This document shows positions 1-64,000 of a stretch of DNA of 64,000 nucleotides, one piece after another. Source of the DNA: Ferruginibacter sp. (lineage in GTDB: Bacteria > Bacteroidota > Bacteroidia > Chitinophagales > Chitinophagaceae); contig JAGOAX010000001.1 of assembly GCA_017983695.1 (NCBI GenBank), positions 352,060 to 416,059 on the forward strand, given 5' to 3'. Numbering within the stretch: the first letter of the stretch is position 1; the number at the start of each line of letters is the position of its first letter. Under the pieces are notes generated by a model. That model had not been told where the DNA came from. It saw nothing but the letters and a program-made list of their open reading frames with translations, and ran no database searches. The position numbers and the translations under genes were made by a program.

Positions 1-1486
1 AAACTACTTCGGAGAAATTAGCAATATTGGGGCCAGGACAAATCGTTACCGCCTTCAGTGTCTTAATGAAAGTCTGATTGTAATTCAGTGCTGCAGCATT
101 GCTCAGTCCAACGCATAAGCATTCTTTCTCCAGTACTTCATTCAATTGTTTTTGGTATTCAGAGGCAGGTAGGTTAAGCGATAGTAACTGTGCGGTTTTT
201 AGCTTTTGATATTTGTGTGACGCTGTACAAATTGGTTCTTTTGTAAACTCTGTATTAAATGACAAATGTTTTTCGGTGCAGGGGCTGCCAGGTTTTCCAT
301 TCTTAATGCGTAATAATTTTTCATTTTCGGAGCTGGTTCCTTTAAGGTAATGAAATCTTACCCCTAACGGAGAGTTGCGACTAAGCACTACATCATTTTC
401 TTTTGCGTTGCATAACAGGTTCATTGTATCCTCATCTACTGTGGTAGCTTCCGGCACCAGCAAAAAAGGAGTTCCCCATCCGGTACTATCTAGATTATAA
501 TAACGAACTAAAAAATCATCTTCTTCATATGTCCCTATGCCTCCCTGCACGGAAAATATCATTTTAGGCGGATAAATAAAATACGGCTTATCGTTTTTCC
601 GAAGAGCAGCATTGTATACTTCAAAAATAGTATCATTCAGTTCCTGTCTCTTCATCTTAAATTCTTCCAGGATAGGACCCAGCAGATAACCATCTGTTGC
701 AAATGCATGACCACCACAATTTAACCCCGATTCTATCCTGAACTCACTTACCCAAATACCTTTTTTCGCTAAATATTTTCCCTGTATTAATGCGGATCTA
801 AAATCACTAACCTTTACTATTACTTTTTTTGTAAAACCACCATCTTCATTCACGTCAAACTCCCTGCAATTTTCAAGATAGTTATATAACCTTGGGTTCA
901 TACCGGCAGAAAAAACTACAGAAGAATTTGTAAGGTTACTTTTCGCATAACCTCTTAATGCGGCCACTGCATCAGAACCGTTTTCCACTATTACTCCTTC
1001 GTCATTATAAATTTCCCTGTCTACCTTGGTCATTATATTTACATCAATATTACCTGGTTGTATTTGAGACCGGAGCTGAGATGCCATTTTTTCTTTCTCT
1101 TCTTGATTACCACTGTTCATCATTTGCCTGAATAATTGTTTTAGCACATTATCGTCCGGCAGCATTTCAAAATATTTCACGATTTCTGAGCCTGTTTCGA
1201 AAGCAGCGTTCCTTAGTTTTTCAACCTGTGCCTGTACAATCGTGTTTACAAGATTAAGGTAATCAGTAATTCTTTTGGCCCTATAGTCTGTTTCATGTGT
1301 AGAGATGGGCTGGTATTCCCGGTTTATTGTCGGGTAATAGTGTTGCCTCATCATTTCTATTAGTCGGTCTTCTACAATTGAAATAACAGATGATATGCCA
1401 AACCTGGCAACTTTAATTGGACTATCAATGGTGTAAGCCAGCCCCATTACAGGAATGTGAAATTTATGTTGAGATGATTGATACAT
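1..1486 (-). CDS. conserved unknown protein, cut by window edge
   Basis: An uninterrupted reading frame starts at the ATG at 1484-1486 and runs off the left edge, giving at least 495 residues with no stop, so the C-terminus is missing. I do not recognise the family. Visible features are a helical, charged N-terminal third, a Gly-rich stretch near residue 280 (NCGGHAFATDGYLLGP) that recalls the GGH segment of FMN-dependent nitronate monooxygenases, and four late cysteines (SPCTEK, PICTAS, ECLCVG) that could hold a metal or Fe-S centre. It has no signal peptide or membrane segment, so it is probably cytoplasmic. It is the last visible gene of the minus-strand series downstream of the putative nitric oxide dismutase gene, 122 nt after the flavin-type gene. 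Coding status is strong from length and codon pattern; function is unknown. Confidence 0.8.
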   Translation of the reverse strand, partial: MYQSSQHKFHIPVMGLAYTIDSPIKVARFGISSVISIVEDRLIEMMRQHYYPTINREYQPISTHETDYRAKRITDYLNLVNTIVQAQVEKLRNAAFETGSEIVKYFEMLPDDNVLKQLFRQMMNSGNQEEKEKMASQLRSQIQPGNIDVNIMTKVDREIYNDEGVIVENGSDAVAALRGYAKSNLTNSSVVFSAGMNPRLYNYLENCREFDVNEDGGFTKKVIVKVSDFRSALIQGKYLAKKGIWVSEFRIESGLNCGGHAFATDGYLLGPILEEFKMKRQELNDTIFEVYNAALRKNDKPYFIYPPKMIFSVQGGIGTYEEDDFLVRYYNLDSTGWGTPFLLVPEATTVDEDTMNLLCNAKENDVVLSRNSPLGVRFHYLKGTSSENEKLLRIKNGKPGSPCTEKHLSFNTEFTKEPICTASHKYQKLKTAQLLSLNLPASEYQKQLNEVLEKECLCVGLSNAAALNYNQTFIKTLKAVTICPGPNIANFSEVV

Positions 1487-1608
1487 ATTTAAATAGATTT
1501 TGATTGAAAGCTTTAAATGATTTTTTTTTGATAAATTTTCAAATAGAATTGACGATATCCGTAGTTGCAAAACGTTTATATGTTTGTTATTCTTAGTTTT
1601 GGAACTAC

Positions 1609-2046
1609 TCACTGCTCATCTCTTTTCCAAATATTCTTTTTTCCGAAGCCAAATTGACTGTCTGTCATCTTTATTATATTCAGACGAATAGTAAATACTG
1701 TTCCCTTTACGACCAATGCCAACGGATCTTTTTTGTGATAGATTTCATCTGCATCTTTCGTTTGTGGGTGATGCTCTTCCAGTAATTCCCCTCGCGATTG
1801 TATACCCTTTGTTATCAGTTTACTAAGTTTATCAGGAAGAATTGTACCGGCGACAATCGGGTTGATTGCCAATAGAGAAGTATGATATGCGTTATCTGAC
1901 GATTTGAAATAGAATAAGCCTGTCTTAGGTTTAACTACATAATAGCAACAGAAACAATAAGGAATACCTTGTTCGTCTGTGCAGCAAATAGTGGCGCATG
2001 TTTGTTGTTTAATAAAACGGTAGATTATTTCGTTCATAACACTCAT
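1609..2046 (-). CDS. pyridoxamine 5'-phosphate oxidase-like split-barrel protein
   Basis: A 145-residue protein of the FMN-binding split-barrel superfamily (pyridoxamine-phosphate-oxidase-like). The N-terminal pattern, with ATICCTDEQGIPYCFCCYYV followed by a strand ending in YFKSS, is typical of these small flavin or F420/haem-binding barrels. It is too short and too divergent to be PdxH itself. A Met at residue 4 (2037) is an alternative start. It lies 2 nt after the thioesterase stop codon, so the two are almost certainly co-transcribed as part of the gene series downstream of nod. In this setting a flavin- or haem-linked redox or stress role is possible but not shown. Six cysteines in 145 residues is unusually many for this family. 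Confidence 0.7.
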   Translation of the reverse strand: MSVMNEIIYRFIKQQTCATICCTDEQGIPYCFCCYYVVKPKTGLFYFKSSDNAYHTSLLAINPIVAGTILPDKLSKLITKGIQSRGELLEEHHPQTKDADEIYHKKDPLALVVKGTVFTIRLNIIKMTDSQFGFGKKNIWKRDEQ

Positions 2047-2048
2047 AT

Positions 2049-2531
2049 TTATTCCATACTTTTTCTAATTGGTGAATCTTTTTTCTTTCTTTTAAATGCA
2101 GCATCGTAATATTTCTTTTCAGATGCAGTTACCGGCTTAACTGGGATTACCTGTGTAACTTCTCCCTTTTCATCAAGCGCCACGAAAGTAAAATACGCTT
2201 CACTGATTAAATAGTTTTTCCCATTTAATACTGTTTTTGCGAATGCGAAAACAAAAATTTCGAGTGACGTTTTAAAGGCACGGGTTATTCTGGCAGAAAT
2301 GGTAATAATATCTCCAACTTTTGCTGCTGCAGTGAAATCAACACGATTGATACAGGCGGTAACACAAATTTTTCCCGCATGTGTTTGTGCACAAACGGCA
2401 GCAGCAATGTCCATCCATTCTACCAAGCGTCCGCCCAGCAATATGCCTATTGGGTTTGTATCATTAGGACAAACCACTTCTGTTTTGATAGTTTCAGAAT
2501 CAGATGGGGTTTTATAGCTTAATACTTTCAT
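2049..2531 (-). CDS. acyl-CoA thioesterase (hotdog fold)
   Basis: A 160-residue single hotdog-domain protein like YciA/BACH acyl-CoA thioesterases, which hydrolyse acyl-CoA to free acid and CoA in the cytoplasm. The family pattern is visible: PNDTNPIGILLGGRLVEWMDIAAA near residues 22-46 carries the helix with the usual catalytic Asp (WMD), followed by the strand ACINRVDFTAAAKVGDII and the later EAYFTFVALDE. The last 20 residues are Lys-rich and outside the domain. It starts 7 nt after the GNAT-like gene ends and is followed 2 nt later by the split-barrel gene. Substrate cannot be read from the sequence. Confidence 0.85.
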   Translation of the reverse strand: MKVLSYKTPSDSETIKTEVVCPNDTNPIGILLGGRLVEWMDIAAAVCAQTHAGKICVTACINRVDFTAAAKVGDIITISARITRAFKTSLEIFVFAFAKTVLNGKNYLISEAYFTFVALDEKGEVTQVIPVKPVTASEKKYYDAAFKRKKKDSPIRKSME

Positions 2532-2538
2532 TATTTAA

Positions 2539-3726
2539 TTACTCTAAATATTTTATATAACACCTGCGCCGTTTATGCTGAACCGTATCATAATATTCCC
2601 AAATAGACTGCACTTTTGTGTTCTCTTCCAGCTCAGGATTTGATTCTGCATATTCAATTCCGTTTTTGATGTATGACTTTGTTAGCTCATTCATTAAAAT
2701 TGCATTTGCACCCTTTCCCTGTAAATCTTTCCTCACAGCAACCAGGCATAAATCCCCAAGATTATTTTTCTTAAGTGCCTTCAGGATATGTATAAAACCA
2801 AAAGGGTAAAGGCCGCCTTTTGCTTTTTGTAGTGCCAGAGACAAAGAAGGCATGGTAATTCCAAATGCGGCCAATTCATTATTTTTATCCAATACCAGTG
2901 ACACAAAATCAGGGCGTATAAACGATAAGAATTTTCTTGTGCTATATTCAATTTGCTTTTCACTGAGTGCAACCATACCATATAATCCGGAGTAAGCAGA
3001 ATTTATTAGCCTGAATATGTCTTTTGAATAAGATAGTATGTCTTTCGTTGTTGCCGACTTTACCACACAAAACTGATGTCTTTTTTGCACAATTGCAGCT
3101 ATTTTCTCCAGCTTCTTCGGCAGCACCGCTGGTAGCTTAATCTTGTATTCAACCCAATCAACATCTTTTTGGTAGCCAGCCCTTTCAATAAACAATGGGT
3201 AATAAGGATAGTTATAAATAGTTGCAAAAGTTCCTAATTGGTCAAAGCCTTCAATTAATAAACCTGCGTAATCAAAATTAGTAAAGCCGATTGGGCCATG
3301 AACTGCGTTCATCCCTTTTTCCTTTGCCCATATTTCAACCTGTGTTAAAAGTTTTTTTGCAATTTCCTCCTCTTGTTCAAAATCTATCCAGCCAAACCGT
3401 ATGTACCTGTTTTTCCATTTTTCTATATACCTGTGATTAATAATGGCTGCTATACGCCCTACTACTTTATTCTCTTTATAAGCAAGCCAGTATTTCGCTT
3501 CGCAAAACTCAAATGCAGGGTTTTTGTTTTTGCTTAAAGTATCTTCAATGTCCCTCTTTAATTGAGGGACATAATATTTATTTCCCTTGTACAACCTGTA
3601 AGGAAAATCAATGAATTCGTTAAGCTGCTTTTTATTGATCACTTCTTTAATAATTATGCCCCTGCTTTCAATAGCAGGAGTAGCTGATTTTAAAAGAGCA
3701 TCATTATAAAATAATGTTTCTGGCAT
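2539..3726 (-). CDS. GNAT-fold protein of unknown substrate
   Basis: A 395-residue cytoplasmic protein with an acyl-CoA N-acyltransferase-like fold. Residues 80-100 (YWLAYKENKVVGRIAAIINH) look like the beta-strand and turn of a GNAT domain. A second GNAT-like half follows, with VLDKNNELAAFGITMPSL and the CoA-loop-like VAVRKDLQGKGANAIL near residues 335-350. Large GNAT-like proteins of this type are common in Bacteroidota, and their substrates are unknown. It begins 2 nt after the DGC-domain gene stop and ends 7 nt before the thioesterase, so it belongs to the same transcription unit. I cannot assign a reaction. Confidence 0.7.
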   Translation of the reverse strand: MPETLFYNDALLKSATPAIESRGIIIKEVINKKQLNEFIDFPYRLYKGNKYYVPQLKRDIEDTLSKNKNPAFEFCEAKYWLAYKENKVVGRIAAIINHRYIEKWKNRYIRFGWIDFEQEEEIAKKLLTQVEIWAKEKGMNAVHGPIGFTNFDYAGLLIEGFDQLGTFATIYNYPYYPLFIERAGYQKDVDWVEYKIKLPAVLPKKLEKIAAIVQKRHQFCVVKSATTKDILSYSKDIFRLINSAYSGLYGMVALSEKQIEYSTRKFLSFIRPDFVSLVLDKNNELAAFGITMPSLSLALQKAKGGLYPFGFIHILKALKKNNLGDLCLVAVRKDLQGKGANAILMNELTKSYIKNGIEYAESNPELEENTKVQSIWEYYDTVQHKRRRCYIKYLE

Positions 3727-3728
3727 AA

Positions 3729-4121
3729 TTAAATTTCACAGGTATATTTTATAATTCTCTTTTTAGAGAGTGGTTCAATTTTTTTTAAAATTTCGTTAGC
3801 GTCTTTTATATCAAAATCTTCGTGCAGCCTTTTTGGGACGCCCATACAGGACAGGTCTATGTGGATATCAGGCTCTACCGAATGATTACTCAGACAAGCC
3901 TTTGAGCATGCCAGCGGACAACCATCAATAACGATAATTTTTCTGCCAGATGTTGCTGTACGCACAAGACTCTTAACGTTACCTCCAACACCAGCAATGC
4001 AGGACATTTCTGCTACATCCATTCTGTCAAGCTGAACAGCAATATAGTTTGCCATTTGTGCAGCACTGGAACAGCCGGAGCAGGAATACACCAGCGGTTT
4101 ATTATCAGTTCTTGTTTTCAT
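3729..4121 (-). CDS. DGC-domain putative zinc-binding protein
   Basis: A 130-residue protein of the DGC family (putative zinc-binding, cysteine-rich). It has paired cysteine motifs: CSGCSSA near residue 14, a Cys near 41, the signature DGCPLACSKAC near residues 76-86, and a later SCMGVPK. The family name comes from the Asp-Gly-Cys triad seen here. Members often lie near respiratory or Fe-S genes, but no biochemical role is settled. It is the first gene downstream of the putative NO dismutase gene, 83 nt away, and the GNAT-like gene follows 2 nt later. Metal or persulfide handling is a reasonable guess only. Confidence 0.8.
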   Translation of the reverse strand: MKTRTDNKPLVYSCSGCSSAAQMANYIAVQLDRMDVAEMSCIAGVGGNVKSLVRTATSGRKIIVIDGCPLACSKACLSNHSVEPDIHIDLSCMGVPKRLHEDFDIKDANEILKKIEPLSKKRIIKYTCEI

Positions 4122-4204
4122 TGTATGAAAGCTGTTTTTTATAAAGATGGTTTTTCAGACGTCCAATCAAGAATTGCAATCGCCAGAGGCAATAGATTTT
4201 AATA

Positions 4205-6547
4205 TTAAGCCAGGGTTGTTGAAATGGTTTCATTGGTTGTTGATTTTATTGTATTGAGTTGCTCAACTTTTTTTAAACCTTTTCTTCTGCTGGTTACAAA
4301 CCAAACTAGCGGTATCACACCGCCTACAGTAAATATGGAGCCACCAATGATACGCATCCAGGTGAGTGTTTGAAACCCATTGCTTTCAATAAATGCACTG
4401 CTACGGGCATACCACAATCCCTGCTCTGTTACGGTTTTAAACTGGTAAATGCCTGCAGGAAATAAATCAAGTAATACCATCAGCAGCAAACCTATATTGA
4501 TGGACCAGAAAACTGTTTTGATCAGTTTTGGTTTCCACCAATCAGCCTTAAATAATAACTGGCAGCAAAATAAAACAGCAGCCACTGCAAGATTACCATA
4601 CACACCCATTAATGCAGCATGGCCATGATTGACGGTTAAATAAGTTCCGTGTTCATAATAATTAGCAATGGGTAAATTGATGATGAAACCGAGTACACCT
4701 GCACCAAAGAAATTCCAGAAATTAACAGCCACCAAAAAAAGGAACACTTCTGAAAATCCAAACCGTTTATTTAAATCCCCGTTTACCCGGTTATTAGTTT
4801 CCAGCAATTTTGGAAGTTTGCTGAAACGCCATGCTTCTAACGTGAGCAGTACTAAAGGGATTACCTGCAAAGTGGAGAACACTGAACCCAATGCCATTGT
4901 ACCCACAGGTTTGGCATTCCAGTAAAAATTATGGGAGATCCCGAGCAGGCCGGAACCAAGGAATAATAAGGTTGCTAAATAGATCACACGAATTACAGCC
5001 TGCCTGCTTACTAATCCCATTACCACCATGAAATATCCAATCAATACTGTGGTAAATACTTCAAAGAAAGCTTCGGCCCACATGTGTACCACCATCCATC
5101 TCCAGAAATCCGCAATCACAAAGTTAGTTTTGGGTGTAGCGATAAAACCAGAGATCAATAATAAAATTATACTGAAGGTGGTATACACTAACCAATTAGG
5201 CAACGCCCATGGCTGCTTTAGTTTCATCACCGGTTTAATGCCCCGGTATATGGTTGTTGCCCAAATAATAAATACGACTCCAAGAATAATTTGCCATAGT
5301 TTTCCAAGCTCTACATATTCCCATCCCTGATGGCCAAACCAATACCAGTTTTTTCCGAAAACACCTTTTGGCCCAAGCAACATTCCTGCAAAAGAACCGG
5401 CCACTAATATTACAGTAAGCCAAAAAATTGTATTGATGAGTGTAACCTGCTTTTTTGGTTGGATGGGTGATACAAGCGACATCATAAAAAATGAAGCGCC
5501 TATCCAGCAGGCTGATATCCATAAAATGGATAGCTGCACATGCCAGCTTCTCGTTACGGTGATTGGCAAAGCTTCTGAAATATTAAATCCAAAGAAATTT
5601 ATTAATCCTACAAAATCATGAACGGTTAAAATACCTGCTAAAACCTGCACAGCAAATAGTATAATGGCAACATAAAAGAATTTATAGGTAGACCTTTGTA
5701 TAGCATCTGGTTGAAATTTCTCTATATCGCCCCTTGTCATAAAAGGTTCAGCTTTGTTTGTATAAACATCATCATCCAGCTTATCCAGTTTGCCATGATA
5801 ATACAACACAATACCCAATCCAAATATTAATCCCAGTGAACCAATAATGCTCCACAAAATAATTGCAGCACTCGGCGTATTACCGGCTGAAGGGTCATAA
5901 GGCCAGTTATGTGTATAACTGTAATGTTCTCCCGGTCTTTCTACTCCACAAACCCATGAACCCCAAAAGAAAAAGGCGGTTAACGATTTTATTTCATTTG
6001 CATCAGTGATGTAACCGGACGGTTTAAATGCTCCGGGTGAAGACGGGTTGGTAAATTTTTGATTATAATATTTTACCAGTTCTGCCACTGCAAAAACCTG
6101 TGCATCAGAAAGTGTTACACTATTCTTTTCTTTACTGTAATGATTATTTTTAATTTCTAGTTTTACCTGTTCAGTGATACCTTTTTTAAGCAAATCACTA
6201 TTTGCTTCAGCTTTCAATTTCGATTGATAATAATCATTCATGTATTTAGAAACATAATGCAAAGCTTCTGCAGTATAGTCAGGACCCCGGTTAGCACCAT
6301 CACCAAACATACTGCCATACTCCATCAGTGCATACTTCTGAAATACTGCCTGACCATCCAGCACATCTTCCTTTGAAAAAACAGTTTCATTTTTTGATGA
6401 AACATAAGATGGAATGGGTGGAGCTTCAGTGTATGTGTGTACTCCAATCATGGTTACCCCTGCAATACTGATTATAAAAATAACGAGTAAAGGAAGCCAC
6501 CAGTTCTTAGGATTAAGCAGGTAGCTGATGAAATTATTTTTCGCCAT
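4205..6547 (-). CDS. nod: putative nitric oxide dismutase (qNOR paralogue)
   Basis: A 780-residue membrane protein of the quinol-type NO reductase family (haem-copper superfamily). It has an N-terminal membrane anchor (16-36), a periplasmic cytochrome-c-like fold without a CxxCH, and about 13 helices. The haem ligands His336, His641 and His643 are present. FeB ligands His488 and His539 and the nearby Glu492 are present. The third FeB ligand is Asn540 (SHN where qNOR has HH), and the second catalytic Glu is Gln561 (STLQ for SALE). In the quinol site His310 and Phe318 remain, but the Glu is Gly314 and the late Asp of the PGD motif appears to be Gly736. These are the changes known from nitric oxide dismutase of Methylomirabilis and relatives (2 NO -> N2 + O2). 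The start at 6547 is preferred because a longer frame (to 6661) would run through its own promoter and the divergent norC start. The gene is complete. Activity is inferred, not shown. Confidence 0.88.
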   Translation of the reverse strand: MAKNNFISYLLNPKNWWLPLLVIFIISIAGVTMIGVHTYTEAPPIPSYVSSKNETVFSKEDVLDGQAVFQKYALMEYGSMFGDGANRGPDYTAEALHYVSKYMNDYYQSKLKAEANSDLLKKGITEQVKLEIKNNHYSKEKNSVTLSDAQVFAVAELVKYYNQKFTNPSSPGAFKPSGYITDANEIKSLTAFFFWGSWVCGVERPGEHYSYTHNWPYDPSAGNTPSAAIILWSIIGSLGLIFGLGIVLYYHGKLDKLDDDVYTNKAEPFMTRGDIEKFQPDAIQRSTYKFFYVAIILFAVQVLAGILTVHDFVGLINFFGFNISEALPITVTRSWHVQLSILWISACWIGASFFMMSLVSPIQPKKQVTLINTIFWLTVILVAGSFAGMLLGPKGVFGKNWYWFGHQGWEYVELGKLWQIILGVVFIIWATTIYRGIKPVMKLKQPWALPNWLVYTTFSIILLLISGFIATPKTNFVIADFWRWMVVHMWAEAFFEVFTTVLIGYFMVVMGLVSRQAVIRVIYLATLLFLGSGLLGISHNFYWNAKPVGTMALGSVFSTLQVIPLVLLTLEAWRFSKLPKLLETNNRVNGDLNKRFGFSEVFLFLVAVNFWNFFGAGVLGFIINLPIANYYEHGTYLTVNHGHAALMGVYGNLAVAAVLFCCQLLFKADWWKPKLIKTVFWSINIGLLLMVLLDLFPAGIYQFKTVTEQGLWYARSSAFIESNGFQTLTWMRIIGGSIFTVGGVIPLVWFVTSRRKGLKKVEQLNTIKSTTNETISTTLA

Positions 6548-6563
6548 AAACAAGTTTTGTTGG

Positions 6564-6571
6564 CAAATATA
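6564..6571 (-). promoter_or_regulatory. nod promoter -7 element
   Basis: The minus strand reads TATATTTG, a full match to the Bacteroidota -7 consensus TAnnTTTG, 16 nt upstream of the nod ATG. No TTTG-like -33 element is found at the usual spacing; that place is taken by the 16-bp near-palindrome. Confidence 0.6.
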
Positions 6572-6578
6572 ATAATTA

Positions 6579-6594
6579 AGGATAAATTTGTCCT
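6579..6594. promoter_or_regulatory. candidate shared operator between nod and norC
   Basis: The sequence AGGATAAATTTGTCCT is a 16-bp near-perfect palindrome; the only unpaired position within the arms is the T/G pair. It lies 7 nt from the nod -7 element on one side and 4 nt from the norC -7 element on the other. A single dimeric regulator could therefore control both promoters. The Rrf2 and Crp/Fnr regulators encoded at 8905-10161 are candidates. Confidence 0.55.
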
Positions 6595-6598
6595 GAAT

Positions 6599-6606
6599 TA
6601 TTTTTG
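6599..6606 (+). promoter_or_regulatory. norC promoter -7 element
   Basis: TATTTTTG matches TAnnTTTG and ends 11 nt before the norC ATG, giving a very short leader. No clear -33 element is seen; the near-palindrome occupies that region. Confidence 0.55.
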
Positions 6607-6617
6607 AACAAGTATTC

Positions 6618-7019
6618 ATGTTTACTGAAAAGAGAAAAAATATTATAGCTGCATTACTCATAGTCGCTTTCTTATCCTATTCCTTCTTCCTGTATTTATC
6701 GCTGCCGGTAAAGAATATATCTGTATCTAAAGAGACCAGTAAGGGAAAGTTAGTATGGCAACAGTATAATTGCAATGCCTGTCACCAGGTGTATGGTTTA
6801 GGTGGATATCTTGGCCCGGACCTTACCAATACCTATTCGCTCAGGGGGCCTGCTTATATCAAAGCCTTTTTGCAAAACGGGACAGCCACAATGCCCAACT
6901 TTGATTTAAATGAAAAGGAAGTGAGCGCCTTACTTGCCTATTTACGAGATATAGCTGCATCCGGAAAGGGTGACCCAAGAACTTTTACAATTAATAATAA
7001 TGGCACCATCCAACAGTAA
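6618..7019 (+). CDS. norC: NorC-like membrane-anchored cytochrome c
   Basis: A 133-residue protein with one N-terminal membrane helix (about 8-29) and a periplasmic mono-haem cytochrome c domain. The haem motif is Cys52-x-x-Cys55-His56, inside YNCNACHQVYGLGGYLGP, which closely matches NorC of cytochrome-c-dependent NO reductases. The distal Met is Met92 (TMPNF). In cNOR this subunit passes electrons from soluble cytochrome c to the NorB haems. The gene is divergent from nod and its 3' end overlaps the NorB-like start by 20 nt in another frame, so the two are translationally linked. This subunit looks fully functional, unlike its partner. Confidence 0.85.
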   Translation: MFTEKRKNIIAALLIVAFLSYSFFLYLSLPVKNISVSKETSKGKLVWQQYNCNACHQVYGLGGYLGPDLTNTYSLRGPAYIKAFLQNGTATMPNFDLNEKEVSALLAYLRDIAASGKGDPRTFTINNNGTIQQ

Positions 7020-8388
7020 ACAGGAAGCACCATCCAGACTATTCATAATTGCCGCACTTTTGTTGCTGGGTACTGGAATGTTTTGGGGGGTCACAGGTGG
7101 ACTTCAATACCTCATCCCCGGATTTCTAAAATCATATCTTCCCTTCCAAAAAATCAGGCCACTCCATGTATCATCAGTAGTTTTTTGGATAATTTTCAGC
7201 TCCACAGGTGCTGTTTTTACATATCTGCAGCAACATACCGGCAAAAAAATCTACTCACAACTACTGATAAAAATTCAATTAATTATTTTTAGTCTTTCGG
7301 TTATTGCGATTTTGATATCCTATTGTGCCGGTATCTTCGGCGGCAGGGAATATTGGGAATTTCATCCAATACTGGCATTACCCATTGTTGCTGGCTGGAT
7401 CCTGTTTTTAATCAATTTTATAAAATCAGCTAGATCATTTAGAAACCAGCCTGTTTATGTGTGGATGTGGTTTACAGGTATGCTGTTCTTTTTATTCACC
7501 TTTCTCGAATCCTATTTATGGATATTCCCTTATTTCAGAAATAATGTGGTAAACGACATGACAGTGCAATGGAAATCGTATGGCGCTATGGTAGGTTCCT
7601 GGAATATGCTGATCTACGGCAGTAGCATATTCCTGATGGACAAAATAAGCAACAGCAAAAACTACAGCCATTCAAGTATGGCTTTTTTACTGTATTTTAT
7701 TGGGTTATTCAACCTCATGTTCAACTGGGGGCATCATATTTATACATTGCCCACTCATAATTATATTAAGCACATCAGCTATGCAATCAGCATGACAGAA
7801 CTCTTCATCCTTGGGAGAATTATTTTCAACTGGAGGGCTTCAGTCAGCGCTGCAAAAAAGAATTTTCACAAAACAGCTTATCGTTTCCTGGTTGCCGCTG
7901 ATGCCTGGATATTCTTAACACTATTGCTGGCAATTATAATGTCAGTTCCTGGTATCAATCTATATACTCACGGCACACATATTACAGTAGCTCATACAAT
8001 GGGGGCAACAATTGGCATTAACAGTTTTCTGCTATTGGCAATTGCATTTGATATTCTTAACGATACCTGCCTGAGTTTTGAGCCTTATAAGAAACTATTC
8101 AACAGGGGATATTGGCTAGCTAATATTTCGCTATTTGTCTTTTGGATAAGTTTAATTGGGGCAGGCGTAGTGAAAGCGAAATGGCAGCTGAGCACTTCAC
8201 AAATACCTTTTAGCAGTATGATGCTTCAATTAAGGCCGTTTTTTATTGTGTTTTTTATTTCCGGGGTAGTAATGATGACAGGTTTCCTGTGTATTATCTA
8301 TCCTTTGTTAAAAAATAATGTGCTCTGTTATTTCAAATTTAAAACAACCGGAAAAATACAAACCCATTATTATTCACCTGCTGCTTAA
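7000..8388 (+). CDS. divergent NorB-like haem-copper subunit
   Basis: A 462-residue, about 12-helix protein of the NorB (cNOR) branch. Aligned by eye to Pseudomonas aeruginosa NorB, it keeps His56 (haem b, H60), His245-His246 (FeB, H258-H259), Glu267 (E280) and His332 (haem b3, H347). It has lost the first FeB His (Tyr194 for H207), the FeB Glu (Val198 for E211) and the second haem b His (Met334 for H349). The flanking sequence matches well (GLQYLIPGF, GHHIYTLP, YTHGTHITVAH), and residue offsets are constant, so the losses are not an alignment slip. No Tyr six residues before the His pair argues against an O2 reductase. The start ATG at 7000 lies within the end of norC. It may be an NO reductase with altered ligands, an electron-transfer partner, or an NO sensor. 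Function is open. Confidence 0.8.
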   Translation: MAPSNSKQEAPSRLFIIAALLLLGTGMFWGVTGGLQYLIPGFLKSYLPFQKIRPLHVSSVVFWIIFSSTGAVFTYLQQHTGKKIYSQLLIKIQLIIFSLSVIAILISYCAGIFGGREYWEFHPILALPIVAGWILFLINFIKSARSFRNQPVYVWMWFTGMLFFLFTFLESYLWIFPYFRNNVVNDMTVQWKSYGAMVGSWNMLIYGSSIFLMDKISNSKNYSHSSMAFLLYFIGLFNLMFNWGHHIYTLPTHNYIKHISYAISMTELFILGRIIFNWRASVSAAKKNFHKTAYRFLVAADAWIFLTLLLAIIMSVPGINLYTHGTHITVAHTMGATIGINSFLLLAIAFDILNDTCLSFEPYKKLFNRGYWLANISLFVFWISLIGAGVVKAKWQLSTSQIPFSSMMLQLRPFFIVFFISGVVMMTGFLCIIYPLLKNNVLCYFKFKTTGKIQTHYYSPAA

Positions 8389-8423
8389 AGAACAATAAAT
8401 AACCTATTCAATCATTTTTATAC

Positions 8424-8870
8424 ATGCTACTAGTCACTAAAATCTTTTATTTCGAAATGGCACATGCCATTCATGGTTATGCAGGAGCCTGTAAAAATAT
8501 ACATGGCCATTCTTATGAATTGGAGGTTACTGTTTCCGGATGCACAACAAAAGACGAATATATTCTGGCACCGGGCTTTATCATCGATTTTAAAGAATTA
8601 AAACAATTGGTAACTGACTCGATTATCAGGACGATTGACCATAAACTTGTTTTATCACAGGATTATATTGCAGAGCATCCCTCTATTCGTTCTCAGGAAA
8701 ACCTGGTTATGCTTGGAGCAGAACCTACTGCAGAAAACCTGCTTATTCATTTTCAACAAATTCTATTGCAGGCATTACCATCTGGTAGTAAACTAGTTGA
8801 ACTAAAATTATACGAAACAAAGGATTCATTTGCAAGATGGATTGATACCACAACACTGAGCTATTACTAA
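8424..8870 (+). CDS. 6-pyruvoyltetrahydropterin synthase / QueD family
   Basis: A 148-residue protein of the PTPS/QueD family, which act on 7,8-dihydroneopterin triphosphate. Visible family motifs are the zinc-binding His at residue 14 (FEMAHAIHG), the Cys and HGH of CKNIHGHSYE, the DFKELK segment, TIDHKLVL, a PTAENL segment and the C-terminal ELKLYET Glu. It may make 6-carboxytetrahydropterin for queuosine (a queE gene is at 54076), or a pterin product used in the island. It sits 36 nt after the NorB-like gene and 35 nt before an Rrf2 gene, suggesting co-transcription. Why it lies with NO genes is not clear. Confidence 0.85.
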   Translation: MLLVTKIFYFEMAHAIHGYAGACKNIHGHSYELEVTVSGCTTKDEYILAPGFIIDFKELKQLVTDSIIRTIDHKLVLSQDYIAEHPSIRSQENLVMLGAEPTAENLLIHFQQILLQALPSGSKLVELKLYETKDSFARWIDTTTLSYY

Positions 8871-8904
8871 AATAAAATGTACTTTCCCCTTTAAATTAAT
8901 TTCT

Positions 8905-9345
8905 ATGTTTTCAAAAGCAACAGAATATGCATTAAGGGCAACGATATTCATTGCACAAAAAGGGACAGAGGATAACAAAATCGGAATCGGAGAAATCTCC
9001 AAAGCGATTGATTCACCTCCATCATTTACAGCTAAAATATTACAGGCACTTAGAAAGAATAATAAAATTATCCGGTCTGTCAGTGGGCCCAATGGCGGTT
9101 TTTATATGACTGAAAAGACGAGAAAGCTACCCGTTCGTGCTATACTTGAAGCAATGGGAGAAAATGAAATGCTGGACAAATGTGTATTGGGGTTGGCTAA
9201 ATGTTCGGAAACAAAGCCTTGTCCTATGCATTCAAAATATAAAATAATAAAAGAACAGCTGATAGAATTATTTGAAACTATAACGATTCAGCACCTGGCA
9301 GATGATATAAAAAATGGCGATGTGTTTATCAATAACAAGAAATAA
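8905..9345 (+). CDS. Rrf2-family regulator with Fe-S cysteines
   Basis: A 146-residue Rrf2 family DNA-binding protein. The N-terminal winged helix-turn-helix (FSKATEYALRATIFIAQKG ... SPPSFTAKILQALRK) is followed by the wing GPNGGFY and then three cysteines, Cys93, Cys100 and Cys106 (CX6CX5C, ending CPMH). That is the cluster-binding arrangement of NsrR/IscR-type sensors of NO or Fe-S status. It is about 50% alike by eye to the second Rrf2 protein at 16604-17035. It follows the QueD-like gene by 34 nt. A role in controlling nod/nor through the near-palindrome at 6579-6594 is plausible but unproved. Confidence 0.85.
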   Translation: MFSKATEYALRATIFIAQKGTEDNKIGIGEISKAIDSPPSFTAKILQALRKNNKIIRSVSGPNGGFYMTEKTRKLPVRAILEAMGENEMLDKCVLGLAKCSETKPCPMHSKYKIIKEQLIELFETITIQHLADDIKNGDVFINNKK

Positions 9346-9508
9346 GGAGGCTGAAATTGAAGTTAAATAACCGCCCTCTATAATGCAGGAAATACCAATA
9401 AAGCCGGTCATACGGGGGAACTAATGTTGCTTAAAATTGACCGGATATTTGGAGTAAAACACAATTGTAAAATAAAGAAATATGATCTGTAATGTGCCTT
9501 TAATTGTC

Positions 9509-9522
9509 TGATAGTAGACTAT
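9509..9522. promoter_or_regulatory. inverted repeat upstream of Crp/Fnr gene
   Basis: GTCTGATAGTAGAC pairs GTCT with AGAC around a 6-nt spacer, 43 nt upstream of the Crp/Fnr start. It could be an autoregulatory site. It is short, so chance is a real alternative. Confidence 0.25.
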
Positions 9523-9564
9523 GAATACATTGCGGATAACCTGTAACCTTTAAATGGTCAGTAT

Positions 9565-10161
9565 ATGATAGTCGACATAGATCTTTTACAAGCGTATGGA
9601 GCAACCTATAAAAAAATCCCCAAAGGAGATTTCATTTTCACGGAAGGGGATTCCTGCTCATTTTATTATCAACTGGTAACAGGCCGAGTAAGCTGGCTGA
9701 ATATTAATGATGACGGGGAAGAGTTTATACAAATGTTAATTGAACCGGGAGAATGTTTTGGAGAATTGCCATTGTTCGATGATGAACCTTATGGCGAATC
9801 GGCAATTGCTGATGAAGACATTATTGTAATCCGTTTACATAAACCCATTTTTAAACAACTAATTGCAGAAAACGGAGCTATTCATTTTAGTTTTAGCAAA
9901 TTACTGGCACAAAGAATGCGTTTCAGGTTTATGCTATTACACTCGTTTGCCTGCCATGATCCAGTTGAGCGGATAAAAACATTACTGAATTATTTTAAAA
10001 AGGAAAATAAGAATTTTTGTAGTGAATCCAGGCAACTGAAACTCACACGGCAGCAAATAGCTGATATGACAGGTCTTCGAGTAGAGACAGTAATCAGGGC
10101 CATGCGACACATGCATGAAGCCGGAGCCGTACTTATAGAGAATGGAAAGGTATTTTGCTAA
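9565..10161 (+). CDS. Crp/Fnr-family transcription regulator
   Basis: A 198-residue regulator with an N-terminal cyclic-nucleotide-type beta barrel (about 15-115; GDFIFTEGDSCSFYYQL, EPGECFGELPLFDDEPY) and a C-terminal helix-turn-helix (LKLTRQQIADMTGLRVETVIRAMRHM, about 158-184). It lacks the N-terminal cysteine set of Fnr, so it is not an Fnr-type oxygen sensor; NO- or redox-sensing DNR-like proteins have this plain architecture. The 219-nt upstream region contains a GTCT-N6-AGAC inverted repeat near 9510 but no clear consensus promoter. It probably regulates denitrification or low-oxygen genes of this island. Confidence 0.85.
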   Translation: MIVDIDLLQAYGATYKKIPKGDFIFTEGDSCSFYYQLVTGRVSWLNINDDGEEFIQMLIEPGECFGELPLFDDEPYGESAIADEDIIVIRLHKPIFKQLIAENGAIHFSFSKLLAQRMRFRFMLLHSFACHDPVERIKTLLNYFKKENKNFCSESRQLKLTRQQIADMTGLRVETVIRAMRHMHEAGAVLIENGKVFC

Positions 10162-10329
10162 GGTAATGTAGTCAAAAATGGTTGGTATTTTTATTGATTA
10201 CTAAAGTAGATTGAAGGGTAACCAGCGATTCCATATCACCTAATTATGCTTTTAAATATATTATTTCAATTTTAGCCAATTATCTGGCGATTGCTGCATT
10301 GAAAGCTAACTATCAACCTTCATTTTCTT

Positions 10330-10866
10330 TCAAATCTTTTTATAGGTCAAGGCTCCTTTTACAATTCTGGCCGGAGCCGTATAAGGATGTTCTTCTTCTT
10401 TTCCAACACTCATAATGTGCATTACTTTCCAACCATTTACTTTTAAATAATCTGAAACCATGGAGCGGTGACAGCGCCACCACACTGCCTCTGAACACAT
10501 ATAAGCGGTGCGCTGTTTCAGTGCTATCTTTTCAAGTTCCCGGATACCTTCTTTAAAAGTATCCGTTTCCATATAATCGGCATAACCCCTAAATGCCGGG
10601 TGCCGCCATACAGTATTTTTAGAATAAGGATTTACTTTTCTTCTTCCACCAAGATCTTTTAGATGGATGTATTGAATGTTGTTTTCGGGTAAAGAAATTT
10701 GCAGTGCTTCTTTATTGAATTGAGGAAATTTTCGTGAGCCTGGAGAACTTCTGATATCAGCTACAATTTCAATTTGGAATGATTGAAGCATGGCTACCAG
10801 TTCATCCAGCGGGTGGGTGGAGTGTCCGATTGTCCAAATGCTTTTTTCTGTTTTATTCACATCCAT
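10330..10866 (-). CDS. DUF488 family protein
   Basis: A 178-residue cytoplasmic protein of the DUF488 family. Family marks are IWTIGHSTHPLDELVAML at the start, VADIRSSPGSRKFPQFN near residue 36-52, LGGRRK near 72, and the late CSEAVWWRCHRSMV near 128-141. The Cys and His of the last motif are conserved in the family and suggest a metal or redox role, but no function is established. It is convergent with the Crp/Fnr gene (168-nt gap) and stands alone. It may not belong to the NO island functionally. Confidence 0.85.
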   Translation of the reverse strand: MDVNKTEKSIWTIGHSTHPLDELVAMLQSFQIEIVADIRSSPGSRKFPQFNKEALQISLPENNIQYIHLKDLGGRRKVNPYSKNTVWRHPAFRGYADYMETDTFKEGIRELEKIALKQRTAYMCSEAVWWRCHRSMVSDYLKVNGWKVMHIMSVGKEEEHPYTAPARIVKGALTYKKI

Positions 10867-11058
10867 ATTGTTTTAAATTATAGCAATATGCCGGGTTATA
10901 TCAGGCGAAATAATTTGACAGGATTATCCGATTATTAAAGTGATGCAATGCAATTAAAATACTTCTTCGGGGCGTAAATTTAACAGGTGCAAATAGAGGT
11001 CCAATTGCTAACCTTTTCCTTATCCATTTGGTGAATGATTTGGATGGGTAGAAGTTAT

Positions 11059-11457
11059 TTAACTGTTATTCATCGAGAGTGTAAGCAGAAAGAAACTTTC
11101 CTTGAGTGCCACAACACTGTGTGGAATTTTTTCGTGCAATACCAGCATTTGCCCTGCTTCCATAGAAGCTGTATGGTCATTGGCAGTAAAATTGATTTTT
11201 CCGGCTATCACCTGAATACTGATGGTTCCCTTTGCGGTGTGCGTTTTCAGTTCAGCATTTTTGTGCATACCCATCAATACAATTCGCATTAAATCTGACT
11301 TAAAAATTGTGATTGCATTGTGGTCAGCTTCTTCCCAGGTTGTCTCACTTTTTATTTGTAACATTAACTTATTCAAATCCATCTCCACCACCGGAGCATC
11401 TAACATGCGGTCACCTTCAGGTCGTTGAGGAGTTGCTTCATTCGATTTATTTTCCAT
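11059..11457 (-). CDS. small cupin-domain protein
   Basis: A 132-residue protein whose C-terminal 100 residues form a single cupin barrel: LMGMHKNAELKTHTAKGTISIQVIAGKINF and MEAGQMLVLHEKIPHSVVALKESFFLLTL. Metal-binding His candidates are in KTHTAKG and in IPHSV. The N-terminal 25 residues are polar and probably disordered. It is the last gene of the minus-strand run that starts with the oxidase operon, 39 nt after the small protein at 11497. Cupins of this type are often stress- or ligand-binding; the substrate is unknown. Confidence 0.75.
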   Translation of the reverse strand: MENKSNEATPQRPEGDRMLDAPVVEMDLNKLMLQIKSETTWEEADHNAITIFKSDLMRIVLMGMHKNAELKTHTAKGTISIQVIAGKINFTANDHTASMEAGQMLVLHEKIPHSVVALKESFFLLTLSMNNS

Positions 11458-11496
11458 TGTGTAAAGTTTTGTGGGTGGGATAATATAGTTGAATAC

Positions 11497-11805
11497 TTAA
11501 TGATGCTGCTGTAGTTTTGCAACCAATGCGGTGGTTACATCATCAGCGTAAATGCCATATCCATTTACCAGCGTTCCTTTAACATTGAATTTTTTAGAGG
11601 ATATGGCGTACAGAATAGACTGGTCATCGGGATTAGACTGGCCTTCAAAGCGGTATGTTTTATCAATCTCAAAATCGTCATTTGATAATACGGTATTTGA
11701 TTGATGACAAACAATACAATCCTCCTTAATATTAAAATCCAGCGTATAGCCATCCTTTTTTAAACCATTAATTGTTTCGGATAAAGTACCATAACTCTCT
11801 TCCAT
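11497..11805 (-). CDS. small conserved unknown protein
   Basis: A 102-residue acidic cytoplasmic protein. The sequence (TLSETINGLKKDGYTLDFNI at the start, then DCIVCHQ and DDFEIDKTYRFEG) belongs to a small family common in Bacteroidota whose members are sometimes labelled phosphoribosylpyrophosphate synthetase; nothing here supports that enzyme, as it is far too short and lacks the PRPP motif. There is one CxxCH-like stretch (CIVCH, residues 31-35), but with no signal peptide it is unlikely to be a c-type haem site. It lies between the ferredoxin gene and the cupin gene on the same strand. Confidence 0.65.
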   Translation of the reverse strand: MEESYGTLSETINGLKKDGYTLDFNIKEDCIVCHQSNTVLSNDDFEIDKTYRFEGQSNPDDQSILYAISSKKFNVKGTLVNGYGIYADDVTTALVAKLQQHH

Positions 11806-11906
11806 AAGTTGCTGTTATAAATGTTAAAAAAACTGACGCTAGTTATAAGTTAATACTATTATCGTGCCAATCCAGATTAACCCTGTTAACGTAGTAATGG
11901 CAGCAA

Positions 11907-12245
11907 TTAAAATTCATCACCTGCAATCTCAATCACTGCTCCGTTCAGGTCTTCATTAATCAATAACTGGCAGGATAAACGGATGGCTTCCTTCCCTAAT
12001 CCTGCTTTACCAATTGTAGCTGCTTCATTTCGCTCCATCATATTGGCATTGCCTTTTAATCCAACTGCTTTAACAATGCAGGTGGCACACCGGCCCTGCC
12101 CGCCACACTCGCCAAAATTTTCCAGGTAGATGCTGTTGTTAAGCAACACCATCAGGTTCCTGTATTGATGCAAATAAGTTTTTACAATATTTACTTCACC
12201 TGCCTTTATGATGGTAATGGATATTTCTTTTCTTTCATCATTCAT
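11907..12245 (-). CDS. 2Fe-2S ferredoxin
   Basis: A 112-residue soluble ferredoxin. The cluster cysteines are ECGGQGRCATC (CX5CX2C, about residues 48-56) with the fourth in RLSCQLL near residue 91, the plant/adrenodoxin-like arrangement. It starts 2 nt after the truncated haemoglobin stop. This places an electron donor right beside a globin that needs reduction after NO or O2 chemistry, so it may serve the globin or another enzyme of the operon. An alternative partner is an unlinked oxygenase or Fe-S assembly. Confidence 0.85.
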   Translation of the reverse strand: MNDERKEISITIIKAGEVNIVKTYLHQYRNLMVLLNNSIYLENFGECGGQGRCATCIVKAVGLKGNANMMERNEAATIGKAGLGKEAIRLSCQLLINEDLNGAVIEIAGDEF

Positions 12246-12247
12246 TC

Positions 12248-12643
12248 CTACACAAGGTTTTTAATACCCACCTTTTTATAGTGCGCTATTTTTATTTCAA
12301 ACATTTCTGCCATTTTTGCGGCACGCCATTTTGCTTTTGCTGCTTTTTCGCCGGTAAATAATTCGTCCACAGTTGGAACGAACAACTCCATCCATTTTAA
12401 AAAATGTTCGTGACCAACTGGTAATTGGGCATGTGGGGGAAAGGGGCTACTAAAATAAGTATGTTCTCCCAGTAAAACGGTTTGCCAAAAACGGTACATT
12501 TTTTCAAGGTGTTCCGGCCAGCGATTTTGAATGCGTTCATTAAAGATGGGGCCCAATAATTCATCCACCCTTATTTTTTCATAAAAACGATCAACCAATA
12601 ATTTTACATCTTCTATAGTAAGAATATCTTGCCTCATTGTCAT
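12248..12643 (-). CDS. group III truncated haemoglobin
   Basis: A 131-residue truncated globin, group III by its pattern: DVKLLVDRFYEKIRVDELLGPIF, WPEHLEKMYRFWQTVLLGEHTYFSSPFPPHAQL, then GHEHFLKWMELF with the proximal His. Globins of this class bind O2 and NO; they are seen in microaerobic or nitrosative-stress settings. The start used here is the ATG at 12641-12643, which overlaps the upstream stop as TAATG and implies coupled translation; a second ATG is two codons later. A longer upstream frame to 12715 would overlap the previous gene by 70 nt and is rejected. Confidence 0.85.
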   Translation of the reverse strand: MTMRQDILTIEDVKLLVDRFYEKIRVDELLGPIFNERIQNRWPEHLEKMYRFWQTVLLGEHTYFSSPFPPHAQLPVGHEHFLKWMELFVPTVDELFTGEKAAKAKWRAAKMAEMFEIKIAHYKKVGIKNLV

Positions 12644-13059
12644 TAAGGTTTCAGTGATAAATAGGTGAATAGATAATATAATGCCCACCCCGCAAAACCA
12701 ATGATCAGTATCCATACCCAGGAAGGAATACTTTTAGGTGTTTCACTTCCCTCTATTAAAAACATCTTCTGGTCTCCTTTACCGTAAGCATTAATCATAA
12801 TTGGCAATACCCCATCCACTACTGCATTTTCCCGTATTCCTTCCACATCAATAGCCGGTCCGTTTCTTACTTCAAAAGGAATAAGTCTGATGCCTTCTTT
12901 ACCACTCGGGTCTTTGCTTACAATTTTAAGTGTATGCTTTCCATCTACCAGTTTTCGGGTGTCCAGTTCAAAATTTACCGGTGAAGTAAAGGCCGCAACG
13001 GGTTGCTCTTCATCATCTATAAAAACAACTATTTTGCTTTTATCTTCCATGTTAGTCAA
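12643..13059 (-). CDS. membrane-anchored oxidase-operon protein, Ig-like
   Basis: A 138-residue protein with no N-terminal signal but one C-terminal membrane helix (about 112-134, SWVWILIIGFAGWALYYLFTY). The N-terminal part looks like a small beta-sandwich (VVFIDDEEQPVAAF, DGKHTLKIVSKDPSGKEG). No haem or metal motif is seen. It sits inside the cbb3-type oxidase operon, overlaps the previous gene by 8 nt and the globin start by 1 nt, so it is expressed with them. It may be an accessory or assembly subunit of the oxidase. I do not recognise a named family. Confidence 0.65.
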   Translation of the reverse strand: MTNMEDKSKIVVFIDDEEQPVAAFTSPVNFELDTRKLVDGKHTLKIVSKDPSGKEGIRLIPFEVRNGPAIDVEGIRENAVVDGVLPIMINAYGKGDQKMFLIEGSETPKSIPSWVWILIIGFAGWALYYLFTYLSLKP

Positions 13060-13312
13060 TATTTAATATCAAATGTTTGATGTGTGTATCAGATTTTTCA
13101 CCAGGCATTAGCAACCACTTAATAGAAAAGAAAAGTGTGGCGATGACGATAACAGCTGTTGCTGAGATGATCAGGAAATCCCAGTTACTTTGGGGGCCGG
13201 TACCGTGTGTTATTCCTTTTAAATACCTTGGCTGTGCTACCTCACAGGGCGGACAAGCGAATACAATTAAACCCGATGATAATAATGCAAAACTCAACAG
13301 TGCTTTTTTCAT
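13052..13312 (-). CDS. small membrane protein of the oxidase operon
   Basis: An 86-residue protein (89 if the ATG at 13321 is used) with an N-terminal signal-like helix ending at ACPPCE, then a conserved-looking CPPCEVAQPRYLKGITHGTGP segment and one membrane helix (about 45-66). A CxxC pair just after the signal and a nearby His could bind copper or a haem edge, but it is not a CxxCH. It lies directly downstream of the fused cytochrome c subunit and overlaps the next gene by 8 nt. It may fill the place of a small CcoQ/CcoH-like subunit. No family recognised. Confidence 0.6.
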   Translation of the reverse strand: MKKALLSFALLSSGLIVFACPPCEVAQPRYLKGITHGTGPQSNWDFLIISATAVIVIATLFFSIKWLLMPGEKSDTHIKHLILNID

Positions 13313-13349
13313 TGTAATCAATTTTATTTATTGAATGTATTTTTTGTTT

Positions 13350-14354
13350 TCACTTAGGTGCTTGTAGTTTTACAAAATCCATGATCTTCTTTATCTCTTC
13401 CTCAGTTACTTTTTTTGCATTGTTGCCCCAGGTGCTGCGTTCGTGATTCACAATGGCCGTTACTTCTGCAGAACTTAAACTGGCATTTGTGCCAACCGGT
13501 GGCATCACGCCAAAGCCTGGCCGTCCACTGTAGCCGTTCATGATGATACCCACATATAATTCCAGATTATCTCCATTAACAACCGGGCTGCCTTTTAATG
13601 GAGGGAATGCACCAGGTAAACCTTCACCATTTGACTGATGGCAACTCTGGCAATTTGCCGTGTATAATTTAGTGCCATTCAGTTCTTTTGTTGCACCATT
13701 TGCACCTGCCGTTTCTTGTTGCCGTTTATACAGGAAATCCGGAGATGGCGTACCGTCAGGCAGTTTAACTTGTTTAAGGGATTGCAGGTAAGCAATCAAA
13801 TAAAGTGCATCGTTCGTGGCTACTACTTTCCCTTCCTCTCCATTCATATAAGCTGCAGGAACATTTACTATTACATCGCTTTTTGCAGGTTGTTTTTTAA
13901 TGGTAAATAACCATGAATAAGCAGGCATGATGGACTCTTTTACAACGGTTCTTGGATTAAATAAATGTACGAGGTTCCAGTCCTTGCTGGGTTGCCGGTT
14001 ACCGACATCGGTAAGGTCGGGCCCTGTCCGTTCAGTACCCATCAATGTAGCCGTATTGCGCCAAATATCTGTACGATGTATGTCTGCATAATCTGCTGCT
14101 AAACCCGGCCTTGCGCCCCACATTTTATCCATATCCACATTTCGTACCTGCTGTGTATGACAGGCTACGCAACCATTGGCAATGTAAATATTTTTGCCTT
14201 TTACGGCATCTGCACTTAAAGGTTCTGCCCCGGGTAAAGGCTTATTATTTTTCTGGTTATTCAGCGCAGGCAGGATGGCTACCAAAATGGTTAACCCTGC
14301 GAAAAATAAGAACGCTGTTTTGAAAAGCTTTTTATGATTATTGAAAAATTCCAT
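13350..14354 (-). CDS. CcoO-CcoP fused di-haem cytochrome c subunit
   Basis: A 334-residue subunit of a cbb3-type oxygen reductase. After one N-terminal membrane helix (13-30) comes a CcoO-like domain: haem motif Cys62-x-x-Cys65-His66 (GCVACHTQQVR), then WGARP, ADY, GTERTGPDL and the distal Met in SIMPAYSWL (Met143). A second, CcoP-like cytochrome c domain follows with Cys235-x-x-Cys238-His239 and a GVMPP Met near residue 285. Most cbb3 oxidases encode CcoO and CcoP separately; here they are one chain with two haems. It follows ccoN by 20 nt. It takes electrons from soluble cytochromes to CcoN in the inner membrane. Confidence 0.9.
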   Translation of the reverse strand: MEFFNNHKKLFKTAFLFFAGLTILVAILPALNNQKNNKPLPGAEPLSADAVKGKNIYIANGCVACHTQQVRNVDMDKMWGARPGLAADYADIHRTDIWRNTATLMGTERTGPDLTDVGNRQPSKDWNLVHLFNPRTVVKESIMPAYSWLFTIKKQPAKSDVIVNVPAAYMNGEEGKVVATNDALYLIAYLQSLKQVKLPDGTPSPDFLYKRQQETAGANGATKELNGTKLYTANCQSCHQSNGEGLPGAFPPLKGSPVVNGDNLELYVGIIMNGYSGRPGFGVMPPVGTNASLSSAEVTAIVNHERSTWGNNAKKVTEEEIKKIMDFVKLQAPK

Positions 14355-14374
14355 TTGTACTGTATAAAAATTAA

Positions 14375-16558
14375 TTAATCATTTTTTGTTTCGGCCGGAA
14401 TTAATTGTACTAATTTTTCCAGCGCTGCTTCTTTTACATCAACCGTTTCATGCTTGCTGATCATTTTATAAAAATTGTAGGCAAAGAAAATGTGCGATAA
14501 CCACATCAGGCTGCCACCAATAGCCCGCCACAACCAGTAAGGTGCCATGTGCACAACTGAGTCTATAAATGGTTTCCCTGCTATCCACATTTGCCCCCTT
14601 AATGTACTACCAATCATGAGCGGCACTGTGTAAAACATCAGGCCAATTAACGCTAACCAAAAATGGGCACCAACGGTTATTTGAGGAGCTTCTTTACCAG
14701 TTAGCCTTGGTATTACTGCATACATACCTGCCCACAGGAAAAAGCAAATGATACCATACATCGTAAGGTGAGAATGGGCAACTGTAAAGTCAGTGAAATG
14801 CCACATGAGGTTAGTGGAACGGAATGCCTCTGCGGTGCCCTGCAACGAACCGGTAAAATAAAATATAATACCCACCAGGAAAAAAGGCAGTGTATAACTT
14901 CCGGCAATTTTATGCCATGCGCCTTTGAATGTCATGATAAAATTAGTGGTGCCTGCCACAACAGGAATTACCATACCAACACTGCCAACTATAGCAATAG
15001 TTTGCAACCACCAGGGGATAGCACTAAATACAAAATGGTGTGTGCCTATCAGCGTATAAAATAAAATCTGCGTCCAGAAAGCAAGAATACCAAGGCTGTA
15101 GGAATAGATTGGCCTGTTCAATTGCTGCGGAAGCATGTAATAAACAATGCCTAACGTAAAAAGCATAAACCACATACCTACGCCCTGGTGCATATAATAG
15201 CCCTGGGTAATTGTTTCTCCGAGGCCATCCTGCCAAATGGGCACATAGGCCACAACAGTAATGGTTAAAGCGAACATAATTGCAGAAACGATGTACCAGT
15301 TGGAAATGTAAATTTCCTTCGTTTGTCGTTTTGCAATAGTTTGTATAAAATTGATCAGTGTAAGTATCAGCCCGATACCGAATAATAACATTACCGGCCA
15401 AATGTATTCCCGGTATTCGCCACCACCATTGTTAATACCCGCCATTAAAAAGAGCGTTCCAAGAATAACTGCGGCATTAATCAGGTAGAGTGCATACCAT
15501 CCTTTTTTAATACTTGCTAATGGAACATTGCTTACCATGGGAACAATGTAATAACCTAACCCGAGCATTCCCAACGATGCCCAACCCCAAAATACGGCAT
15601 TGGTATGAACAGGGCGAAGCCGGCCAAAACTCAACCAACTGATATGGTCTACATCTGGTGCAACAAATTTAATACCCACATATTCACCAATGGTTGTACC
15701 AAATAGCAGCCACAATGCGGCACATCCAAAATACCACAAAATGAGTTTGGATAATTGCGGGTCTATATTGGGGCGTTTCTGCGCTTTCTTTTTACGGGCA
15801 ATAAAATTAATATACCCTTCTGTTTCTATATTACCCACCAATCCTTTTTTGTCTGCCGGCTCTTGTACACCTGATAATTCATGATGGGTAAGCTTATAAT
15901 CGAGTGCAGCTTTTCTTTTTGCCAGTGCTTCAGTAGCTTCTTCTTCAGTTAAGGTAGATAGATAATCTGCAAACAGTGCCGCTTCTTCAAGGTCTTGCCT
16001 GTTACGGTGTTTCCGCAGCATATTGGATAACTTTACAATCATCAGCACTATGGCTGCCAATATGGGAATCATGATCAGCGTAATAGTTATTAAGATACCG
16101 CCTTCACTGAATATACCTGCATTTGTTGCTTTAGTTTGAGCATATACTGAATGACCCGGAAATAACGTTGCCAGTAATGTAATGGCAATTGTCAAAACGG
16201 CTTTTATACTTCCTGAACTTTGTGCGTTATTATTTAAATCTTTCTGTTGGTGTTTGAGTTCTAATACCTTTTCTATCTGGTTACTATTCATGTTTTTTAA
16301 ATACTTTTCAAATTGATGGGTACTTTTTCCCGTTTTTTTATTCCTGATTTTAGCAACAAGTCCCTTAGCCTCAAAAGACAGTAAGAGCACTGCTACAAGA
16401 ATAGTTAGCAACACCATCACTAACAAAACAATAAGGCCTGTATCATTTGGGGAAGAGGAAATTCCGGGAGTTTGCGTTTGAGCCAACATTGTTATCGGCA
16501 AACATATGAAAGCAGAAAATAACCATTTTTGCCAATTTTTTTTTAAACGAACTTGCAT
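14375..16558 (-). CDS. ccoN: cbb3-type oxygen reductase subunit I with N-terminal extension
   Basis: A 727-residue protein. Residues about 270-715 are a cbb3 catalytic subunit: haem b His318 (RPVHTN), FeB ligands His457 (YMHQGVG) and His507-His508 (GTHHF), haem ligands His595 and His597 (AHSH), and Tyr501 six residues before the His pair, the position of the cross-linked Tyr. This makes it an O2 reductase, not an NO reductase. Residues 1-240 are an extra part made of two similar modules (about 1-110 and 118-230), each with a signal-like helix ending in AQT, a membrane helix (41-61, 154-176) and a charged helix. Such a duplicated extension is unusual. It is the first gene of the oxidase operon; a site shared with the neighbouring rrf2 promoter lies 19-33 nt upstream. 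Confidence 0.9.
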   Translation of the reverse strand: MQVRLKKNWQKWLFSAFICLPITMLAQTQTPGISSSPNDTGLIVLLVMVLLTILVAVLLLSFEAKGLVAKIRNKKTGKSTHQFEKYLKNMNSNQIEKVLELKHQQKDLNNNAQSSGSIKAVLTIAITLLATLFPGHSVYAQTKATNAGIFSEGGILITITLIMIPILAAIVLMIVKLSNMLRKHRNRQDLEEAALFADYLSTLTEEEATEALAKRKAALDYKLTHHELSGVQEPADKKGLVGNIETEGYINFIARKKKAQKRPNIDPQLSKLILWYFGCAALWLLFGTTIGEYVGIKFVAPDVDHISWLSFGRLRPVHTNAVFWGWASLGMLGLGYYIVPMVSNVPLASIKKGWYALYLINAAVILGTLFLMAGINNGGGEYREYIWPVMLLFGIGLILTLINFIQTIAKRQTKEIYISNWYIVSAIMFALTITVVAYVPIWQDGLGETITQGYYMHQGVGMWFMLFTLGIVYYMLPQQLNRPIYSYSLGILAFWTQILFYTLIGTHHFVFSAIPWWLQTIAIVGSVGMVIPVVAGTTNFIMTFKGAWHKIAGSYTLPFFLVGIIFYFTGSLQGTAEAFRSTNLMWHFTDFTVAHSHLTMYGIICFFLWAGMYAVIPRLTGKEAPQITVGAHFWLALIGLMFYTVPLMIGSTLRGQMWIAGKPFIDSVVHMAPYWLWRAIGGSLMWLSHIFFAYNFYKMISKHETVDVKEAALEKLVQLIPAETKND

Positions 16559-16576
16559 ATAAAATAATTTAAGACC

Positions 16577-16591
16577 TTTTACTCATCTACT
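16577..16591 (-). promoter_or_regulatory. candidate Rrf2 site upstream of ccoN
   Basis: The plus strand reads TTTTACTCATCTACT, identical at 14 of 15 positions to the sequence upstream of the adjacent rrf2 gene (17088-17102), in the same orientation relative to both genes. No TAnnTTTG element is seen in front of ccoN, so the site may serve activation, or the promoter is unusual. Confidence 0.5.
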
Positions 16592-16603
16592 ATATTAAAA
16601 AAA

Positions 16604-17035
16604 TTATCGCTTTAAATATTTTTCTCCCAATTCCAAAGATGTGTTATAGTCACCTAGTTTTGCATTTTGCATCATTGCCTTGATATGCTTTCTGACAACA
16701 ACAAACTCATCATGAACAGGACAGGGCATTTTTGCCGAGCAACTTTTTAATCCTAAACCACAGCCTGTAAATAATTTATCGCCATCGATGGCATTAACAA
16801 TATTTGCAAGACTTTTCTTAAAACCTGCTTTGTCCAGGTAAAATCCTCCGGTAGGCCCCTTGGCAGATAATAACAATCCCTTCTTCACCAGATCCTGTAA
16901 TATTTTGGCAATAAAAGGCTCAGGTGAGTCAATCGCTTTGGCAATTTGCTTTACCCCAACTTTAGTGTCACTCTTTGATTTTTGAGCTACAAAAAGCATT
17001 GCCCTGATTGCATATTCGCAGGTTTTTGATACCAT
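16604..17035 (-). CDS. second Rrf2-family regulator
   Basis: A 143-residue Rrf2 regulator: winged helix-turn-helix (SKTCEYAIRAMLFVAQK ... SPEPFIAKILQDLVKK), wing GPTGGFY, and cluster cysteines Cys92, Cys99 and Cys105 (CX6CX5C, CPVH). It resembles the Rrf2 protein at 8905-9345 throughout, so the pair are paralogues. It has its own promoter (17056-17063) and a putative autoregulatory site (17088-17102) that recurs in front of ccoN, which begins 45 nt downstream. A sensor of NO, O2 or Fe-S status for the oxidase operon is the likeliest job. Confidence 0.88.
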   Translation of the reverse strand: MVSKTCEYAIRAMLFVAQKSKSDTKVGVKQIAKAIDSPEPFIAKILQDLVKKGLLLSAKGPTGGFYLDKAGFKKSLANIVNAIDGDKLFTGCGLGLKSCSAKMPCPVHDEFVVVRKHIKAMMQNAKLGDYNTSLELGEKYLKR

Positions 17036-17055
17036 TTAGCTGTTTTTATTCAGCG

Positions 17056-17063
17056 CAAAGGTA
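17056..17063 (-). promoter_or_regulatory. rrf2 promoter -7 element
   Basis: The minus strand reads TACCTTTG, matching TAnnTTTG, 20 nt upstream of the rrf2 start. The shared regulatory site lies 24-39 nt further upstream and covers the -33 region. Confidence 0.65.
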
Positions 17064-17087
17064 AAGAATAACTTGTAATAAAGGAGT

Positions 17088-17102
17088 TTTTACTCTTCTA
17101 CT
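17088..17102 (-). promoter_or_regulatory. candidate Rrf2 autoregulatory site
   Basis: TTTTACTCTTCTACT on the plus strand, next to a GAGT-TTTT-ACTC inverted repeat at 17084-17095. It matches 14 of 15 bases of the site before ccoN. Confidence 0.5.
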
Positions 17103-17156
17103 TGTTTTTATCGTTGTCTTTTCATTTTGCACCTGCAAATATTCGTCTTTCCCATT

Positions 17157-18835
17157 TTATTGTTCCCCCATTTTTTTCATCAGTTTTCTACCATGCACCA
17201 TTATTTTTTGTGTTCGTTTAGGAGATTCATAACTATGCTCTTTCAGTTTTTGATCACTGTAATATTTTAAAATAGCAGTTGAGGTAATTACACCTACAGG
17301 CTGCATGTTGGCTTTGTTGTCCAAAACCAGTAATGTATCCAGGTTATATTTACCCAGCATTTCTGCTGCAAGACCAACATCATCAGTTTTATAAACATAT
17401 GGCAGGTTGGTAATGCCTGCTGGTATCGATGTTATCAATTCCTCTACATTGGCTCCATGCAGCACATCGGGTTCATAAGCGTCTGACGTTTTTACTCCCC
17501 GGCGGATAATTTTCTCCGTCATTATGCTACCTTTCATAAAGAAAAATGAAACAAAATATGCAACAGAACAAGCCCCCAACAATGGTAACAAGCCATTTAC
17601 CTGGCCTGTTGTTTCCAGTGCAAATACAACGGAAGTAAGGAAAGCCCTTGAGGCTCCCGCAAACATAGCTGCCATTCCAATTAAGGCAGCGGTTGGCAGA
17701 TTTATAGAAATACATGCAAAGTAATGCTACCAAGTAATACTCCCAAAGCACCTCCAATTGTAAATAATGGTGCCAGTGTTCCACCGGAAGTTCCACTACC
17801 CAGAGAAATAACCCAAGAAATATATTTAAGAAAACAAAGGGAAAGTAACATAGCCAATGGCAAATTCCCTTTCAGCAAATCCTGTATATTGTCGTATCCA
17901 ACACCCATTGTTCGTGGTGCAAAATAGCCGGTCACACCTACAGCAATCGCACCTATTGCTGGCCACCACATCCAGTGGATAGGTAATTTTTCAAACAGGC
18001 CTTCCACCGCATACACCGACCTGGAAATTAGTGTGGCAATTATGCCGATCAGCAAGCCTAGTAAAATATAAATAATCAATGCACTGTTTGTTGGAACCGG
18101 GATAGAAGGCATGGTGAATAAGGGACTCGCTTCAAATAAAAAGACATGCATACCAGCCCCGGTGATGCAGGCCAAAACAACCGGTATAATTGACCTGGGT
18201 GAAAACTCAAATAACAATAATTCTACGGCAAGTAAAATTGCGGCCAGCGGGCTGCCAAAAATAGCCGCCATACCAGCACAGGCTCCTGCAGTTAATATGA
18301 TTTTTCTTTCTCCTGGCGATATATGCATTGCCTGGCCTGTTAAAGAGCCCAATGCACCTCCTGTAGCAATGATCGGCCCTTCCGCTCCAAACGGGCCTCC
18401 GGTACCTATTGAAATGGCTGCAGATAAAGGTTTTAAAAAAGTAATAATCGGGGGGATTTTGCTGTCTTCTAAAATAATCTTTTCTATTGCTTCCGGTATT
18501 CCATGTCCTCTTATTGCCTTTGAACCATATCTCGCCATCAGCCCTACCAGGATACTGCCAACAATTGGAATGAAAATTACCAACCAGCCTAAATGATTGC
18601 CTGCAGGAGAAGATAGCTCTAATGAAAATCTGCCGTAAAAAGCAATATTCGTAATGAGTCCGATCAACGCAACCAGCAATTTGGCTATAAAACCAATAAC
18701 TACAGCATTGATAATAGCCTGAATACTCAGATAGAAAACCCGTTTATTTACAGGAGCTTTTCTGCTGGCTTCCATTTTGCCAAATAGCTGGTATAGTGTT
18801 GGTGAAAACGGTGTGCTTTCATCAAGTCTCGACAT
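17157..18835 (-). pseudogene. ClC-type chloride channel/antiporter, frameshifted
   Basis: A ClC family gene split by a frameshift. Codons from 18835 down give the channel core with family motifs: GHGIPEAI, GTGGPFGAEGP (the gating Glu is kept) and GSGTSGGTLAPLF. This frame stops at 17702. The rest of the protein (GMAAMFAGASRAFLTS and two C-terminal CBS-like segments) continues in another frame to 17157. Adding one T on the coding strand at the T-run at 17718-17720 would restore a smooth reading through a segment like SITFACISINLPTAALIGMAAMFAG. Either the gene is inactive, or one base was lost in sequencing of a homopolymer. ClC proteins exchange Cl- (or F-) with protons; the gene adjoins the oxidase cluster. 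Confidence 0.85.
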
Positions 18836-18980
18836 GGTATAAAAGTGGCAGCCTTTTATGCTGGTGAATTTCTCGATTTTATCAGATTTTATGCAACCAC
18901 GCTTTTAGACAATCTTGAAAGGAACATCTGACCTTTTGAGTTCGAACTTCTCCCGTCAGTTATCTGCATAGGGTCGGGTG

Positions 18981-19010
18981 AATTTATAGTAGAGAATGTT
19001 CCTACTGTAA
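18981..19010. other. intergenic segment at left edge of mobile element
   Basis: The 183 nt between the ClC gene and the element gene hold no clear terminator; the only structure is AGTA at 18991 facing TACT at 19004 with an 11-nt gap. The left junction of the mobilizable element probably lies in this gap but no direct repeat was identified. Confidence 0.2.
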
Positions 19011-19018
19011 AGTATTTT

Positions 19019-19579
19019 TTATTCTATTTCCAAACTTTTATTATAAGCACTATCCATTAACCGTTTAATGTTTTTGCCTTCCTGAAAATACAGGTAATTC
19101 CACGCTTTTTTAATTCTATCAGTTTCTAAATTCTGCAGCTTTATTTCCTTTTGGTTATTACTCCAATTAATACTGAATTTATAGAGATTGGTAATAAATA
19201 ACATAATCGTTAACCACAGCAACCAGCGGCCAAAAACTATTTTATAAAACAACTTAGCATCCTGTTCTGGGAATAGAAGAATTTGAAATTTCCGGGTTAC
19301 CATTTTGGGTTGGCTATCCGCTGTTAGTTGCATTTCTGCGATAACCTTCTTAAGAGTTTCTTCAAAGGGTTTAGTGCTTACAGGAGGTGCAATAATTTTA
19401 AGATTTTCCAGCTTTTCATTAAAACTGTTAACCTTTATTATTAACCCGCCAATTGCTGTAGCCTGGTCAAGATTAATTTTATTGACTTTTTGTTGTTCTT
19501 CCAGTATTTCTTTAAGTACAATTTCAAGCGTTTCTCTTTCTTGCATCTCAATTTTTTTAACTCCTTCCATCAGATTCAT
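19019..19579 (-). CDS. mobilization accessory membrane protein
   Basis: A 186-residue protein with an N-terminal coiled-coil-like region (10-65), a middle polar part and one membrane helix (about 122-140, WLLWLTIMLFITNLYKF). Proteins of this shape are commonly encoded next to relaxase genes in mobilizable elements of Bacteroidota, and this one follows the relaxase by 20 nt. A role in coupling the relaxosome to the membrane is an inference. An alternative start is the Met at residue 4. Confidence 0.65.
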   Translation of the reverse strand: MNLMEGVKKIEMQERETLEIVLKEILEEQQKVNKINLDQATAIGGLIIKVNSFNEKLENLKIIAPPVSTKPFEETLKKVIAEMQLTADSQPKMVTRKFQILLFPEQDAKLFYKIVFGRWLLWLTIMLFITNLYKFSINWSNNQKEIKLQNLETDRIKKAWNYLYFQEGKNIKRLMDSAYNKSLEIE

Positions 19580-19599
19580 TTTTAATTTTAGAAATTATA

Positions 19600-20595
19600 T
19601 TAGTGATGAGGTCTCTGCCTTTTTTTCTTTCTTCTTTTTTTAAGTAATTCAGGACTCAGCTGATCAGCAATTTTCTCCGGTTCAATTAAGGGAAAGATTA
19701 AATCGGTTACTTTCTTTTGCAGGTCAATAACAGGAGATTGATTTTGTTTTTTTAATCCTATTTGTTGAGGTAACGAAGGAGAAATTTTGTCGGTATTTCT
19801 TTCTTGCTTTTGAAATTCTTCTTGTTGAATATTTTCGTGTTTATATATGTTCGCCGGATTTTGTTTAAGCGCTAATATTTTTTCAATTTTCATTAAAGAG
19901 AAACCGACTTCACTACCTTTTATTTTTACTTTTTTATCGTCAATAAAAGAAATACCCCGGGCTTTCAAAACCCGGTATCCGAGTGCCTTCATCACTTGCT
20001 CAAATTGCTGATAATTGCTTACCTCTTGTAATGTCCTCTGAATACTATTCTTTAGTTTTTCTTTTCGCTCATCCTGCCGGGGAATTTGCCGCTGCTCTTT
20101 AGGCAAAAATTTTCTGGGACTGAGGACTTTTGTAAGGTTAAATTTCAATTCCATTCTGCGGCAATAAGACGCTATTTTTTGAAAGTTGTTACTATCGCTG
20201 ACCGTTCGTTTATCAAAGCCAATTCTGTTAGCCACAATATGCAAATGCTGGTGGCCGGTATCCTTATGGTGAATAGCTACAAATTGGTTATTTTCAAAAC
20301 CCATATCGGTTGCACAATCCTGACACATTTCAATCAGCTTTTCTTTAGGCAATTCCTCTCCCGGCGCAAGGCTAAGTGTAATGTGTAAAACAGGTTTTGA
20401 AAGCTTGGGATTTAGCTGTCTTACTTCATTAAATTGCTGTATCAATTCCTTCTGATTTCCATAGCATTGATTAAAGAGCAAAATCTCCGCTCTATCTTTC
20501 ATTACCTGCTCTTTTTTGGGGTCTTGCAGCTTATCATTCAGGCAATACAATAAACAGCCTTTAAAGGATTTTCCTATGGTTATTTTTCCAATCAT
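19600..20595 (-). CDS. mobB: relaxase / mobilization nuclease
   Basis: A 331-residue relaxase (Relaxase/Mobilization nuclease domain) that nicks oriT and stays bound to the 5' end during conjugative transfer. The histidine motif HHKDTGHQHLHIVANRI (His109 to His119) gives the metal-binding HxHxH triad; candidate catalytic tyrosines are Tyr17 and Tyr45. The C-terminal 100 residues are charged and probably disordered, ending in a Lys/Arg-rich tail (KKRRKKKRQRP). It overlaps mobC by 4 nt (ATGA), as usual in mob operons. No type IV coupling protein is nearby, so transfer would need a helper element. Confidence 0.9.
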   Translation of the reverse strand: MIGKITIGKSFKGCLLYCLNDKLQDPKKEQVMKDRAEILLFNQCYGNQKELIQQFNEVRQLNPKLSKPVLHITLSLAPGEELPKEKLIEMCQDCATDMGFENNQFVAIHHKDTGHQHLHIVANRIGFDKRTVSDSNNFQKIASYCRRMELKFNLTKVLSPRKFLPKEQRQIPRQDERKEKLKNSIQRTLQEVSNYQQFEQVMKALGYRVLKARGISFIDDKKVKIKGSEVGFSLMKIEKILALKQNPANIYKHENIQQEEFQKQERNTDKISPSLPQQIGLKKQNQSPVIDLQKKVTDLIFPLIEPEKIADQLSPELLKKRRKKKRQRPHH

Positions 20596-20972
20596 TTCAG
20601 GTAATTTTTTATTGCTTCAGCAAGCCTTTTTAAATCCCTGGATTGCACTTCTAAACCTGCTCTTTCCAGTGCATCTAATTGTTCAATTCCATTTCTTTTT
20701 TTGGCGATTTGATTGAGGTTTGCAGCGAGGTGATTCAGCGTTCCGGTAAGCTGCAAAACTTCTTGAGGGAGTGCTTTTATTTTGCTGACAGCCTGTCCTT
20801 TCAATCCGGATTCTCTTAAATATTCTGATACCGTTAACCCTAACATTTTTGCTTTCTCCTGCAGCAAAGTTTTTTCAATGAGAGTACATTTTACTCCTAT
20901 GAAATGATCTTGCTTGACCTCCTTTATTGGCCGTCCGCCTTTATTTTTTATTCTCACTGCTACTGTTTCCAT
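20592..20972 (-). CDS. mobC: MobC-like relaxosome protein
   Basis: A 126-residue MobC family protein (plasmid mobilization relaxosome protein). The N-terminal half contains a ribbon-helix-helix-like part (RIKNKGGRPIKEVKQDHFIGVKCT, EKAKMLGLTVSEYLRESGL) and the second half a helical segment with the typical LTGTLNHLAANLNQIAKK. It opens DNA at oriT for the relaxase. It is the promoter-proximal mob gene, just downstream of the hairpin-rich candidate oriT at 21012-21074, and overlaps the relaxase gene by 4 nt. Confidence 0.9.
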   Translation of the reverse strand: METVAVRIKNKGGRPIKEVKQDHFIGVKCTLIEKTLLQEKAKMLGLTVSEYLRESGLKGQAVSKIKALPQEVLQLTGTLNHLAANLNQIAKKRNGIEQLDALERAGLEVQSRDLKRLAEAIKNYLK

Positions 20973-21011
20973 CTCTCACAATTTTCTGGTGTCTGCGGCA
21001 ATACTTTTTGA

Positions 21012-21074
21012 ATCCCGACCCCAAGGCGGGATGAGAAAAGCCAGCGTTTCGGTTTAACCGAAACATAGCTGGCT
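21012..21074. other. oriT: candidate origin of transfer (oriT)
   Basis: Two inverted repeats lie between the primase-like gene and mobC. The first (21012-21032) pairs ATCCCG with CGGGAT. The second (21039-21074) pairs AGCCAGC with GCTGGCT outside and GTTTCGGTT with AACCGAAAC inside, with one loop base and a 3-nt bulge: a long, nearly perfect hairpin. Position directly upstream of mobC-mobB is where oriT usually lies. It could also act as a terminator of the primase-like gene, but the direction is wrong and no T-run follows. Confidence 0.5.
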
Positions 21075-21082
21075 ACTGAAAT

Positions 21083-22027
21083 TTAAAAGTGTCTTCCCCT
21101 TCGCTGGCTCTGTTTATGTCGTGGTTCCTGTTGTTTAATCAAATACTCGTTTAAATCTTTATACTTTTTGTAGTCATGGCTTTGATCAATGTATTTTTTT
21201 GACCATTGCAATGCCTGCTGAGTAAACTTTATTCCCGCAGAATCCCTGTCTAAAAAAAGATGAATCTGCCCGTGCTGTTCCATTCTATCCCTTTCCTTTT
21301 GAAAGAAGGATAAAGAATTAAGGATAAGAAAATTTGTCAGCGGTAAAATGTTTTCTTTATTCATTGCCTGGTGAGTCAGGAAATTAAAGAAGCCTTCAAA
21401 AACATTTAGCTGTTCTTTATTGTAGTCAAAAAAAGTTACTTCTTTTGGGGAGCTGCTGCCCTTAAAATCGGCACTCCTTAATTCGTATCCTCCGGCATTA
21501 TTTTGAAAACCAATTACTGTTCTGATTTTTCCGTATAAAAGGAAGTCAATTTCTTTACAAAATTTCTCCGCTATGGCTAAAGGGATTTGCCTTTTTTCTA
21601 AGTATTTTAAAAGCGATATTTCTGCCAGTGGTCTCGCCTCCAGTACAATAATTTTGCCCTCACTAGGAGTCTCTTTTTTTTCATCAGCAGAGGAAGGTGC
21701 AGAGGCTGGCAAATTGTGTGTTGGAGAATGCTGGTGAAAAAAAGAAATAGGTGTGTTTTGATATTGCGATAAATGCTGCAATAAATCGCTTATAGTGCAA
21801 TTAAAATAAAGTATTCCGAAATCTATCAGATTTCCACCCTTTCCAATACCGTGATCATACCATGCATTAAGGCTACGGTTTACTTTAAAAGACGGTGTTT
21901 TCTCTTCCCTTAATGGCGATAGATACCAATAGTCTTTATTACGGATTTTTTGCGGATGGTGACCTAAAGCGGCGAGGTAATCCACCAGGTCAATTTGTTT
22001 GGCTTCCAAACTCATTAGTTTTTTCAT
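21083..22027 (-). CDS. CHC2 zinc-finger / Toprim primase-like protein
   Basis: A 314-residue DnaG-like protein of mobile elements. The N-terminal part matches the zinc-finger primase domain (LVDYLAALGHHPQKIRNKDYWYLSPLREEKTPSFKV, WYDHGIGKGGNLIDF), though the classic Cys/His zinc ligands are not obvious. The second half has Toprim motifs: NVFEGFFNFLT and HLFLDRDSAGIKF. Such proteins are found beside mob genes in Bacteroidota mobilizable elements and may prime replication of transferred single strands. The start at 22027 (MKKLMS) is chosen over one 9 nt upstream. It precedes the candidate oriT. Confidence 0.8.
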   Translation of the reverse strand: MKKLMSLEAKQIDLVDYLAALGHHPQKIRNKDYWYLSPLREEKTPSFKVNRSLNAWYDHGIGKGGNLIDFGILYFNCTISDLLQHLSQYQNTPISFFHQHSPTHNLPASAPSSADEKKETPSEGKIIVLEARPLAEISLLKYLEKRQIPLAIAEKFCKEIDFLLYGKIRTVIGFQNNAGGYELRSADFKGSSSPKEVTFFDYNKEQLNVFEGFFNFLTHQAMNKENILPLTNFLILNSLSFFQKERDRMEQHGQIHLFLDRDSAGIKFTQQALQWSKKYIDQSHDYKKYKDLNEYLIKQQEPRHKQSQRRGRHF

Positions 22028-22089
22028 ACACTTCAATTTTCTCTTTCACAACTAATATCTCACTAACACAAATCAAAAGCTTATTTCAA

Positions 22090-22809
22090 TTACAATCCCG
22101 GTCTTTTGCGATGCTTTCTTTTTAAGGTATCATTCGGGCTGGGGTTTATCTTTTTTGGAAGCAGTGTTTTTGCCTGGTCAGGTTTAAAAATCTGACTGGT
22201 ATTTGCAACCGCTGTCCTAAGCCTGCTTTCCATCTCTTTCAAAGAAATATCCCTGCCCAAAAAATTTATTTTTTCCTTTTTATTAAAATCCTCAAAATAA
22301 AGCAATGCATTATGTGCCATCTGTACATTTACATCTGGATATTTTTGGACAAACCCTTCAGTGATTTTTTGCAGAGGCAGTTGCTCCAGCAGAAAATGCA
22401 TATCCACAAAATCTTTTAAACGGGTTCCGCTATGTAAGATTGCCTTTAGTTTCATGGCACCTATATCTTGAAGCGACAGCATCCTTATACCTTCAACTTC
22501 TTCAACTTTGTTTAATATTGGATACTGATGGGCAAGTATATCCACTTTAACATCCTTAATAAAACAAAATATCCCATTTTTAAGGGTTTTAATATTCTCG
22601 GCTTTATAAGTTTCGGTTAAATGACGACTGATGTGATGGGAATCAAAATCCCTGTCAGTGAAAAGGTCAATATCCACAGACATGCGGTGACCTAATTTTA
22701 GTGAAAGTGCAGTACCACCAACCAAGTTGAAGGAATCTAACTCTTTATCCTTCATCAACTCTTTAATCAGAACCAGTGTCCTGGCCTCGACTGTTTGCGT
22801 GTATAACAT
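22090..22809 (-). CDS. AbiEii-type nucleotidyltransferase toxin
   Basis: A 239-residue protein of the nucleotidyl transferase AbiEii/AbiGii toxin family. The fold motif is NLVGGTALSLKLGHRMSVDIDLFTD (GG...D-x-D), with a further VKVDILAH strand and the late KLKAILHSGTRLKDFVDMHFLLE helix typical of the family. Family members can inactivate tRNA or other targets by adding nucleotides and protect against phage. The start at 22809 (MLYTQT) gives a 43-nt overlap with the upstream partner gene; a start at 22845 is less likely. It is probable cargo of the mobilizable element. Confidence 0.85.
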   Translation of the reverse strand: MLYTQTVEARTLVLIKELMKDKELDSFNLVGGTALSLKLGHRMSVDIDLFTDRDFDSHHISRHLTETYKAENIKTLKNGIFCFIKDVKVDILAHQYPILNKVEEVEGIRMLSLQDIGAMKLKAILHSGTRLKDFVDMHFLLEQLPLQKITEGFVQKYPDVNVQMAHNALLYFEDFNKKEKINFLGRDISLKEMESRLRTAVANTSQIFKPDQAKTLLPKKINPSPNDTLKRKHRKRPGL

Positions 22810-23081
22810 AATAATTCTTCCTTGCGGAGCGGGAAATAAGCGCATACTTCTTCTATGGCATAATCAGCCAGGAATACTATTTCTTTCCTCAGTGCATGGA
22901 TTACTTTGGCTTCACCATAAAAACGAATCATTTCAGCCCATTCTTGTGGACTGCCTCTTTCAATGACCCGCGCCATGACTGTAAGGTATTCGGCTCTCCA
23001 TTCTATGTCATCATACCTGAACTCCCAGAACAAACGTCTTGGTAAATCAGGCTTATCTTGTATGGATACTTTTCTTCCCAT
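22767..23081 (-). CDS. putative antitoxin partner (DUF6922-like)
   Basis: A 104-residue protein whose pattern (LFWEFRYDDIEWRAEYLTVMARVIERGSPQEWAEMIRFYGEAKVIHALRKE ... YFPLRKEELLCYTRKQ) matches small proteins regularly encoded just before AbiEii-type toxins in Bacteroidota. It is not the winged-helix AbiEi antitoxin. It overlaps the toxin start by 43 nt, which supports coupled expression. Antitoxin function is inferred from gene order only. Confidence 0.75.
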   Translation of the reverse strand: MGRKVSIQDKPDLPRRLFWEFRYDDIEWRAEYLTVMARVIERGSPQEWAEMIRFYGEAKVIHALRKEIVFLADYAIEEVCAYFPLRKEELLCYTRKQSRPGHWF

Positions 23082-23215
23082 TTTTTAAAGTTACAAAATC
23101 TATTTTTAGGTCTATAATTTGAATTGTTTGCATAGCATTTTAAGCCACAATATTTGCTAGCCGCTTTAAATCCATAATAAATAAGTTCGAAAATTGTACT
23201 GAAAGGGCAACATAA

Positions 23216-23250
23216 AAAGGGCAAATTGAAATATCAGTTTGCCCTTTTTT
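23216..23250. terminator. orphan bidirectional terminator hairpin
   Basis: AAAGGGCAAA pairs with TTTGCCCTTT, with A-runs and T-runs on the two sides. It lies between two divergent genes (23081 minus, 23278 plus), so no gene ends into it in either direction. It may mark the right junction of the mobilizable element, left from a gene displaced by insertion. Confidence 0.6.
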
Positions 23251-23277
23251 ATTTATCCCGGCACTAAATAATTTGAT

Positions 23278-23619
23278 ATGGCACAAAGCAATTTATTTCA
23301 ATTAGAGAATGAAATACCCTGGGAAGATTTGGGCCACGGTATTAAAAGGCAAATATTTGGCTTTGATGATAAACTGATGGTAGTGAAAGTGAAATTTCAA
23401 CAGGGTGCCATTGGTACATTGCACCAGCACCGCCACACACAAGCAACGTATGTTGAAAGCGGAAGTTTTGAAGTAACCATTGACAATGAAATAAAAGTAA
23501 TTAATGCCGGTGATGGATTTTATATACCGCCAAACGCCTTGCATGGCGTAGTTTGTTTACAGGCGGGTGTATTAATTGACAGTTTTAGCCCGGTTAGAGA
23601 AGATTTTTTACCTCAATAA
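23278..23619 (+). CDS. cupin-domain protein
   Basis: A 113-residue single-domain cupin. The two cupin motifs are clear: GTLHQHRHTQATYVESGSFE (residues 45-65; metal ligands His48, His50, then Glu near 60) and PPNALHGVVCL (His near 90). The pattern is close to KdgF-like and other small sugar- or metal-binding cupins. It stands alone, read from the plus strand, and ends in a strong terminator shared with the convergent phosphatase gene. The substrate is unknown. Confidence 0.85.
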   Translation: MAQSNLFQLENEIPWEDLGHGIKRQIFGFDDKLMVVKVKFQQGAIGTLHQHRHTQATYVESGSFEVTIDNEIKVINAGDGFYIPPNALHGVVCLQAGVLIDSFSPVREDFLPQ

Positions 23620-23622
23620 AAG

Positions 23623-23650
23623 AAGCCCCTGTTTTAAGGGGGCTTTTTAT
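23623..23650. terminator. terminator between cupin and phosphatase genes
   Basis: AAGCCCC pairs with GGGGCTT followed by TTTTA on the plus strand. It follows the cupin stop by a few bases and overlaps the end region of the convergent phosphatase gene. Confidence 0.75.
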
Positions 23651-25288
23651 TTATCTTATAAGTTCTGTTATCACTTTTCCTACACTGCCACTTGGCATTT
23701 GAATATGCAGTAATGCTGCCAGTGTTGGGGCAATATCTGTCATATAAGTTTCCCGGTTGGTTTTACCCGGTTTAACACCCCAGCCAAAAAACACACAAGG
23801 AATGTGTGCATCGTAAGGGTTCCATAAGCCATGTGTAGTACCTTTTACTCCGCCATCAAAATAACCCGATTTAAAAGTAAATTCTATGTCTCCGCTGCGT
23901 TTGGGATTATAGCCATTTATCATCATCTCCCTTTGCGGTGTAGGCAATGCCGCTTCCATCACTTCATTCAGCTCAAAAGCATTAATGATAAAATCTTTTT
24001 CTTTTAAACGATCAATTATAAAATCAATGATCTCATCCTTGGATTTATTTTGCTCCGCAATATTTTTATCATTCAGATACACTTGGTAATTCATCACTGT
24101 TTTTATGGCAGTTTTTACAGCAAACTTTTCTTCTATCTTTTGATTCAGTTCTTTTAAAATATCAGCATCATCAAAAGTACCGGCAGGTATTTTATGTTCT
24201 TTTAAAAAAGCCGGCACATGCGCCACACCATGATCGGCAGATAAAAATAAAGTGTAGTTACCCTTACCAATAGTCTTATCCAGATAAATTAAAAAACTTT
24301 CAATGTCTTTATCAAGGCGCAAATAAGTGTCTTCAATTTCTATAGAATTGGGACCAAAGCTATGCCCCACATAATCGGTAGAAGAAATACTTACGGCTAA
24401 AAAATCGGTTACCGTATTTTTTCCCAGTCGTTCATTTTCAATAGCTGCTTTTGCAAAATCAAAAGTAAAAGTATTGGCAAATGGTGTGGTGCGGAAAGAT
24501 TCGTATTTATTGGCTACATCAATAGCAGAAAGTTTGTGCGGAAAAATAACCGTTTTTTCTCCCTTGATACTGGTTTCATAAGGCTTGTCATCTGCCGTAC
24601 TTAAATCATATTTTTCTATCGGTAATAAAGTATTCCAGTCGGTTTTCATATAAGTACCCGCCACATCTTTATCATTAAATTTATTTACCCAGTCAGGTAA
24701 AGCATCCATATAATGCGTACTGCTTATCCATTTACCGCCATCGTACCAGTAAGCAGCATTAGCACTATGGCCTGCAGGCAAAATTGCTCCCCTGTCTTTT
24801 AAAGCAATGCCAATTACTTTACTTTTAAAGTTGTTACTTAACCTTAGCTCGTCTGTAATAGTTGTAGTCCACATATTTGCAGGGCTCATTTTACCCGCCT
24901 TACCGTTATTGCCCACTGTGCTCACAGTAGAATCATCTGTGCAATACACATTTTTACCAGCCGCCTTGTCGTACCAGTTATTCCCTACAATACCGGTTAT
25001 TGCCGGTACGCTGCCGGTGTAAATGCAGCTATGACCAACAGCAGTGTATGTAGGCATGTAGGGTATAAAATTATTTTCTGATGAAAACCCTTCTTTAAGC
25101 AATCTTTTAAACCCTCCTGCTCCATACAAAGCACTGTAACGATATAAATAATCCCAGCGCATTTGGTCAACCACCAACCCTACTACCAGTTTAGGCCTTG
25201 CCACCCCGCTTTGGCTGGGCGGGCTCTGCGAAAAACCAACAAGGCTAAATATTAAAAAAGCAAAAAACAATACAGACTTATGGCGCAT
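23651..25288 (-). CDS. pafA: PafA-type alkaline phosphatase
   Basis: A 545-residue periplasmic phosphatase of the alkaline phosphatase superfamily. It has a signal peptide (1-20, ending FSQ), the first metal Asp in VVDQMRWDY, and the threonine nucleophile in MPTYTAVGHSCIYTGS. The GNNW Asn and the KDR motif (GIALKDRGAILPAGH) match the active-site Asn, Lys and Arg of PafA from Flavobacteriia. Metal ligands SADHGVAH and TTHGLWNPYD follow. PafA hydrolyses phosphate monoesters without needing induction by phosphate starvation and is common in Bacteroidota. It is monocistronic and divergent from the SPT-like gene. Confidence 0.9.
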   Translation of the reverse strand: MRHKSVLFFAFLIFSLVGFSQSPPSQSGVARPKLVVGLVVDQMRWDYLYRYSALYGAGGFKRLLKEGFSSENNFIPYMPTYTAVGHSCIYTGSVPAITGIVGNNWYDKAAGKNVYCTDDSTVSTVGNNGKAGKMSPANMWTTTITDELRLSNNFKSKVIGIALKDRGAILPAGHSANAAYWYDGGKWISSTHYMDALPDWVNKFNDKDVAGTYMKTDWNTLLPIEKYDLSTADDKPYETSIKGEKTVIFPHKLSAIDVANKYESFRTTPFANTFTFDFAKAAIENERLGKNTVTDFLAVSISSTDYVGHSFGPNSIEIEDTYLRLDKDIESFLIYLDKTIGKGNYTLFLSADHGVAHVPAFLKEHKIPAGTFDDADILKELNQKIEEKFAVKTAIKTVMNYQVYLNDKNIAEQNKSKDEIIDFIIDRLKEKDFIINAFELNEVMEAALPTPQREMMINGYNPKRSGDIEFTFKSGYFDGGVKGTTHGLWNPYDAHIPCVFFGWGVKPGKTNRETYMTDIAPTLAALLHIQMPSGSVGKVITELIR

Positions 25289-25390
25289 TTTATAAATTTT
25301 TGTAAAGATACTGTTGCCACATTACATTTTTGTTATGCCCCTCAGTATTTACTGCCATTTATACCGTTTTGTATAAACCCTCAATTGCTG

Positions 25391-25398
25391 TATTTTTG
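25391..25398 (+). promoter_or_regulatory. promoter of the SPT-like gene
   Basis: TATTTTTG matches TAnnTTTG, with TTTG 19 nt upstream at 25368-25371. This is a textbook Bacteroidota -33/-7 pair, 28 nt before the ATG at 25427. Confidence 0.7.
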
Positions 25399-25426
25399 CC
25401 ACATTATTTTATTATCAATTATTACT

Positions 25427-26686
25427 ATGGACGTATTTGAAAAATTAGTAAAAGATGGCGGCCCAATAGGCGCTTACATGGACAGAGCACACGGCTATTT
25501 TGCATTTCCTAAACTGGAAGGCGAACTGGGGCCACACATGAAATTCAGGGGTAAAGATGTATTGGTGTGGAGCCTGAATAATTACCTGGGCCTCGTAAAT
25601 CATCCCGAAGTAAGAAAATGTGATGCAGAAGCTGCAGCAAAATATGGTATGGGCAACCCCATGGGTGCCAGGATGATGAGTGGTAATACCGGCAAACACG
25701 AAGAATTGGAAAAAGTGATCAGCGAATTTGTAGGCAGAGAAGATACCATGTTACTGAACTTTGGTTACCAGGGTGTGGTGAGTTGTATTGATGCATTGGT
25801 AAACCGCCGTGATGTAATTGTGTACGATGCCGAAAGCCATGCCTGCATAGTTGATGGTGTACGCCTGCACATGGGCCACCGCTACGCATTTAAACATAAC
25901 GATATTGAAGACTGCGAAAAGCAATTGCAAAGAGCTACTGAAATGGCTGCTAAAAATGGTGGTGGTATTTTAGTAATTACCGAAGGTGTGTTTGGCATGG
26001 ATGGCGAGCAGGGGATTTTAAAAGAAATAGTTGCACTGAAGAAAAAATATGAGTTCCGGGTTTTTATAGATGATGCACATGGTTTTGGTTATATGGGCCC
26101 AACCGGTGCCGGCGCCGATGAAGCACAGGGTTGCCAGGAAGGTATTGATCTTTACTTTTCAAGTATGGTGAAAAGCCTTGGTAGCCTGGGGGGATTTATT
26201 TGCGGCCCCAAAGCCGTATTGAAATATTTACGCTACAATGTACGCAGCCAGATCTTTGCAAAGAGTGTTCCCCTGTTAGTAGTCGAAGGTATGCTGAAGC
26301 GTATGGACATGATAAAGACCATGCCTGAGCTGAGAGAAAAATTATGGGACAACGTAAACAAATTACAAACCGGTTTAAAAGAACGTGGTTTTGATATTGG
26401 CGATACCAACAGCCCCGTAACACCCATTTACATGAAAGGCGATGTGCCCGAAGCTACGCAGATGGTAATGGACCTGAGAGAGAACTATGGTATCTTCTGT
26501 TCAATTGTAGTATACCCGGTAATACCTAAAGGCGATATTATTTACAGGTTGATACCTACTGCAGCACACAGCGATGCAGATATTGAAAAAACATTGCAGG
26601 CTTTTGAAGCCACCAAAAAGAAACTGGATGCCGGTGCTTACAAAGCTGTTGATATACCGGATATGGCGGAGAAGAGTTTTGTGTAA
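25427..26686 (+). CDS. spt: serine palmitoyltransferase-like alpha-oxoamine synthase
   Basis: A 419-residue PLP enzyme of the alpha-oxoamine synthase family, which joins an amino acid to an acyl-CoA with loss of CO2. Motifs: NNYLGL near 55-60, GNPMGARMMSGNTGKHEELE, the SHACIVDG loop, FIDDAHGFG with the PLP Asp, and the Lys in SSMVKSLGSLGGF. In Bacteroidota this gene makes 3-ketosphinganine for sphingolipids; close relatives use cysteate for sulfonolipids, or glycine (Kbl) or alanine (BioF). The ATG at 25427 is chosen because it follows a strong promoter, although the frame is open further upstream. A terminator follows. Confidence 0.8.
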   Translation: MDVFEKLVKDGGPIGAYMDRAHGYFAFPKLEGELGPHMKFRGKDVLVWSLNNYLGLVNHPEVRKCDAEAAAKYGMGNPMGARMMSGNTGKHEELEKVISEFVGREDTMLLNFGYQGVVSCIDALVNRRDVIVYDAESHACIVDGVRLHMGHRYAFKHNDIEDCEKQLQRATEMAAKNGGGILVITEGVFGMDGEQGILKEIVALKKKYEFRVFIDDAHGFGYMGPTGAGADEAQGCQEGIDLYFSSMVKSLGSLGGFICGPKAVLKYLRYNVRSQIFAKSVPLLVVEGMLKRMDMIKTMPELREKLWDNVNKLQTGLKERGFDIGDTNSPVTPIYMKGDVPEATQMVMDLRENYGIFCSIVVYPVIPKGDIIYRLIPTAAHSDADIEKTLQAFEATKKKLDAGAYKAVDIPDMAEKSFV

Positions 26687-26703
26687 ATTGTTTTGAACAT
26701 TTT

Positions 26704-26741
26704 AAAATCCCATTAGCTAAATAGCTGGTGGGATTTCTTTT
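26704..26741 (+). terminator. terminator after the SPT-like gene
   Basis: AATCCCA and TGGGATT arms with an inner AGCTA/TAGCT pairing and a following TTCTTTT tract, about 20 nt after the stop codon. Confidence 0.7.
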
Positions 26742-26912
26742 GGAATGAATGTGTTGATTATATTTTCACATTTTTTACTATCTTACTTTACAGAATTTTA
26801 TTTCATCAACATTACTTTATTTAGCGGCAAGCATTTGATTAAGGAACAAGTGTAGCGGAAATACAGGAATTGTGCGAAATTTAGTAAGTCTCTTTTACAA
26901 CTATAAACATTC

Positions 26913-27440
26913 ATGAAACATTTATCACTATTCCTTCTAATTCTTTTGCCAACCTTTTTATCTGCACAGATTAATAGTGACTCTATATTACATCCGATTA
27001 CCTCTCTGACTGATTCATTTAGTTTTTGTTCGAAAAGGTTTAAAATTCCAAGAAAGTGTGTCGAAAGAGATTCAGCTAACTGTTGTGTCCTATATAGTAA
27101 ATCTAATCAGCTTGTTTGTCTTAGTGGAGATGCATTAGTATGGTCTGAGGTACCTACATTGGAACTTGCAAAAATGGTATACAATGGTCTAATAGAGATA
27201 ACGCCACAGAACCAAAAAGAAGTTGTAGAAAGGAAAGTCGAAATCTTTATTTTAGGAATAAAGCCTATTGCTTCTGCATACTTCGAAACCGAATCAAATT
27301 ATGGTTCAAAAAGAAACTTCATAACAGCTTATGCCGAAGTAAATGAAAAAATTGTCATTATTCAATTTGAATCATCTTCTAAAATTACCGGTAAGGGTAA
27401 AGTAAAATCTGCTTTCCAAAATATTATTTCATGGAAGTAA
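26913..27440 (+). CDS. exported unknown protein
   Basis: A 175-residue protein with a clear signal peptide (1-19, FLSAQ). The mature part has four cysteines close together (FCSKRF, RKCVERD, NCCVLYS) and a C-terminal beta-rich part. No family is recognised. It has no close neighbour on its strand: 226 nt upstream to the SPT-like gene and 114 nt downstream to the VOC gene. It is likely periplasmic. Confidence 0.6.
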   Translation: MKHLSLFLLILLPTFLSAQINSDSILHPITSLTDSFSFCSKRFKIPRKCVERDSANCCVLYSKSNQLVCLSGDALVWSEVPTLELAKMVYNGLIEITPQNQKEVVERKVEIFILGIKPIASAYFETESNYGSKRNFITAYAEVNEKIVIIQFESSSKITGKGKVKSAFQNIISWK

Positions 27441-27554
27441 AGTTCTACCAACATGAACAGTGCAAAAAGACAAACATTTCTTTTCTCCCTAATCCCTTTT
27501 TTTCAGCATTAAAACAAGCAGCCTCTTCCCTATTTTTACAACACACTTAAAAAC

Positions 27555-27950
27555 ATGAATCAACACATAGCCCATATTGCTTTAGTAGTTGCAAACTACG
27601 ATGAAGCCATAAAATTTTACACCCAAAAATTAAATTTTAAATTATTAGAAGATACTAAGCTCAGCGAAACCAAGCGCTGGGTAATGGTAGCACCACCCGG
27701 TAACGGGCAATGTTGTTTATTACTGGCACAAGCCGCTACCGAAGAACAGCGAAGCCGTGTAGGTAACCAAACCGGCGGCAGGGTATTTTTATTTTTATAC
27801 ACCGACGATTTTTGGAGAGATTATAATGCCATGTTGAAAAAGGAAATCAATTTTGTACGGCCACCCGAAGAGCAGCCTTATGGCACTGTTGCTGTTTTTG
27901 AAGACCTCTATGGCAACCTCTGGGATTTTATACAACCTAAAAATAAATGA
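27555..27950 (+). CDS. VOC-superfamily (glyoxalase-like) protein
   Basis: A 131-residue single-chain VOC protein made of two paired beta-alpha-beta-beta-beta modules. It begins QHIAHIALVVANYDEAIKFYTQKLNF, the usual first strand with the metal His (HIA), and ends with AVFEDLYGNLWDFIQP, which holds the last metal Glu/Asp position. Members include lyases, dioxygenases and resistance proteins; the substrate cannot be read. It is monocistronic and ends at a clear terminator. Confidence 0.85.
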   Translation: MNQHIAHIALVVANYDEAIKFYTQKLNFKLLEDTKLSETKRWVMVAPPGNGQCCLLLAQAATEEQRSRVGNQTGGRVFLFLYTDDFWRDYNAMLKKEINFVRPPEEQPYGTVAVFEDLYGNLWDFIQPKNK

Positions 27951-27955
27951 TAATA

Positions 27956-27994
27956 AAAATCCCGTTACACCAAAGCGTTAACGGGATTTTTATT
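27956..27994. terminator. terminator between VOC and isomerase-like genes
   Basis: AAAAATCCCGTTA pairs with TAACGGGATTTTT. It lies between convergent genes and serves both strands. Confidence 0.8.
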
Positions 27995-28008
27995 TATTAG
28001 CCGTTTAA

Positions 28009-28884
28009 TTATTTAAGCAGCCTATTTTTTGTATAACTGCAACTTGTTTTAATGCTGGTAAAAATATCGGGCATGTAGGTGTTCTCCTGCTCTACAATAT
28101 AATGTTTTACACCAGCCAGTTTTGCGCTGGCAAATATGGTTTTAAAATCAACTGTACCATTTCCTATTTCGGTATTTTTTGTTTTATCTGTCTTAAGCAT
28201 ATCTTTTACATGCCATAAATGAAAACGCCCCGGGTGTTTTTTAAACAGTTCTACAGGATTATACCCTGCCCTTACCACCCAGTACAGGTCCATTTCAAAT
28301 TTTACCAGGTCGCTATCGGTGTTGTTCAGTAAAATATCATACCCATGCTGCCCATTAATATCTGCAAACTCAAAATCATGGTTATGATAAGCCATTTGCA
28401 AACCGGCAGTTTTACATATTTCAGCAGCTTTATTAATTCTTTCTGCAAGTCCCTTGTACTGGTCAATGGTTTTTCTTTTCTCTTCGCTCAGCCATGGGAT
28501 AATAATGTATTTATTGCCAAGGGTATTTCCTACTTCACAAAAGTTTTTTACATCATCGCCATTACCGTTTTCAAACAAAAAATTTACCGGGGCATAATGC
28601 CCACTGGAGCTTTTTAAATTATTATCTTTTAATAGTTGAGCAATATCTTTTACAGGCAACCCGTAAAATTTATTTCCATCGCTTAAGCCATACATTTCAA
28701 CATTGCGGTAACCGGCTGCTGCCACTTTTTGTATTACACCCTTGGGGTCTTTTACAATTTCATCCCTTAATGAATACAACTGGATGCCTACTGTTTTTTG
28801 TTTCTTTAACAGCTCCGATGGATTTAAAACCAGGCCTGCTGTTATCAAGCTTGATTGTTTTATAAAAGTTCTCCTGGTGTTCAT
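28009..28884 (-). CDS. Tat-exported sugar phosphate isomerase/epimerase-like protein
   Basis: A 291-residue protein with a twin-arginine signal (NTRRTFIKQSSLITAGLVL) and a xylose-isomerase-like TIM barrel. Motifs: VGIQLYSLRDEI, GYRNVEMYGL, AYHNHDFEF and VKFEMDLYWVVRAG, then HLWHVKDM and the late HYIVEQENT. The His, Asp and Glu residues are those that bind a divalent metal in the family. Such periplasmic proteins are common in Bacteroidota sugar metabolism; reaction and substrate are unknown. It is monocistronic. Confidence 0.85.
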   Translation of the reverse strand: MNTRRTFIKQSSLITAGLVLNPSELLKKQKTVGIQLYSLRDEIVKDPKGVIQKVAAAGYRNVEMYGLSDGNKFYGLPVKDIAQLLKDNNLKSSSGHYAPVNFLFENGNGDDVKNFCEVGNTLGNKYIIIPWLSEEKRKTIDQYKGLAERINKAAEICKTAGLQMAYHNHDFEFADINGQHGYDILLNNTDSDLVKFEMDLYWVVRAGYNPVELFKKHPGRFHLWHVKDMLKTDKTKNTEIGNGTVDFKTIFASAKLAGVKHYIVEQENTYMPDIFTSIKTSCSYTKNRLLK

Positions 28885-28927
28885 GTAGCAAAATATTTAA
28901 TCGTTAAAAACTAAAGTTAGGTAAAAT

Positions 28928-28960
28928 AAAAAAAACCGTCCTTAAAAAAGACGGTTTTAA
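28928..28960 (-). terminator. terminator of the rpsL-rpsG operon
   Basis: AAAACCGTC pairs with GACGGTTTT with flanking A and T runs, about 18 nt after the rpsG stop on the minus strand. Confidence 0.8.
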
Positions 28961-28977
28961 AAATATATTCACAATTG

Positions 28978-29445
28978 TTAGATTCTAAAGTGAGCAAATG
29001 CTTTGTTTGCTTCTGCCATACGGTGTGTATCTTCTTTCTTTTTAAAAGAAGCACCCTCACCTTTACTTGCAGCAACTATTTCATTGGCTAATTTATCCGA
29101 CATGCTGCGGCCATTCCTGTCGCGGCTGTATTTTACCATCCATTTAATGCTTAAAGAAATTTTTCTATCGGCACGTACCTCTGCAGGTATCTGGAAAGTT
29201 GCACCACCAATACGGCGGCTTCTTACCTCAACACCAGGCGTAATGTTCGCCAATGCTTTTTTCCAAACTTCATAACCGTTTTCACCGGTTTGTTTAGCTA
29301 CTTTATCTAAAGCATCATAAAAAACGATATAAGCACCACTTTTTTTACCTGCCCACATTAAATTGTTTACAAAACGGGTAACCAGTTTGTCGTTAAACTT
29401 TGGATCTGGTGCTAAGGGTATCTTTTTCGGTTGTGATTTACGCAT
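28978..29445 (-). CDS. rpsG: 30S ribosomal protein S7
   Basis: A 155-residue S7 protein of normal length. The start MRKSQPKKIPLAPDPKFNDKLV and the family stretch VEVRSRRIGGATFQIPAEVR (73-92) are diagnostic. S7 organises the 3' major domain of 16S rRNA. It follows rpsL by 104 nt. In most bacteria fusA and tuf come next, but here the operon ends in a terminator and an unrelated gene, so the str operon is split in this genome. Confidence 0.97.
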   Translation of the reverse strand: MRKSQPKKIPLAPDPKFNDKLVTRFVNNLMWAGKKSGAYIVFYDALDKVAKQTGENGYEVWKKALANITPGVEVRSRRIGGATFQIPAEVRADRKISLSIKWMVKYSRDRNGRSMSDKLANEIVAASKGEGASFKKKEDTHRMAEANKAFAHFRI

Positions 29446-29549
29446 TGTTTAATTTTGATTTTAGGCTGAATTTCTTCAAGTATTAAAACTTTACTCAACC
29501 GTTTTTAAATTTTGTTTACTGCTTTCTCCCCATTAGGGGGATGGGGGCA

Positions 29550-29930
29550 TTATTTTTTAGCTTTTTCTTTTTTAGTACCGTATTTACTGCGGCTTTGCTT
29601 ACGGTCTTTTACACCGGCAGTATCTAAACTACCACGTACAATATGGTAACGTACACCTGGTAAATCTTTAACCCTTCCACCACGTATCAATACAATACTG
29701 TGTTCCTGTAAATTGTGTCCTTCACCTGGTATGTAGGCAATAACCTCAATTTTATTGGTTAAACGAACCTTGGCTACTTTACGTAACGCAGAGTTTGGTT
29801 TTTTAGGTGTTGTGGTATATACTCTTGTACATACACCACGACGCTGCGGACAACTATCCAAAGCTCTAGATTTGCTCTTTGCTTTAATAATTTGTCTTCC
29901 TTTTCTTACTAACTGTTGAATTGTAGGCAT
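29550..29930 (-). CDS. rpsL: 30S ribosomal protein S12
   Basis: A 126-residue S12 protein. Diagnostic stretches are [13 protein letters not shown], the [18 protein letters not shown] loop (with the Lys at which streptomycin resistance changes occur) and [28 protein letters not shown]. It sits in the ribosomal decoding centre. A TAnnTTTG promoter element is 26 nt upstream. rpsG follows. Confidence 0.98.
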
Positions 29931-29955
29931 TATTATGCTTTTATTTTTCGGACGG

Positions 29956-29963
29956 CAAAGGTA
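29956..29963 (-). promoter_or_regulatory. rpsL promoter -7 element
   Basis: The minus strand reads TACCTTTG, a TAnnTTTG match 25 nt before the rpsL ATG. Confidence 0.65.
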
Positions 29964-30025
29964 GGAATTCTCATTGGAAATCTAAAACTAAATAAAGAAA
30001 AAAATGATTTTTTATCAACATTTAT

Positions 30026-30052
30026 TAAAAAACCGCCTCAAATGGAGGCGGC
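30026..30052 (-). terminator. terminator of ilvE
   Basis: CCGCCTC pairs with GAGGCGG around a 5-nt loop, with a T-run after it on the minus strand, about 30 nt beyond the ilvE stop. Confidence 0.8.
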
Positions 30053-30080
30053 TATTGAGTTTCGGTTACATTTATACCGG

Positions 30081-31151
30081 TTATATTTTATACATCCAGC
30101 CATGTGTATCGGGTGCTAAACCGTATTTAATGGCATCCATCCTTTTTTTAACCTCAGGAGCTGCCTTCCACTTGCCTTCATCAAATTTCATGGCGTATTC
30201 CTTATATTTTAGCTCTTTTATAAAAGAGATGGTTGCTGCAGTACCAGTACCAAACACTTCGGTTAAAGTACCTGCTTTATGGGCATCCATAATCTCATCT
30301 ATACTGATAGGGCGCTCTTCCACGGTAAATCCCATCTCTTTAAATAAAGCAATTACACTATCCCTGGTAACACCTCCCAAAATGGTTCCTGAGGTAAGAT
30401 CGGGGGTTATAACAGTATTGTTAATGATAAAAAACACGTTCATCGTACCACATTCCTGTACATATTTGTGTTCCAGCGCATCCATCCACAAAACCTGGTC
30501 GTAGCCTTCTTTTTTAGCTTCGGCAGTTGCATACATTGCTGCACCATAATTTCCGGCAGCCTTTACGTAGCCAATACCACCCGGTACAGCACGTACAAAT
30601 TTTTCTTCAACATTAATACGCATTGGCGCAGCATAATAAGGACCTGTAGGGCTTAAAATGATCATGAATTTGTATTTTTCACTTGGCCTTACACCTATCA
30701 TTTCATCGCTGCTGAACATAAATGGACGGATGTATAAAGAATGTTCTTTTTGTCCCGGTATCCAGTTTTTATCCATCTCAATAAGCATACGCATACCTTC
30801 CATAAATATTTCCTCGGGTACCTGCGGCATTTCCATCCTTTCGGCAGAAATATTAAACCTTTTAAAATTATCTATGGGGCGAAAAATAAACGCTTCGCCA
30901 TCGGCATTTTTATAAGCTTTAATACCTTCAAAAATGGCCTGGCCGTAATGTAATGCTGCCAATGAAGGCGACAACAGTAAAGGCTGGTAAGGTTTGATCT
31001 CTGCGTTCTTCCATTCTCCGTCTTCGTAATCCACTTCCAGCATATGATCGGTAAAATATTTACCAAACGGAAGATTCTCCAGATTGATGTCTTTTAATTT
31101 ACTTTGTTCTGCCTTTGTTATAATTATATCTGCAGCTGCTGTCATATTCAT
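30081..31151 (-). CDS. ilvE: branched-chain amino acid aminotransferase
   Basis: A 356-residue class IV PLP aminotransferase (BCAT), which swaps amino groups between leucine, isoleucine or valine and 2-oxoglutarate. Motifs: LHYGQAIFEGIKAYKN, YIRPFMFSSDEMIGV, the PLP Lys in VKAAGNYGAAMYATAEAKKEGYDQVLWMD, and the late GTGTAATISFI. Length fits the long (type II, eukaryote-like) BCATs. A second Met two codons in is an alternative start. It is divergent from the HolD-like gene. Confidence 0.93.
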   Translation of the reverse strand: MNMTAAADIIITKAEQSKLKDINLENLPFGKYFTDHMLEVDYEDGEWKNAEIKPYQPLLLSPSLAALHYGQAIFEGIKAYKNADGEAFIFRPIDNFKRFNISAERMEMPQVPEEIFMEGMRMLIEMDKNWIPGQKEHSLYIRPFMFSSDEMIGVRPSEKYKFMIILSPTGPYYAAPMRINVEEKFVRAVPGGIGYVKAAGNYGAAMYATAEAKKEGYDQVLWMDALEHKYVQECGTMNVFFIINNTVITPDLTSGTILGGVTRDSVIALFKEMGFTVEERPISIDEIMDAHKAGTLTEVFGTGTAATISFIKELKYKEYAMKFDEGKWKAAPEVKKRMDAIKYGLAPDTHGWMYKI

Positions 31152-31200
31152 TAATTTTACTGCAAAGAAACGAAAAAAACAGCGCTTAAAGTATGCTTTT

Positions 31201-31704
31201 ATGAGTTTAGATAATATTCAATTGCCGGCAATTGTTTTACAGGATTTGTTTAAGAATTCATTAATTGATTTGAATGATGGTAAAGCTTCGGCACAAGTAG
31301 CAGAAGTAACTGCTTTTGCTTATTTAGGTAAGAATGAAAAGCGGATTGTCATTATTGTAAATGATACAAACAGTATCTATTTACCCGATGAAGAATTAAA
31401 TTTTTTAATGGGCATTTTATCTGCCTGCAAATTGTCGATGGCAGATGTTGCTTTGGTAAATATTTCAAAAGTATTATCCATTAACTATACCGAAATTGAG
31501 GAACAGCTGCATGCTGAAAAAATATTACTTTTTGGTGTTACGCCGGCACAATTGCAATTGCCATTAGAATTCCCTAACTATCAAATTCAAAAATATAATA
31601 ACCAGGTGTATGTTGCTGCCCCTGCTCTAAACGTATTACAGGGAGACAAGGAAGAGAAAACTAAATTATGGAATTGCCTTAAGCAGGTTTTTGCTATTGG
31701 CTGA
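31201..31704 (+). CDS. HolD-like (DNA polymerase III psi) candidate
   Basis: A 167-residue cytoplasmic protein. No family is annotated with certainty. Its last part (NNQVYVAAPALNVLQGDK, then KTKLWNCLKQVF) follows the pattern of the C-terminus of E. coli HolD (V-SPALxxL ... LWxxI), and the preceding KILLFGVTP segment fits its nucleotide-hydrolase-like fold. The ATG at 31201 is preferred, since the frame further upstream overlaps the divergent ilvE start. It stops 12 nt before rdgB and is co-transcribed with it. A clamp-loader accessory role is a hypothesis only. Confidence 0.5.
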   Translation: MSLDNIQLPAIVLQDLFKNSLIDLNDGKASAQVAEVTAFAYLGKNEKRIVIIVNDTNSIYLPDEELNFLMGILSACKLSMADVALVNISKVLSINYTEIEEQLHAEKILLFGVTPAQLQLPLEFPNYQIQKYNNQVYVAAPALNVLQGDKEEKTKLWNCLKQVFAIG

Positions 31705-31716
31705 TAAAACAATGCA

Positions 31717-32295
31717 ATGGAAACACTGATATTTGCCACAAATAATCAAAATAAAGTTGATGAAATACGGCTGGTTTTAGGTACCAGTTTCAACATTATT
31801 ACCTTAAAAGAAGCTGGTATAGATATTGACATTCCCGAGCAGCATGATACGCTTGAAGCAAATGCGTCTGAAAAATCAGGCGTAATCCATAAGCTTACCC
31901 ATAAAAATTGTTTTAGCGAAGATACTGGCCTGGAAGTTGAAGCATTAAATGGTGAGCCAGGCGTAAAAAGTGCCCGGTATGCAGGTGAAGGCAGGTCTTT
32001 TGAAAACAACATTGAAAAATTACTGGAAAATTTAAAATTGCATAGTAACAAAAAAGCCCGTTTCAGAACGGTTATTTCTTTGATTTTAAATGATAAAGAG
32101 TATTTGTTTGAAGGCATTTGTTCGGGGGTGATAACCGATGATAAGAAGGGACGCAACGGTTTTGGCTACGATGCCGTCTTTATCCCCGATGGAAGCCATA
32201 AAACTTTTGCTGAGATGGCCATGGAAGAAAAATCCATATTCAGCCACCGTAAAAAAGCTCTGGTAAAATTGATTGAATTCTTAAGTGCCCGTTGA
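31717..32295 (+). CDS. rdgB: XTP/dITP diphosphatase (RdgB/HAM1)
   Basis: A 192-residue non-canonical purine NTP pyrophosphatase, which removes dITP and XTP from the nucleotide pool. Motifs: LIFATNNQNKVDEI at the start (the SxNxxK-like loop), FSEDTGLEVEALNGEPGVKSARYAGE with the catalytic Asp, GRNGFGYDAVFIPDG, and the late FSHRKKAL. Length and order are normal. It follows the HolD-like gene by 12 nt. Confidence 0.95.
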   Translation: METLIFATNNQNKVDEIRLVLGTSFNIITLKEAGIDIDIPEQHDTLEANASEKSGVIHKLTHKNCFSEDTGLEVEALNGEPGVKSARYAGEGRSFENNIEKLLENLKLHSNKKARFRTVISLILNDKEYLFEGICSGVITDDKKGRNGFGYDAVFIPDGSHKTFAEMAMEEKSIFSHRKKALVKLIEFLSAR

Positions 32296-32337
32296 AAACG
32301 ATCAAAATTCATTCATCATTAACAAACCTATCTGAAA

Positions 32338-32910
32338 TTGAATACCGAAAGCAACCTAAGTGTGCCTGAGAGCGACTTAATAAGAGGATGCATAAACAAG
32401 GACCGGAAAATGCAGGAAATACTGTACCACCGCTTTGCATCTAAAATGTATGCAGTTTGCCTCAGGTATTGTAAAGATGCCGAAGATGCACAGGATCTTT
32501 TGCAGGACGGCTTTGTAAAGATTTTTAAAAACCTGGAAAAGTTTAGGGGAGAAGGTTCTTTTGAGGGATGGATACGCAGAATTTTTGTTAATACCTCTAT
32601 TGAACATTTTAGAAAAGCAGTAAAAACCCAATCCGTCACCGATTCACAAGAACTGGTAATTGAAGACCCCTCATGGAATGCACTTGATAACCTTGCCGAG
32701 AAAGACATAATTAAAATGATTCAGGAGCTTAGCCCCGGCTACAGACAGGTATTTAATATGTATGTAATTGAAGGCTATTCTCATAAAGATATTGGTGATA
32801 TTTTAGGTATTAGCGAAGGCACCAGTAAATCGCAGTTGGCAAGGGCTAAAGGGATTTTAAAAAAGATGGTAGAAACAAAATTAAATAAAACAAACTCCGG
32901 CCTTAATTAA
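32338..32910 (+). CDS. ECF RNA polymerase sigma factor
   Basis: A 190-residue sigma-70 family factor of the ECF type. Region 2 runs LYHRFASKMYAVCLRYCKDAEDAQDLLQDGFVKIFKNLEKFRGEGSFEGWIRRI (about 28-83), and region 4 YRQVFNMYVIEGYSHKDIGDILGISEGTSKSQLARAKGIL (about 135-175). The start is TTG at 32338: the first in-frame ATG lies inside region 2, so a non-ATG start is required. It is followed 5 nt later by a membrane protein with repeats, probably its anti-sigma factor. Confidence 0.9.
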   Translation: MNTESNLSVPESDLIRGCINKDRKMQEILYHRFASKMYAVCLRYCKDAEDAQDLLQDGFVKIFKNLEKFRGEGSFEGWIRRIFVNTSIEHFRKAVKTQSVTDSQELVIEDPSWNALDNLAEKDIIKMIQELSPGYRQVFNMYVIEGYSHKDIGDILGISEGTSKSQLARAKGILKKMVETKLNKTNSGLN

Positions 32911-32915
32911 AAAAA

Positions 32916-33872
32916 ATGTCAGATAATTGGATCAATAAAATACTCAGTCACGAAGAAACACCTCCCAAGGGTGTGTGGATGAATATTGCCAATAAATTAG
33001 ACAAAGATGAGCAGGAAAATGACAGCAACTTAACAACCAAAATACTTGCTTATGAAGCCGAACCGCCAGCTACAGCCCTGGTAAATATTTTTAATGCACT
33101 TGATAAGGAGGAGGAAACACACAATTATGTAACCAGGCTGTATAATCACCAGGAAAAACCTCCTGCTTTAGCCTGGGAAAATATTGCAGCACAATTAAAC
33201 GATGAAGACAGAGCCGCAGTAGTACCATTTGAAAATAAAAAAAATAATGTTAGGGCACTTTATATAAAAACAGCAGCGGCAGCCGCTATTCTAACAGTTG
33301 TTGTAACAACAGTTTTATTAAAAAGTAATGAAAAACCAGCAAATATAAATGAATCTGTAGCTGCTGTAACACCACAAAGTCAACAAAACACCACACCAAA
33401 AGTTGATACTGAAAAAACAACCTTGCCTGTCTCTGACTCCCATGAAAATATAATTAACCCGGCTCAAAATAAATCAACTGTAGAGGAAGCCCTGGTTATT
33501 GATTATGTAAAAGGAAATGAAACAGCGCCATTAGCTCTAAATCCAGCTGAAGCCAATAAAGAAAAATTACAAAACAGCAAAGGTGAAACACCTCAGGATA
33601 TTACTTTGATGAATACGCCCAATACCTATATAAGCGTTACCGGCCCCGATGGCCAAACGGTAAAGGTATCTTCCAAATTTTCGAACCTTATTAGTTATTT
33701 AACCGGCGATAATACCGAAGAGAACCTTGATTTGATAATTAAGGAAAGTGCAAAATGGAAAACCACATTTGCAGCATGGAGAGATAAAATGACAAATAAT
33801 GTTGTAGCGCCTTCCTTTGGAAATTTTATGGATATTATTGAGCTTAGCAAAGTGCTTGAAGAAAAAAAATAG
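32916..33872 (+). CDS. membrane protein with triple N-terminal repeat, likely anti-sigma factor
   Basis: A 318-residue single-pass membrane protein (helix about 118-135, TAAAAAILTVVVTTVLL). The cytoplasmic N-terminal part has three copies of a 25-residue motif: KILSHEETPPKGVWMNIAN, KILAYEAEPPATALVNIFN and RLYNHQEKPPALAWENIAA (about residues 8-30, 42-64, 74-96). A polar, Gln/Thr-rich periplasmic linker and a C-terminal helical part follow. It lies 5 nt after the ECF sigma gene. Anti-sigma function is inferred from position and topology; it has no zinc HxxxCxxC motif. Confidence 0.75.
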   Translation: MSDNWINKILSHEETPPKGVWMNIANKLDKDEQENDSNLTTKILAYEAEPPATALVNIFNALDKEEETHNYVTRLYNHQEKPPALAWENIAAQLNDEDRAAVVPFENKKNNVRALYIKTAAAAAILTVVVTTVLLKSNEKPANINESVAAVTPQSQQNTTPKVDTEKTTLPVSDSHENIINPAQNKSTVEEALVIDYVKGNETAPLALNPAEANKEKLQNSKGETPQDITLMNTPNTYISVTGPDGQTVKVSSKFSNLISYLTGDNTEENLDLIIKESAKWKTTFAAWRDKMTNNVVAPSFGNFMDIIELSKVLEEKK

Positions 33873-33896
33873 ATTTACCCAATTCTATATATAAGA

Positions 33897-33929
33897 AAAG
33901 TGCCGGTATAAAAGCCGGTACTTTATTTT
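33897..33929 (+). terminator. terminator of the sigma/anti-sigma operon
   Basis: AAAGTGCCGG pairs with CCGGTACTTT, followed by ATTTTG, about 25 nt after the stop. Confidence 0.75.
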
Positions 33930-33959
33930 GTTATAAAACCCATTTATCTTTAAACAAAA

Positions 33960-34394
33960 ATGGCAAGGGTAAAATTATTAATACCGGAAAATAAAATTGC
34001 CGTCCTTACAATTCCTGTAAGGATTACCGATATCAATTATGGCAATCATGTAGGTAATGATGCTTTTATTTCAATTATTCATGACGCAAGAATGCAATGG
34101 TTGCAGCAATTTGGGTACACCGAATTAAATATTGAAGGTACCGGATTAATTTTAGCCGACCTGGCAGTTGAATTTAAAAGCGAGGCTTTTTATGGCGATA
34201 CAATTGAGGTAATAATCAGTGTTGGCGAAATTTCTAAAGTGAGTTTTGAATTATTTTATCAATTATCTGTAAACAGGAACAATACGCCCCTTGTATTAGC
34301 TTTTGCAAAAACAGGAATGGTTTGTTATGATTATGCAATTAAAAGAGTAGTTGCTATACCGGAAAAATTGAAAAGGATTTTATTGAAGCCTTAA
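33960..34394 (+). CDS. acyl-CoA thioesterase (4HBT-type hotdog)
   Basis: A 144-residue hotdog thioesterase of the 4-hydroxybenzoyl-CoA/YbgC type. The first helix and strand carry the motif VRITDINYGNHVGNDAFISIIHDAR with the usual Asp/Asn catalytic loop; ADLAVEFKSEAFYGDTIEV and KTGMVCYDY follow. It acts on acyl-CoA in the cytoplasm with unknown specificity. It is convergent with aroE, only 4 nt apart at the stops, so the two genes have no room for a shared terminator. Confidence 0.85.
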   Translation: MARVKLLIPENKIAVLTIPVRITDINYGNHVGNDAFISIIHDARMQWLQQFGYTELNIEGTGLILADLAVEFKSEAFYGDTIEVIISVGEISKVSFELFYQLSVNRNNTPLVLAFAKTGMVCYDYAIKRVVAIPEKLKRILLKP

Positions 34395-34398
34395 ATTA

Positions 34399-35136
34399 TT
34401 ATTCCTCATTCCAAATCTTCCAGCTTTCTTCTGCCTGTATTTCCAGCATATCCGCTCCATTTTTGATAGCAGCACCCATTTCTTCTCCTTTTTTAAGAAA
34501 TAAAGTTTTGGCAGGATTATACACCAAATCAAAAAGATAATGTTCAGGAGTTATAAACTGGTAAGGGATAGCTGGGTATTCATCATCTTTGGGATAAGTA
34601 CCAACAGGTGTGGTATTTATAATAAGCAAGTGTTCTTTTATAACAGCTTCATTCAAATCTGCATAGCTTAAATGTGAATCGTTGTGTAATTTTCTGCTTA
34701 CAATTTTAAAAGGAATACCCTGTTTTTTCAACACGAATTTTACGGCTTCGGCGGAGCCGCCATTACCCAGTATTAATGCTTTGGTATGATAATCCTGCAG
34801 TTTTAACAGCAACGACTTTTCGAAACCTGTTACATCAGTATTGTATCCAATCAGTTTTCCTGTAACGATTTTAATACAATTGCAGGCACTTAATCCTTCC
34901 GGAAGGTTTGAACTGTCGTCAAGAAAAGAAAGTACTGATTGCTTATGAGGGATTGTAATATTAAAACCACAAATATTTGGGTTTTGTATCAGTATGGTTT
35001 TTAATTCATCAATGGTTTGTATGGGGAAGTTTTCATAACTACAGCCGGCAATCCCTTCGTTGATAAATTTTTCAGTAAAATATTTTTTTGAAAAAGAATG
35101 CCCCAATGGATACCCTATAAGCCCATAAACCTTCAT
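34399..35136 (-). CDS. aroE: shikimate dehydrogenase
   Basis: A 245-residue NADP-dependent shikimate dehydrogenase, step 4 of chorismate synthesis. Motifs: YGLIGYPLGHSFSKKYF (substrate-binding SxS), GFNITIPHKQSVL with the catalytic Lys, CNCIKI, GYNTDVTGF with the catalytic Asp, LGNGGSAEAVKFVL (nucleotide-binding Gly-rich loop) and NTTPVG. It is slightly short (usual about 270) but complete. The start overlaps the stop of the ComA-family gene as TGATG, so the two are coupled. Confidence 0.93.
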   Translation of the reverse strand: MKVYGLIGYPLGHSFSKKYFTEKFINEGIAGCSYENFPIQTIDELKTILIQNPNICGFNITIPHKQSVLSFLDDSSNLPEGLSACNCIKIVTGKLIGYNTDVTGFEKSLLLKLQDYHTKALILGNGGSAEAVKFVLKKQGIPFKIVSRKLHNDSHLSYADLNEAVIKEHLLIINTTPVGTYPKDDEYPAIPYQFITPEHYLFDLVYNPAKTLFLKKGEEMGAAIKNGADMLEIQAEESWKIWNEE

Positions 35137-35906
35137 CAGGATTCTTTTTTATCTAAATACAAATGGAAGGTATCGCCACGTAATCCTATACGCATTGTTT
35201 CCAGGGGAATTACTTCATTAGGCGCAATATTACCCAGGTTAACATTACAACCGATCAATTCCAAAAAGTATAACTGCTGTGCTTTTTGTGGCGCTTCCCA
35301 CAAAATTTTTCCTTCAGGTATTTGTGTAAGAATTTCCTGCACCAGGCCTTCTCTAACTTCTCCAGTACCGCGGTAAATACCAACATTACCAGCTTCTCTT
35401 GCTTCTGCAATTACATAGGTTGATCCGGCTTCCAGCTCTGCTTTCATCAATTCAATCCATTTATAGGGGGGAATAATATGCGCTGCATCTTTACTACCAA
35501 CTTCGCTTAACACAATGCCATGTTTGGTCAGTTTTTCAATATAACCACATTTTTCTGCATGTGGTATGGTTATAGATCCATCACTTACTTCCATATAACT
35601 AATCCCAAACTCTTTACACACATTTATATAGTCTTCAAACTGGTTGCGTATTAAAAAAGCTTCAAACAGGGTGCCTCCAAAATAAACAGGTATATCATAA
35701 GAACGATATACTTCTAGTTTATCTTTTAAATTAGGCGTAACAAAAGAAGTACCGAAACCAAGTTTAACAATATCTACATGAGGATGAGAAACGCTCATGA
35801 AATTTTTTGCTTCCTCCACGCTTAATCCTTTGTCCATTACCATTGTAATGCCATGGTCACGAGGTTTTTTGTTGCGGTCGGGAATTTGAGAAAGATTAAA
35901 ATTCAT
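35136..35906 (-). CDS. ComA-family (phosphosulfolactate synthase-like) enzyme
   Basis: A 256-residue TIM-barrel protein of the phosphosulfolactate synthase (ComA) family, which adds sulfite to phosphoenolpyruvate. Motifs: GITMVMDKGLSVEEA, DIVKLGFGTSF, YFGGTLFEA, YMEVSDGSITIP, LSEVGSKD and VIAEAREAGNVGIYRGTGEVRE. In archaea this begins coenzyme M synthesis; in Bacteroidota it may feed sulfolactate or cysteate for sulfonolipids. The ATG at 35906 is chosen because a promoter element (35927-35934) lies just upstream. It precedes aroE with overlapping stop and start. Confidence 0.85.
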   Translation of the reverse strand: MNFNLSQIPDRNKKPRDHGITMVMDKGLSVEEAKNFMSVSHPHVDIVKLGFGTSFVTPNLKDKLEVYRSYDIPVYFGGTLFEAFLIRNQFEDYINVCKEFGISYMEVSDGSITIPHAEKCGYIEKLTKHGIVLSEVGSKDAAHIIPPYKWIELMKAELEAGSTYVIAEAREAGNVGIYRGTGEVREGLVQEILTQIPEGKILWEAPQKAQQLYFLELIGCNVNLGNIAPNEVIPLETMRIGLRGDTFHLYLDKKES

Positions 35907-35926
35907 GCTTATTGTTTTAAGTGGCG

Positions 35927-35934
35927 CAAAGGTA
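35927..35934 (-). promoter_or_regulatory. promoter -7 element of the comA-aroE operon
   Basis: The minus strand reads TACCTTTG, a TAnnTTTG match 20 nt before the ATG at 35906. Confidence 0.65.
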
Positions 35935-35983
35935 AAAACAATTAGCCAATAGTCAATCAACTATGCTGCATGATAAAGGTCAG

Positions 35984-37405
35984 TTAAATTGATTTTTTCT
36001 TTTTGAACCGGGCAATTATATCAACCACCTGCTGGTTTTGTAAAATAGCGGGATTTAATTCTATAAGTTTTTTAACCAGTTTCGGGTTTTTTGCCATGCC
36101 ATGTTCCAATTGCAGTGTGGCTTCTTTTGATTTGCCCATCGCAAATAAAATAGCAGATTTATAAAAGATAAAAACAGCCTTGCCGTCAGTTTGTTCAAAA
36201 GCAAAACCTGCGTATTCGAGTGCATCATCCAGCAAGTCTGCTTTGTAAAGGCATTTTAACAGTTCAAGCCAGCCATTAATATTTTTGGGACGTACCCGTA
36301 CCACATTTCCAAAATACGTTATAGCATCATCTAATTTTCCAATTTCCATAAAGCATTGCCCCATTGCCAGGTTGTATTCAGGTTGCAGGCGGTGTAAACG
36401 CAATGCTATCTCCAAACTTTTTATTGCACTGTTCCAATTAGCTTCATTCATATATGAACAGGCAATTTTATAATGCAACTGGCTATCTCCCTGGTTTAGG
36501 TGTACTGCTTTTTTATAATTAAACCGTGCCTGTGCAAAATTGCCCATTTTATCATAACAATGCCCTATAGCTTCATAAATCACTTCCTCAGGCCTTGCTA
36601 ATTCCAATACTTTTTCGAGTACTTCTATTGCTTCTTTATATTTTCTTAAACGTAAAAATGCATCTCCCATATTTCGCCATGCATAATCAAATTTTTCATC
36701 AATTGCAACGGCATATTGGTAGGCATCAATTGCCTTTTCGTACAACTTCAATCCCTGGTAAGCAGCAGCAAGATTAAACCAGGCCAGTTCATTAAAAGGA
36801 AAATCTTCTATTATCTTTTGGTGCAAACGTATCCCCTCTTCATTGCGACCAGTAAAATCTGTCCAGAAACATATTTTGTATAATGCTTCTTCATTATTAG
36901 GGTCCTGCTCCAAAATTGTTTTCAGGCAGTCAAAAATTTTCTCAAAATTTTCATAATCATCATAAACATCTGCCAGTTCAAAAAGCAGGTCTATTTTCTC
37001 TTCCCCATCAAACCCCTGGATTGCAGCCTCTAAAACAGCGGCAGCTTTTTCCTGCTGATCTAATGCCAGGTAGGCATCAGTTTTTAAAATATAAAGATTG
37101 GTGTCGTTGCCGTCAAGAAGTTGCGCCTGTTCAAGAATATACAAAGCTTCTTTGTAGCGTCGCAGTGCGATAAGCAGATCAGCTTTGCGTAAAAGCAAGG
37201 CCGCAGAATATGGATATTGCTGTATGCCGTATTCCGAAGCCTCTAGTGCCAGGGATAGCTGTTCTTTTTCATCAAAATAGTCGATAATTCGCTCAAAGGA
37301 ATCTTCCTCGATAAAGGAGTTGGGCTTACCCATTTTAAGGTTATCGTATTGCTGCAATAACTCTTTTAATTCCTCTCTGTCCTGACGGTAAGGATATTTA
37401 CTCAT
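35984..37405 (-). CDS. TPR-repeat protein
   Basis: A 473-residue soluble protein made almost wholly of about 11-12 tetratricopeptide repeats from residue 45 on. Good examples are SAALLLRKADLLIALRRYKEALYILEQA, AWFNLAAAYQGLKLYEKAIDAYQYAVAI and YAWRNMGDAFLRLRKYKEAIEVLEKVL. There is no signal peptide or other domain. TPR proteins are scaffolds; no partner can be named. It ends 24 nt before the ComA operon promoter region on the same strand. Confidence 0.85.
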   Translation of the reverse strand: MSKYPYRQDREELKELLQQYDNLKMGKPNSFIEEDSFERIIDYFDEKEQLSLALEASEYGIQQYPYSAALLLRKADLLIALRRYKEALYILEQAQLLDGNDTNLYILKTDAYLALDQQEKAAAVLEAAIQGFDGEEKIDLLFELADVYDDYENFEKIFDCLKTILEQDPNNEEALYKICFWTDFTGRNEEGIRLHQKIIEDFPFNELAWFNLAAAYQGLKLYEKAIDAYQYAVAIDEKFDYAWRNMGDAFLRLRKYKEAIEVLEKVLELARPEEVIYEAIGHCYDKMGNFAQARFNYKKAVHLNQGDSQLHYKIACSYMNEANWNSAIKSLEIALRLHRLQPEYNLAMGQCFMEIGKLDDAITYFGNVVRVRPKNINGWLELLKCLYKADLLDDALEYAGFAFEQTDGKAVFIFYKSAILFAMGKSKEATLQLEHGMAKNPKLVKKLIELNPAILQNQQVVDIIARFKKKKSI

Positions 37406-37535
37406 GTGTATAAGTTATTGTAAATTACCCCCTTTTAAAGAACTTTACAAGTTTTTGTAACTTTTTTTCTTGTAAAACGTTAAAGAAGTGTAAAAAGAAT
37501 GTATGAACGGTGTACAAATACCAGATATTTTTTAA

Positions 37536-37543
37536 TATATTTG
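37536..37543 (+). promoter_or_regulatory. promoter -7 element of the exported protein gene
   Basis: TATATTTG matches TAnnTTTG, 18 nt before the ATG at 37562. Its presence argues against using an upstream start at 37499. Confidence 0.55.
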
Positions 37544-37561
37544 TACCACAAATTAATACCA

Positions 37562-37912
37562 ATGATTAAAATGAACAGGATAATGCTTATTGTACTTTTG
37601 CTTTTTAGCTCAGTACAAATTGCTTTGGCTGACAGGGGCATTGGAAAAAAGAATAAAACAAAAGTTACTTTAAACGTATGTACTCCTGCAGTTTTACGTA
37701 ATTCAGTTTCACTTAATCTTAAATACGGTTTAAAATACAGCGGAAGCCTTTTTGTAAAGCAGCAGGCTTCTGGAAATTCTACGATGAGTAATACATTGGT
37801 TACTTATCAAAAAGGAAATACTGTGTATATTATCCCTTATAAACAAAAAGTGATAGTGCCTGAAATAAAACCCGGCTATACCGGAATGAAATTAATCATC
37901 AGACCTCATTAA
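37562..37912 (+). CDS. small exported unknown protein
   Basis: A 116-residue protein with a signal peptide (MNRIMLIVLLLFSSVQIALA) and a mature part rich in basic residues and beta strands (KNKTKVTLNV, NTVYIIPYKQKVIVPEIKPGYTGMKLII). The ATG at 37562 is chosen because it follows a promoter element and gives a normal signal; a second Met is three codons later. No family recognised. It is monocistronic and ends in a terminator. Confidence 0.65.
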   Translation: MIKMNRIMLIVLLLFSSVQIALADRGIGKKNKTKVTLNVCTPAVLRNSVSLNLKYGLKYSGSLFVKQQASGNSTMSNTLVTYQKGNTVYIIPYKQKVIVPEIKPGYTGMKLIIRPH

Positions 37913-37920
37913 TAATAAAT

Positions 37921-37953
37921 AAAAACCTCTCAAAAAATGAGAGGTTTTTATTT
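37921..37953. terminator. terminator between convergent genes
   Basis: AAAAACCTCTC pairs with GAGAGGTTTTT around a 7-nt loop; it serves the exported protein gene and the convergent GLPGLI-like gene. Confidence 0.8.
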
Positions 37954-37969
37954 TAGCATAGTTTTTTTA

Positions 37970-38641
37970 CTACTCCCCTCCTTTTCGCATTTTCTGATTC
38001 TCTTCGTAAGTCATTACTCTATAACCGGATTTGGGAAAATCAAATTTAGACGCTAGAATAGGATCAAAATTTATTTTGGAAAGTGTATACTTATATTTCA
38101 TTGCCCCAGATTCATACTCGTATTGTAATGCCAAGCCAGGCAAACTTTTAAATGTGTTGTTGTATTCCTTATTAGTAATAACCAAATCCGGTGCGTAATA
38201 AACAACTATAGATTTACCCCCCGGCATACTCGCTATCGCCTTTTTACAGTTATACCCTGCAACTATTTTTGTTTCGTCAATAAATTCAAACTTAATATTG
38301 TCGTATGCTTTATTCTTTGCCTCCCAATTTGCTTTTGTAAGTGTAATCATTAGTTTTTGACCACTATACTCTTTTAAAATTACAGCATTCCCCGCCTTTG
38401 TATCATGAATAGTAGTTTCTTTACCTAATGCACTAACCATATCCGAGCGGCTTTGTCCACCTTTTATATAAGTTGTTATTGTACCGCCGTCTAATGCATC
38501 AGCAATCTGTGGCTCTTTATTTCCAGATTGTATAACAATATCATATATCATCGTTCCTTCAGAAATCGTTTTCTGTGCAAATGCGAAAACAGCAGCAACC
38601 TGTAATGCGGCCATCATTGTTATCGTTCTTACACTTTTCAT
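37970..38641 (-). CDS. exported beta-rich protein (GLPGLI/DUF4412-like)
   Basis: A 223-residue periplasmic or surface protein with a signal peptide (1-22, AFAQ). The mature part alternates beta strands in the style of LolA-like or GLPGLI proteins: EGTMIYDIVIQSG, SRSDMVSALGKETTIHD, YNCKKAIASMPGGKSIVVYYAPDL, LPGLALQYEYESG. These small families are abundant in Bacteroidota and have no known function. The C-terminal 15 residues are charged. Confidence 0.65.
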   Translation of the reverse strand: MKSVRTITMMAALQVAAVFAFAQKTISEGTMIYDIVIQSGNKEPQIADALDGGTITTYIKGGQSRSDMVSALGKETTIHDTKAGNAVILKEYSGQKLMITLTKANWEAKNKAYDNIKFEFIDETKIVAGYNCKKAIASMPGGKSIVVYYAPDLVITNKEYNNTFKSLPGLALQYEYESGAMKYKYTLSKINFDPILASKFDFPKSGYRVMTYEENQKMRKGGE

Positions 38642-38701
38642 TTTTTCAAAATTTTAATAAAGATAATAAAATCCCGTGCCAAAGAAATTTTACCTGTTAA
38701 A

Positions 38702-38738
38702 TAAAAAGACCTGCAATCTATTTAATAGGTTGCAGGTC
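38702..38738 (-). terminator. terminator of yidC
   Basis: GACCTGCAA pairs with TTGCAGGTC, followed on the minus strand by TTTTTATTT, about 20 nt after the yidC stop. Confidence 0.8.
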
Positions 38739-38759
38739 AATATATTTTAACTGAATCTT

Positions 38760-40625
38760 TTATTTTTTATTATTCTTATTTTTTAAGTCCTGTATTTTTT
38801 TTTGGCTTTCCTGCATAGCCTGTATACGCTCCTGAAGTTTGCTTTGTTTTACGGGCTTTTTACGATTTTCAGATATTTGAGCTAAAATTTTATCATGATT
38901 GATAATATACTTCTGGATAATTATCTGCAAAATCAATGTAATGGTATTTGAAACGGTATAATACCAGGTTAAGGCGGCCGGCAGGTTATTAAAAACCCCT
39001 AACAATAAAACAGGGAAAATGTAGGGCATGTATTTCATTACAGGATTAGTATTATCCTGCATAGAGCTCATGCTATAGATTGAAATAAGTAAACTGGTTA
39101 GGGTTGCAGTGATAGTAAATAAACTGATATGGTCGCCATATAAAGTATTGATGATGGGAATATGACCAAATGTAAAAATAGAATCGTAAGCTGCTAAATC
39201 CTTAGCCCATAAAAAGCCTTCGCCCCTTAAGGCTATATTAGCCTGAAAGAAATAATACAAGGACATAAAGATGGGAATTTGCAGTAAGGCTGGCAAACAG
39301 CCTCCTAAAGGACTTACACCAGCAGATTTCCACAACTTCATCTGCTCCATGCTAAATGCCTGCTGATCAAGAGTACCACTCTTATCTTTTAGTTTTTCTT
39401 TAAGGGCATCTACTTCTGGTTTTAATACCTTCATTTTAGCACCACTCAGGTAGCTTTTATAAAGAATAGGAGAAGTGATAAGACGGATTAACAGCGTAAG
39501 CAATAAAATCACCATCCCGTAGCTGGCTACATGGCTCCTTATAAAATCCCATACCGGTAATAAAAAATGACGGTTAATATATTTTACAAATGCAAAAGGA
39601 CCACTACCATAGGTAACAATCTGGTTCATATTGTTATCGTACTTATCCAATATAGTATAATCATTAGGCCCATAATATAATTGTAACGGAATTGCGCCAG
39701 TTGCCGGTACAGTAACTTTACAATTAGCAGTTGCCTGTGTTACCAGTTTTAAAGAATCGGAAGGTGAAACCCAATTTAATTCAGCACTTTGAAATTTATT
39801 TTTTGCTACTAACGTAGTTACAAAAAATTGCGGGTTAATCGCTAACCAATCAACAGGTTTATCAAATTTTTCATTACCTCCACTTCCTAATGCAACAAAG
39901 TCATACTTACCGTTGTATAGATAGCAAACATGTGTCTGCTGCCTTTCGTAACTCAATGTTTTTTCCTGTTGTGGCGCTTCTGTTTGCCATAATAAATTCA
40001 TTGTACTTTGAGTAACCAGTTTATCAGCAACATTCATCATGATATTAAAATCTACCATGTAGTCCTCTTTCTTCAATATAAACTGATGTGTAATAATATC
40101 CTTTCCTGTGGAGTCTTTTACGCTGTATGTTATAGATTTATCCTGGCCATTTTTATTTTTATCGCCTGTGATAAAAAACATATCACCGGTTTTAGCCGTT
40201 TGGTTTGCCCCTGATTTTATATCGTAAGTAATTTTATTAAAATTACCCGATTGCAGCATTAATGGCTTATTGTCAAAAGTTTTAAAGTTTTTTAGTTCTA
40301 CAAATTTTGGTTGAGCCCCTTTATTGGTAAAGGTGATTTTCAATACTTCGTTCTCCAGCACGGTCAAAACTTCTTTATTTGTAGTATCCAATTTAAAGCC
40401 GGTTACTGCCTGCTGATTTTTTACTTTAAGTAACGAGTCTGTTTTAAGCGAATCAATTTTAGCAGCTATTACATCAACCTTTGGTTTAAGTGCAGCAATA
40501 GAATCAGCTTCACGCTTTTTTTGTGCCTGCAAAGCCTGGCTACTCTGGTTATTAATATAAAGCATCCCGATTAATAAAGCACCTATTAACACAAAACCAA
40601 TAATGGTGTTCCTGTCCATTCCCAT
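38760..40625 (-). CDS. yidC: membrane protein insertase YidC
   Basis: A 621-residue YidC/Oxa1 insertase with the large periplasmic domain typical of Gram-negatives. It starts with a membrane anchor (MDRNTIIGFVLIGALLIGMLYINNQS), then the beta-rich periplasmic domain (about 60-350), then five helices with GMVILLLTLLIRLITSPILYKSY, the hydrophilic-groove Arg (LIRL), and GGCLPALLQIPIFMSLYYFF. The C-terminus is Lys-rich and may bind ribosomes. A promoter element lies 20 nt upstream. A start at the third codon (MDRN) is possible. Confidence 0.95.
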   Translation of the reverse strand: MGMDRNTIIGFVLIGALLIGMLYINNQSSQALQAQKKREADSIAALKPKVDVIAAKIDSLKTDSLLKVKNQQAVTGFKLDTTNKEVLTVLENEVLKITFTNKGAQPKFVELKNFKTFDNKPLMLQSGNFNKITYDIKSGANQTAKTGDMFFITGDKNKNGQDKSITYSVKDSTGKDIITHQFILKKEDYMVDFNIMMNVADKLVTQSTMNLLWQTEAPQQEKTLSYERQQTHVCYLYNGKYDFVALGSGGNEKFDKPVDWLAINPQFFVTTLVAKNKFQSAELNWVSPSDSLKLVTQATANCKVTVPATGAIPLQLYYGPNDYTILDKYDNNMNQIVTYGSGPFAFVKYINRHFLLPVWDFIRSHVASYGMVILLLTLLIRLITSPILYKSYLSGAKMKVLKPEVDALKEKLKDKSGTLDQQAFSMEQMKLWKSAGVSPLGGCLPALLQIPIFMSLYYFFQANIALRGEGFLWAKDLAAYDSIFTFGHIPIINTLYGDHISLFTITATLTSLLISIYSMSSMQDNTNPVMKYMPYIFPVLLLGVFNNLPAALTWYYTVSNTITLILQIIIQKYIINHDKILAQISENRKKPVKQSKLQERIQAMQESQKKIQDLKNKNNKK

Positions 40626-40645
40626 TGTAAAATAATTTAAGAGCG

Positions 40646-40653
40646 CAAAGGTA
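40646..40653 (-). promoter_or_regulatory. yidC promoter -7 element
   Basis: The minus strand reads TACCTTTG, a TAnnTTTG match 20 nt before the yidC start. Confidence 0.65.
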
Positions 40654-40713
40654 ATTAAAGTTTAATGGTTGTGTATTATTCTTATATTTCTTTATTCGGC
40701 CACAATACGTAAT

Positions 40714-40742
40714 AAAAAAGCCCCCGAAAACGGGGGCGCTTT
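40714..40742 (-). terminator. terminator of rplY
   Basis: GCCCCCG pairs with CGGGGGC around AAAA, with a T-run on the minus strand, about 18 nt beyond the rplY stop. Confidence 0.85.
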
Positions 40743-40759
40743 GTATTGAATCAGGTATT

Positions 40760-41398
40760 TTATTTTTTTGCAGCAGCAGGAGCAGCAGCTTTTGCAGCAG
40801 CAGGGGCAGCGGCCGGAGCAGCAGCTTTTGGAGCAGTTGCCTCTTCCTGTTTTAACTGGCGGGTCATAGTTACAGATGCAATAGGGATACGTGGAGAGTT
40901 TAAAACTTCCATGTTATCTGCTTTTACATCTTCCACCCTAATATTTTCATTTAATTCCAGTTTATTGATATCTACCTCTATAAACTCTTTTAAATACTTT
41001 GGTAATGTTTTTACCTTTAGCAGTTTCATTTTGGTAACTAATTTACCGCCAGCTTTTACACCAGCTGGTGTACCAACAAATTTTAAAGGTAGAGTTGCGA
41101 CAACTTTTTTATCGTCAACCAGTTCTAAAAAATCAACATGGGTAAGTAAATCACTTACTTTGTTAAACTGCAGGTCTTTTAAAATACAACGGTAAGCATT
41201 TCCGTCTATTTTAACATTGGCAAGCATAAATTCAGATGTGTAAACGATGTCTTTAAAAGCAGCAGCAGGAGCAGAGAAATTAATCTCTTTTGCACCACCA
41301 TAAATTACACCTGGCACTTGTTGCTGAGAGCGAAGTTGGCGGGTGGCTTTTTTTCCGCTGTCGGTCCTCAGTTGTCCTTCGATTGTAATTGATTTCAT
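40760..41398 (-). CDS. rplY: 50S ribosomal protein L25/Ctc
   Basis: A 212-residue L25 of the long, two-domain CTC type. The N-terminal domain binds 5S rRNA (SITIEGQLRTDSGKKATRQLRSQQQVPGVIYGG), and the C-terminal TL5-like domain follows (LPLKFVGTPAGVKAGGKLV, FIEVDINKLELNENIRVEDV). The last 30 residues are an Ala-Pro-Lys tail (PAAAPAAAKA), common in Bacteroidota. It has its own promoter element (41421-41428). Confidence 0.94.
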   Translation of the reverse strand: MKSITIEGQLRTDSGKKATRQLRSQQQVPGVIYGGAKEINFSAPAAAFKDIVYTSEFMLANVKIDGNAYRCILKDLQFNKVSDLLTHVDFLELVDDKKVVATLPLKFVGTPAGVKAGGKLVTKMKLLKVKTLPKYLKEFIEVDINKLELNENIRVEDVKADNMEVLNSPRIPIASVTMTRQLKQEEATAPKAAAPAAAPAAAKAAAPAAAKK

Positions 41399-41420
41399 TT
41401 TATAAATTTTTTATGAGGCG

Positions 41421-41428
41421 CAAAGGTA
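41421..41428 (-). promoter_or_regulatory. rplY promoter -7 element
   Basis: The minus strand reads TACCTTTG, matching TAnnTTTG, 22 nt before the rplY ATG. Confidence 0.65.
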
Positions 41429-41439
41429 ATGAAAAGTTG

Positions 41440-41489
41440 TAAGTTTTAGGTGATAAGTTTGAAGTAAAACACCTAACCCCTAAAACTTA
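41440..41489. repeat. intergenic inverted repeat between prs and rplY
   Basis: TAAGTTTTAGG at 41440-41450 faces CCTAAAACTTA at 41479-41489. The sequence style (gttttaggtgataagttt) is that of small Bacteroidota interspersed repeats. It may also act as a weak terminator of prs, whose stop is 8 nt away. Confidence 0.5.
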
Positions 41490-41496
41490 TTACCCA

Positions 41497-42450
41497 TCAC
41501 TTTTTATTAGCCATTCTGCTACGCATAAAAAGGCCATTAATACTCTTGTTTTCAAAGGCATTACGTATGGTTACTGCAAATAATTCATCTGTTGAAATTA
41601 CCCTGATTTTACTGCATTCTCCCCGTAAAGGTATTGTATCGCAAACCACCAGTTCCTCTAATACACTATTTTGAATATTGGTATAGGCGTTGCCACTTAA
41701 AACCGGGTGTGTAATTAAAGCTCTTACATTTCTTGCGCCTTTTTCTTTAAGTAAGGCAGCACTTTTTACAAGGGTTCCACCGGTATCACAAATATCGTCC
41801 ACAATAACCACGTCCCGATCGGTAACATCTCCTATCACCACCATGCTGGCAATTTCGTTGGCTCTTTTTCTGTGTTTATCACAAATCACCATTTCACATT
41901 CAAAATAAGAAGCTATTTCACGAATTCTGTTGGCGCTTCCAACATCAGGTGCTGCAAATGTCAGATTTTCCAAATTTAATTTTTCTATATAAGGGATAAA
42001 AACCGCTGAAGAATCCAGGTGATCTACAGGGATATCAAAATACCCTTGTATTTGCGGAGCATGTAGGTCCATTGTAATCAACCTGTCGGCTCCGGCAGCA
42101 GTAAGCATATTGGCTACCAATTTAGAGCCAATCGCTACTCTTGGCCTATCCTTCCTGTCTTGACGGGCAAGACCATAATATGGCATTACCGCAATTACTT
42201 TATATGCCGATGCTCTTTTTGCTGCGTCAATCATCAATAGTAACTCCATTAAATTATCAGATGGTGCAAAAGTACTTTGTATTAAAAAAACAAACTGCCC
42301 CCTGATACTTTCCTGAAATTCTACATAAATCTCTCCATCGCTAAAACGCTGGATATTTACTTTACCTAAAGGCTCTCCGAATTTTTTTGCTATTTTTTCA
42401 GCTAGGTACTGTGAGCCGGTACCTGAGAAGATTTTTGCAGATGGTTCCAT
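41497..42450 (-). CDS. prs: ribose-phosphate pyrophosphokinase
   Basis: A 317-residue class I PRPP synthase (ribose 5-phosphate + ATP -> PRPP + AMP). Motifs: KIFSGTGSQYLAEKIAKKFG, RFSDGEIYVEFQESIRGQFVFLIQS, AVMPYYGLARQDRKDRPRVAIGSKLVAN (ATP flexible loop), ITMDLHAPQIQGYFDIPVDHL and the PRPP loop DRDVVIVDDICDTGGTL. Full length. It is divergent from radC; each gene has its own TAnnTTTG element within the 75-nt gap. Confidence 0.96.
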   Translation of the reverse strand: MEPSAKIFSGTGSQYLAEKIAKKFGEPLGKVNIQRFSDGEIYVEFQESIRGQFVFLIQSTFAPSDNLMELLLMIDAAKRASAYKVIAVMPYYGLARQDRKDRPRVAIGSKLVANMLTAAGADRLITMDLHAPQIQGYFDIPVDHLDSSAVFIPYIEKLNLENLTFAAPDVGSANRIREIASYFECEMVICDKHRKRANEIASMVVIGDVTDRDVVIVDDICDTGGTLVKSAALLKEKGARNVRALITHPVLSGNAYTNIQNSVLEELVVCDTIPLRGECSKIRVISTDELFAVTIRNAFENKSINGLFMRSRMANKK

Positions 42451-42485
42451 TATGATTGTTTGAAGAAATTAAAAATAAGATGCCG

Positions 42486-42493
42486 CAAATGTA
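42486..42493 (-). promoter_or_regulatory. prs promoter -7 element
   Basis: The minus strand reads TACATTTG, a TAnnTTTG match 35 nt before the prs ATG. Confidence 0.6.
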
Positions 42494-42512
42494 TCGTTTA
42501 GTTTAGATGAAT

Positions 42513-42520
42513 TAAATTTG
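42513..42520 (+). promoter_or_regulatory. radC promoter -7 element
   Basis: TAAATTTG matches TAnnTTTG and ends 5 nt before the radC ATG, which would make the mRNA leaderless or nearly so. Confidence 0.55.
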
Positions 42521-42525
42521 ATTTC

Positions 42526-43227
42526 ATGGAAAATTTCAACAAGCCATCCACATCTATAAAAAACTGGGCTGCAGATGACAGGCCAAGGGAAAAACTGTTG
42601 AGTAAAGGTGCTACTGCTTTAAGTAACTCAGAGCTGATTGCAATTTTAATAAATAATGGCAGTAAAGATAAATCAGCTGTTGATCTTGCCAAAGAGGTAT
42701 TGAAACTGGGTAGAGATAATTTAAATGAATTAGGAAAACTTACACTTAAAGATTTTCAACAAATAAAAGGAATAGGCGAAGCAAAGGCAATTACCATTGC
42801 TGCCGCCCTGGAACTTGGACGGCGCAGGCAAGCCGCTGCAACATTGGAAAAACCTGTAGTAAAAAGCAGTGCGGATATTGCCCAGTATTTAAAAGCAGTG
42901 CTTAAAGATTTTAGTTATGAGGTATTTGCTGTACTTTTTTTAAACCGTGCCAATAAAATTAACCACTTTGAAATTATTAGCCGGGGAGGTATTACGGGAA
43001 CAGTTGCCGACCCCAGGATGATTTTAAAAAAAGCGTTAGAATATGATGCCGTATCATTGGTATTAAGTCACAACCATCCTTCAGGCAGTTTAAAACCAAG
43101 CCGTGCCGATGAAGAGCTAACATTAAAAATAAAAGAAGCCGCCAAATACTTTGATATAAAAATACTCGACCACATTATTGTAAGCGAAGAAGGGTATTAT
43201 AGCTTTGCTGATGAAGGAATCCTTTAA
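42526..43227 (+). CDS. radC: RadC family protein (JAB/MPN domain)
   Basis: A 233-residue RadC protein. The N-terminal UPF0758 part has a helix-hairpin-helix (NELGKLTLKDFQQIKGIGEAKAITIAAALELGRR, about 67-100). The C-terminal JAB metalloprotease-like domain has VSLVLSHNHPSGSLKPSRADEELTLK, the HxHPSG(x8)D zinc motif. RadC is widespread, but a repair role has been disputed. The gene is complete and has its own promoter. Confidence 0.93.
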   Translation: MENFNKPSTSIKNWAADDRPREKLLSKGATALSNSELIAILINNGSKDKSAVDLAKEVLKLGRDNLNELGKLTLKDFQQIKGIGEAKAITIAAALELGRRRQAAATLEKPVVKSSADIAQYLKAVLKDFSYEVFAVLFLNRANKINHFEIISRGGITGTVADPRMILKKALEYDAVSLVLSHNHPSGSLKPSRADEELTLKIKEAAKYFDIKILDHIIVSEEGYYSFADEGIL

Positions 43228-43300
43228 GAGCCGGGAGTCATTAGTCAGAAGTCATGAGTGGCGGGAGTATTAAGTGTAGAGTTAGGAATCAGGAAATAGG
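43228..43300. repeat. left flanking repeat of the four-helix-bundle gene
   Basis: GCCGGGAGTCATTAGTCAG-type sequence with GGGAGT and AGTCATGAGT subunits. An imperfect inverted copy (in reverse, GGGAGTAATGAGTCGGGAGCC) follows the next gene at 43692-43741. Confidence 0.45.
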
Positions 43301-43325
43301 AATGTTTAATAAAATAAAAAATGAT

Positions 43326-43688
43326 ATGGGATACTATAAGGATTTGTTGGCTTTTAAAAAGGGATATGAATTGGCAATGGAAATTTTTACTCTCTCTAAG
43401 AAATTCCCACCAGAAGAGAAATATTCTTTAACTGACCAAATAAGAAGATCATCAAGATCTGTTTGCACAAATTTAGTGGAAGCATATAGAAGAAGGCGTT
43501 ACATAGACTACTTCATCAGCAAATTGAATGACTGCGAAACAGAGAATGCAGAAACACAGGTGTGGCTGGATTTTTCACATGATTGCAAATACATGACAAC
43601 AGAAGAATACAATCATCTATCAGCAAAAAATGATGAAGTTGGAAAATTGATTTGGTATATGATCAATAACCCCGATAAATTCCGATGA
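43326..43688 (+). CDS. four-helix bundle protein (23S IVS-type)
   Basis: A 120-residue all-helical protein of the four-helix bundle family first known from intervening sequences in 23S rRNA genes. The pattern YKDLLAFKKGYELAMEIFTLSKKFPPEEKYSLTDQIRRSSRSVCTNLVEAYRRR is diagnostic. The start at 43326 (MGYYKD) gives the usual length; earlier in-frame ATGs at 43254 and 43302 are possible. It is flanked by imperfect inverted repeats, hinting at a small mobile or repeat-derived cassette. Its role is unknown; relatives bind nucleic acid. Confidence 0.85.
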   Translation: MGYYKDLLAFKKGYELAMEIFTLSKKFPPEEKYSLTDQIRRSSRSVCTNLVEAYRRRRYIDYFISKLNDCETENAETQVWLDFSHDCKYMTTEEYNHLSAKNDEVGKLIWYMINNPDKFR

Positions 43689-43691
43689 TAT

Positions 43692-43741
43692 CCTGGCTTT
43701 GGCTCCCGACTCATTACTCCCAACTTCTAACTCAAGTCTAA
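43692..43741. repeat. right flanking repeat of the four-helix-bundle gene
   Basis: GGCTCCCGACTCATTACTCCC followed by AACTTCTAACTC; in reverse it resembles the left flank at 43228-43300. It reaches the stop codon of the DUF3467 gene. Confidence 0.45.
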
Positions 43742-44052
43742 GCCTGCGCCGTAGGCCCGCCAAAATTAAAAGGTATTTCCACAGCTTCCATATCCTGAAT
43801 AGTTCCGTTTGCAGCTTCAAACTTCTTTACATTATCAATTAAAGCCTTCATAAAACGCTTGGCATGGAAGGGGGTAAGAATGATACGGCTCTTTACTTTG
43901 CTTTTAGGAGTGCCGGGCATTACGTTTACAAAATCTACTACAAACTCTGCATGGCTATGGGTTATAATAGCAAGATTGGCGTATTCGCCTTCTGCTACTT
44001 CCTCAGATATCTCTATATTTAATTGATTGGGTTGCTCTGTATTGTTCATCAC
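43738..44052 (-). CDS. DUF3467 family protein
   Basis: A 104-residue protein of the DUF3467 family, common in Bacteroidota: LNIEISEEVAEGEYANLAIITHSHAEFVVDFVNVMPGTPKSKVKSRIILTPFHAKRFMKALIDNV. Length and order are normal. It has its own promoter element 11-18 nt upstream. It is thought to be a cytoplasmic beta-strand protein of unknown function. It is not part of the SusCD operon behind it. Confidence 0.85.
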   Translation of the reverse strand: MMNNTEQPNQLNIEISEEVAEGEYANLAIITHSHAEFVVDFVNVMPGTPKSKVKSRIILTPFHAKRFMKALIDNVKKFEAANGTIQDMEAVEIPFNFGGPTAQA

Positions 44053-44062
44053 TTATTTTTAA

Positions 44063-44070
44063 CAAAGGTA
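44063..44070 (-). promoter_or_regulatory. promoter -7 element of the DUF3467 gene
   Basis: The minus strand reads TACCTTTG, matching TAnnTTTG, 10 nt before the start. Confidence 0.6.
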
Positions 44071-44075
44071 AAAAT

Positions 44076-44102
44076 AAAGAGCCCCAAAACGGGGCTCTTT
44101 AT
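44076..44102 (-). terminator. terminator of the SusCD operon
   Basis: AAAGAGCCCC pairs with GGGGCTCTTT around AAAA; it lies about 25 nt beyond the stop of the last operon gene. Confidence 0.85.
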
Positions 44103-44127
44103 AAAAATATATTCCTTTCCTTACCAA

Positions 44128-45165
44128 TTATCTTGGGCCGGTGTACTCCCATTTTTCATTAAATGTAGTACGTGGGCCAACAGGAACAACAGAAGGTTGA
44201 TTCATAAAATATTTAATCAAAATATCTTTATTACCCTGTACTGCATTGGCCCCGCTTGGGTCTAATGCTGCAGAACGTCCATTACCAGATGGCTGACCAT
44301 AGTAATTTGTTACACTGCTGATTGTTCCATTTGCCGGGTTAAAATTAACTACTAAAGCAAAACTACCATAACCAGAATTACCACCGGCACTTGCTATTGG
44401 ATGGAAAAAATCTCCCCAGATAGTATTGTCATACATAACACATTGCGTAGCACCGGTAGTTATTAAATGTAATTCCCATGCCCCACCGTGAGCAACAACG
44501 AAAGGATCTGTAAGTGGGCTAGTAATTGAAGCATTATTCCATTGTGAAAGTGTTGCACTTGCAGCATCAACCATTGGACCGGTAACTGCATATACACCAT
44601 CATAAGCATTTTTTGCCCCAATTTCAACAACTACAGATTTTTCTCTTACAGTTACACCGCCATCTGCTGAAGTAATACTAAATCCTAAACCATATAAAGC
44701 ACTTGGGTTTAAAACTGTAGCATCAGGTATAGTAACATAAATTTGTTTTGCAAATTCACCTGGCTTAAAAGTAAAAGTATAAGTTCCGCCTTGTCCACCT
44801 GTTTTTACGCCATCGCCTTGTATAGTGTACCATGCAATAGGCAGTTGTAAGTAAGCAGGGTTAGCTGCTCTTACTGCTGCTGTATCGTCTTTAATAGTAA
44901 CAGTTACAGTTTTATTTAGTTCTGCTGCAGTAGGAATTTCTCTTCTTAGATCAACCACCAGTAATTGTGTAGGAACAGGCACAAAATCAATTGGGTTTTT
45001 TACAACCGGGGCAGGACTGGCATCGCCCCCTTTTAAGATCTTAACGTAGGTTTTACCTTCCGTTGTTGTTGGTGTTACAGATTTTGCTTTTTCGCAAGAA
45101 CTGGCTATAATAACCAATGCCGTTAAAGCAAGTAACATTTTATTTATTATCAGATATTTTTTCAT
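44128..45165 (-). CDS. DUF1735-type surface lipoprotein
   Basis: A 345-residue lipoprotein with a lipobox (IIASSCEKAKS, Cys near 24). The N-terminal half matches DUF1735-like beta-sandwich domains found in glycan- or protein-binding lipoproteins of SusCD loci (TVTVTIKDDTAAVRAANPAYLQLPIAWYTIQ, then YTFTFKPGEFAKQIYVTI). The C-terminal half is Gly/Asn-rich and probably ligand-binding. It ends the susC-susD operon, 49 nt after susD, and likely binds the imported ligand at the cell surface. Confidence 0.85.
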   Translation of the reverse strand: MKKYLIINKMLLALTALVIIASSCEKAKSVTPTTTEGKTYVKILKGGDASPAPVVKNPIDFVPVPTQLLVVDLRREIPTAAELNKTVTVTIKDDTAAVRAANPAYLQLPIAWYTIQGDGVKTGGQGGTYTFTFKPGEFAKQIYVTIPDATVLNPSALYGLGFSITSADGGVTVREKSVVVEIGAKNAYDGVYAVTGPMVDAASATLSQWNNASITSPLTDPFVVAHGGAWELHLITTGATQCVMYDNTIWGDFFHPIASAGGNSGYGSFALVVNFNPANGTISSVTNYYGQPSGNGRSAALDPSGANAVQGNKDILIKYFMNQPSVVPVGPRTTFNEKWEYTGPR

Positions 45166-45214
45166 AATTTATTTATTTTATCTTCTGTTTTAAATTATTT
45201 TGAGATAAAAGTTA

Positions 45215-46618
45215 TTATTGATTCCACCATACTTTAGCTTCCTGTACATCCGCACCCCCTGGTATTCTTGCTACAGCAGCAGCTACTCCAGTTGGGTTCA
45301 ATGAGTATTCATCAGTAAAATAAGTATACCTGCTTGGAATTTGACTATGTGTAGTTGAAAGCGGCGAAACAGCAGGAGCTAACACAGGAAAACCTGTTCT
45401 TCTCCATTCACTCCATCCCTGGATACCATTAGGGAATGTTGCAATCCACCTTTGTGTTGCTATTGGCTTAAGATTAGTACCTGCAGCACCCAAAACATTT
45501 GGTGTTTGACTAAAATAAGTTGCAGCAGGTGCGGCTAAACCCCAACGTGCAAATGATGCATTTACACCAGCCTGGAACATAGCACTTGTGCTTTCTGTTG
45601 TCCAGCCTCTGTCAGCAGCTTCGGCCCTTGCTAAATAAATCTCTGCAGCATTCATAATACAGGTAGGATATGTTTCTGTGCGATAGGCAGGACTGAATAT
45701 CCTTGACCATCCCGGATTAGCTTCTCTCCATGTATTAATATTACCTTCACTCCATCCGTAAGGAACCCCTACATTAGAAGACCCGAAAGCTGTTTGACGG
45801 GCATCCCCAAGGCCAATTAATGCATCAGCTATTGTTTTAGCTTCTCCTAAGTCACGGGCAGTTAAGTTTGTTTCATAATAAGGGTTTCTGAATGAACCAC
45901 CGGGATATGCTAACTGACAATTTTCGCTATTAGCAGTAATTACACCGGCTGCTATAGCAGCCTTAAATTCAGTAGCCGCATATTCAGTTGCGCCAGGGTA
46001 TTTTTTAGATAACCTTAAAGCCATCATAGCTCTCATTGAATTTGCAAATTTTGCCCAGTTGGCAATATTACCACTGTATATTAAATCGCCGTTTAATCCC
46101 TGGGCAGCTGTAAAGCCAGTAATTGCAGCTTTTAATTCAGCAATCATTCCTTTGTAAATATCTTCCTGTTTATCATAAGCAGGAATAACACTAGCACCTT
46201 TCATCGCCTGAGAATAAGGGATATCTCCCCACAAGTCAGTCATGTTCCAGTAAGTGTATTGCGATAAAATACGGGCAACGGCAACCTCATTAGGGTTAGC
46301 ACTCTTGTCAATTATAGTTTTTAAATTAAGCAGTGTACCAGAGTAGTTACCACCGAAAGAAAGTTGTGGTATTGAATACCTTGATGTACTTGGATATTCA
46401 GCCTCTGAAAAATACTGGCAATACATACCTGCACGGGCGCTATTTGCCCATCCGGCAATACCTACCTGTGCATTAGAAAGCACAGCAGAGGTTGATAATG
46501 TAGTAATCTCCTGGGGATTTACATTCGTAGTCCCGAAATCCTTTATCTTATTACAGCTTGTAACAACAAGCGCTGTAACAGCAAGGATTGTATAATGTTG
46601 AAGTTTATTAAATTTCAT
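45215..46618 (-). CDS. SusD/RagB-family surface lipoprotein
   Basis: A 467-residue SusD-like (SusD_2 type) lipoprotein with lipobox VVTSCNKIKDFG (Cys near 22). It has the TPR-type helices of the family (ISQYTYWNMTDLWGDIPYSQAM, IYKGMIAELKAAI, KFANSMRAMMALRLSKKYP) and late IMNAAEIYLARAEAADRGW. It caps the SusC transporter and captures ligand at the cell surface. No linked glycoside hydrolase or peptidase shows the substrate. It lies 27 nt after susC. Confidence 0.93.
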   Translation of the reverse strand: MKFNKLQHYTILAVTALVVTSCNKIKDFGTTNVNPQEITTLSTSAVLSNAQVGIAGWANSARAGMYCQYFSEAEYPSTSRYSIPQLSFGGNYSGTLLNLKTIIDKSANPNEVAVARILSQYTYWNMTDLWGDIPYSQAMKGASVIPAYDKQEDIYKGMIAELKAAITGFTAAQGLNGDLIYSGNIANWAKFANSMRAMMALRLSKKYPGATEYAATEFKAAIAAGVITANSENCQLAYPGGSFRNPYYETNLTARDLGEAKTIADALIGLGDARQTAFGSSNVGVPYGWSEGNINTWREANPGWSRIFSPAYRTETYPTCIMNAAEIYLARAEAADRGWTTESTSAMFQAGVNASFARWGLAAPAATYFSQTPNVLGAAGTNLKPIATQRWIATFPNGIQGWSEWRRTGFPVLAPAVSPLSTTHSQIPSRYTYFTDEYSLNPTGVAAAVARIPGGADVQEAKVWWNQ

Positions 46619-46645
46619 ATGTTTATGTTTTTAACATTAATAGAA

Positions 46646-49600
46646 TTAGAAACCAAGTTTAAGGTTAACACCAAGAGACCTTGTACCAGGGAACCCACCG
46701 GCTTCACCACTTAAATTTGAAATTTCTGATGGATCAAAATCTTTGTTCTTAGCATAAATCAAAAGTGGTTGTCTTGCTATGATTGAGAAATTGGCTCTTG
46801 TTATCCATTTTCCAATACCAAGTTTTGCAACGGGGATATTATATCCCAAACTAACTTCTCTTAATTTAACAAAGGTTAAATCGTAAACATAATCATCAAA
46901 AATCTTATTTCCATATAAATTTTCATAATACAATCTTGTGTTTACATAGTAGTCAACAGGTTTTAAAGTAGTTTGATCTACTCCAAAAACATGTGTACCA
47001 CCACCCTGAGCAACTGGGTCTCTCATTGGATTGCCTTTATCATTTACACCTGCTGTACGAGCTAACACACCTGTGTAAGAACCCCACATATCAGACAGTG
47101 AGAAAAATTTACCCCCCAATTGGTAATCTATATTTGCATTAATGGTAAAGTTACCAAATACAGTAAATGAATTTTGCACACCACCTGTATACTTAGGTAG
47201 TACATTTCCATAATTTACATTAGCATCTGTAACAAAGTTTCCATTACCATCTAAAAGTGGGTTTCCGGCTGCGTCTCTCTTTTTACCGTTACCAAACATT
47301 GTACCCCATTGCTGACCATCTAAGTGAACTAAATATGGTGTACCACTACCCCATATACTTTCAACTACCTGGCGTCCTTTATCTGTTGTTGGGTCACCAT
47401 CAATATCCACTACTTTATTACTCAGCAAATAAGCCCATGTTGCAGTGATATCCCAGCTTAAGTTCTTCATTGCTAATGGCCTTGCATTAAACTGCACATC
47501 AATACCTTCTTTATTGATCTCACCAGAGTTTGTAGTATAACTAGATGTACCTGTAGGCAGGTAAACAGCTACTTGCTGTGGGAAATCTTTACTTATATAT
47601 TTATAATAAGAAACTGAAAATCCTAAGCGGTTTTTTAAGAAAGCCAGGTCAATACCTACCTCAGCCTGTTTTGCAACAGCACCACTGATAGCAGGATCAA
47701 CTGAACCACTATTTACACCTTGTAAAAAGTTACCATTCCATAAGTTGCTTGATCCTGCAAAATACTGTGCACCAGGATATGTAAATATACCAGAGGTTCT
47801 TCTGCCATTACCCAAAGACTGAGGTGTTTCACCCCATGATGCCCTTATTTTACCACTAGAAAGGAATGGTATCTTAAGCAAGTCGCTGAAAATGAAAGAT
47901 CCACCAAATGATTTAGATAAAATATCGTTTGTTGCCGGTGGCAATGTTGATAACCAATCGTTCCTTAATGTAAAATCAAAATTAAGGAAGCGGCGGAAAC
48001 CGATTTGACCGGTTACAAAAACAGCGTTGTCTTTTTCTTTTAGCCTTGTATCACCAAAACTTGCAGTTTGCTTGGAATTGGTTAAGGTGAAAAGATTTGG
48101 AATATTTAAACCACCATTTGTATTACCCTGATTTGCTAATACAGAATAACTGTGAATATCCAAACCTGCTGTCGCACCAATTGTAAAATCTTTTAATGTT
48201 TTATTATAGGTTGCTGTTAATTCAAGATCCTGGTCTTTAGAATTTCCACTGAAGCTGCTGTAATAACCATTACATTCTACGCAGTTACTGAAAGTTTTTG
48301 TACCGCTTTCAAATAAATCTGTACTGTATTTTCTTTCATTATGTCCAAAGAAAGTTGTAGTTCTGTATGTACCTTTCACCCTAAGATCATTATTGATCTT
48401 ATAGGTTAAAGAGATATCACCATACAATTTATTGATCTCAGAAACATTCGTAACTAATTCCTGCCAAGTATCAAAACTATACCAGTAGTAAGCACCATAG
48501 AAATCTTTCAATTTTGCGGAGTTGTAAGCACTTGGATTAGAGTGATTCCAGCTTGCCCTTATTCCTGTTGGTGTTCTAAGGTCTTTCAACTCTTTAATGA
48601 TTCCCATATCTAAATCTCTATGAAACCATTGGTTAAAAGATCCGGATGTATTATTTGAATACCCATCATCAAAATCACCATTATTTACCTGGTTGTAATA
48701 ATTAAGATTAATGCCCAGGCTAAGCTTATTACTTAAATCAACAGTAGTGTTGGTTGAAAAAGTATTTCTTTTTAAATCCGTATTAGGCAAAATACCTTTT
48801 ACATTAATATTATTGTAAGTAAATCTTGTATTAAAATTATCTCCGGCTTTTGTAAGTGTAACTGAGTTATTTAACCTTTCGCCGGTATTGTAAAAAGTCC
48901 TTGCGTTGTTTGGCTGAGGGGTAAGAGAGGCTGTTTTGTAAGACCTTTCATGACCACCATACCATGAATACCATGGAATATATTCCTGCCCAACCATTCT
49001 TGGACCCCAGCTTACATCTTCAGCATAATCATGGTAATATTTACCATCCAAAGCTTTCCATTCAACGGGATGATTAGATTGCCATGTGTATTTGTACATA
49101 TCGTATCCACTATATCCCATATCGCCCCCTGCGTAGCTATTTTGGTAATTAGGTAATATGTATACCTTATCAAATTGAGCACCTGAATTAACTTCAATGC
49201 CAATACCTTTTTGTGTTTTTTTAGCTTTTCTGGTTGTAATTACAATTGCACCATTTGCGCCATCAGGCCCAAATATAGCAGCTGCATTAGGCCCTTGCAA
49301 TACTGTAACATCTTCTACATCATCCATATTTACGTCATCAACAGAAACCCTTGTTCCGTCAACTACATATAAAACTGATGAACCGCCACCTAAGTTACCT
49401 TCACCACGTAAACGAAGACTACCATTGCTTCCCAATTTACCAGCAGATTGTCCACGAAACTGAATACCTGAAACTTTACCACTCAAGGCATCGTTAACGT
49501 TAGTACTACGAACAATATTCAGCTTTTCAGCTGAAATTACCTGAGTATTAGAAGTTGCTCTTCTGGCGCTGGCTTTAACACCATAACCACTTGTGATAAC

Positions 49601-49912
49601 AACCTCAGTAAGTTCGGAAGTAGCTCCTCTTTCTAAAGAAGTTTGAATAAAACTTTGATTGTCAACTGAGATAGTGTTTAATTTATACCCGGAACCGGAT
49701 ATCTCTAAAAAATCGCCCTGTTTTACCTTGATAGTGTACTGACCATTAGCGTCAGCAGCGATACCGGTTTTGCTTCCTTTAACTTTAACAGATGCGAAAG
49801 GTACCGGATTACCATCTTTATCGGTAACCTTACCGGACACCACCCGGCTTTGTGCAAATGCCAATACCCCACAGAGCATCAGCATCGTAAACAGTGATAA
49901 AAATCTTCTCAT
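46646..49912 (-). CDS. SusC/RagA-family TonB-linked outer membrane transporter
   Basis: A 1088-residue SusC-like protein. After a signal peptide (1-20, AFAQ) comes a carboxypeptidase-regulatory-like domain (VVSGKVTDKDGNPVPFASVKVKGSKTGIAADANGQYTIKV, 22-100), then the plug (EVVITSGYGVKASARRATSNTQVI ... VLYVVDGTRVSVDDVNMDDVEDVTVLQGPNAAAIFG, 105-215), then a 22-strand barrel ending in LGVNLKLGF. It imports ligand through the outer membrane with energy from TonB. No FecR/sigma pair lies beside it, so regulation is not visible here. First gene of a three-gene operon. Confidence 0.95.
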   Translation of the reverse strand: MRRFLSLFTMLMLCGVLAFAQSRVVSGKVTDKDGNPVPFASVKVKGSKTGIAADANGQYTIKVKQGDFLEISGSGYKLNTISVDNQSFIQTSLERGATSELTEVVITSGYGVKASARRATSNTQVISAEKLNIVRSTNVNDALSGKVSGIQFRGQSAGKLGSNGSLRLRGEGNLGGGSSVLYVVDGTRVSVDDVNMDDVEDVTVLQGPNAAAIFGPDGANGAIVITTRKAKKTQKGIGIEVNSGAQFDKVYILPNYQNSYAGGDMGYSGYDMYKYTWQSNHPVEWKALDGKYYHDYAEDVSWGPRMVGQEYIPWYSWYGGHERSYKTASLTPQPNNARTFYNTGERLNNSVTLTKAGDNFNTRFTYNNINVKGILPNTDLKRNTFSTNTTVDLSNKLSLGINLNYYNQVNNGDFDDGYSNNTSGSFNQWFHRDLDMGIIKELKDLRTPTGIRASWNHSNPSAYNSAKLKDFYGAYYWYSFDTWQELVTNVSEINKLYGDISLTYKINNDLRVKGTYRTTTFFGHNERKYSTDLFESGTKTFSNCVECNGYYSSFSGNSKDQDLELTATYNKTLKDFTIGATAGLDIHSYSVLANQGNTNGGLNIPNLFTLTNSKQTASFGDTRLKEKDNAVFVTGQIGFRRFLNFDFTLRNDWLSTLPPATNDILSKSFGGSFIFSDLLKIPFLSSGKIRASWGETPQSLGNGRRTSGIFTYPGAQYFAGSSNLWNGNFLQGVNSGSVDPAISGAVAKQAEVGIDLAFLKNRLGFSVSYYKYISKDFPQQVAVYLPTGTSSYTTNSGEINKEGIDVQFNARPLAMKNLSWDITATWAYLLSNKVVDIDGDPTTDKGRQVVESIWGSGTPYLVHLDGQQWGTMFGNGKKRDAAGNPLLDGNGNFVTDANVNYGNVLPKYTGGVQNSFTVFGNFTINANIDYQLGGKFFSLSDMWGSYTGVLARTAGVNDKGNPMRDPVAQGGGTHVFGVDQTTLKPVDYYVNTRLYYENLYGNKIFDDYVYDLTFVKLREVSLGYNIPVAKLGIGKWITRANFSIIARQPLLIYAKNKDFDPSEISNLSGEAGGFPGTRSLGVNLKLGF

Positions 49913-50049
49913 GTGCGTTTAATTAAGTTTAATGATGTGTAAAAATAGGAATATTTCTTTAAAGTCAAAAAAATGTTAAATATTTATGACCTCTAGTTAT
50001 TTCAGGACAAAAGAAGGGTTGAAATTGCTGCTTTGCCCTGAAAAAAATG

Positions 50050-52161
50050 TTAAAATTTATACATCCCCTGGAGCTTGATTTCTGATCTTATACGCCCTGC
50101 GATCTCATCTAAACCACTGCCAACAGTGGTTCTATCCCTGTAAACCGTTTGCCCCCACTTTAGCCATAAAGTGATTTTTTTATTTACATCATAATTTACA
50201 TTACAATAATACCTTATGCCTTTGTCATAAAAAACCGGAATTGAATAACTGTACAGCACATCATTTTCGTAAGCGTATAAACGACTGTTATAGCTATCAG
50301 TTTCAAAATATTGTAGTCGAAGGTTTCCTGACCAGGGTTTTAATACAGGTTTATACAGAAAATCAAAGTAGGTTAAAAAGCCCTGTTCTTTTTGTGAATT
50401 GGTTGTATTAAACCAAACTATTTCCTGCCTGCCCCGTAACGTTATGGTTTGGTTAAGCCTGTAGCTAAATTGTGTTCGCCAGGTTTGCCGAGGTTGTCCA
50501 ACTACCGGAGAAAGCGCAATACCATTCGGGTTAAAATTTATAGCCTTGGATTCCGAGCGAAGCCGGGTATAAATTTCCAATTGTTTATTGGGTCTATAAT
50601 TCAATTGCACCAGGTAATCAGATCCTGATGAAGGTGCATCAACCCTATACCGCAGCCAGGGAAATTTATAAAAATCGGCATAGGCATCCACACGCCATAC
50701 ACTACCCGGGTGAATTGAAACCCCAGCATAAAAACCTTTTTCGTTTGTTGGAAATGTATTTTCAGTAAAAGCAGTTGTATAAAGGGATTGGTATCCCGGT
50801 GAAATATTTCTATACACAAAACTCATATCCACACTGGAGGCTGTACTAATTAAAACACCGTTTACAAATGCTTTATACATATTATTAGTGGTGGCCGCTT
50901 CCCCAAAAAGATGCAGATTTTTGTACGTGTAGTTATAATTGAAACTATAATTTCCAACCGAATTGCCGGTTAATGTATATATATTGTATGGATCATTATC
51001 TTTTTGCAGTGGTAACTTGAATTTATATTTAACAGCATTTATACCAACATGGAGCCTTTTATATTGATAAGAAAAATTTCCACCAACGGCCAATTGCTGC
51101 TGAATTCCTTTATCACCAGTTTCGCTTTTGGTGCGATGATAACCTGATGTTTGCAGGGAGGAGATAAAATCTTCGGTTATTTGGGCAGTATCAGTTACCA
51201 GGTTGGCATCTATTTTTTTGTAAGATGCAAAAACTGTTGCCTGCCAATTATCTTTTCCAATTGTAATACCGGCTCCCCTGTGAAAGTTAATTTCGCCTGC
51301 TGAGTTATAGGGCCGCAATACTTCCGCTTCTCTGTTGGTATTGATAACATCAGCACTTTTTTTAAAAGCAAGGTTTTGCCATTGTATTAATCCCTGGCCG
51401 AGGTTAACAGTAAAATCTCCCAGCGCTAATGATTTAACCAGGCCAGCATCCCTTACAAAAAAATGAGCCGAGTAAAAATCAAAGCCTTGCTTTTGTTTTC
51501 CTTTAAACAATTGTTCGCCTGCATCTTTTTCTGCTATACCCCCATACTGCAATAAATTTTTGAATTGGTATTTATAGCGCAATAATAATTTTTGAGGGGA
51601 GCCGGGATAAAAATTGGTTGCCGTTGAGGAATCTAACAGATACCCCTTTGATCTTTCCAACACCTGGGTTACCCTTGCAAGTAAACTATGATTGCCTGTT
51701 TTAAGACGATTTTTTACATTTGCGAAAACTTCATTTGTTTCACTAACTGTAATGTACGGCCGTATTTTTTGTATCAGCTCCACACTCCAGCCAGGTACGG
51801 CCTGTAATTCGTAAATGCTGATAAATTTTCCCAAGCGGGTTCTGTACAAAATAAAATTCTGAACCTGAATGGGACTAAGTATTCGCAACGCTTTCAAATT
51901 ACTTTCAGCAACCGAATTTAAGTTGATTGGATGTTTTATGTATTGCTGCATTTGCTGCAGGTAAAAATCATCTTCAGTTTCGGCATCAGCATTATTTTCT
52001 GTAATATTTTCCAGCTGTTGTTCGGCGGTAGTAGTTGGTATTTCGGTAGTTTGACAAACAGCAACAAAAGGCAAAAAGGAAATGATAAAAATAAAAAATA
52101 GTTTTTGCAACCCTGAGGTTTTTATTGAATGGTATGCAGTTAAAGAGAGATTCTTTTTCAT
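50050..52161 (-). CDS. helix-hairpin-helix plus beta-barrel envelope protein
   Basis: A 703-residue protein with a signal peptide (about 18-37) and, near residues 75-132, paired helix-hairpin-helix segments (HPINLNSVAESNLKALRILSPIQVQNFILYR, then YELQAVPGWSVELIQKIRPYI). The remaining 570 residues read as repeated amphipathic strands ending in a terminal Phe (LQGMYKF), as in outer-membrane barrels. A ComEA-like HhH joined to a barrel is odd for an envelope protein, but the family is frequent in Bacteroidota and uncharacterised. It follows the next gene at 52235 by 73 nt. Confidence 0.75.
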   Translation of the reverse strand: MKKNLSLTAYHSIKTSGLQKLFFIFIISFLPFVAVCQTTEIPTTTAEQQLENITENNADAETEDDFYLQQMQQYIKHPINLNSVAESNLKALRILSPIQVQNFILYRTRLGKFISIYELQAVPGWSVELIQKIRPYITVSETNEVFANVKNRLKTGNHSLLARVTQVLERSKGYLLDSSTATNFYPGSPQKLLLRYKYQFKNLLQYGGIAEKDAGEQLFKGKQKQGFDFYSAHFFVRDAGLVKSLALGDFTVNLGQGLIQWQNLAFKKSADVINTNREAEVLRPYNSAGEINFHRGAGITIGKDNWQATVFASYKKIDANLVTDTAQITEDFISSLQTSGYHRTKSETGDKGIQQQLAVGGNFSYQYKRLHVGINAVKYKFKLPLQKDNDPYNIYTLTGNSVGNYSFNYNYTYKNLHLFGEAATTNNMYKAFVNGVLISTASSVDMSFVYRNISPGYQSLYTTAFTENTFPTNEKGFYAGVSIHPGSVWRVDAYADFYKFPWLRYRVDAPSSGSDYLVQLNYRPNKQLEIYTRLRSESKAINFNPNGIALSPVVGQPRQTWRTQFSYRLNQTITLRGRQEIVWFNTTNSQKEQGFLTYFDFLYKPVLKPWSGNLRLQYFETDSYNSRLYAYENDVLYSYSIPVFYDKGIRYYCNVNYDVNKKITLWLKWGQTVYRDRTTVGSGLDEIAGRIRSEIKLQGMYKF

Positions 52162-52234
52162 TTTCTCAAAATAAAAAATAACAAAATCCTATTTACAACA
52201 ATGCTGATTAGAGTTTTAAACCACAGTTACATAA

Positions 52235-53059
52235 TTATTTTTTATCGCCAAAATTGCTGATGAATAAAATACCCGGCGAAAGCCCAAGCTGCGGATGATA
52301 ACTTGCAGCAATATCCACCCGTAAATTTTTCCAACCGGCCCCCACTCCAAAAAATGCTGTGGTTGATTCACTTAAAAAACCTCCTCTTGCAAAAAACTGG
52401 CGGGCAAATTGATACTGTACACCCGCAATCACATTAACCGATTTATCTTCTTCTTTTACAATTTCACCACTAATAAAAAAGTTTTCAGAAGCATCATACC
52501 CTAAACCAATTTTATAAGCAGATGCTAATTTTTCATCGCCTGTTTTGCCGAGTTTCCCCCCAACAGGGTTATATACATGAAATCCTCCATTCAGTTTATC
52601 AGTAAAATGCATAATTACCCCTGCCTCAAAATTTATTGTGGAAGCGTTGTTATAACCCGGTATTCGGTATCCATAATAATTAAACTGTACACCAACATCA
52701 ACTTTGTTGCCTAAACTACGGGCATAGGCCAGCCCTACCTTATTTTCATTAAAATTTTTAAAGCCGGAATAATTTAACTGTACTCCAAAATTGCCAAGTT
52801 TACTAGGTATAGCAGTTGCTAAAGTATAATAACTGGTTGCAGCTAATAAAAACCGTCGCTCCCCATACAACCCAATGCCTGCCTGTTTTGTATTGGCTAA
52901 TGCCGCCTGGTTACCGGTAAAAGAAAGCGGGTCTTTTTGTTGTGTGGAATATGCTGTCAAACCGGTGTAAGGTAATGCAATGGAATAGCGAAGAGATTGC
53001 GCAATACTGCTGTTGACCATGCAAAAGCAAAGAAGGGTAAAAGTGATTAATCCTCTCAA
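52235..53059 (-). CDS. PorV/PorQ-like outer membrane barrel protein
   Basis: A 274-residue protein with a signal peptide (1-20, SIAQ) and about 14 predicted beta strands (ALANTKQAGIGLYGERRFLLAATSYYTLA, NFGVQLNYSGFKNFNENKVGLAYAR, FISGEIVKEEDKSVNVIAGVQYQF). The opening PLSFTGNQAALA is like that of type IX secretion PorV/PorQ-type barrels, but similarity is loose, so assignment to secretion is uncertain. It is divergent from folD and followed by the HhH-barrel gene. Confidence 0.7.
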   Translation of the reverse strand: MRGLITFTLLCFCMVNSSIAQSLRYSIALPYTGLTAYSTQQKDPLSFTGNQAALANTKQAGIGLYGERRFLLAATSYYTLATAIPSKLGNFGVQLNYSGFKNFNENKVGLAYARSLGNKVDVGVQFNYYGYRIPGYNNASTINFEAGVIMHFTDKLNGGFHVYNPVGGKLGKTGDEKLASAYKIGLGYDASENFFISGEIVKEEDKSVNVIAGVQYQFARQFFARGGFLSESTTAFFGVGAGWKNLRVDIAASYHPQLGLSPGILFISNFGDKK

Positions 53060-53146
53060 GCAGTTACGGTTTATGTATTTACAAGATAAGCAAAATATAA
53101 AATTATTGCATGATATGAGATTTTATTTAAATCGGCTTTAGTTAAG

Positions 53147-53154
53147 TACTTTTG
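53147..53154 (+). promoter_or_regulatory. folD promoter -7 element
   Basis: TACTTTTG matches TAnnTTTG and ends 4 nt before the folD ATG, implying a leaderless or near-leaderless message. Confidence 0.6.
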
Positions 53155-53158
53155 CGCC

Positions 53159-54034
53159 ATGCAAATTTTAGATGGAAAAATAGTATCACAATCTGTAAAA
53201 GATTTGTTGAAAACAAAGACGGATTTATTAAAAGCCGCAGGCAAAAAGGTACCGCATTTGGCAGCCATATTAGTTGGTAATAATGGTGCCAGCGAAACCT
53301 ATGTTGCCAGCAAGGTAAAAACCTGCGAAGCCATTGGCTTTAAAAGCACCATGGTGCGTATGGAAGAAACTATTACAGAAACTGAATTGGTAGCGGCAAT
53401 AGAAAAGCTGAATAATGATGCTGATGTGGATGGCATTTTAGTGCAGCTGCCATTACCAAAACAGATCAACGAAGAAAAAATAATCAGCCTTATTCATCCC
53501 GATAAAGATGTGGATGGTTTTCACCCGGTAAGTGTTGGAAAATTAGTACAGGGTTTGCCAACTTTTATACCGGCAACACCTTATGGCATTATGCTGATGC
53601 TGGAGCATTATAAAATAGAAACCAGCGGTAAACATGCCGTTGTTATTGGCCGCAGCAATATTGTGGGCAGGCCAATGAGTATTTTATTAAGCCAGAATAC
53701 CTACCCGGGAAATTGTACGGTAACGGTTTGTCATAGCCGTACCAATAATTTAAAAGAAATTTGTTTACAGGCAGATATCATTGTGGCTGCCCTTGGTAAG
53801 CCCGGCTTTTTAAAAGCAGACATGGTAAAAGAAGGTGCTGTTGTTATTGATGTAGGTATTACAAGGGTTGCAGATGCGACCAAGAAAAGCGGCTTTGCCA
53901 TTAAAGGCGATGTTGATTTTGACAATACAGCACCAAAGTGCAGTTATATTACTCCTGTTCCCGGCGGTGTTGGTTTAATGACGATTGGTGCATTAATGAT
54001 GAACACTTATAATGCCGCTACAAAAAAAGATTAA
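53159..54034 (+). CDS. folD: methylenetetrahydrofolate dehydrogenase/cyclohydrolase
   Basis: A 291-residue bifunctional FolD, which converts 5,10-methylene-THF to 10-formyl-THF using NADP. Motifs: [28 protein letters not shown] with the catalytic Lys (YVASK), [35 protein letters not shown] (NADP loop) and [17 protein letters not shown]. Full length. Only 2 nt separate it from the TTG that could start queE; the two form an operon. Confidence 0.97.
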
Positions 54035-54075
54035 AGTTGAAAGTTAAAAGTTTAAATACAGTTGAGCTTCCTGTG

Positions 54076-54657
54076 ATGGAAGATTTTTACACCTTGCAGG
54101 GTGAGGGTTACCACCAGGGCAAAGCAGCATATTTTATTCGCCTGGGAGGGTGCGATGTAGGTTGTGTATGGTGCGATGTAAAAGACAGTTGGGATGCAGG
54201 TAAACACCCAAAGTTTAAAGTTGAAAGTTTAAAGTTGAAAGTTTTAGAAACGCCTGCCAGGCTGGTAGTTATTACGGGTGGCGAACCTTTGATGCATAAC
54301 CTTGATGAACTGACAACTTCGTTAAAAGCTGCAGGTTTACAAACCAATATTGAAACATCGGGTGCACACCCGTTGAGCGGTACCTGGGATTGGATATGCC
54401 TTTCGCCAAAAAAATTTAAAGCACCCCTGGCTGATATTTTGCCAATGGCAAATGAACTAAAAGTGGTGATATTTAATAAAAGTGATTTTGAATGGGCAGA
54501 GACCTATGCCAGTCAAATGAATCCGCAATGCAAATTATACCTGCAACCGGAATGGGATAAAGCCAGCATTGTTACTCCTTTAATTATTGAATACATAAAA
54601 GCAAATCCTAAATGGGAATTGAGTTTACAGCTGCATAAGTATATTAATGTGCCCTAA
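54076..54657 (+). CDS. queE: 7-carboxy-7-deazaguanine synthase
   Basis: A 193-residue radical SAM enzyme that makes 7-carboxy-7-deazaguanine on the queuosine path. Motifs: FYTLQGEGYHQGKAAYFIRLGGCDVGCVWCDVKDSWD with the CX3CX2C cluster, and VVITGGEPLMHNLDEL. The ATG at 54076 is preferred; a TTG at 54037 lies in a repetitive AAAGTTGAAAGTT stretch and is doubtful. Odd point: residues encoded by 54212-54247 come from the same repeat family, inserted in frame (see repeat). A QueD homologue is at 8424. Confidence 0.92.
   Translation: MEDFYTLQGEGYHQGKAAYFIRLGGCDVGCVWCDVKDSWDAGKHPKFKVESLKLKVLETPARLVVITGGEPLMHNLDELTTSLKAAGLQTNIETSGAHPLSGTWDWICLSPKKFKAPLADILPMANELKVVIFNKSDFEWAETYASQMNPQCKLYLQPEWDKASIVTPLIIEYIKANPKWELSLQLHKYINVP
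54212..54247. repeat. in-frame AAAGTTGAAAGTTT repeat inside queE
   Basis: Alternating AAAGTTTAAAGTTGAAAGTT units, also seen at 54033-54053 in front of the gene. Such short repeats are frequent between Bacteroidota genes; here one lies within a coding region without shifting the frame. Confidence 0.6.
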
Positions 54658-54788
54658 ACAGTTTGTAGTTTTATTGTTTGTTGTTTACAGTTTTTCTCCG
54701 GCGTCTCCCTTATAAATTTGTTATAGTTTGTGTAATGGTAATAAACACAATCTTATTTCGTTCTACCTTCAATAAATAATTTTGGATA

Positions 54789-56717
54789 ATGATGCTTATC
54801 AAATTTTTGAAGCCGCTTTCTTTATTGCTCATTGCTCATTGCTCATTTTTATTTACTTCGGCTCAATGGTACGATCCGGATAAAGTAAATAAAAAAGCAG
54901 GCGATATTTACGGCCAGGCTTATGAAGAAGCAACCTCAGGTAATTACACTGCCGCCATAAGGCACATCAATGAATCAATACTTTTAGAACCGAAATTTGT
55001 AGATGCTTTCTTATCAAGAGCAGGTATTTACGCCAACTTAAAAAAATACGATTCTTCTGTTACTGATTTTGAAAAAGCATTACAATTTGATTCTGCTTAT
55101 TCAAAAACTTATTTACTCCCCTATTCCATTTCATTGGCCGGTATCGGCAAATTTGAACAGGCACTTGAAGCAGTTACAAAATTCTTAACTAATGATAAGC
55201 TCAATTCGCAAAGTATAAAAGCCGGTAATTACAGAAAAAGTTGTTATGAATTTGCTGTGGATTATGCAAAAAAACACCCGGTTAAAAATTATGTATTTGC
55301 ACCCAAAAATTTAGGAGATAGTATCAACTCTTCTTCACCAGAATATTACCCTGCACTAACTATTGATGGCAGTAAAATGGTTTTTAATAAAAACATAAAT
55401 GGCGATGAAGATTTTTATGAAAGCAATTTTATAAATGGCAACTGGAGTAAAGCAAAGCCTTTAGCAGGAAAAGTAAATACCAATTTAAATGAAGGTGCTC
55501 AATGTATTTCACAGGATGGGAAATGGATAATTTTTACCGGCTGTAATTATCCCGAAGGGCAAGGCAGTTGCGACCTGTATATTTCTTTTAAAACAAAAAA
55601 TGGGTGGAGTGAAGCAGAAAATTTAGGCGCCATTATAAATACCGATTTTTGGGAATCCTCTCCTTCCTTATCTCCCGATAAAAGGGATTTATATTTTTCC
55701 AGTGCAATTGCCGGAGGCTTTGGTGGCAGGGATATCTGGGTTACACACCGGTCGCCAACAGGTAAGTGGAGCCGCCCGGAAAATTTAGGAGAAGCTGTGA
55801 ATACCAGTGGTGATGAAAGCTGCCCCTTTATGCATGCTGATAACGAAACTTTATATTTTAACAGCAACAGACTAAAAGGTTATGGCAGCACAGATTTATT
55901 TTTTACAAAAAAAATAAATGACAGCAGCTGGCTCGAAGCAGAGAACCTGGGTTACCCAATAAATACTATTGATGATGAAGGCTCTTTAATTGTGGCGGCC
56001 GATGCTAAAACCGCTTACTATGCAAGCGATAAAGGTGAAGGCAAAGGAGGGCTTGACCTTTACACTTTTGAGTTAAGAGAAGATATACGCCCCCTAAAAA
56101 CTTTATGGGTAAAAGGTAAAGTATTTGATAAAAAAACACTGGCTGGCCTGCCATCTTCTGTTGAACTAACTGATATTAAGAGCCGCAACATCATCAGTAA
56201 ATTACAAACTGATGAAGAGGGTAATTACCTGGTTACTTTACCCGAAGGAAAAAATTATGCTTTTACTGTAAACCGTAAAGGCTACTTATTCTTTTCAGAT
56301 AATTTTTCATTAACTATCAATCCTGCAGATTCTGTTTACAGTAAAGACATCCCTTTACAACCTATTGAAGCAGGAGCTATAATTGTTTTAAAAAACATTT
56401 TCTTCGATACAAAAAAATTCGACTTGAAACAGGAATCAATTGTTGAGCTGGATAAAGTGGTGGCATTGTTAAACGATAATCCTAAACTAAAAATTCAAAT
56501 TGCCGGATACACGGATAATGTTGGTCTTGCAAAAGATAATGTGCTGTTATCTAACAACAGGGCAAAAACCGTGGTAGGTTATTTATTAAGTAAAGGCATT
56601 GTACAGCCAAGACTTCTGTATAAAGGTTTTGGTGCCACCAAACCAATTGCCGATAATAAAACAGATTCCGGCAAGACATTAAACAGAAGAACAGAACTTA
56701 GTGTAATCAGTAATTAA
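54789..56717 (+). CDS. PorE-like TPR-PD40-CRD-OmpA protein
   Basis: A 642-residue envelope protein with a signal peptide (about 1-25, TSAQ), TPR repeats (35-150, AIRHINESILLEPKFVDAFLSRAGIYANLKKYDS), PD40/WD40-like blades (180-430, e.g. SPEYYPALTIDGSKMVFN, ESSPSLSPDKRDLYFSS), a carboxypeptidase-regulatory domain (440-515) and a C-terminal OmpA domain (530-640; FFDTKKFDLKQESIVELDKV, GYTDNVG, NRRTEL). That order is the one of PorE, a peptidoglycan-linked type IX secretion protein. Other OmpA proteins share it, so PorE itself is not certain. The signal-peptide DNA has three GCTCATT repeats. Confidence 0.85.
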   Translation: MMLIKFLKPLSLLLIAHCSFLFTSAQWYDPDKVNKKAGDIYGQAYEEATSGNYTAAIRHINESILLEPKFVDAFLSRAGIYANLKKYDSSVTDFEKALQFDSAYSKTYLLPYSISLAGIGKFEQALEAVTKFLTNDKLNSQSIKAGNYRKSCYEFAVDYAKKHPVKNYVFAPKNLGDSINSSSPEYYPALTIDGSKMVFNKNINGDEDFYESNFINGNWSKAKPLAGKVNTNLNEGAQCISQDGKWIIFTGCNYPEGQGSCDLYISFKTKNGWSEAENLGAIINTDFWESSPSLSPDKRDLYFSSAIAGGFGGRDIWVTHRSPTGKWSRPENLGEAVNTSGDESCPFMHADNETLYFNSNRLKGYGSTDLFFTKKINDSSWLEAENLGYPINTIDDEGSLIVAADAKTAYYASDKGEGKGGLDLYTFELREDIRPLKTLWVKGKVFDKKTLAGLPSSVELTDIKSRNIISKLQTDEEGNYLVTLPEGKNYAFTVNRKGYLFFSDNFSLTINPADSVYSKDIPLQPIEAGAIIVLKNIFFDTKKFDLKQESIVELDKVVALLNDNPKLKIQIAGYTDNVGLAKDNVLLSNNRAKTVVGYLLSKGIVQPRLLYKGFGATKPIADNKTDSGKTLNRRTELSVISN

Positions 56718-56968
56718 TTATTATTGTCCGGTTCTTTTTTCTTGCAGGAAAATTCTTCAAGGGTAATCTTAATGTCACTTAAACTATCAAACCAGTGGAG
56801 AGGATTTATCCATATTGAAAATTGTTTAACTTTTTTCTTTATCAGTTTTATTGATATTTTTTTAGCAACTACAGTAACATCCTGCATCTTTTTTACATCT
56901 ACTTTTTGCACAATAGTTAAGTCAGTTATCATAAAATAAAATTTAGGAGGTTTTGATTTTACACACAA
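56714..56968 (-). CDS. possible small basic protein
   Basis: An 84-residue reading frame, Lys-rich (MQDVTVVAKKISIKLIKKKVKQF), whose stop overlaps the end of the convergent OmpA-type gene by 4 nt. A shorter start at Met13 (56932) gives 72 residues. It occupies most of the 360-nt gap before the histidine kinase gene. There is no family, no clear promoter, and the complementary strand is open too, so it may not be real. Confidence 0.3.
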   Translation of the reverse strand: MCVKSKPPKFYFMITDLTIVQKVDVKKMQDVTVVAKKISIKLIKKKVKQFSIWINPLHWFDSLSDIKITLEEFSCKKKEPDNNN

Positions 56969-57077
56969 ATATGGTTAGCCTGATCAAATAACCACCTAAC
57001 GTAAAAGGGTGATTTTAGCTGATATGTTTGGATAAGTAAAAAAAATAGAGATACTTTACATTAATAAATTTAAAAAA

Positions 57078-58943
57078 ATGCGACTTGCATTCAGATTGAC
57101 AATTATTAGCATCATGGCTTTTGTGTTTGTAGCCAATTGTGTATTTAGTCAAACTGTTCAAAATATTGATTCCCTAAAAAATATTTTAAAAAAAGAAAAA
57201 ACAGACACTACTGTATTAGGAATATATCTGCAAAAGTTGAAGACCCTGGAAAATGAAGACATTACTGCCAAAGAGATTATTGCCGATTGGATAATTAAAA
57301 ACTGTATTGGAAAAGACAGAGAATACCTGTTAATACAAACATTGGAAACACAAGGCAGAAATTATTTAGAAACCAGTGATTACACAAAGGCCACAGAACT
57401 ATATAACAAAGCGCTGGCTGTTGGATCTGAAGAGAATTATTATGAAATAAAATGCGATGCCTTACTTGGATTAGGAAATGTGTTTTACCACACCGAGCAA
57501 TTTGATAAAGAAAAAGAATATAACAAGAAAAGTTTTCAGCTTGCCCAAAAATATAGCTATAAAAAAGGTATTGGCAATGCTAAATTAGCCATTGCAGGCG
57601 ATTTGCTGGATGCAGACAATCAAACATCGAAAGATACATTTAACTTACTATTTAAAACGATGAATGAATGTTTAAATATGTGGAACGAGTTGAAGGATAC
57701 TTCAAGAATAATTCATACCTACACAAGAAAAGGTGAATATTATGCAGAGTATAAATATTTCGATTCTGCTGTGCAATCAATGCAAATAGCTCAATCATAC
57801 TTTAAAAAGTTTGATTATAAAGCTATTGGATATTATTATTTCATACTTGGAAAAATATATTATGAAAAAGGAAAGGCTAACTTAAACAATAGTTCTGATT
57901 TTAATGATGCAATAAAATATTTTAATGAAAGTTTACCCCTGGCAAAAAAAATAAAAAACAGAAAACTGGAGGCATGGTGTTACGACTGGCTTTCTGTTTG
58001 TTATAAGAATTTAGGGAATTATAAATTATCATATGAATATTTAGAAAAACATTCCTACCTGTATGGTTCAATAGTTGCAGAAGATAATTTTAAAGAGTTA
58101 TCAAAAGTTGAACATAAATATGAAGTAGAAAAAAAAGAAAAAGAAATTATATCCCTTAATGCTGCTAATCAGCAAAAAGCCTCTTTAAACAAAATATTAA
58201 CCGGTAGTGCAGCAACATTGCTATTTATAGGATTTATTGGGTATAGGAATTTCAGAACCAATCAAAAGCTACAACAAACCCAAATCACAGAGCTGGAAAA
58301 AGACAAACAATTACTTGCCATTGATGCCATGCTTAAAGGCCAGGAAGAAGAACGCAGCCGTTTGGCTAAAGACCTTCACGATGGACTGGGCGGCATGTTA
58401 AGTGGCGTAAAACTCTCCTTTGTAAATATGAAAGAAAATATGATAATGGATGCCGAAAGCGTAAGTAGTTTCGAAAACTCCATCAAGCAGCTAGATAATA
58501 CTATTGCAGAACTACGTAAAGTGGCACACAACCTTATGCCCGAGGCATTAGTAAAGTTTGGGCTTAAAAATGCAATAATGGATTTCTGCAATTCCATGCA
58601 AATCTCCAGCAAAATAAAAATAATTTTTGAGCTTATGGGTACTGAAAGACAACTAACTAATACAGCAGATTTATATATTTACCGGATTATTCAGGAGTTG
58701 ATTAATAATGCCATTAAACATGCTGCCCCCAACCAAATATTGGTACAGCTCACCAAAACACCCGACAAAATTTTATTGACTGTAGAAGATGATGGCAAAG
58801 GGTTTACTAAAGAATTACTGCTATCAGCAACAGGCATTGGTATGAAGAACCTGCAGCAGCGTGTTGATTATTTTAAAGGGAAGATAGATATTGCCACTCA
58901 ACCGGGAGAGGGAACTTCTGTTAATATTGAATTAATAGCTTAA
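57078..58943 (+). CDS. TPR-containing sensor histidine kinase
   Basis: A 621-residue sensor kinase with signal peptide (1-24), a periplasmic TPR domain (about 95-330), one membrane helix (about 374-392), a coiled-coil, a HisKA_3 dimerisation domain with the phosphorylated His in EEERSRLAKDLHDGLGGMLSGVKLSF (near residue 433) and an HATPase domain (N box ELINNAIKHAAP, G1 VEDDGKGF, G2 GIGMKNLQQRV). It ends 1 nt before its partner response regulator. The signal is unknown; TPR domains suggest a protein or peptide cue. NarL-type pairing is certain from order. Confidence 0.93.
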   Translation: MRLAFRLTIISIMAFVFVANCVFSQTVQNIDSLKNILKKEKTDTTVLGIYLQKLKTLENEDITAKEIIADWIIKNCIGKDREYLLIQTLETQGRNYLETSDYTKATELYNKALAVGSEENYYEIKCDALLGLGNVFYHTEQFDKEKEYNKKSFQLAQKYSYKKGIGNAKLAIAGDLLDADNQTSKDTFNLLFKTMNECLNMWNELKDTSRIIHTYTRKGEYYAEYKYFDSAVQSMQIAQSYFKKFDYKAIGYYYFILGKIYYEKGKANLNNSSDFNDAIKYFNESLPLAKKIKNRKLEAWCYDWLSVCYKNLGNYKLSYEYLEKHSYLYGSIVAEDNFKELSKVEHKYEVEKKEKEIISLNAANQQKASLNKILTGSAATLLFIGFIGYRNFRTNQKLQQTQITELEKDKQLLAIDAMLKGQEEERSRLAKDLHDGLGGMLSGVKLSFVNMKENMIMDAESVSSFENSIKQLDNTIAELRKVAHNLMPEALVKFGLKNAIMDFCNSMQISSKIKIIFELMGTERQLTNTADLYIYRIIQELINNAIKHAAPNQILVQLTKTPDKILLTVEDDGKGFTKELLLSATGIGMKNLQQRVDYFKGKIDIATQPGEGTSVNIELIA

Positions 58944-58944
58944 C

Positions 58945-59568
58945 ATGATAAGTGTATATATTGTTGATGACCATCAATTAGTTATTGAAGGCATTGTTTC
59001 CTTTCTGCAAAAAGAAAAAAACATTAAAGTAGCCGGTTTTACTACTACAGCATTAGGTTGTATTAATTTTTTTAAAACAAACACGGCTGATGTTATTTTA
59101 ATGGACATTAATCTGCCCGACATGAATGGCATGGACTTATGCAAACTTATTAAAACAAATTATCCGGGTATAGCAGTAATTGCATTAAGCACATTAAGCC
59201 AGGGCAGTTACATCACTCAAATTATTGAAAACGGTGCCAGTGGCTACCTTTTAAAAAATGCTGATAAGGATGAAATTACGGATGCAATTGTAACTGTGAC
59301 AAATGGTAAAACTTTTTTTAGCTTTGAAGCCGGTAAAATTTATAAAGCCTCAACAGAAAAAAGAACAGGGTTGCCGGTTTTAAGTAAAAGAGAAAAAGAA
59401 ATTTTAAAGTTAATTGCAGAAGGGTTTACCAATATAGAAATAAGCAAACAACTTTTTATTAGCATTGATACAGTGGATACACACCGCAAAAATCTCTATA
59501 CCAAATTAAATGTAAGAAATACTGCCCTCCTCATCAGGTATGCGATAGAGCACAATTATCTTACCTAA
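58945..59568 (+). CDS. NarL/LuxR-family response regulator
   Basis: A 207-residue response regulator. The receiver domain (1-120) has the acidic pair in VDDHQL, the phosphorylated Asp in ILMDINLPDMNGMD and the conserved Lys in GYLLKNA. The C-terminal LuxR helix-turn-helix (LSKREKEILKLIAEGFTNIEISKQLFISIDTVDTHRKNLYTKLNVRN, about 145-192) binds DNA. It follows the histidine kinase with 1 nt between them and is phosphorylated by it. Confidence 0.95.
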   Translation: MISVYIVDDHQLVIEGIVSFLQKEKNIKVAGFTTTALGCINFFKTNTADVILMDINLPDMNGMDLCKLIKTNYPGIAVIALSTLSQGSYITQIIENGASGYLLKNADKDEITDAIVTVTNGKTFFSFEAGKIYKASTEKRTGLPVLSKREKEILKLIAEGFTNIEISKQLFISIDTVDTHRKNLYTKLNVRNTALLIRYAIEHNYLT

Positions 59569-59625
59569 CAGCCAGCTATTTTAAATGCAGTTCGTTATTA
59601 TATTTACAGTAATTTTATTTACTGT

Positions 59626-60726
59626 ATGAACAATGACCTGTTATACCAGATAGCCCTCACACTTGTACCCAATATTGGCGATGTACATGCAAAAGCATTG
59701 GTAAATATTTATGGCGATGCCCAAAGTATTTTTAAAGCAAAGAAAAAAGAACTTGAAGCCATTGAAGGCATTGGAACAATACGGGCAAAAAGCATTAAAG
59801 AGTTTATAGATTTTACCGGTTGTGAAGCTGAAATAAAATTTATTGAAAAATACAAGATTGCCCCGCTTTTTATCACTGATAAAAATTATCCGCAACGTTT
59901 ATTAAACTGTTACGACAGCCCGCCGCTGTTATATTATCGTGGTACAGCAGACCTGAATACCGCTAAAATAATTGCTGTTGTAGGCACAAGAACGCACAGT
60001 GAATATGGTAAAAATATTACAGAAAAAATAATTGCAGAACTGGCAGATCAAAACATCATAGTAGTAAGTGGCCTTGCTTTTGGCATTGATACTATTGCTC
60101 ACAAAGCAGCGCTGAAAAATAACTTAGCAACTATTGGTGTATTGGCACACGGACTCGACAGGATATACCCTTCCCAGAATAAAGCCCTTGCTAAACAAAT
60201 GACAGAGCAGGGAGGTTTACTTACGCATTTTATAAGCAATACCACACCCGACAAACAAAATTTTCCCAAACGCAACCGCATTGTTGCAGGCATTAGTGAT
60301 GCATTGATCGTTGTAGAAAGTGGCATTAAAGGCGGCTCATTAATTACTGCCGAATTAGGTAATAGCTATAATAAAGATGTATTTGCAATTCCCGGCCGCA
60401 CTACCGACAGTAAAAGCGAAGGTTGCAATTACCTGATAAAAAATAATAAGGCTGCTTTAATAAACTCTGCCGACGACCTGTTGGAAAATATGGGCTGGAA
60501 AGAACATAAAAAATCTGCTGCCAGAAAACAACGGGAATTATTTATTGAATTTACACCTGATGAAAAAGTAATTGTAGACATACTGCAACAAAAAGAAAGC
60601 ATTCAAATTGATGAATTGTATTTTAAAAGTGGTTTAAGCAGCAGCGCCGTAGCACAGGCATTACTGATGCTGGAAATGCAGGGTGTGGTATCATCTCTTC
60701 CCGGAAAGGTGTATAAAATTGCCTGA
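59626..60726 (+). CDS. dprA: DNA processing protein DprA
   Basis: A 366-residue DprA/Smf protein, which loads RecA on single-stranded DNA taken up by natural transformation. An N-terminal helix-hairpin-helix region (PNIGDVHAKALVNIYGDAQSIFKAKKKELEAIEGIGTIRAKSIKEF) is followed by the Rossmann-like core: YYRGTADLNTAKIIAVVGTRTHSEYGK, VVSGLAFGIDTIAHKAAL, IYPSQNKALA, FPKRNRIVAGISDALIVVESGIKGGSLITAELG, and a C-terminal winged helix. It suggests, but does not prove, natural competence. Confidence 0.95.
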   Translation: MNNDLLYQIALTLVPNIGDVHAKALVNIYGDAQSIFKAKKKELEAIEGIGTIRAKSIKEFIDFTGCEAEIKFIEKYKIAPLFITDKNYPQRLLNCYDSPPLLYYRGTADLNTAKIIAVVGTRTHSEYGKNITEKIIAELADQNIIVVSGLAFGIDTIAHKAALKNNLATIGVLAHGLDRIYPSQNKALAKQMTEQGGLLTHFISNTTPDKQNFPKRNRIVAGISDALIVVESGIKGGSLITAELGNSYNKDVFAIPGRTTDSKSEGCNYLIKNNKAALINSADDLLENMGWKEHKKSAARKQRELFIEFTPDEKVIVDILQQKESIQIDELYFKSGLSSSAVAQALLMLEMQGVVSSLPGKVYKIA

Positions 60727-60777
60727 CAACATGAATTACACCTGTAATTTTTAATTTTTAATTTTTAATTATTGCTT

Positions 60778-60785
60778 TATCTTTG
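60778..60785 (+). promoter_or_regulatory. guaB promoter -7 element
   Basis: TATCTTTG matches TAnnTTTG and ends 3 nt before the ATG at 60789, so the transcript is probably leaderless. Confidence 0.65.
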
Positions 60786-60788
60786 CCT

Positions 60789-62282
60789 ATGGCAACAATA
60801 AATAACTCCACTGGCACAGGCAATTCAAAAAGATTTTATGGTGAAGGCTTAACGTTCGATGACGTATTACTAATGCCCGCCTATTCTCAAATTTTACCAC
60901 GGGATGTGGAAATTAAAACCCAGCTTACCAAATCCATAACACTTAATGTTCCCTTGCTGAGCGCTGCAATGGATACCGTTACAGAAGCTACACTGGCAAT
61001 AGCATTGGCCAGGGAAGGCGGCATAGGCATCCTGCATAAAAACATGAGTATTGAACAGCAGGCCGAACAGGTACGTAAAGTAAAACGAAGCGAAAGCGGT
61101 TTAATAGTAGACCCGGTTACACTAACGCCCGATGCTAGCATTGGCGAAGCATTACGGTTAATGAGAGAAAATAAAATTGGCGGCATACCCATTGTAGATG
61201 CCCAGTATAAATTAGTAGGTATTTTAACCAACCGTGACTTACGTTTTGAAACCAACTACAAAGCCAAAGTAAGTACGGCAATGACAAAAGAGAATTTGTT
61301 TACTGCACCCGAAGGCACCGATATAAAAAAAGCAGAACAGTTATTCAAACAAACCAAAGTTGAAAAATTACCTATCGTAAATAAACAGGGAAAACTAACC
61401 GGCCTGTTTACTTACAGTGATATTTTAAAACTAAAATCAAACCCCAATGCAGTAAAAGATGGCAAAGGAAGATTACTGGTTGGTGCCGGTGTAGGTATTA
61501 CCAAAGACAGTATCGAAAGAGTGGCAGCATTAAACAGTTTTGGAGTAGATGTTATTTGTTTAGACAGTGCCCATGGTCATACCAAAGGCGTTATCTCTAC
61601 TTTAAAAGAAATTAAAAAGATATACAAAAACTTACAGGTAATTGCAGGTAATGTAGGCACGGCAGCAGGCGCAAAAGCTTTAGCCGATGCCGGTGCAGAT
61701 GCAATAAAAGTTGGTATTGGACCCGGCTCTATTTGTACAACACGTATTGTTGCAGGTACAGGCGTACCACAAATAACAGCTGTAATGGAAGCCGCAGCAG
61801 CTTTAAAAAATAAAAAAGTGGGTATCATCAGCGATGGTGGCATAAGATATACCGGCGATATGGTAAAAGCATTAGCTGCCGGCGCCAGTTGTGTAATGAT
61901 GGGTAATATTTTTGCAGGTACAGAAGAAAGCCCAGGCGAAACAATTATTTACGAAGGCAGAAAATTTAAACAGTACCGAGGTATGGGAAGCATGGGCGCT
62001 ATGGCACAGGGCAGCAGCGACCGCTACTTCCAGGATGTGGAAGATGATGTGAAAAAATTTGTACCCGAAGGTATTGAGGGACGTGTGGCATACAAAGGTT
62101 ATTTGAAAGAAGTAGTACACCAGTTTACCGGTGGCCTGCGTGCCGGCATGGGCTATTGCGGTGCAAAAACTATTGCCGAATTACAAAAAGCAACTTTTGT
62201 AAAGATTACCAATGCCGGCATGAGGGAAAGCCATGCACATGATATTGATATTACTAAAGAAGCGCCGAATTACAGCAGGTAA
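60789..62282 (+). CDS. guaB: IMP dehydrogenase
   Basis: A 497-residue IMPDH, which oxidises IMP to XMP with NAD, the first step to GTP. Motifs: [14 protein letters not shown], two CBS domains inserted after about residue 95 (to about 210), [60 protein letters not shown] with the catalytic Cys, [23 protein letters not shown], and the active-site flap [10 protein letters not shown]. The ATG at 60789 is chosen over a TTG two codons earlier, which lies inside the promoter element. Confidence 0.97.
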
Positions 62283-62545
62283 AAAAACGGCCCCTCCTAT
62301 CCTCCCCCAAGGGGAGAGATATGGAGAAGATTGATGCAAAGATTTATCAGGGCATTTTTTTGTACCGGGCATAAAATCTTATTTCAACTTCATTGGCAAC
62401 GGCTGTTTATTAATTTTTATTCTTTTAGTAAAAGAGTAAAAATTAATCATTCTTGTACATTTTTTCTTTGTTCAGCTTTTATCTTAACGTATTTGCAACT
62501 TCGTGGTTAATTATATCTCCGTAAATTCGTTTCTAATCAATCGCA

Positions 62546-63712
62546 ATGAAAAAAATATTACTGTCACTTTTATTCATTAGCATATTAGCTCATTATCCTA
62601 TTAATTTAACTGCACAAGACTCTTCTCATATCCGCATCTCCCTGCTCACCTGTACACCCGGTAATGAATTGTATTCCATCTTTGGCCATAGTGCATTCAG
62701 GGTAGTTGACAGCAGCAAAGCTTTTAATGATGGCAGCAGGGATATCGTATTCAATTACGGCACTTTTAATTTTGATGACGAAGGGTTTTATTTAAAATTT
62801 GCAAGAGGCAAGTTGCTGTACTATGTTTCTATAGAAAATTTTGAAGATTTTAAATACATGTACCAGGCAACCAACCGGGGCATTACTGAACAGGTATTAA
62901 ATTTAACTGCCGCAGAAAAGATAAATGTGAGTCAGTTTTTAATTACCAATTTAAAAGAAGAAAATAAATATTACAAATACGATTTCTTTTTTGATAACTG
63001 CACTACAAGGTTACGGGACATCATCAAAAAAAATCATGATTCATCTTTTACTATAAAGCCTGTTATGCCGGTTGGCACCACATTCCGCCAGGCCATTTAT
63101 CAATACCTCGATAAAGGCAAACAACCCTGGAGCAAACTGGGCATTGATATTTTACTGGGCAAACCCTGCGATGGCGTAATGACGGCAGAACAGATGCAAT
63201 TTTTACCCGACAACCTGATGATAAGTTTAGATAGTGTCAGCCATCCGCTCATCCTGTCGCACCAAAATTTATATGCGCTAAATGATAATGCAAACGAGGG
63301 CCCCTTCTTTACACCTTTTGTTGTTTTTGTACTAGTGTTAATTGTAATTGCTGCACTCAGCTTTGTAAAAAATAAATATGTGCAGATCTTTTTACAGGGT
63401 TTTGATGGCATTCTTTTCTTTTCAACCGGTTTACTGGGCATCATTTTAATTTTTATGTGGACGTCTACCGACCACAGCATGACAAAAGATAATTTTAATT
63501 TACTGTGGGCATGGCCAACACATTTTGTTGCATCGTTTTTTGTAACCAGTAAAAAAAGCTGGGTTAAAAAATATTTTGCATTTACTGCTGCTGCATTGGC
63601 AATAGTTTTATTGGCTTGGTTCTTTTTACCACAGCATATGAACACGGGATTAATTCCCTTTGTACTGTTATTAATTTACAGGAGTGCTAATAAATCGTTT
63701 TCTTCTAATTAA
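62546..63712 (+). CDS. DUF4105 membrane protein (Lnb-like)
   Basis: A 388-residue protein with a signal peptide (1-23), a periplasmic DUF4105 domain (about 25-235) with ELYSIFGHSAFRVVD (candidate catalytic His) and FFFDNCTTRLRDII (candidate catalytic Cys), then four membrane helices (about 250-385). DUF4105 proteins have a papain-like Cys/His pattern; one Bacteroides member has been linked to lipoprotein N-acylation (Lnb). That role here is an inference. The gene is monocistronic and followed by direct repeats. Confidence 0.85.
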   Translation: MKKILLSLLFISILAHYPINLTAQDSSHIRISLLTCTPGNELYSIFGHSAFRVVDSSKAFNDGSRDIVFNYGTFNFDDEGFYLKFARGKLLYYVSIENFEDFKYMYQATNRGITEQVLNLTAAEKINVSQFLITNLKEENKYYKYDFFFDNCTTRLRDIIKKNHDSSFTIKPVMPVGTTFRQAIYQYLDKGKQPWSKLGIDILLGKPCDGVMTAEQMQFLPDNLMISLDSVSHPLILSHQNLYALNDNANEGPFFTPFVVFVLVLIVIAALSFVKNKYVQIFLQGFDGILFFSTGLLGIILIFMWTSTDHSMTKDNFNLLWAWPTHFVASFFVTSKKSWVKKYFAFTAAALAIVLLAWFFLPQHMNTGLIPFVLLLIYRSANKSFSSN

Positions 63713-63714
63713 AT

Positions 63715-63841
63715 ATTGTGCTTCGCACAATAAATTTGCCACTGAAACACAGAAGCACTGAAATTTTATTTTTCTAATCTCCGCACATTCTGTGTTTCAG
63801 TGCTTCTGTGGCAATACTCCTGCTGCGAAGCAGAAATTTAG
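63715..63841. repeat. intergenic repeat unit, copy 1 (127 bp)
   Basis: Built of three inverted repeats: ATTGTGC/GCACAAT at the start, CACAGAAGCACTGAAA/TTTCAGTGCTTCTGTG in the middle, and TGCT/AGCA near the end. An identical unit lies 159 nt downstream. It folds alike on both strands and lies in the 3' flank of the DUF4105 gene. Confidence 0.85.
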
Positions 63842-63873
63842 CTTTTGCTGTTTCTTAAACATTGTGGCAATGC

Positions 63874-64000
63874 ATTGTGCTTCGCACAATAAATTTGCCA
63901 CTGAAACACAGAAGCACTGAAATTTTATTTTTCTAATCTCCGCACATTCTGTGTTTCAGTGCTTCTGTGGCAATACTCCTGCTGCGAAGCAGAAATTTAG
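63874..64000. repeat. intergenic repeat unit, copy 2 (127 bp)
   Basis: Same 127-bp sequence as at 63715-63841, with no difference seen by eye, after a 32-bp spacer. It ends exactly at the window edge, so more copies may follow. Confidence 0.85.

Follow-up and report, generated by a model that had tools for sequence, protein, structure and literature searches.

In the window, i.e., the whole stretch of 64,000 nucleotides from Ferruginibacter sp. that was analysed here, a gene of the nitric oxide dismutase (NOD) family faces, across a spacer of 70 bp, a divergent unit formed by a NorC-like cytochrome c and a NorB-like protein (NBL) that lacks the first FeB His. This arrangement is read, with a probability of about 55%, as a locus in which both units are likely induced together by nitric oxide (NO) through an Rrf2-type repressor, with the NOD protein then dismutating the NO. 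Taken by itself, the dismutation of NO by this protein may be given odds of about even to somewhat better, and its membership of the NOD family, judged from residues and tree, is near certain.

The window corresponds to C32:352060-416059 of a 4.48-Mb genome that is 99.6% complete. The Chitinophagaceae-like host proposed in the sequence-only reading agrees with the nearest named isolate, Hydrotalea flava (91%), the genome of which falls in the window's own family (f1, Chitinophagaceae). A NirK over the family cut-off lies 8 kb from NOD (C32:347413-348300), beside hemerythrin, ScdA-like, DUF2249, COX1-like, and Rrf2 genes, and a NosZ over cut-off is found on another contig. No match to NirS was obtained in this genome, and neither cNOR nor qNOR was found there in a search that covered the C-family NORs, as distinct from the B-family (eNOR, bNOR, sNOR, gNOR, nNOR) and the flavodiiron NORs.

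Table 1. Features of the NOD locus and its surroundings (positions within the window).
Feature	Position	Strand	Evidence or remark
NOD-family protein (780 aa) with a COX1 and a NorB cytochrome c-like domain, the haem-c motif being absent	4205..6547	-	Pfam PF00115 + PF22085, residues, tree, AlphaFold2 model
Palindrome AATTAAGGATAAATTTGTCCTGAATT in the 70-bp NOD/NorC spacer, putative operator of Rrf2 repressor	6574..6599	.	
NorC-like membrane cytochrome c, 133 aa	6618..7019	+	one CNACH haem-c motif at residue 52
NorB-like protein (NBL), 462 aa	7000..8388	+	H56, H245, H246, E267, H332 retained
6-pyruvoyl-tetrahydropterin synthase-like protein	8424..8870	+	at most 5 kb from NOD in 15/80 loci
Rrf2-family regulator	8905..9345	+	Cys93/100/106
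CRP/FNR-type regulator	9565..10161	+	
Bacterial-like globin	12248..12715	-	PF01152
cbb3 oxidase subunit II/III-like fusion (FixO + cytochrome c)	13350..14354	-	
cbb3 oxidase subunit I-like protein, 727 aa	14375..16558	-	oxidase His motifs present
Second Rrf2-family regulator	16604..17035	-	Cys92/99/105

The reading frame of NOD would extend to 818 residues if the upstream ATG at 6661 were used, and the shorter frame, which begins with the ATG at 6547, is favoured because many homologues also have 780 residues and the palindrome lies immediately upstream of that ATG. The nearest solved structure is the Geobacillus qNOR 3AYF (544 bits), the NCBIfam models returned no name for the protein, and the AlphaFold2 model has a pTM of 0.81 and a mean pLDDT of 77.8. 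Despite the PF22085 domain, a search of the protein for the haem-c motif CxxCH found none.

All of the residues named in the sequence-only reading are present in the protein. When the window protein is aligned by MAFFT with 80 further loci and the solved qNORs 3AYF and 6QQ5, the offset of 20 that had been claimed holds for H488, E492, H539, N540, and Q561, which fall on H508, E512, H559, H560, and E581 of the Geobacillus qNOR, while the two glycines assigned to the quinol site, of which Gly736 had been given as probable only, are indeed found at E332 (G314, offset 18) and D746 (G736, offset 10). The quinol-site H328 is retained as H310, and F336 is likewise retained. Given that column 560 is Asn and column 581 is Gln in 81/81 NODs (the window and the 80 loci), this pattern is not due to chance; the H508, E512, and H559 columns are also unchanged in all 81, and the quinol-site columns are more variable, with Gly in 57, Asn in 16, Asp in seven, and His in one at column 332, and Gly in 62, Ala in 17, and gaps in two at column 746. 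A divergent NOD, in which columns 328, 332, 336, and 354 are N, K, A, and L, is also present in two f1 genomes (G128 and G037; loci L124 and L125).

A tree of 40 rows, two of whose qNOR rows are long branches and which holds no Methylomirabilis or Muricauda sequences, places 34 NODs and six qNORs on either side of one branch (SH-aLRT 100). This tree and the five active-site columns, which are of the NOD type, are the check that the sequence-only reading had itself proposed, and the match to the substitutions known from NOD is borne out by both. All six qNORs are canonical at the signature columns, and four of them, with E332, H560, E581, and D746 unaltered, belong to the same bacterial family as the window, so that the contrast between NOD and qNOR is not a taxonomic one.

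The published NODs are described as having one FeB His replaced by Asn, the catalytic Glu replaced by Gln, and no proper quinol site (PMC3413370), with Muricauda already in the first NOD set (PMC3413370), and NOD has been reported in Sediminibacterium and Algoriphagus (PMC10264387), with NODs of Bacteroidota also covered by PMC13386854. The statement that NOD-like genes are known in some Bacteroidota thus accords with previous reports, and the window gene by itself is not new in kind. Together with the NODs of Methylomirabilis, strain HdN1, Muricauda (PMC3413370), and Sediminibacterium/Algoriphagus (PMC10264387), it shares the change of FeB His to Asn and of the catalytic Glu to Gln, the replaced quinol-site residues, and the qNOR-like domains without haem c. 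Unlike these known NODs, it is located in a genome with both nirK and nosZ, in a divergent arrangement with NorC/NBL, from which it is separated by a spacer that holds a conserved palindrome. In PMC13386854, the NOD enzyme is described as not yet isolated, with conflicting results both for and against dismutation, and the presence of NsrR next to nod is noted.

The spacer palindrome is likely the operator of an NO-sensing Rrf2 repressor, and the case for this putative role rests on conservation, given that the 18-bp core with two mismatches was observed twice in the window alone, against 1.05 expected, which is not beyond chance. With up to two mismatches, the core AAGGAYA-N4-TRTCCTT was found in 29 of the 76 usable NOD upstreams (four of the 80 were too short or incomplete), in comparison with 19 of 7600 base-shuffled sequences, the natural ones being related rather than independent, and 25 of the 29 matches start between -45 and -51 of NOD. 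The same core is absent from all 26 NorC upstreams which do not adjoin NOD (up to two mismatches), which indicates that the palindrome belongs to the NOD promoters and rules it out as a general NBL operator. TAnnTTTG boxes of the Bacteroidota type are found beside or inside the palindrome. In addition, several NorC/NBL upstreams away from NOD (L087-L112) have palindromes resembling ATGAY-N-RTCAT, which appear by eye to be similar to the CRP/FNR type.

Within the window's own genome, an extended pattern (up to three mismatches) matched only the spacer and C1:189893, with no match to the reversed-pattern control, and this second copy is located in the divergent promoter between an Rrf2 paralogue and an ORF of 616 aa. 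This ORF (L159:6006-7856), whose promoter carries that copy, belongs to a protein family without a Pfam match, which is also encoded in the first 1.5 kb of the window (minus strand) and occurs in eight of the 21 stretches compared, the window included.

An Rrf2 gene is found at most 5 kb from NOD in 52 of the 80 loci, and the window regulators have the Rrf2 domain and three clustered Cys. The window Rrf2 scores 28 bits against the NsrR model (cut-off 182) and 56 bits against the IscR model (cut-off 208), both far below the cut-offs; the term “NO-sensing” is derived from the genomic setting. NOD and, in this window, NorC/NBL would thus likely be induced by NO.

In the proposed mechanism, NO would act on the Rrf2-type repressor and bring about the joint induction of NOD and NorC/NBL. 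The NO may then bind at the haem b3/FeB site of NOD, which would receive no outside electrons, there being no quinol site or haem c, and two NO molecules would be rearranged to N2 and O2, with the O2 probably consumed by the nearby cbb3 oxidase. NorC, for its part, would supply NBL, with a metal presumably held by two His and Glu267, and part of the NO may be reduced there to N2O, which would be a substrate for NosZ. Neither NBL nor cbb3 is a fixed partner of NOD, given that NBL is present in only six of the 15 f1 NOD carriers (27 of the 180 other f1 genomes; p 0.024) and cbb3 subunit I is at most 5 kb from NOD in three of the 80 loci. In the window, about 270 residues precede the COX1 domain of this subunit I. 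Near the cbb3/ClC block, the minus strand at 19600-22845 carries Relaxase (PF03432), NikA-like, Toprim/CHC2 primase-like, and AbiEii-like genes, which are likely the remnant of an integrated mobile element.

The survey of the 195 f1 genomes found NOD in 15 (called at an identity of at least 56%, with one of these, G142, being a fragment), qNOR in four, and cNOR in five, and none of the 15 NOD carriers has a canonical cNOR or qNOR. In the cultured Hydrotalea flava CCUG 51397, NOD and nosZ are present, and the searches gave no NBL, no canonical C-family NOR, and no NirK above the cut-off. A nosZ over cut-off is present in 14 of these 15 carriers in comparison with 78 of the other 180 genomes (p 0.00018, in a Fisher test that ignores kinship), and in 13/13 NOD genera versus 49/88, a genus being scored as positive if any sampled genome has nosZ. 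It is also present in 26 of 30 NOD carriers that were hand-picked rather than drawn at random (27 of the 80 loci and three others, with two in Planctomycetota), including Algoriphagus, Flavihumibacter, Cecembia, and Cerina, and is not found over the cut-off in G299, Indibacter, and the two Planctomycetota. Once the three of these 30 that repeat f1 genomes were removed, nosZ was counted in 37 of 42 distinct NOD carriers versus 90 of 278 other Bacteroidota, the NOD status of which comes from a separately drawn sample of 326. This link weighs more than any other result against the simplest reading, in which oxygen is made, given that the direct formation of N2 would not need nosZ; either NO removal yields N2O as a product or co-product, or NOD is of use in the same habitats in which N2O is respired. 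NirK, by comparison, is over the cut-off in only two of the 15 f1 carriers and eight of the 30 chosen ones. Nine f1 genomes (G141, G163, G104, G076, G059, G004, G081, G011, and G064) have NirK-model matches of 171-212 bits (cut-off 296) in ORFs of about 350-420 aa, which may represent a divergent NirK group.

An alternative is that the protein serves to remove NO by converting it to N2O, whether or not O2 is formed as well, and that NosZ would complete the process without any direct formation of N2. This is unlikely but deserves weight, being favoured by the presence of nosZ in the f1 carriers, their genera, and the chosen carriers, and by the Rrf2-type regulation, although the protein has no quinol-site Glu or Asp and no haem-c motif through which the electrons could arrive, nosZ may merely mark habitats that are rich in N2O and NO, and the gene is absent over the cut-off from one f1 carrier and four of the chosen ones. 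A non-catalytic role, as a binder or sensor of NO, would be consistent with the replacement of both the FeB His and the catalytic Glu in all 81 proteins, but it is improbable, because the same substitutions are kept, together with the other named ligands, in loci assigned by their titles to five phyla, which suggests catalysis. That the protein is an ordinary quinol-oxidising qNOR is scarcely credible: it does have the domains of the solved qNORs (3AYF, 6QQ5), which it matches over its full length, shares H508, E512, and H559 with them, and is 37% identical to the qNORs of the same bacterial family, but the four defining residues are replaced (H560N, E581Q, E332G, D746G) and it falls off the qNOR side of the tree, by which this identity is ruled out.

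In the second unit, the position of the first FeB His of NBL (helix VI) is occupied by Gly195, or by Tyr194 in another alignment, and Met334 stands at the haem-b His. Among the 120 closest homologues, i.e., the best listed of 2217 matches, the helix-VI His and Glu211 are missing throughout, with one sequence gapped at the His column, and the column of cNOR H349 is Met in 120/120. No variation is seen in the NBL relatives at the two remaining FeB His, the haem b3 His, or the active-site Glu. In one comparison of NBL relatives, L007 and L031 gave no usable ORF and L061 stops before the haem b3 site. A NorC-like gene adjoins NBL in 30/30 of the family loci fetched, including that of the window. 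NBL forms its own clade (support 99), and its grouping with cNOR is not rejected (p-AU 0.083). The structure search matched cbb3 and cNOR about equally, and the database labels of the family members alternate, depending on the source, between “nitric oxide reductase subunit B” and “cbb3-type oxidase subunit I”. The metal site is not readable from the AlphaFold2 model of NBL, in which the His-His loop (244-251) has a pLDDT below 50.

Compared with the cNOR NorB/NorC (3O0R, 4XYD), which likewise has a NorC partner with haem c, NBL lacks the helix-VI His, has Glu211 and Glu215 replaced and Met in place of H349, and stands in a clade of its own; these ligands rule out a normal cNOR. Compared with the cbb3 oxidase CcoN (3MK7, 9G6B), it lacks the CuB-type helix-VI His, and its direct partner is NorC-like. 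A literature search found no paper describing NBL, but the NOR survey of Murali et al. (PNAS 2024) lay outside it, so that NBL is not claimed to be undescribed.

Called at an identity of at least 38%, NBL occurs in 33 of the 195 f1 genomes, and among 345 Bacteroidota it was found, at an E-value of 1e-40 or better, in five genomes besides the window's own. As 27 of these 33 f1 genomes have no NOD, a specific tie of NBL to NOD is ruled out. NBL is accompanied by nosZ in 26/33 genomes versus 66/162 others (p 0.000087) and, by genus, in 23/26 versus 39/75, and by a NirK over cut-off in 9/33 versus 14/162. In eight of the 33 carriers, NBL lies no more than about 12 kb from nosZ on one contig (a count over all carriers, as the 18 stretches inspected were picked partly for a nearby nosZ), where it stands with nosD, nosF, and nosY, named from the reading of the ORFs, with NosZ being identified by model. 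Given these co-occurrences with nosZ, NirK, and NOD in f1, NBL accompanies denitrification genes rather than NOD as such.

In PMC12569097, nir and nosZ without nor are reported in 9% of the Bacteroidota with denitrification genes, sequences lacking ligand domains are said to have been excluded by hand, and the NOR reference set is that of Murali et al. (PNAS 2024); NBL could be part of this gap. In PMC4250227, norB is reported to be absent from a third of the Bacteroidetes with nirK and nosZ, an absence attributed to Flavobacteriales. NBL does not explain every missing nor gene, given that of 17 f1 genomes with nirK and no canonical NOR, NBL is present in only six and NOD in two.

The chance that NBL is an NO reductase so far unrecognised may be put at about one in three. 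There is a substantial minority chance that NorC/NBL is instead an electron-transfer unit, serving, e.g., NosZ or a link between quinol and cytochrome. The loss of the FeB His and Glu211 in all of the close relatives examined and the proximity to nosZ in part of the carriers would suggest such a role, whereas the lack of any variation at the other two FeB His, the haem b3 His, and the active-site Glu speaks against it. A wider proposal, tentative and rather doubtful, is that the NorC/NBL pairs of Bacteroidota make up a new family of haem-iron NO reductases linked to cytochrome c, in which two His and one Glu would hold the FeB iron and the low-spin haem would have His/Met ligands. NorC/NBL may then account for part of the nor genes that are missing from the Bacteroidota with nirK and nosZ and no recognised NO reductase, and in the window it would act as the reducing arm next to a dismutating arm formed by NOD, with a single NO switch for both.

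Since none of the f1 NOD carriers has a canonical NOR and all but one have nosZ, a cultured carrier would provide a clean product test. The locus with NOD and NorC/NBL offers a test case for the disposal of NO by such bacteria. Sequences of the NBL family may be lost where those lacking ligands are filtered out, and if NBL does reduce NO, the set of Bacteroidota counted as producers and sinks of N2O would shift.
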